DNA of 6,956 nt, from assembly GCA_027347545.1 (NCBI GenBank), contig DAIEQT010000023.1, forward strand, positions 1 through 6,956, given 5' to 3'. A program made the position numbers and the translations under genes. Positions 1 to 6,956 of this stretch are shown here, in pieces. Below the pieces are notes generated by a model that saw only the letters and a list, made by a program, of their open reading frames with translations, ran no database searches and had not been told where the DNA came from. This DNA is from Ignavibacteria bacterium. GTDB lineage: Bacteria; Bacteroidota; Ignavibacteria; Ignavibacteriales; Melioribacteraceae. How positions within the stretch are numbered: the first letter of the stretch is position 1; the number at the start of each line of letters is the position of its first letter.

Positions 1-460
1 CTACAATGTAGGTCGAAACTCCGTTTCGACCGCTTGTCGGCGATTCGGAGAATCGCCCAACATTTATTGGTGTGAAGACCATATGCACATGATTCGGCAT
101 AATAGTGTAAGCAATTAGTTCGTATGTATTTCCATCGTAAAAATGAATTGCCTCTTTTACCTTTTCGGCAACCGCTTGTTGGATTAACCACCTTGCTTTA
201 CTTCTATACTTGTCTAAAATCGAATCAAACTTTTCAAAATAACTCGTTTGATAGTTCCGATACTGTTCCTTTTTTACTTTTTGATCTTCTATACCGGAAA
301 TTAATTTCAGTTGTGCTTCATGCTCAGTCTTTAATTTCTGTATCACGTAGAACGGCAGCGAACCCGTTAATCTGAACGTTACAAAGAATGTGCAACCCGG
401 TGGCTGATAATGAGGAAGGTGTCTTTGATAAAATATTTTTATTTCATCCCCGTGTGTCAT
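1..460 (-). CDS. REP-associated Y1 (HUH) transposase, RAYT/IS200-like, 3' end outside the window
   Basis: This is a partial gene that starts with ATG at 460-458 and remains open to base 1 (153 residues visible). Read by hand, the protein starts MTHGDEIKIFYQRHLPHYQP, followed by PGCTFFVTFRLTGSLP. This RHLPHYxPPGxxxFVTFRL opening is typical of REP-associated tyrosine transposases. The metal-binding HUH motif is seen as MPNHVHMVFT at residues 121-130, with H124 and H126. Members of this family make single-strand nicks at hairpins using one tyrosine; that tyrosine and the rest of the C-terminus lie beyond the window. Just after the HUH motif (from residue 135) the frame runs through a REP-like palindromic element and gives GRFSESPTSG and onward, which is not usual family sequence. 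No clear Shine-Dalgarno precedes the ATG. The frame stays open further upstream through another hairpin, so an earlier GTG start is possible. Family call is firm; whether the gene is still functional is unknown. Confidence 0.85.
   Translation of the reverse strand, partial: MTHGDEIKIFYQRHLPHYQPPGCTFFVTFRLTGSLPFYVIQKLKTEHEAQLKLISGIEDQKVKKEQYRNYQTSYFEKFDSILDKYRSKARWLIQQAVAEKVKEAIHFYDGNTYELIAYTIMPNHVHMVFTPINVGRFSESPTSGRNGVSTYIV
5..64 (-). repeat. REP-like twin-hairpin element, copy A (inside the transposase frame)
   Basis: Two perfect hairpins lie side by side. One has a 9-bp stem, GGTCGAAAC (11-19) with GTTTCGACC (23-31), loop TCC. The other has an 8-bp stem, GGCGATTC (39-46) with GAATCGCC (50-57), loop GGA. 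The outer flanks AATGT (5-9) and ACATT (60-64) are also complementary, so the whole element can fold as a three-way junction. It lies in the coding frame of the RAYT gene, directly after the HUH motif. The sequence CTACAATGTAG at the very edge hints that another unit may follow outside the window. Confidence 0.8.
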
Positions 461-499
461 AACTATTCTTTTTAGGTCACCGTTTACTTCCACCCTTTC

Positions 500-520
500 G
501 GGCGATTCAGAGAATCGCCC
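500..520 (-). repeat. REP-like single hairpin, copy B
   Basis: A perfect 9-bp stem, GGGCGATTC (500-508) with GAATCGCCC (512-520), loop AGA. It matches the second hairpin of copy A in stem and in the flanking TACATT, but the partner CGAAA-type hairpin is missing, so this is a half element. It sits 40 bases upstream of the RAYT start codon, in the position of the 5' leader, and could shape transposase mRNA or be a binding target for the enzyme. Confidence 0.7.
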
Positions 521-669
521 TACATTTGCACCGTATTTCAGAATTTCATTTCAACCAAAGCAATTTAGTGTTTTGTCCGTCTCTGCGCAAAATCACTTTA
601 TAATCTATTTTCTTCAATGGCGCTTCTTGATTAGTTTACTCGGCTTCAGTAGCGCTTGCAGATTGAGAC

Positions 670-721
670 TGTACGACGAAATTCCATTTCGTCCATGGGC
701 GATTTGAAAAATCGCCGTACA
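670..721 (-). repeat. REP-like twin-hairpin element, copy C
   Basis: Hairpin one is GACGAAAT (675-682) with ATTTCGTC (686-693), loop TCC. Hairpin two is GGCGATTT (698-705) with AAATCGCC (709-716), loop GAA. The outer TGTAC (670-674) pairs with GTACA (717-721). Stem sequences differ from copy A at several places, yet both sides change together so pairing is kept. It lies downstream of the four-gene operon in its direction of transcription and could slow or stop readthrough, but no run of T follows either stem, so it is not a classical intrinsic terminator. Confidence 0.75.
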
Positions 722-797
722 ATTAAGGGTGAGGTTGAAAAATTATTTTAGAACACAGCGCGGCTACGGTTTATGCAGCTTCTGTAGCGGTGATGCA

Positions 798-1673
798 TTA
801 AATACTTGAACTGTTATCCTCTGCCTTTTCCTGAAGCTGTTTCAGAGTCACCCCTTTCGAAGTTTTCCACCAGTCTCGCCCGTTAATATTTGCACCAAGA
901 AGGAAAGTAGCCGCTAAAGAAGGAGATGAAAATTCAAAGTCTTGTGATAATTCCAAATACTGGTCATCATGTCTTACCAAGAGACCGTTTTTCATGAAGT
1001 CATTACGGAGATCAATTACATATGAATGAATTGAGGGAACCGTTTCCATCACACAAGTTGCACCTTTCATTACCACAAAACCATCTTCAGACTCATAACC
1101 TTTAGCTTTGACACCTTTGTTCGTAAGTATAAGTATTTGACGTTGCTGAGGTTTTAATTCCGGTTTCTCAAAAACAGAAACTCCTAAAACAGGAAAACAT
1201 AATAGCATTTCATCAAGAAATGCTTCCATATCTGATTGCTCTGCCTCAGATAATGAAGGTGCACTTGGATCATTTTGATTATCAAGTTTACATCGTTTCG
1301 CTTCTTTCGCAATGCTTATTAGACGATGTTCCAAATATTCAATATGAGCTTTGTTAAGATTCAAATCTTTGCTTGTAAAGAAATAAGCAACTGTCCAAAA
1401 ATCTTTTTTTGAATGGTGATCTTCTAATCTTCCCTTTACTGGATCACCTTCACCAATGTACACTATAGGTAAATCAGAAGTATCCGACGGCCCAATTAAA
1501 ACATAAACAGCAGCTCGAGAAAATTCTATTCGATCCTTAACGCTTGATAATCTTGGACGTGGACAAACTACCCCAAGGCCTATCCAATTTGACTTCTCGA
1601 CAAACTTAAGTCCAGATGGGTTGCCTTCTGCGAGGAAAATACGAATGGAAAAAGATCGATGTTGATGTTCCAT
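798..1673 (-). CDS. GIY-YIG nuclease-fold protein with C-terminal DUF4357
   Basis: A 291-residue protein with a GIY-YIG core at about residues 54-132. The GIY strand appears as AVYVLIG (55-61), the YIG strand as VYIGEG (71-76), the catalytic arginine as GRLEDH (R82), the likely metal-binding glutamate in YLEHRL (E115), and a conserved asparagine near LDNQN (130-134). The segment LSEAEQSDMEAFLDEM (141-156) is a usual link in this subfamily. The C-terminus has the DUF4357 signature: FSSPSLAATFLLG (248-260), then NGRDWWK and GVTLKQL. GIY-YIG enzymes cut DNA with one metal ion; some are type II restriction enzymes (Eco29kI, Hpy188I), others repair or homing nucleases. Substrate is not predictable here. 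All catalytic positions appear present, so an active nuclease is plausible. It is the last gene of the operon, 2 bp after the methyltransferase stop, which favours a restriction-like role paired with that enzyme. Family call is firm, role is inferred. Confidence 0.88.
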   Translation of the reverse strand: MEHQHRSFSIRIFLAEGNPSGLKFVEKSNWIGLGVVCPRPRLSSVKDRIEFSRAAVYVLIGPSDTSDLPIVYIGEGDPVKGRLEDHHSKKDFWTVAYFFTSKDLNLNKAHIEYLEHRLISIAKEAKRCKLDNQNDPSAPSLSEAEQSDMEAFLDEMLLCFPVLGVSVFEKPELKPQQRQILILTNKGVKAKGYESEDGFVVMKGATCVMETVPSIHSYVIDLRNDFMKNGLLVRHDDQYLELSQDFEFSSPSLAATFLLGANINGRDWWKTSKGVTLKQLQEKAEDNSSSI

Positions 1674-1675
1674 GC

Positions 1676-2809
1676 TTAAACCTTCTTAGGTTTCAGTAAA
1701 AGTATTAACTCATTTGCGTTTCTGCGTGCGTCTCGCCCTGCTGCATTTTGATCTCCATTACTTCTTCCACCGAGCGAACTAAATTTACTTTCAACAGATT
1801 GCTCTTTAATCGAAAAATATTTTTCTGCAGTCTCTCTAACAATTTCACCTGAAAGTCCATTAGAACATTGGTGGTCTGGATATGTAAGAATTGCTTTAGC
1901 TTTTCTTGAGGAGATCTTCTTTAATAATTCGTCGAGAGCAGTCTGTGATTCTGAAATTATACTATATTTTGAACGCGGCCTCAGTTTTGGATCAGGGTAA
2001 CGACCAACACCAGAAACATCACCACATTTACCCCGTGCTATAGTTTCGAGGACATGATAAAAGCGACTATAATGAACACCGGAATAAGGTGGATCAATGA
2101 ATACCAAATCATTTTCTTTTAGCCGGGAAGCAATCTTATTTGCGTCTGCAACTTCTGCTACTCCTTTCTTTTTAGCCGAACGTGTTGCAAGAGAAGAAAA
2201 AATATTTTTTGTGACATGTGGAATATCTTTCTTCCATGCCTCTGCTAGATAAGGCTTTGCGGTTTTGGTTGGTTGAAAGGGTTGAGCTGTATGTCCAGGG
2301 GAGGCTGCACATTGGCTTGCAGCTTGAATTAATGCCGATAACGCTACTGTTCTTATTGTTTTATCTTTTGGTAAAGTAGTGCGCAGTGCATCTATCCATA
2401 CAGTCTGTAAAGGGCTAAAATAATGACCCCCATAAGCTTTAGTTATTGGAAGTTCATTCTGTCTTGCTGCCCAATTGCGACAATCATCAACAACACGTTG
2501 CGTGATTTTTTTTGTTGAAGGTATCCTATAGTGCCTTTTAATTTCCTTAGCCCTTTTCTCCCATTGATTCCAAACCGGTTGCCACTCTATTTCTTCGTCA
2601 CGACTAATGATTGCATTGGAAACAATGGTACTAAATAATTGAAGATCAAAAGCCTTTACGTGCACTTCATAGTTTTCCGCAACATGAGCAGCAACGATGC
2701 CGGAACCTGTAAAGGCATCAAAAAATCTATTCGAATCAACTATTTCTTTCTTAATAAGTTTACCCAATCCATTCTTCAGCATTAATCTTTTGGAACCCAT
2801 GTATTTCAT
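1676..2809 (-). CDS. D12-class adenine-specific DNA methyltransferase
   Basis: A 377-residue protein that most likely transfers a methyl group from S-adenosylmethionine to N6 of adenine in DNA. Motif X is YMGSK (3-7), the SAM-binding motif I is FDAFTGSG (30-37), and the catalytic motif IV is DPPY (239-242), followed by SGVHYSRFYHVLE. This X-I-(recognition)-IV order is that of the D12 (Dam/DpnM-like) family. The long stretch between residues 70 and 230, including GHTAQPFQPTKT (172-183), should hold the target recognition part. Dam-type enzymes are usually near 270-280 residues, so about 100 extra residues are present, partly after motif IV (GVGRYPDPKLRP, FSSLGG near 343-348). The start is 10 bp after the preceding stop, with only a weak RBS, which points to coupling. 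In context it may protect host DNA from the GIY-YIG protein, or place the mark that the module reads. The recognition sequence cannot be told from the protein. Confidence 0.93.
   Translation of the reverse strand: MKYMGSKRLMLKNGLGKLIKKEIVDSNRFFDAFTGSGIVAAHVAENYEVHVKAFDLQLFSTIVSNAIISRDEEIEWQPVWNQWEKRAKEIKRHYRIPSTKKITQRVVDDCRNWAARQNELPITKAYGGHYFSPLQTVWIDALRTTLPKDKTIRTVALSALIQAASQCAASPGHTAQPFQPTKTAKPYLAEAWKKDIPHVTKNIFSSLATRSAKKKGVAEVADANKIASRLKENDLVFIDPPYSGVHYSRFYHVLETIARGKCGDVSGVGRYPDPKLRPRSKYSIISESQTALDELLKKISSRKAKAILTYPDHQCSNGLSGEIVRETAEKYFSIKEQSVESKFSSLGGRSNGDQNAAGRDARRNANELILLLKPKKV
1681..1686 (-). promoter_or_regulatory. Ribosome binding site of the GIY-YIG gene, embedded in the methyltransferase 3' end
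   Basis: AGAAGG on the minus strand lies 7 nt before the ATG at 1673. It overlaps the Lys-Lys-Val codons that end the methyltransferase, so ribosomes finishing that gene pass directly over the site. This supports the chosen start and suggests coupled synthesis of the two enzymes. Confidence 0.7.
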
Positions 2810-2819
2810 AACATCACTA

Positions 2820-3659
2820 TCAAATTGAATGTATTAATTGTGGTTTTATTCTTTGGAAGTCTATAATGTCACGACACCAACTTGGATTTCTATGGACTGA
2901 CCAAAATCTATTTGAACCTCCCAAAGCATTGTCTAAAAGCTCTCTAAAATATACTAGACGATGATAAGCAACTATCTGAACAGAGTCTATATCTGGATAT
3001 TTTGTTCTCATCGGGATGGGATAAGACTTTATCTCAATTTTAGAGATGTATTCAATTCGTTTCTTTAATTCAATATAAGCTAGAGGTGAAAAATTAGGAA
3101 ATTTATTCAGATGATCTACATATGTTGCAAAATTCCGATGTCCTGCATCAGAAATATCAGAATCTTCAGGATTAATTGTGAATAATTGCTCATTAGATAA
3201 AAATGGATGTTCTTTAATCTTATTCCAATAAAAAGAATGTTCCCGATTTTTGCCTTTTTTGTAATTACAAATAAAGCCAGCTCGAGAAGATTGTAAACTT
3301 ACAGCAAAACTTTTACTTCGTAATTGGTAGAAACCTAATAAATGAGCTATAGCTCGAACCGAATAGTGGCTTGAATAGTAACCAGAAATAGACACCCATA
3401 ATGGGCTTACATTTATGAGTGCAGTGGATACTAGAAAACTATGGATAGCTCTTAACCACATTTCAATTGATGCTGTCGCAAAAAGTTTTACAATTTCTGG
3501 ATGAACTTGTACATCGAATGAATCTTGTTTAACTATATTTTTACTAAGACCATCTGTAATTTTATCTAGCTTTTGGGACATTATCCCATGTGGGGGAAAT
3601 GTGCCTTCTTGTGTTCGCAAGGTTTCAAATAGCTTCTGAATTTGAGCTTCAAATGTCAT
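2820..3659 (-). CDS. Unrecognised 279-residue operon protein
   Basis: I do not recognise this family. The protein has no signal peptide and no obvious membrane segment. It appears largely helical in its first half; residues 64-114 hold the most patterned segment, with MWLRAIHSFL (67-76), a run of hydrophobic positions, then SGYYSSHYSVRAIAHLLGFY (92-111). The paired tyrosines followed by aromatic and small residues recall the helix of HEPN-type proteins, but no clean Rx4-6H motif could be placed, so this is only a resemblance. The second half is rich in Lys, Arg and aromatic residues, with many His (GHRNFATYVDH 173-183, SVHRNPSWCRD 254-264), which could suit nucleic-acid binding. Its ATG overlaps the stop of the DGQHR gene (ATGA), so the two are probably translated together and may form a complex. 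Start choice is fixed by that overlap. Confidence 0.8.
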   Translation of the reverse strand: MTFEAQIQKLFETLRTQEGTFPPHGIMSQKLDKITDGLSKNIVKQDSFDVQVHPEIVKLFATASIEMWLRAIHSFLVSTALINVSPLWVSISGYYSSHYSVRAIAHLLGFYQLRSKSFAVSLQSSRAGFICNYKKGKNREHSFYWNKIKEHPFLSNEQLFTINPEDSDISDAGHRNFATYVDHLNKFPNFSPLAYIELKKRIEYISKIEIKSYPIPMRTKYPDIDSVQIVAYHRLVYFRELLDNALGGSNRFWSVHRNPSWCRDIIDFQRIKPQLIHSI

Positions 3660-5032
3660 TGAGAAATTTGTTCTCTCGAAAAATATTTATTGACAAAAGA
3701 TTTATTCTCTTCCGCTATAACACTAACTCGTTCTGGTCTTAATCGTGCAGTCTTTCTTCCCTTAGTTGAAGCCCATAGTAAATCTCTGAAATTGGCAATT
3801 CCCCCACTTCCTAAAAAACCTCTCTTCTTGAATTTATCTTTATCGATAAAAATTCCGTTATCAAGGAGCCCAGCATTCTGTGCTATTAACTTTAGAAAGC
3901 TAATAAGCACTTCACTTGCTTTATCTGAAATTAAAACAACTTTCTTTGTACGTAATTTCCAAAGTAACGCTGGAATTAATGCAAGAACTGAAACTAATAC
4001 ACGACCCTGATAAACTACGTTAGCCGGACTTAATTCTTTTTCTTCATGAGATATAGGATTTTCGAATCTTCCACTTGCTTGAAGCCATGAATTCAAACAT
4101 TGTGAAATAAATTCTGTTTGGCTGTTAATGTTGTTAATACCGTTTATTCTTAATACTTCAAGGATATCCTCAATAGCATTATTTAACGTTGCTAAAGTAA
4201 TTACATCTTTAAAACCAAACTTGATCCCAGGAATTTGAATCATGCCTACTAGTGGTCCAGTTTCAAGCATGAGTCTCCTGCCAATATCTTGAGCCCTTTC
4301 CTTATCATCCAGCGTTTTACGATCTCCACGAGCAGTTGGGAAAAGATCAGCGACTAAAGATCTATCAACTTTCTTTTGGTAAAAATTTACATCAATAAAA
4401 ATTTGTGCTTGTAACCTGGGTTTTCCTACTGGATCAAGATCCAAAAAGACTTCAGCAGCTAAATCCCAAGTTGCATTAGGATTGTTTTCCTGTAATATTT
4501 TAAGTGCAAGATAAGCACCGTTGACTCTATGTTGACCATCTATAACAGAAAAAAACAATTTGGGATCTTTCTCATCAAAACTTAAAACTCCAGCACGTTT
4601 CTTTTCACCATTAATCTCTTTTTCTCTTAATTCAGCCCCATTGATATGAACTAATATATTTGAGAATACACGATACTCACTTCTTTCAAAACCAATTACT
4701 TTACTGATTTTGGGTGGCCACTCCCTACCCGGTTCATTTTTTCTAGGTTCATAAATATTATTGAAGTATTTATCTAATTTGGTGGGTGCATCAACAATCT
4801 CACATTGGAGTAAATAAGCAGCAATTTGTGCAACTCTTTTCCAATCTAAAGAACGTTGAATAGCTTTTACTTTATCTGCGTTTCTGTGCGGGACATGGGG
4901 GGTACCCGGCCACCATTGCATAAGTTTTTCTACAGGCAACGCGCAAAGGCAATGTTTATATTCAGCGTATTCTTTGGTAAGAAATGGATTTTCTGGAACT
5001 ATTACAGATATCTCTTGAATTGAATCTGGCAT
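3656..5032 (-). CDS. DGQHR-domain protein (DndB-like, ParB/sulfiredoxin-type fold expected)
   Basis: A 458-residue protein carrying the name-giving motif at 165-169 inside FFSVIDGQHRVNGAY, preceded by a region of strands and short loops (RVFSNILVHING, 121-132). After it come VFLDLDP (195-201) and the segment IDVNFYQKKVDRSL (213-226), which is usual in the family. DGQHR proteins include DndB, the regulator of phosphorothioate DNA modification, and DpdB of the 7-deazaguanine DNA system; they are related to the ParB/Srx fold. At 458 residues this protein is longer than DndB proteins as I recall them, with an extra C-terminal helical part. No sulfur-transfer genes (dndACDE) or 7-deazaguanine genes are nearby, so it probably serves a different modification, most likely the adenine methylation of its own operon. 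It is the first gene of the operon, with a good RBS, consistent with a regulator or sensor. Family is firm; function is inferred. Confidence 0.88.
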   Translation of the reverse strand: MPDSIQEISVIVPENPFLTKEYAEYKHCLCALPVEKLMQWWPGTPHVPHRNADKVKAIQRSLDWKRVAQIAAYLLQCEIVDAPTKLDKYFNNIYEPRKNEPGREWPPKISKVIGFERSEYRVFSNILVHINGAELREKEINGEKKRAGVLSFDEKDPKLFFSVIDGQHRVNGAYLALKILQENNPNATWDLAAEVFLDLDPVGKPRLQAQIFIDVNFYQKKVDRSLVADLFPTARGDRKTLDDKERAQDIGRRLMLETGPLVGMIQIPGIKFGFKDVITLATLNNAIEDILEVLRINGINNINSQTEFISQCLNSWLQASGRFENPISHEEKELSPANVVYQGRVLVSVLALIPALLWKLRTKKVVLISDKASEVLISFLKLIAQNAGLLDNGIFIDKDKFKKRGFLGSGGIANFRDLLWASTKGRKTARLRPERVSVIAEENKSFVNKYFSREQISQ

Positions 5033-5039
5033 TGTTTAT

Positions 5040-5043
5040 CCTC
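5040..5043 (-). promoter_or_regulatory. Ribosome binding site of the DGQHR gene
   Basis: GAGG on the minus strand, 7 nt before the ATG at 5032. It is among the best Shine-Dalgarno matches in the window and supports this start for the first gene of the operon. Confidence 0.65.
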
Positions 5044-5057
5044 GTTGCAATTGTAAA

Positions 5058-5065
5058 TAAATATA
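5058..5065 (-). promoter_or_regulatory. Possible promoter -7/-10 element of the four-gene operon
   Basis: TATATTTA in an A+T-rich leader, 25 bases before the start codon, resembles both the TAnnTTTG box of Bacteroidota and a sigma-70 -10 box. No convincing upstream partner (TTTG or TTGACA at the right distance) was found, so this is a weak call. Confidence 0.2.
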
Positions 5066-5199
5066 AATACTAAAAACTATCATTCGACCGCCCCTTAGTG
5101 GCAAATGCAAGTTAGAATAAAATCCAAACTATATCAAAAGAAATTTTGGGTTATAAAAAGGAAAGGTCAAAAGTGAGACGTGAAAGGCAAAAAGATAAA

Positions 5200-5234
5200 C
5201 TGATGGCTAATGGCTGATAGCTGAACGCTGACGG
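5200..5234. repeat. Degenerate 7-bp microsatellite, five units
   Basis: Five consecutive heptamers fit CTRANNG without any gap; the first is CTGATGG. A shorter run of two related-looking but different heptamers (GTGAGAC then GTGAAAG) lies at 5173-5186. Such arrays usually arise by replication slippage; no function is suggested. Confidence 0.7.
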
Positions 5235-5306
5235 CAAGCAGCTTCTCCTCCAATCCCCTAAAAACCCTCATTTCTCCCCCAAAACGCATATTTACCCCTC
5301 CGGAAA

Positions 5307-5579
5307 GTCTTCACAACCCTTTGGAAAGTCTTCCCGACCCTTTGAAAACCTTTCCTGACCCATTTGAAAGTCTTCCGAAGTCATTTAAAAGTCTTCCCAA
5401 GCCGTTGGAAAGTCTTCCCAAGTCATTTAAAGGTCTTCCCAAGCCGTTGGAAACTATATTTGATTCGCTGGAAACTCTTCCGAAGTCATTTGAAGGTCTT
5501 CCCAAGCCGTTGGAAAGTCTTCCGGAGTCATTTGAAAATCGTCATTAGTCATTGGAAAGATTTCGCAACTCGCCGGAAA
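5307..5579. repeat. 21-bp tandem repeat array, 13 units, no spacers
   Basis: Thirteen units of exactly 21 bp follow each other with no insertion or deletion. The commonest form begins GTCTTCC and ends TTGGAAA; three units (5391, 5433, 5496) are identical. Two types alternate for much of the array: one with CAAGCCG in the middle, the other with GAAGTCA or CAAGTCA followed by TTTRAAR. The unit at 5454 is of the first type but diverged and breaks the alternation. Units at both ends are more degenerate than those in the middle, as in ageing slippage arrays. The junction GGAAAGTCTTCC is a near-palindrome. The array begins 11 bases after the argS stop. The 21-bp period equals two turns of B-DNA, which would place each unit on the same helix face. 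Confidence 0.95.
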
Positions 5580-5590
5580 TCATTCCCGAT

Positions 5591-6956
5591 TTACATTTTC
5601 TCCGGTGCGTTGACGCCGAGGATTGATAGCCCGTTCCTAATTACGGTTTGGACTGCAATGCAAAGTGCGATGCGCGCTTCGGCAAGTTTCTTTTCGCTTC
5701 CGATTATACGGCACTCGGTATAAAAGCGGTGGAACAATGCGGCAAGTTCTTCAAGGTAAGTTGTAATGCGGTGCGCTTCAAAATTTTCCGCGCTGTAAAT
5801 TATTTCATTCGGGAATTCATGCAGCTTTTTTAGAAGATTTTGTTCTTCCTTTGCAACTAGCAGATTCAAATTCTCGGCAGAACTTTTCAGCCCTTCGTCA
5901 TTGGTCGTTCGAAGAATTGAAGAAATTCTTGCGTGAGCATACTGAAGATAAAAAACCGGATTGTCATCGGACTGTTTCTTCGCCAATTCAATGTCGAAGT
6001 TCAAATGACTCGTTATACTTCTCATATTGAAAAAATATCTCACCACGTCGCTGCCCACTTCATCAACCAATTCATCTAGCGTAATGTAGTTTGCCTTACG
6101 CGTGGACATCTTAACAACTTCCCCCTTCTGCATAATTGTTACGAACTGATGAATCAAAACTTTTATTTTGCCGTCATCGTAACCGAGCGCGCGCAGACCG
6201 GCAAGTACATCGGGATATGTCGCGTTGTGGTCGGAACCGAATAGATCGATCATCAAATCGTATCCGCGTTCGTACTTCGTGATGTGATACGCAATGTCGG
6301 GCAGTCTGTAAGTGGGCTCGCCGCTCGATTTGACAATTACTTTATCCTGCTCGTTGCCGAGTTCGGTAAGCTTAAGCCAAACGGCGTCTTCCTTTTCGTA
6401 AGAAAGATTTTTCTTCTTGAACTCGTCAAGGAGCGATTTGATCTTTCCATCTTCATACAACGTGTGCTCGTTGTAAAAGTTTTTCATCTTTATGCCGATG
6501 CGTTCCATCGTCTTGATGATATCGGCAAAGATTTCTTTTTCGGCTCGCTGCTTAAATATTCCTTCGGGACTTTCGTTAATAAGTTTATCGCCGTTTTCGT
6601 TTTTCAACGCGGCGGCAATTTCTTTTATATACTCGCCTTGATAATAATCTTCCGGGAAATCAATTTTTTGTCCAAAAAGTTCAAGGTAGCGCAGCTTAAC
6701 GGAATCGCCGAGAACACGCATCTGCCTTCCGGCATCATTGAAATAATATTCACGGTCAACTGTGTACCCGATCCATTCGAGCATATTCGAAACCGTATCG
6801 CCGACCACGGCTCCACGGCCGTGTCCAACCGTCAAAGGTCCGGTTGGATTTGCCGATACGAATTCGACCATCACTTTTTTGCCGGTGTGAATTGCCGCGC
6901 GTCCGAAATTTTTTCCATGCTGAAGAATTTCATTAATAATTTTTGTGTTGTATGAC
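5591..6956 (-). CDS. argS: Arginyl-tRNA synthetase, 5' end outside the window
   Basis: The reading frame is open to the right edge; 454 residues are visible out of the roughly 550-580 usual for the enzyme, so the N-terminal additional domain and the start codon are missing. It charges tRNA-Arg with arginine in the cytoplasm. The class I signature region is seen as FVSANPTGPLTVGHGRG, whose VGH is the HIGH-motif equivalent, and the second signature as VVKMSTRKANYITLDEL (KMSKS region). The DALR anticodon-binding domain follows, with PVFYLQYAHARISSILR, and the protein ends with the typical NGLSILGVNAPEKM. The frame upstream of the first internal methionine (6874) also reads as synthetase (NEILQHGKNFGRAAIHTGKK), which shows the gene continues past that point. 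Base composition is richer in G+C than in the neighbouring operon. It is a core gene and probably marks the boundary of the accessory segment. Confidence 0.97.
   Translation of the reverse strand, partial: SYNTKIINEILQHGKNFGRAAIHTGKKVMVEFVSANPTGPLTVGHGRGAVVGDTVSNMLEWIGYTVDREYYFNDAGRQMRVLGDSVKLRYLELFGQKIDFPEDYYQGEYIKEIAAALKNENGDKLINESPEGIFKQRAEKEIFADIIKTMERIGIKMKNFYNEHTLYEDGKIKSLLDEFKKKNLSYEKEDAVWLKLTELGNEQDKVIVKSSGEPTYRLPDIAYHITKYERGYDLMIDLFGSDHNATYPDVLAGLRALGYDDGKIKVLIHQFVTIMQKGEVVKMSTRKANYITLDELVDEVGSDVVRYFFNMRSITSHLNFDIELAKKQSDDNPVFYLQYAHARISSILRTTNDEGLKSSAENLNLLVAKEEQNLLKKLHEFPNEIIYSAENFEAHRITTYLEELAALFHRFYTECRIIGSEKKLAEARIALCIAVQTVIRNGLSILGVNAPEKM

Follow-up and report, generated by a model that had tools for sequence, protein, structure and literature searches.

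Background

The available part of the 2013 survey of HEPN proteins (Anantharaman et al., PMC3710099) lists operons of the HEPN_MAE_28990 family in which the HEPN gene stands with genes for a ParB nuclease and a DNA methylase. Operons that join these three kinds of protein thus have precedent, and the same table lists a ParB-HEPN fusion, Saro_3948. DGQHR proteins are represented among modification systems by DpdB of the Dpd deazaguanine system. In the parts available to us, PMC4619093, PMC11090510, PMC10853773, PMC12704722, PMC12839542, PMC8649781, PMC3710099 and PMC5512222 do not describe a combination of DGQHR, HEPN and D12 proteins, and neither a name for the set reported below nor a report of its branch was found in the parts of the journal main texts that we saw.

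Results

The window (the whole stretch of DNA analysed, 6,956 nucleotides) contains four complete ORFs, all on the minus strand, which we call genes A, B, C and D. An earlier sequence-only reading had described four genes on one strand with an overlap and two short gaps, and this description is borne out, the junction spacings being -4 (A/B), +10 (B/C) and +2 (C/D). The features are:

Gene A, 3656..5032, minus strand: 458 aa, DGQHR (DndB-like) protein with a predicted ParB/Srx-type domain at about 12-220 and a helical C-terminal part
Gene B, 2820..3659, minus strand: 279 aa, Pfam-dark, predicted HEPN-like fold, R175-x4-Y180 replacing Rx4H
Gene C, 1676..2809, minus strand: 377 aa, D12-class N6-adenine DNA methyltransferase (PF02086, motifs, 20-row conservation)
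Gene D, optional, 798..1673, minus strand: 291 aa, GIY-YIG-like protein with DUF4357 (PF14267; PADLOC candidate PDC-S14)
argS, flanking core gene, 5591..6955, minus strand: runs past the window end; TIGR00456, 372 bits
REP/IS200-type transposase-like ORF, 2-493: Pfam 20.5 bits, under the cut-off of 23

The argS neighbourhood of the window was compared across related genomes, where the genes adjoining argS are, as far as we can judge by eye, presumably comF-, xdhC- and ORF6N-like.

A search with gene B alone yielded 22 genome loci, all in metagenome-assembled genomes, and one viral contig was among the B-type matches. Gene A lies immediately upstream of B in all 19 loci with room for it on the contig (the contigs of L006, L016 and L024 begin 132-150 bases ahead of B); the gene A of L020 is a 201-aa fragment and the gene B of L024 is truncated. 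A gene C of the same family lies immediately downstream of B in 18/22 loci. A different D12 gene adjoins B in two more, L010 (on the opposite strand) and L013, with PF02086 scores of 155 and 151 bits, and in L006 and L014 neither C nor another D12 gene stands beside B. B thus has a D12 neighbour, either C or a different gene, in 20 of the 22 loci, from which it follows that some D12 enzyme is kept and no particular one. Neighbouring A, B and C genes occur in about nine phylum-level lineages (as labelled in database records), and within the module most neighbouring genes overlap or lie only a few bases apart. Because neighbouring genes recur in the same order in distant genomes, the gene set is far beyond chance.

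Gene D behaves differently from A, B and C. It adjoins the module in 6/22 of the loci found by the B search, plus the window, and 14 of the 22 whole host genomes have no match to it at E<=0.001, which makes A-B-C the core. In the window's phylum D is present in 11/148 genomes, the window's own included, and stand-alone copies occur; its tree requires no fewer than two switches between the A-B-C-linked and the stand-alone state. The C-D junction spans at most 2 bases or is an overlap in the window, L003, L016, L018 and L021. D is an optional gene that was recruited to the operon at least twice. The proposal of a four-gene module thus stands for A-B-C, and the genome-neighbourhood search returned those three genes together across the lineages; as a fixed component D is ruled out by its adjacency in 6/22 loci. 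No recurrent fourth gene after C was seen in the locus gene lists of the 22 loci, which also disposes of a hidden restriction gene in the loci that lack D; the genes after C in L019 and L020 and the fourth gene of the Rhizobium locus (see below) gave no Pfam match at E<=0.01. Other defence genes lie near some loci, namely type I and Eco57I restriction-modification genes and an EcoRI methylase with GmrSD-HNH.

Gene A belongs to the DGQHR family TIGR03187 (NCBIfam, 82.6 bits, curated cut-off 58.85) and matches Pfam DndB (48.7 bits, cut-off 29.1). Its pentapeptide DGQHR, residues 165-169, is invariant across 58 alignment rows. A ParB fold is predicted for it, and a Foldseek search with A gave no significant match. 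Among the core proteins A is the best conserved: once L003, the closest relative, and the fragment in L020 are left out, its values against the window are 57-67%, compared with 41-57% for B and 45-61% for C. Plasmid tblastn with A and B as queries gave no match.

Gene B has no match at E<=1 in Pfam, PADLOC, NCBIfam or PHROGs, and its family, of which 272 relatives were recovered, is named by none of these four libraries. A HEPN-like fold is predicted. A phmmer search against the PDB returned two matches only (E 1.3-1.4), and the best E value from Foldseek was at least 0.88; the PDB structure 1ufb we take to be a HEPN protein. The motif R175-x4-Y180 is kept in 89/89 rows and ends a predicted helix at 171-180. 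B therefore lacks the HEPN RNase motif Rx4-6H at the end of helix 3, tyrosine replacing histidine; the part of the literature available to us records loss or variation of the motif in some HEPN families.

Gene C matches PF02086 (D12; 60.9 bits, cut-off 22) and carries FTGSG at 33 and DPPY at 239; in its alignment DPPY is found in 20/20 rows and FxGxG, by a script pattern, in 16/20. It is predicted to methylate adenines. Gene D matches PF14267 (DUF4357; 60.9 bits, cut-off 38.4). The Pfam GIY-YIG models give no match to it at E<=1; its sequence contains VYVLIG..VYIGEGDPVKGRLEDH, and residues V71, Y72, G74, R82 and E115 are kept in 7/7 relatives. The PADLOC protein models, against which the sequence-only reading had proposed to search the four proteins, recognised D as PDC-S14 (325.3 bits, 8.4e-98), C as a type II MTase and A weakly as DndB (20.5 bits, its sole match there), and returned nothing for B.

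The HEPN_MAE_28990 operons share the logic of A-B-C, as far as the available part of the survey describes them, with a ParB-type protein, a HEPN protein and a DNA methylase. In the loci of that family (PF18737) the next gene carries a DGxQR motif in 7/7 found, in the form DGLQR, DGSQR, DGVQR or DGQQR, and is of the DUF262/GmrS type as judged by motif, whereas A has DGQHR; B itself has no Pfam match at E<=1 and carries Rx4Y, and genome G000 gave no PF18737 match. Saro_3948 probably corresponds to a DGQHR protein of 769 aa encoded on Novosphingobium pNL1 (L043), the genome name being the only link between the two. Further fusions of this type, each carrying RNxxxH and each with an adjoining D12 gene, are those of L054 and L057; in this type both parts form one polypeptide, whereas A and B are separate in the window.

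The locus differs from Dnd phosphorothioation (DndB) and from Ssp (SspE), since A reaches 21.8 bits against the cut-off of 328 of the DndB equivalog TIGR03233 and the DndC model matches, at E<=0.001, none of the 23 host genomes, many of them incomplete drafts (in 5/14 control genomes it matches below the cut-off). A thus falls outside the DndB of Dnd systems. It shares with DpdB the membership of the DGQHR proteins, but in PADLOC it matches DndB and not DpdB, the model for the latter being matched by 6/7 of the distant DGQHR proteins tested, two of them weakly; the DpdA model was found in 1/23 host genomes (again many incomplete drafts), on a contig other than that of the module. The reading as a remnant of a dnd or dpd system was rejected on these results, and the module occurs, as the sequence-only reading had expected, without dnd or dpd genes. 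PDC-S14 in the PADLOC models is one protein alone, whereas here it stands in a methyltransferase operon (6/22 loci and the window). The set resembles type II restriction-modification in having a dedicated adenine methyltransferase with partners predicted to act on unmarked DNA, and is unlike it in that the core has no recognised cognate endonuclease and that the partners are ParB-type and HEPN-like.

The association of DGQHR proteins with adenine methyltransferases extends to distant modules, which agrees with the earlier proposal that a DndB-like protein is paired with adenine methylation. The order DGQHR, HEPN-like, D12 is found in 5/6 viral-contig relatives of C, and likewise on Rhizobium pRt932 and Zymomonas pZZM405. 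In the two-gene form the DGQHR protein has 760-780 aa, and the D12 gene overlaps its gene by 4 bases in L054 and by 1 base in L057; RNxxxH is present at the C-termini of both fused proteins, and that of L054 matches HEPN_Swt1 (E 1.3e-5, 25.8 bits, below the cut-off of 27.5). A further arrangement combines a membrane protein, DGQHR and D12. The methyltransferase and membrane flags on neighbours are motif and hydropathy matches; a gene with the methyltransferase motif stands beside the unit in 12/16 viral DGQHR loci, and the tested subset is D12 in 5/5. Pfam assigned 14 of 15 neighbouring methyltransferase genes to D12 and one to N6_N4 (L068, L010, L013, L014, L052, L054, L128, L129, L132, L136, L137, L041, L047, L049 and L057). 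The match of the L126 B gene to the methyltransferase motif is fortuitous, and this gene was left out of the count, as were, from the neighbour counts, census regions L070 and L086, in which the script's DGQHR test found no ORF. DGQHR-HEPN pairs recur also without a methyltransferase.

Two signatures, both picked post hoc, are shared by partner proteins: YY in 5/10 downstream partners with a length of 200 aa or more vs 12/155 other genes, and RNxxxY in 7/13 partners vs 4/469 background genes, the 13 being three plasmid and one phage partner (hand-picked), five from the census and four signature-less neighbours. R[ND]xxx[YH] is absent from the partners in L127 and L133, which lie outside the 13. 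By hhalign, B has no kinship with the Rhizobium, Zymomonas and L068 partners (E 0.32-0.34), so their link to B consists only of synteny with C and the shared YY and RNxxxY signatures; these partners match other partners weakly (E 0.015). The DGQHR tree was built quickly from 55 hand-chosen rows; its branches are long and its labels script-derived, 'fusion' for L043 being a label only.

Discussion

We tentatively favour, with a little less than even confidence, the reading that the conserved A-B-C operon is a defence module in which C would mark self, A would be the switch, B the effector and D an add-on nuclease. This reading draws on gene order, recurrence and the family matches of A, C and the DUF4357 of D, as well as on the other D12 gene in two loci without C and the repeated pairing of DGQHR and HEPN-like or membrane proteins with D12 enzymes. 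By methylating adenines C would label self DNA, and A, as a ParB-fold switch driven by NTP, would read either the mark or the presence of the methyltransferase and restrain or free B, the predicted HEPN-like effector. Unmethylated incoming DNA, or lost activity of C, may switch A, which would then free B to attack RNA or to halt the cell in another way; D, where present, would contribute a predicted DNA cut. The targets would be untagged phage or plasmid DNA. The sequence-only reading had cast D as the fixed nuclease, a role that does not survive its absence among the matches in 14/22 genomes; B is the constant partner of A and the likely effector.

A wider form of the proposal, possible rather than probable, is that the window represents a branch within a large, unnamed immune class in which a DGQHR ParB-fold switch reads the cell's adenine methylation and frees interchangeable effectors; B would then found a new family of HEPN proteins whose active site is Rx4Y. 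The candidate effectors seen in the modules are HEPN-like partners, fused HEPN RNases and small membrane proteins.

Alternatively, A-B-C may be a modification complex, and restriction may fall to D or to a gene outside the operon. In that case A would drive methylation or direct it to its target, much as DpdB, described in the available part of PMC12839542 as the ATPase for dPreQ0 insertion, is reported to assist in inserting deazaguanine; B would be a structural partner whose HEPN fold is inactive, and cleavage of unmarked DNA would be left to D or a different nuclease. The missing HEPN histidine of B fits this, as does the recruitment of D at least twice, within 2 bases of C or overlapping it in five loci. 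We nevertheless regard it as unlikely: D is unmatched in most host genomes, no other recurrent fourth gene was seen, we know of no D12 enzyme that requires an ATPase, and the fused DGQHR proteins have a HEPN-type RNxxxH.

Restriction-modification systems are known to act as selfish addiction units, and the locus may likewise protect itself and its carrier element, loss of the methyltransferase letting A-B kill the cell so that locus and carrier persist. Many of the distant copies are in viral contigs or plasmids; the B-type loci, however, are in 22 metagenome-assembled genomes and one viral contig, neither A nor B matched a plasmid, and such behaviour is compatible with defence as well. We consider this explanation distinctly improbable.

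It is very doubtful that A is simply the operon's transcription regulator, like Salmonella DndB, with C and D an ordinary restriction-modification pair and B unrelated to defence, even if the available parts of PMC10853773 and PMC12704722 report DndB to be a repressor that depends on ATP. The constant pair is A and B and the variable gene is D, A is the most conserved core protein, and DGQHR-HEPN pairs recur where no methyltransferase is present. It is scarcely credible that the genes lie together by accident in a defence island and do not work together. For A-B-C this is contradicted by the 19/19 A-B pairs, the D12 gene beside B in 20/22 loci, the spread over about nine phylum-level lineages and the tight junctions, despite other defence genes near several loci; it may still hold for D only, which also stands alone in the window's phylum.

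Conclusions

If the defence reading is true, many DGQHR/DndB-like genes that are annotated as sulfur-modification genes in genomes without sulfur modification would be linked to one another and would acquire a function, the surveillance of adenine methylation. A single compact operon would then unite restriction-modification with abortive infection, a ParB-type nucleotide switch sitting between mark and effector, and the B protein family, with its 272 relatives, would gain a testable identity.

The genes of the window and their insertion site

The four genes are complete ORFs on the minus strand, in the order A-B-C-D, with spacings of -4, +10 and +2 bases as the sequence-only reading gave. Its assignment of A as a DGQHR protein and of C as a D12 adenine methyltransferase is confirmed, and D, which it read as GIY-YIG-DUF4357, is a DUF4357 protein whose N-terminal part is GIY-YIG-like; PADLOC lists it as candidate PDC-S14. 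B has no family match in Pfam, PADLOC, NCBIfam or PHROGs. The window (G000:C380:1-6956) comes from a draft genome of 75% completeness, and also contains the following features:

2-493: REP-associated transposase-like ORF, surrounded by three repeat copies
39-65, 501-527 and 698-724: these copies, of a palindrome-like repeat (GGCGATTC..GAATCGCC) that looks like a REP element family
5281-5595: tandem-repeat array with a 21-base unit, separating the operon from argS; the short ORFs across it on both strands are probably non-coding

The operon lies next to argS, and its G+C content (0.31-0.41) is lower than that over argS (0.42-0.44). In a genome of the same genus (G333) argS adjoins a comF-like gene, named by eye, while in G035 and G019 the two are separated by other genes and at locus L003 an A-B-C-D operon and two extra genes fill the interval. 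Empty in one same-genus genome and differently filled in others, the argS/comF-like interval is a small integration hot spot (L106, L107, L108, L003). Beside argS there seems to be a variable site, and the operon was likely acquired.

A conserved unit of three genes

A four-gene module had been proposed, but in our analysis the conserved unit is A-B-C. The neighbourhood search used B as its only query, so the neighbouring genes were not built into the recurrence result. A protein database search gave 272 relatives of B, and a search with a 30-row B alignment found 22 genome loci and one viral contig. The gene set does recur in distant lineages, as envisaged, in the form A-B-C: loci with A or C adjoining B come from Ignavibacteriales, Bacteroidetes, Planctomycetota, Acidobacteria, Elusimicrobia, Verrucomicrobia, Syntrophales, Patescibacteria and Troglogloeales (names as given in the genome records), and in a Firestonebacteria locus B occurs with another D12 enzyme. 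A is directly upstream of B in all 19 loci with room for it (one A is a fragment), and C is directly downstream in 18 of the 22. B has a different D12 gene beside it in L013 and, on the opposite strand, in L010; no methyltransferase adjoins it in L006 or L014, the closest D12 gene in L014 being 1.9 kb away. The junctions are mostly overlaps or gaps of a few bases, larger computed overlaps reflecting the first start codon chosen for the ORFs. Copies of the module are rare. Among 395 genomes of the window's phylum only its own gave a strong match to B, with one weak match besides; among 347 genomes of the phylum of L014 only the locus's own gave a strong match to A, with four weak ones.

D is optional in the operon. 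It adjoins the other genes in 6 of the 22 loci, on one occasion upstream of A (L019), and is not a fixed fourth component. A whole-genome search (E ≤ 0.001) found D in 8 of 22 host genomes, one match being weak (5.8e-5); six of the seven strong matches are at the locus itself. Within the window's phylum D is present in 11 of 148 genomes, its own counted. No DGQHR gene was flagged within about 5 kb on each side of D in eight of the ten other phylum genomes and in a further genome, G402; in one of these contexts, L116, D itself was missed by the ORF-calling script. On a tree of 15 D proteins, the A-B-C-linked and stand-alone states must have been exchanged two or more times. Because D is optional, occurs alone and shows these changes, we regard it as a candidate mobile nuclease, recruited repeatedly by the operon and lying outside its core.

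The same parts in distant modules

Parts of A-B-C recur in distant modules:

Rhizobium pRt932: DGQHR, a 423-aa protein, a C-type D12 (49% to the window's C), an unknown gene
Zymomonas pZZM405: DGQHR, a relative of the Rhizobium 423-aa protein (28%), a Dam-type D12
Acinetobacter phage: N6_N4 methyltransferase, DGQHR, a 294-aa protein with the RNxxxY motif
Second module class, in which DGQHR is preceded by a small membrane protein and has a D12 gene next to it: Acinetobacter pTR3_1, a Roseateles plasmid, many viral contigs
Loci of this viral-contig and plasmid class, with the D12 gene on the same strand or convergent: L128-L132, L134-L138, L141; L042, L047, L052

Five of six viral-contig relatives of C stand in the order DGQHR, HEPN-like, D12. 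In two genomes of the window's phylum a D12 gene is followed by a 760-780-aa DGQHR protein, with RNxxxH in the C-terminus of both and, in one, a HEPN_Swt1 match (E 1.3e-5) under the model cut-off. Two DGQHR proteins of the membrane-protein class, those of L128 and L141, were compared with PADLOC and scored with DpdB only. A quickly built tree of 55 DGQHR proteins picked by hand groups them by partner type: 3 changes, the fewest possible, account for this label, against a mean of 25.3 after shuffling, and 6 are needed for the methyltransferase label.

Also on plasmids, BglII/BstYI-type restriction endonuclease genes lie near DGQHR in Acinetobacter (L042) and Rhizobium (L044), a DGQHR and HEPN-like pair lies between umuD and umuC in Providencia (L045), and in Sinorhizobium mexicanum (L046) the DGQHR gene shares a 4-base overlap with the gene for a small GIY-YIG nuclease.

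The DGQHR family model found matches in 19 of 296 genomes from the window's phylum and in 20 of 246 from a Planctomycetota sample. The DGQHR gene could be read in 17 Planctomycetota regions, and in 9 of these it has no same-strand neighbour within 60 bases. One Planctomycetota group of DGQHR genes (L071-L078, L080-L082), of about 370-440 aa, lacks a constant partner and probably does not represent a defence module. There are also several DGQHR-HEPN pairs with no methyltransferase close by. DGQHR proteins are therefore not invariably partners of methylation. The RNxxxY motif was not found in the partners at L127 and L133. In one of the 23 host genomes (G398; L148) DpdA gives a strong match, on a contig other than that of the locus.

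Possible function and relation to known systems

Directly seen are the parts, their order and recurrence, and the presence of a different D12 gene at two loci without C. The activities we infer throughout, and the reading we tentatively favour is a methylation-guarded switch, in which C would mark self DNA, A would be an NTP-dependent reader or guard, B would be the effector and D an optional DNA cutter. The main alternative, which we consider rather unlikely, is that A and B serve methylation and that restriction is carried out by D or other genes.

The 2013 HEPN survey (PMC3710099), in its account of MAE_28990-type HEPN genes, describes them as 'in operon with a ParB nuclease and DNA methylase genes', and it also includes a ParB-HEPN fusion; the general kind was thus foreseen there. 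At the seven loci found with the Pfam model for this family, PF18737 (L119-L125), a DGxQR-motif gene is always next, in most cases overlapping or a few bases away. The window's branch, a DGQHR-type A, Pfam-dark B and D12 C, does not match the HEPN_MAE_28990 family. No name for this combination was found in the libraries and literature searched. Since the general kind was foreseen and the branch is unmatched and unnamed, we conclude that the window's branch is a new one within a kind already known.
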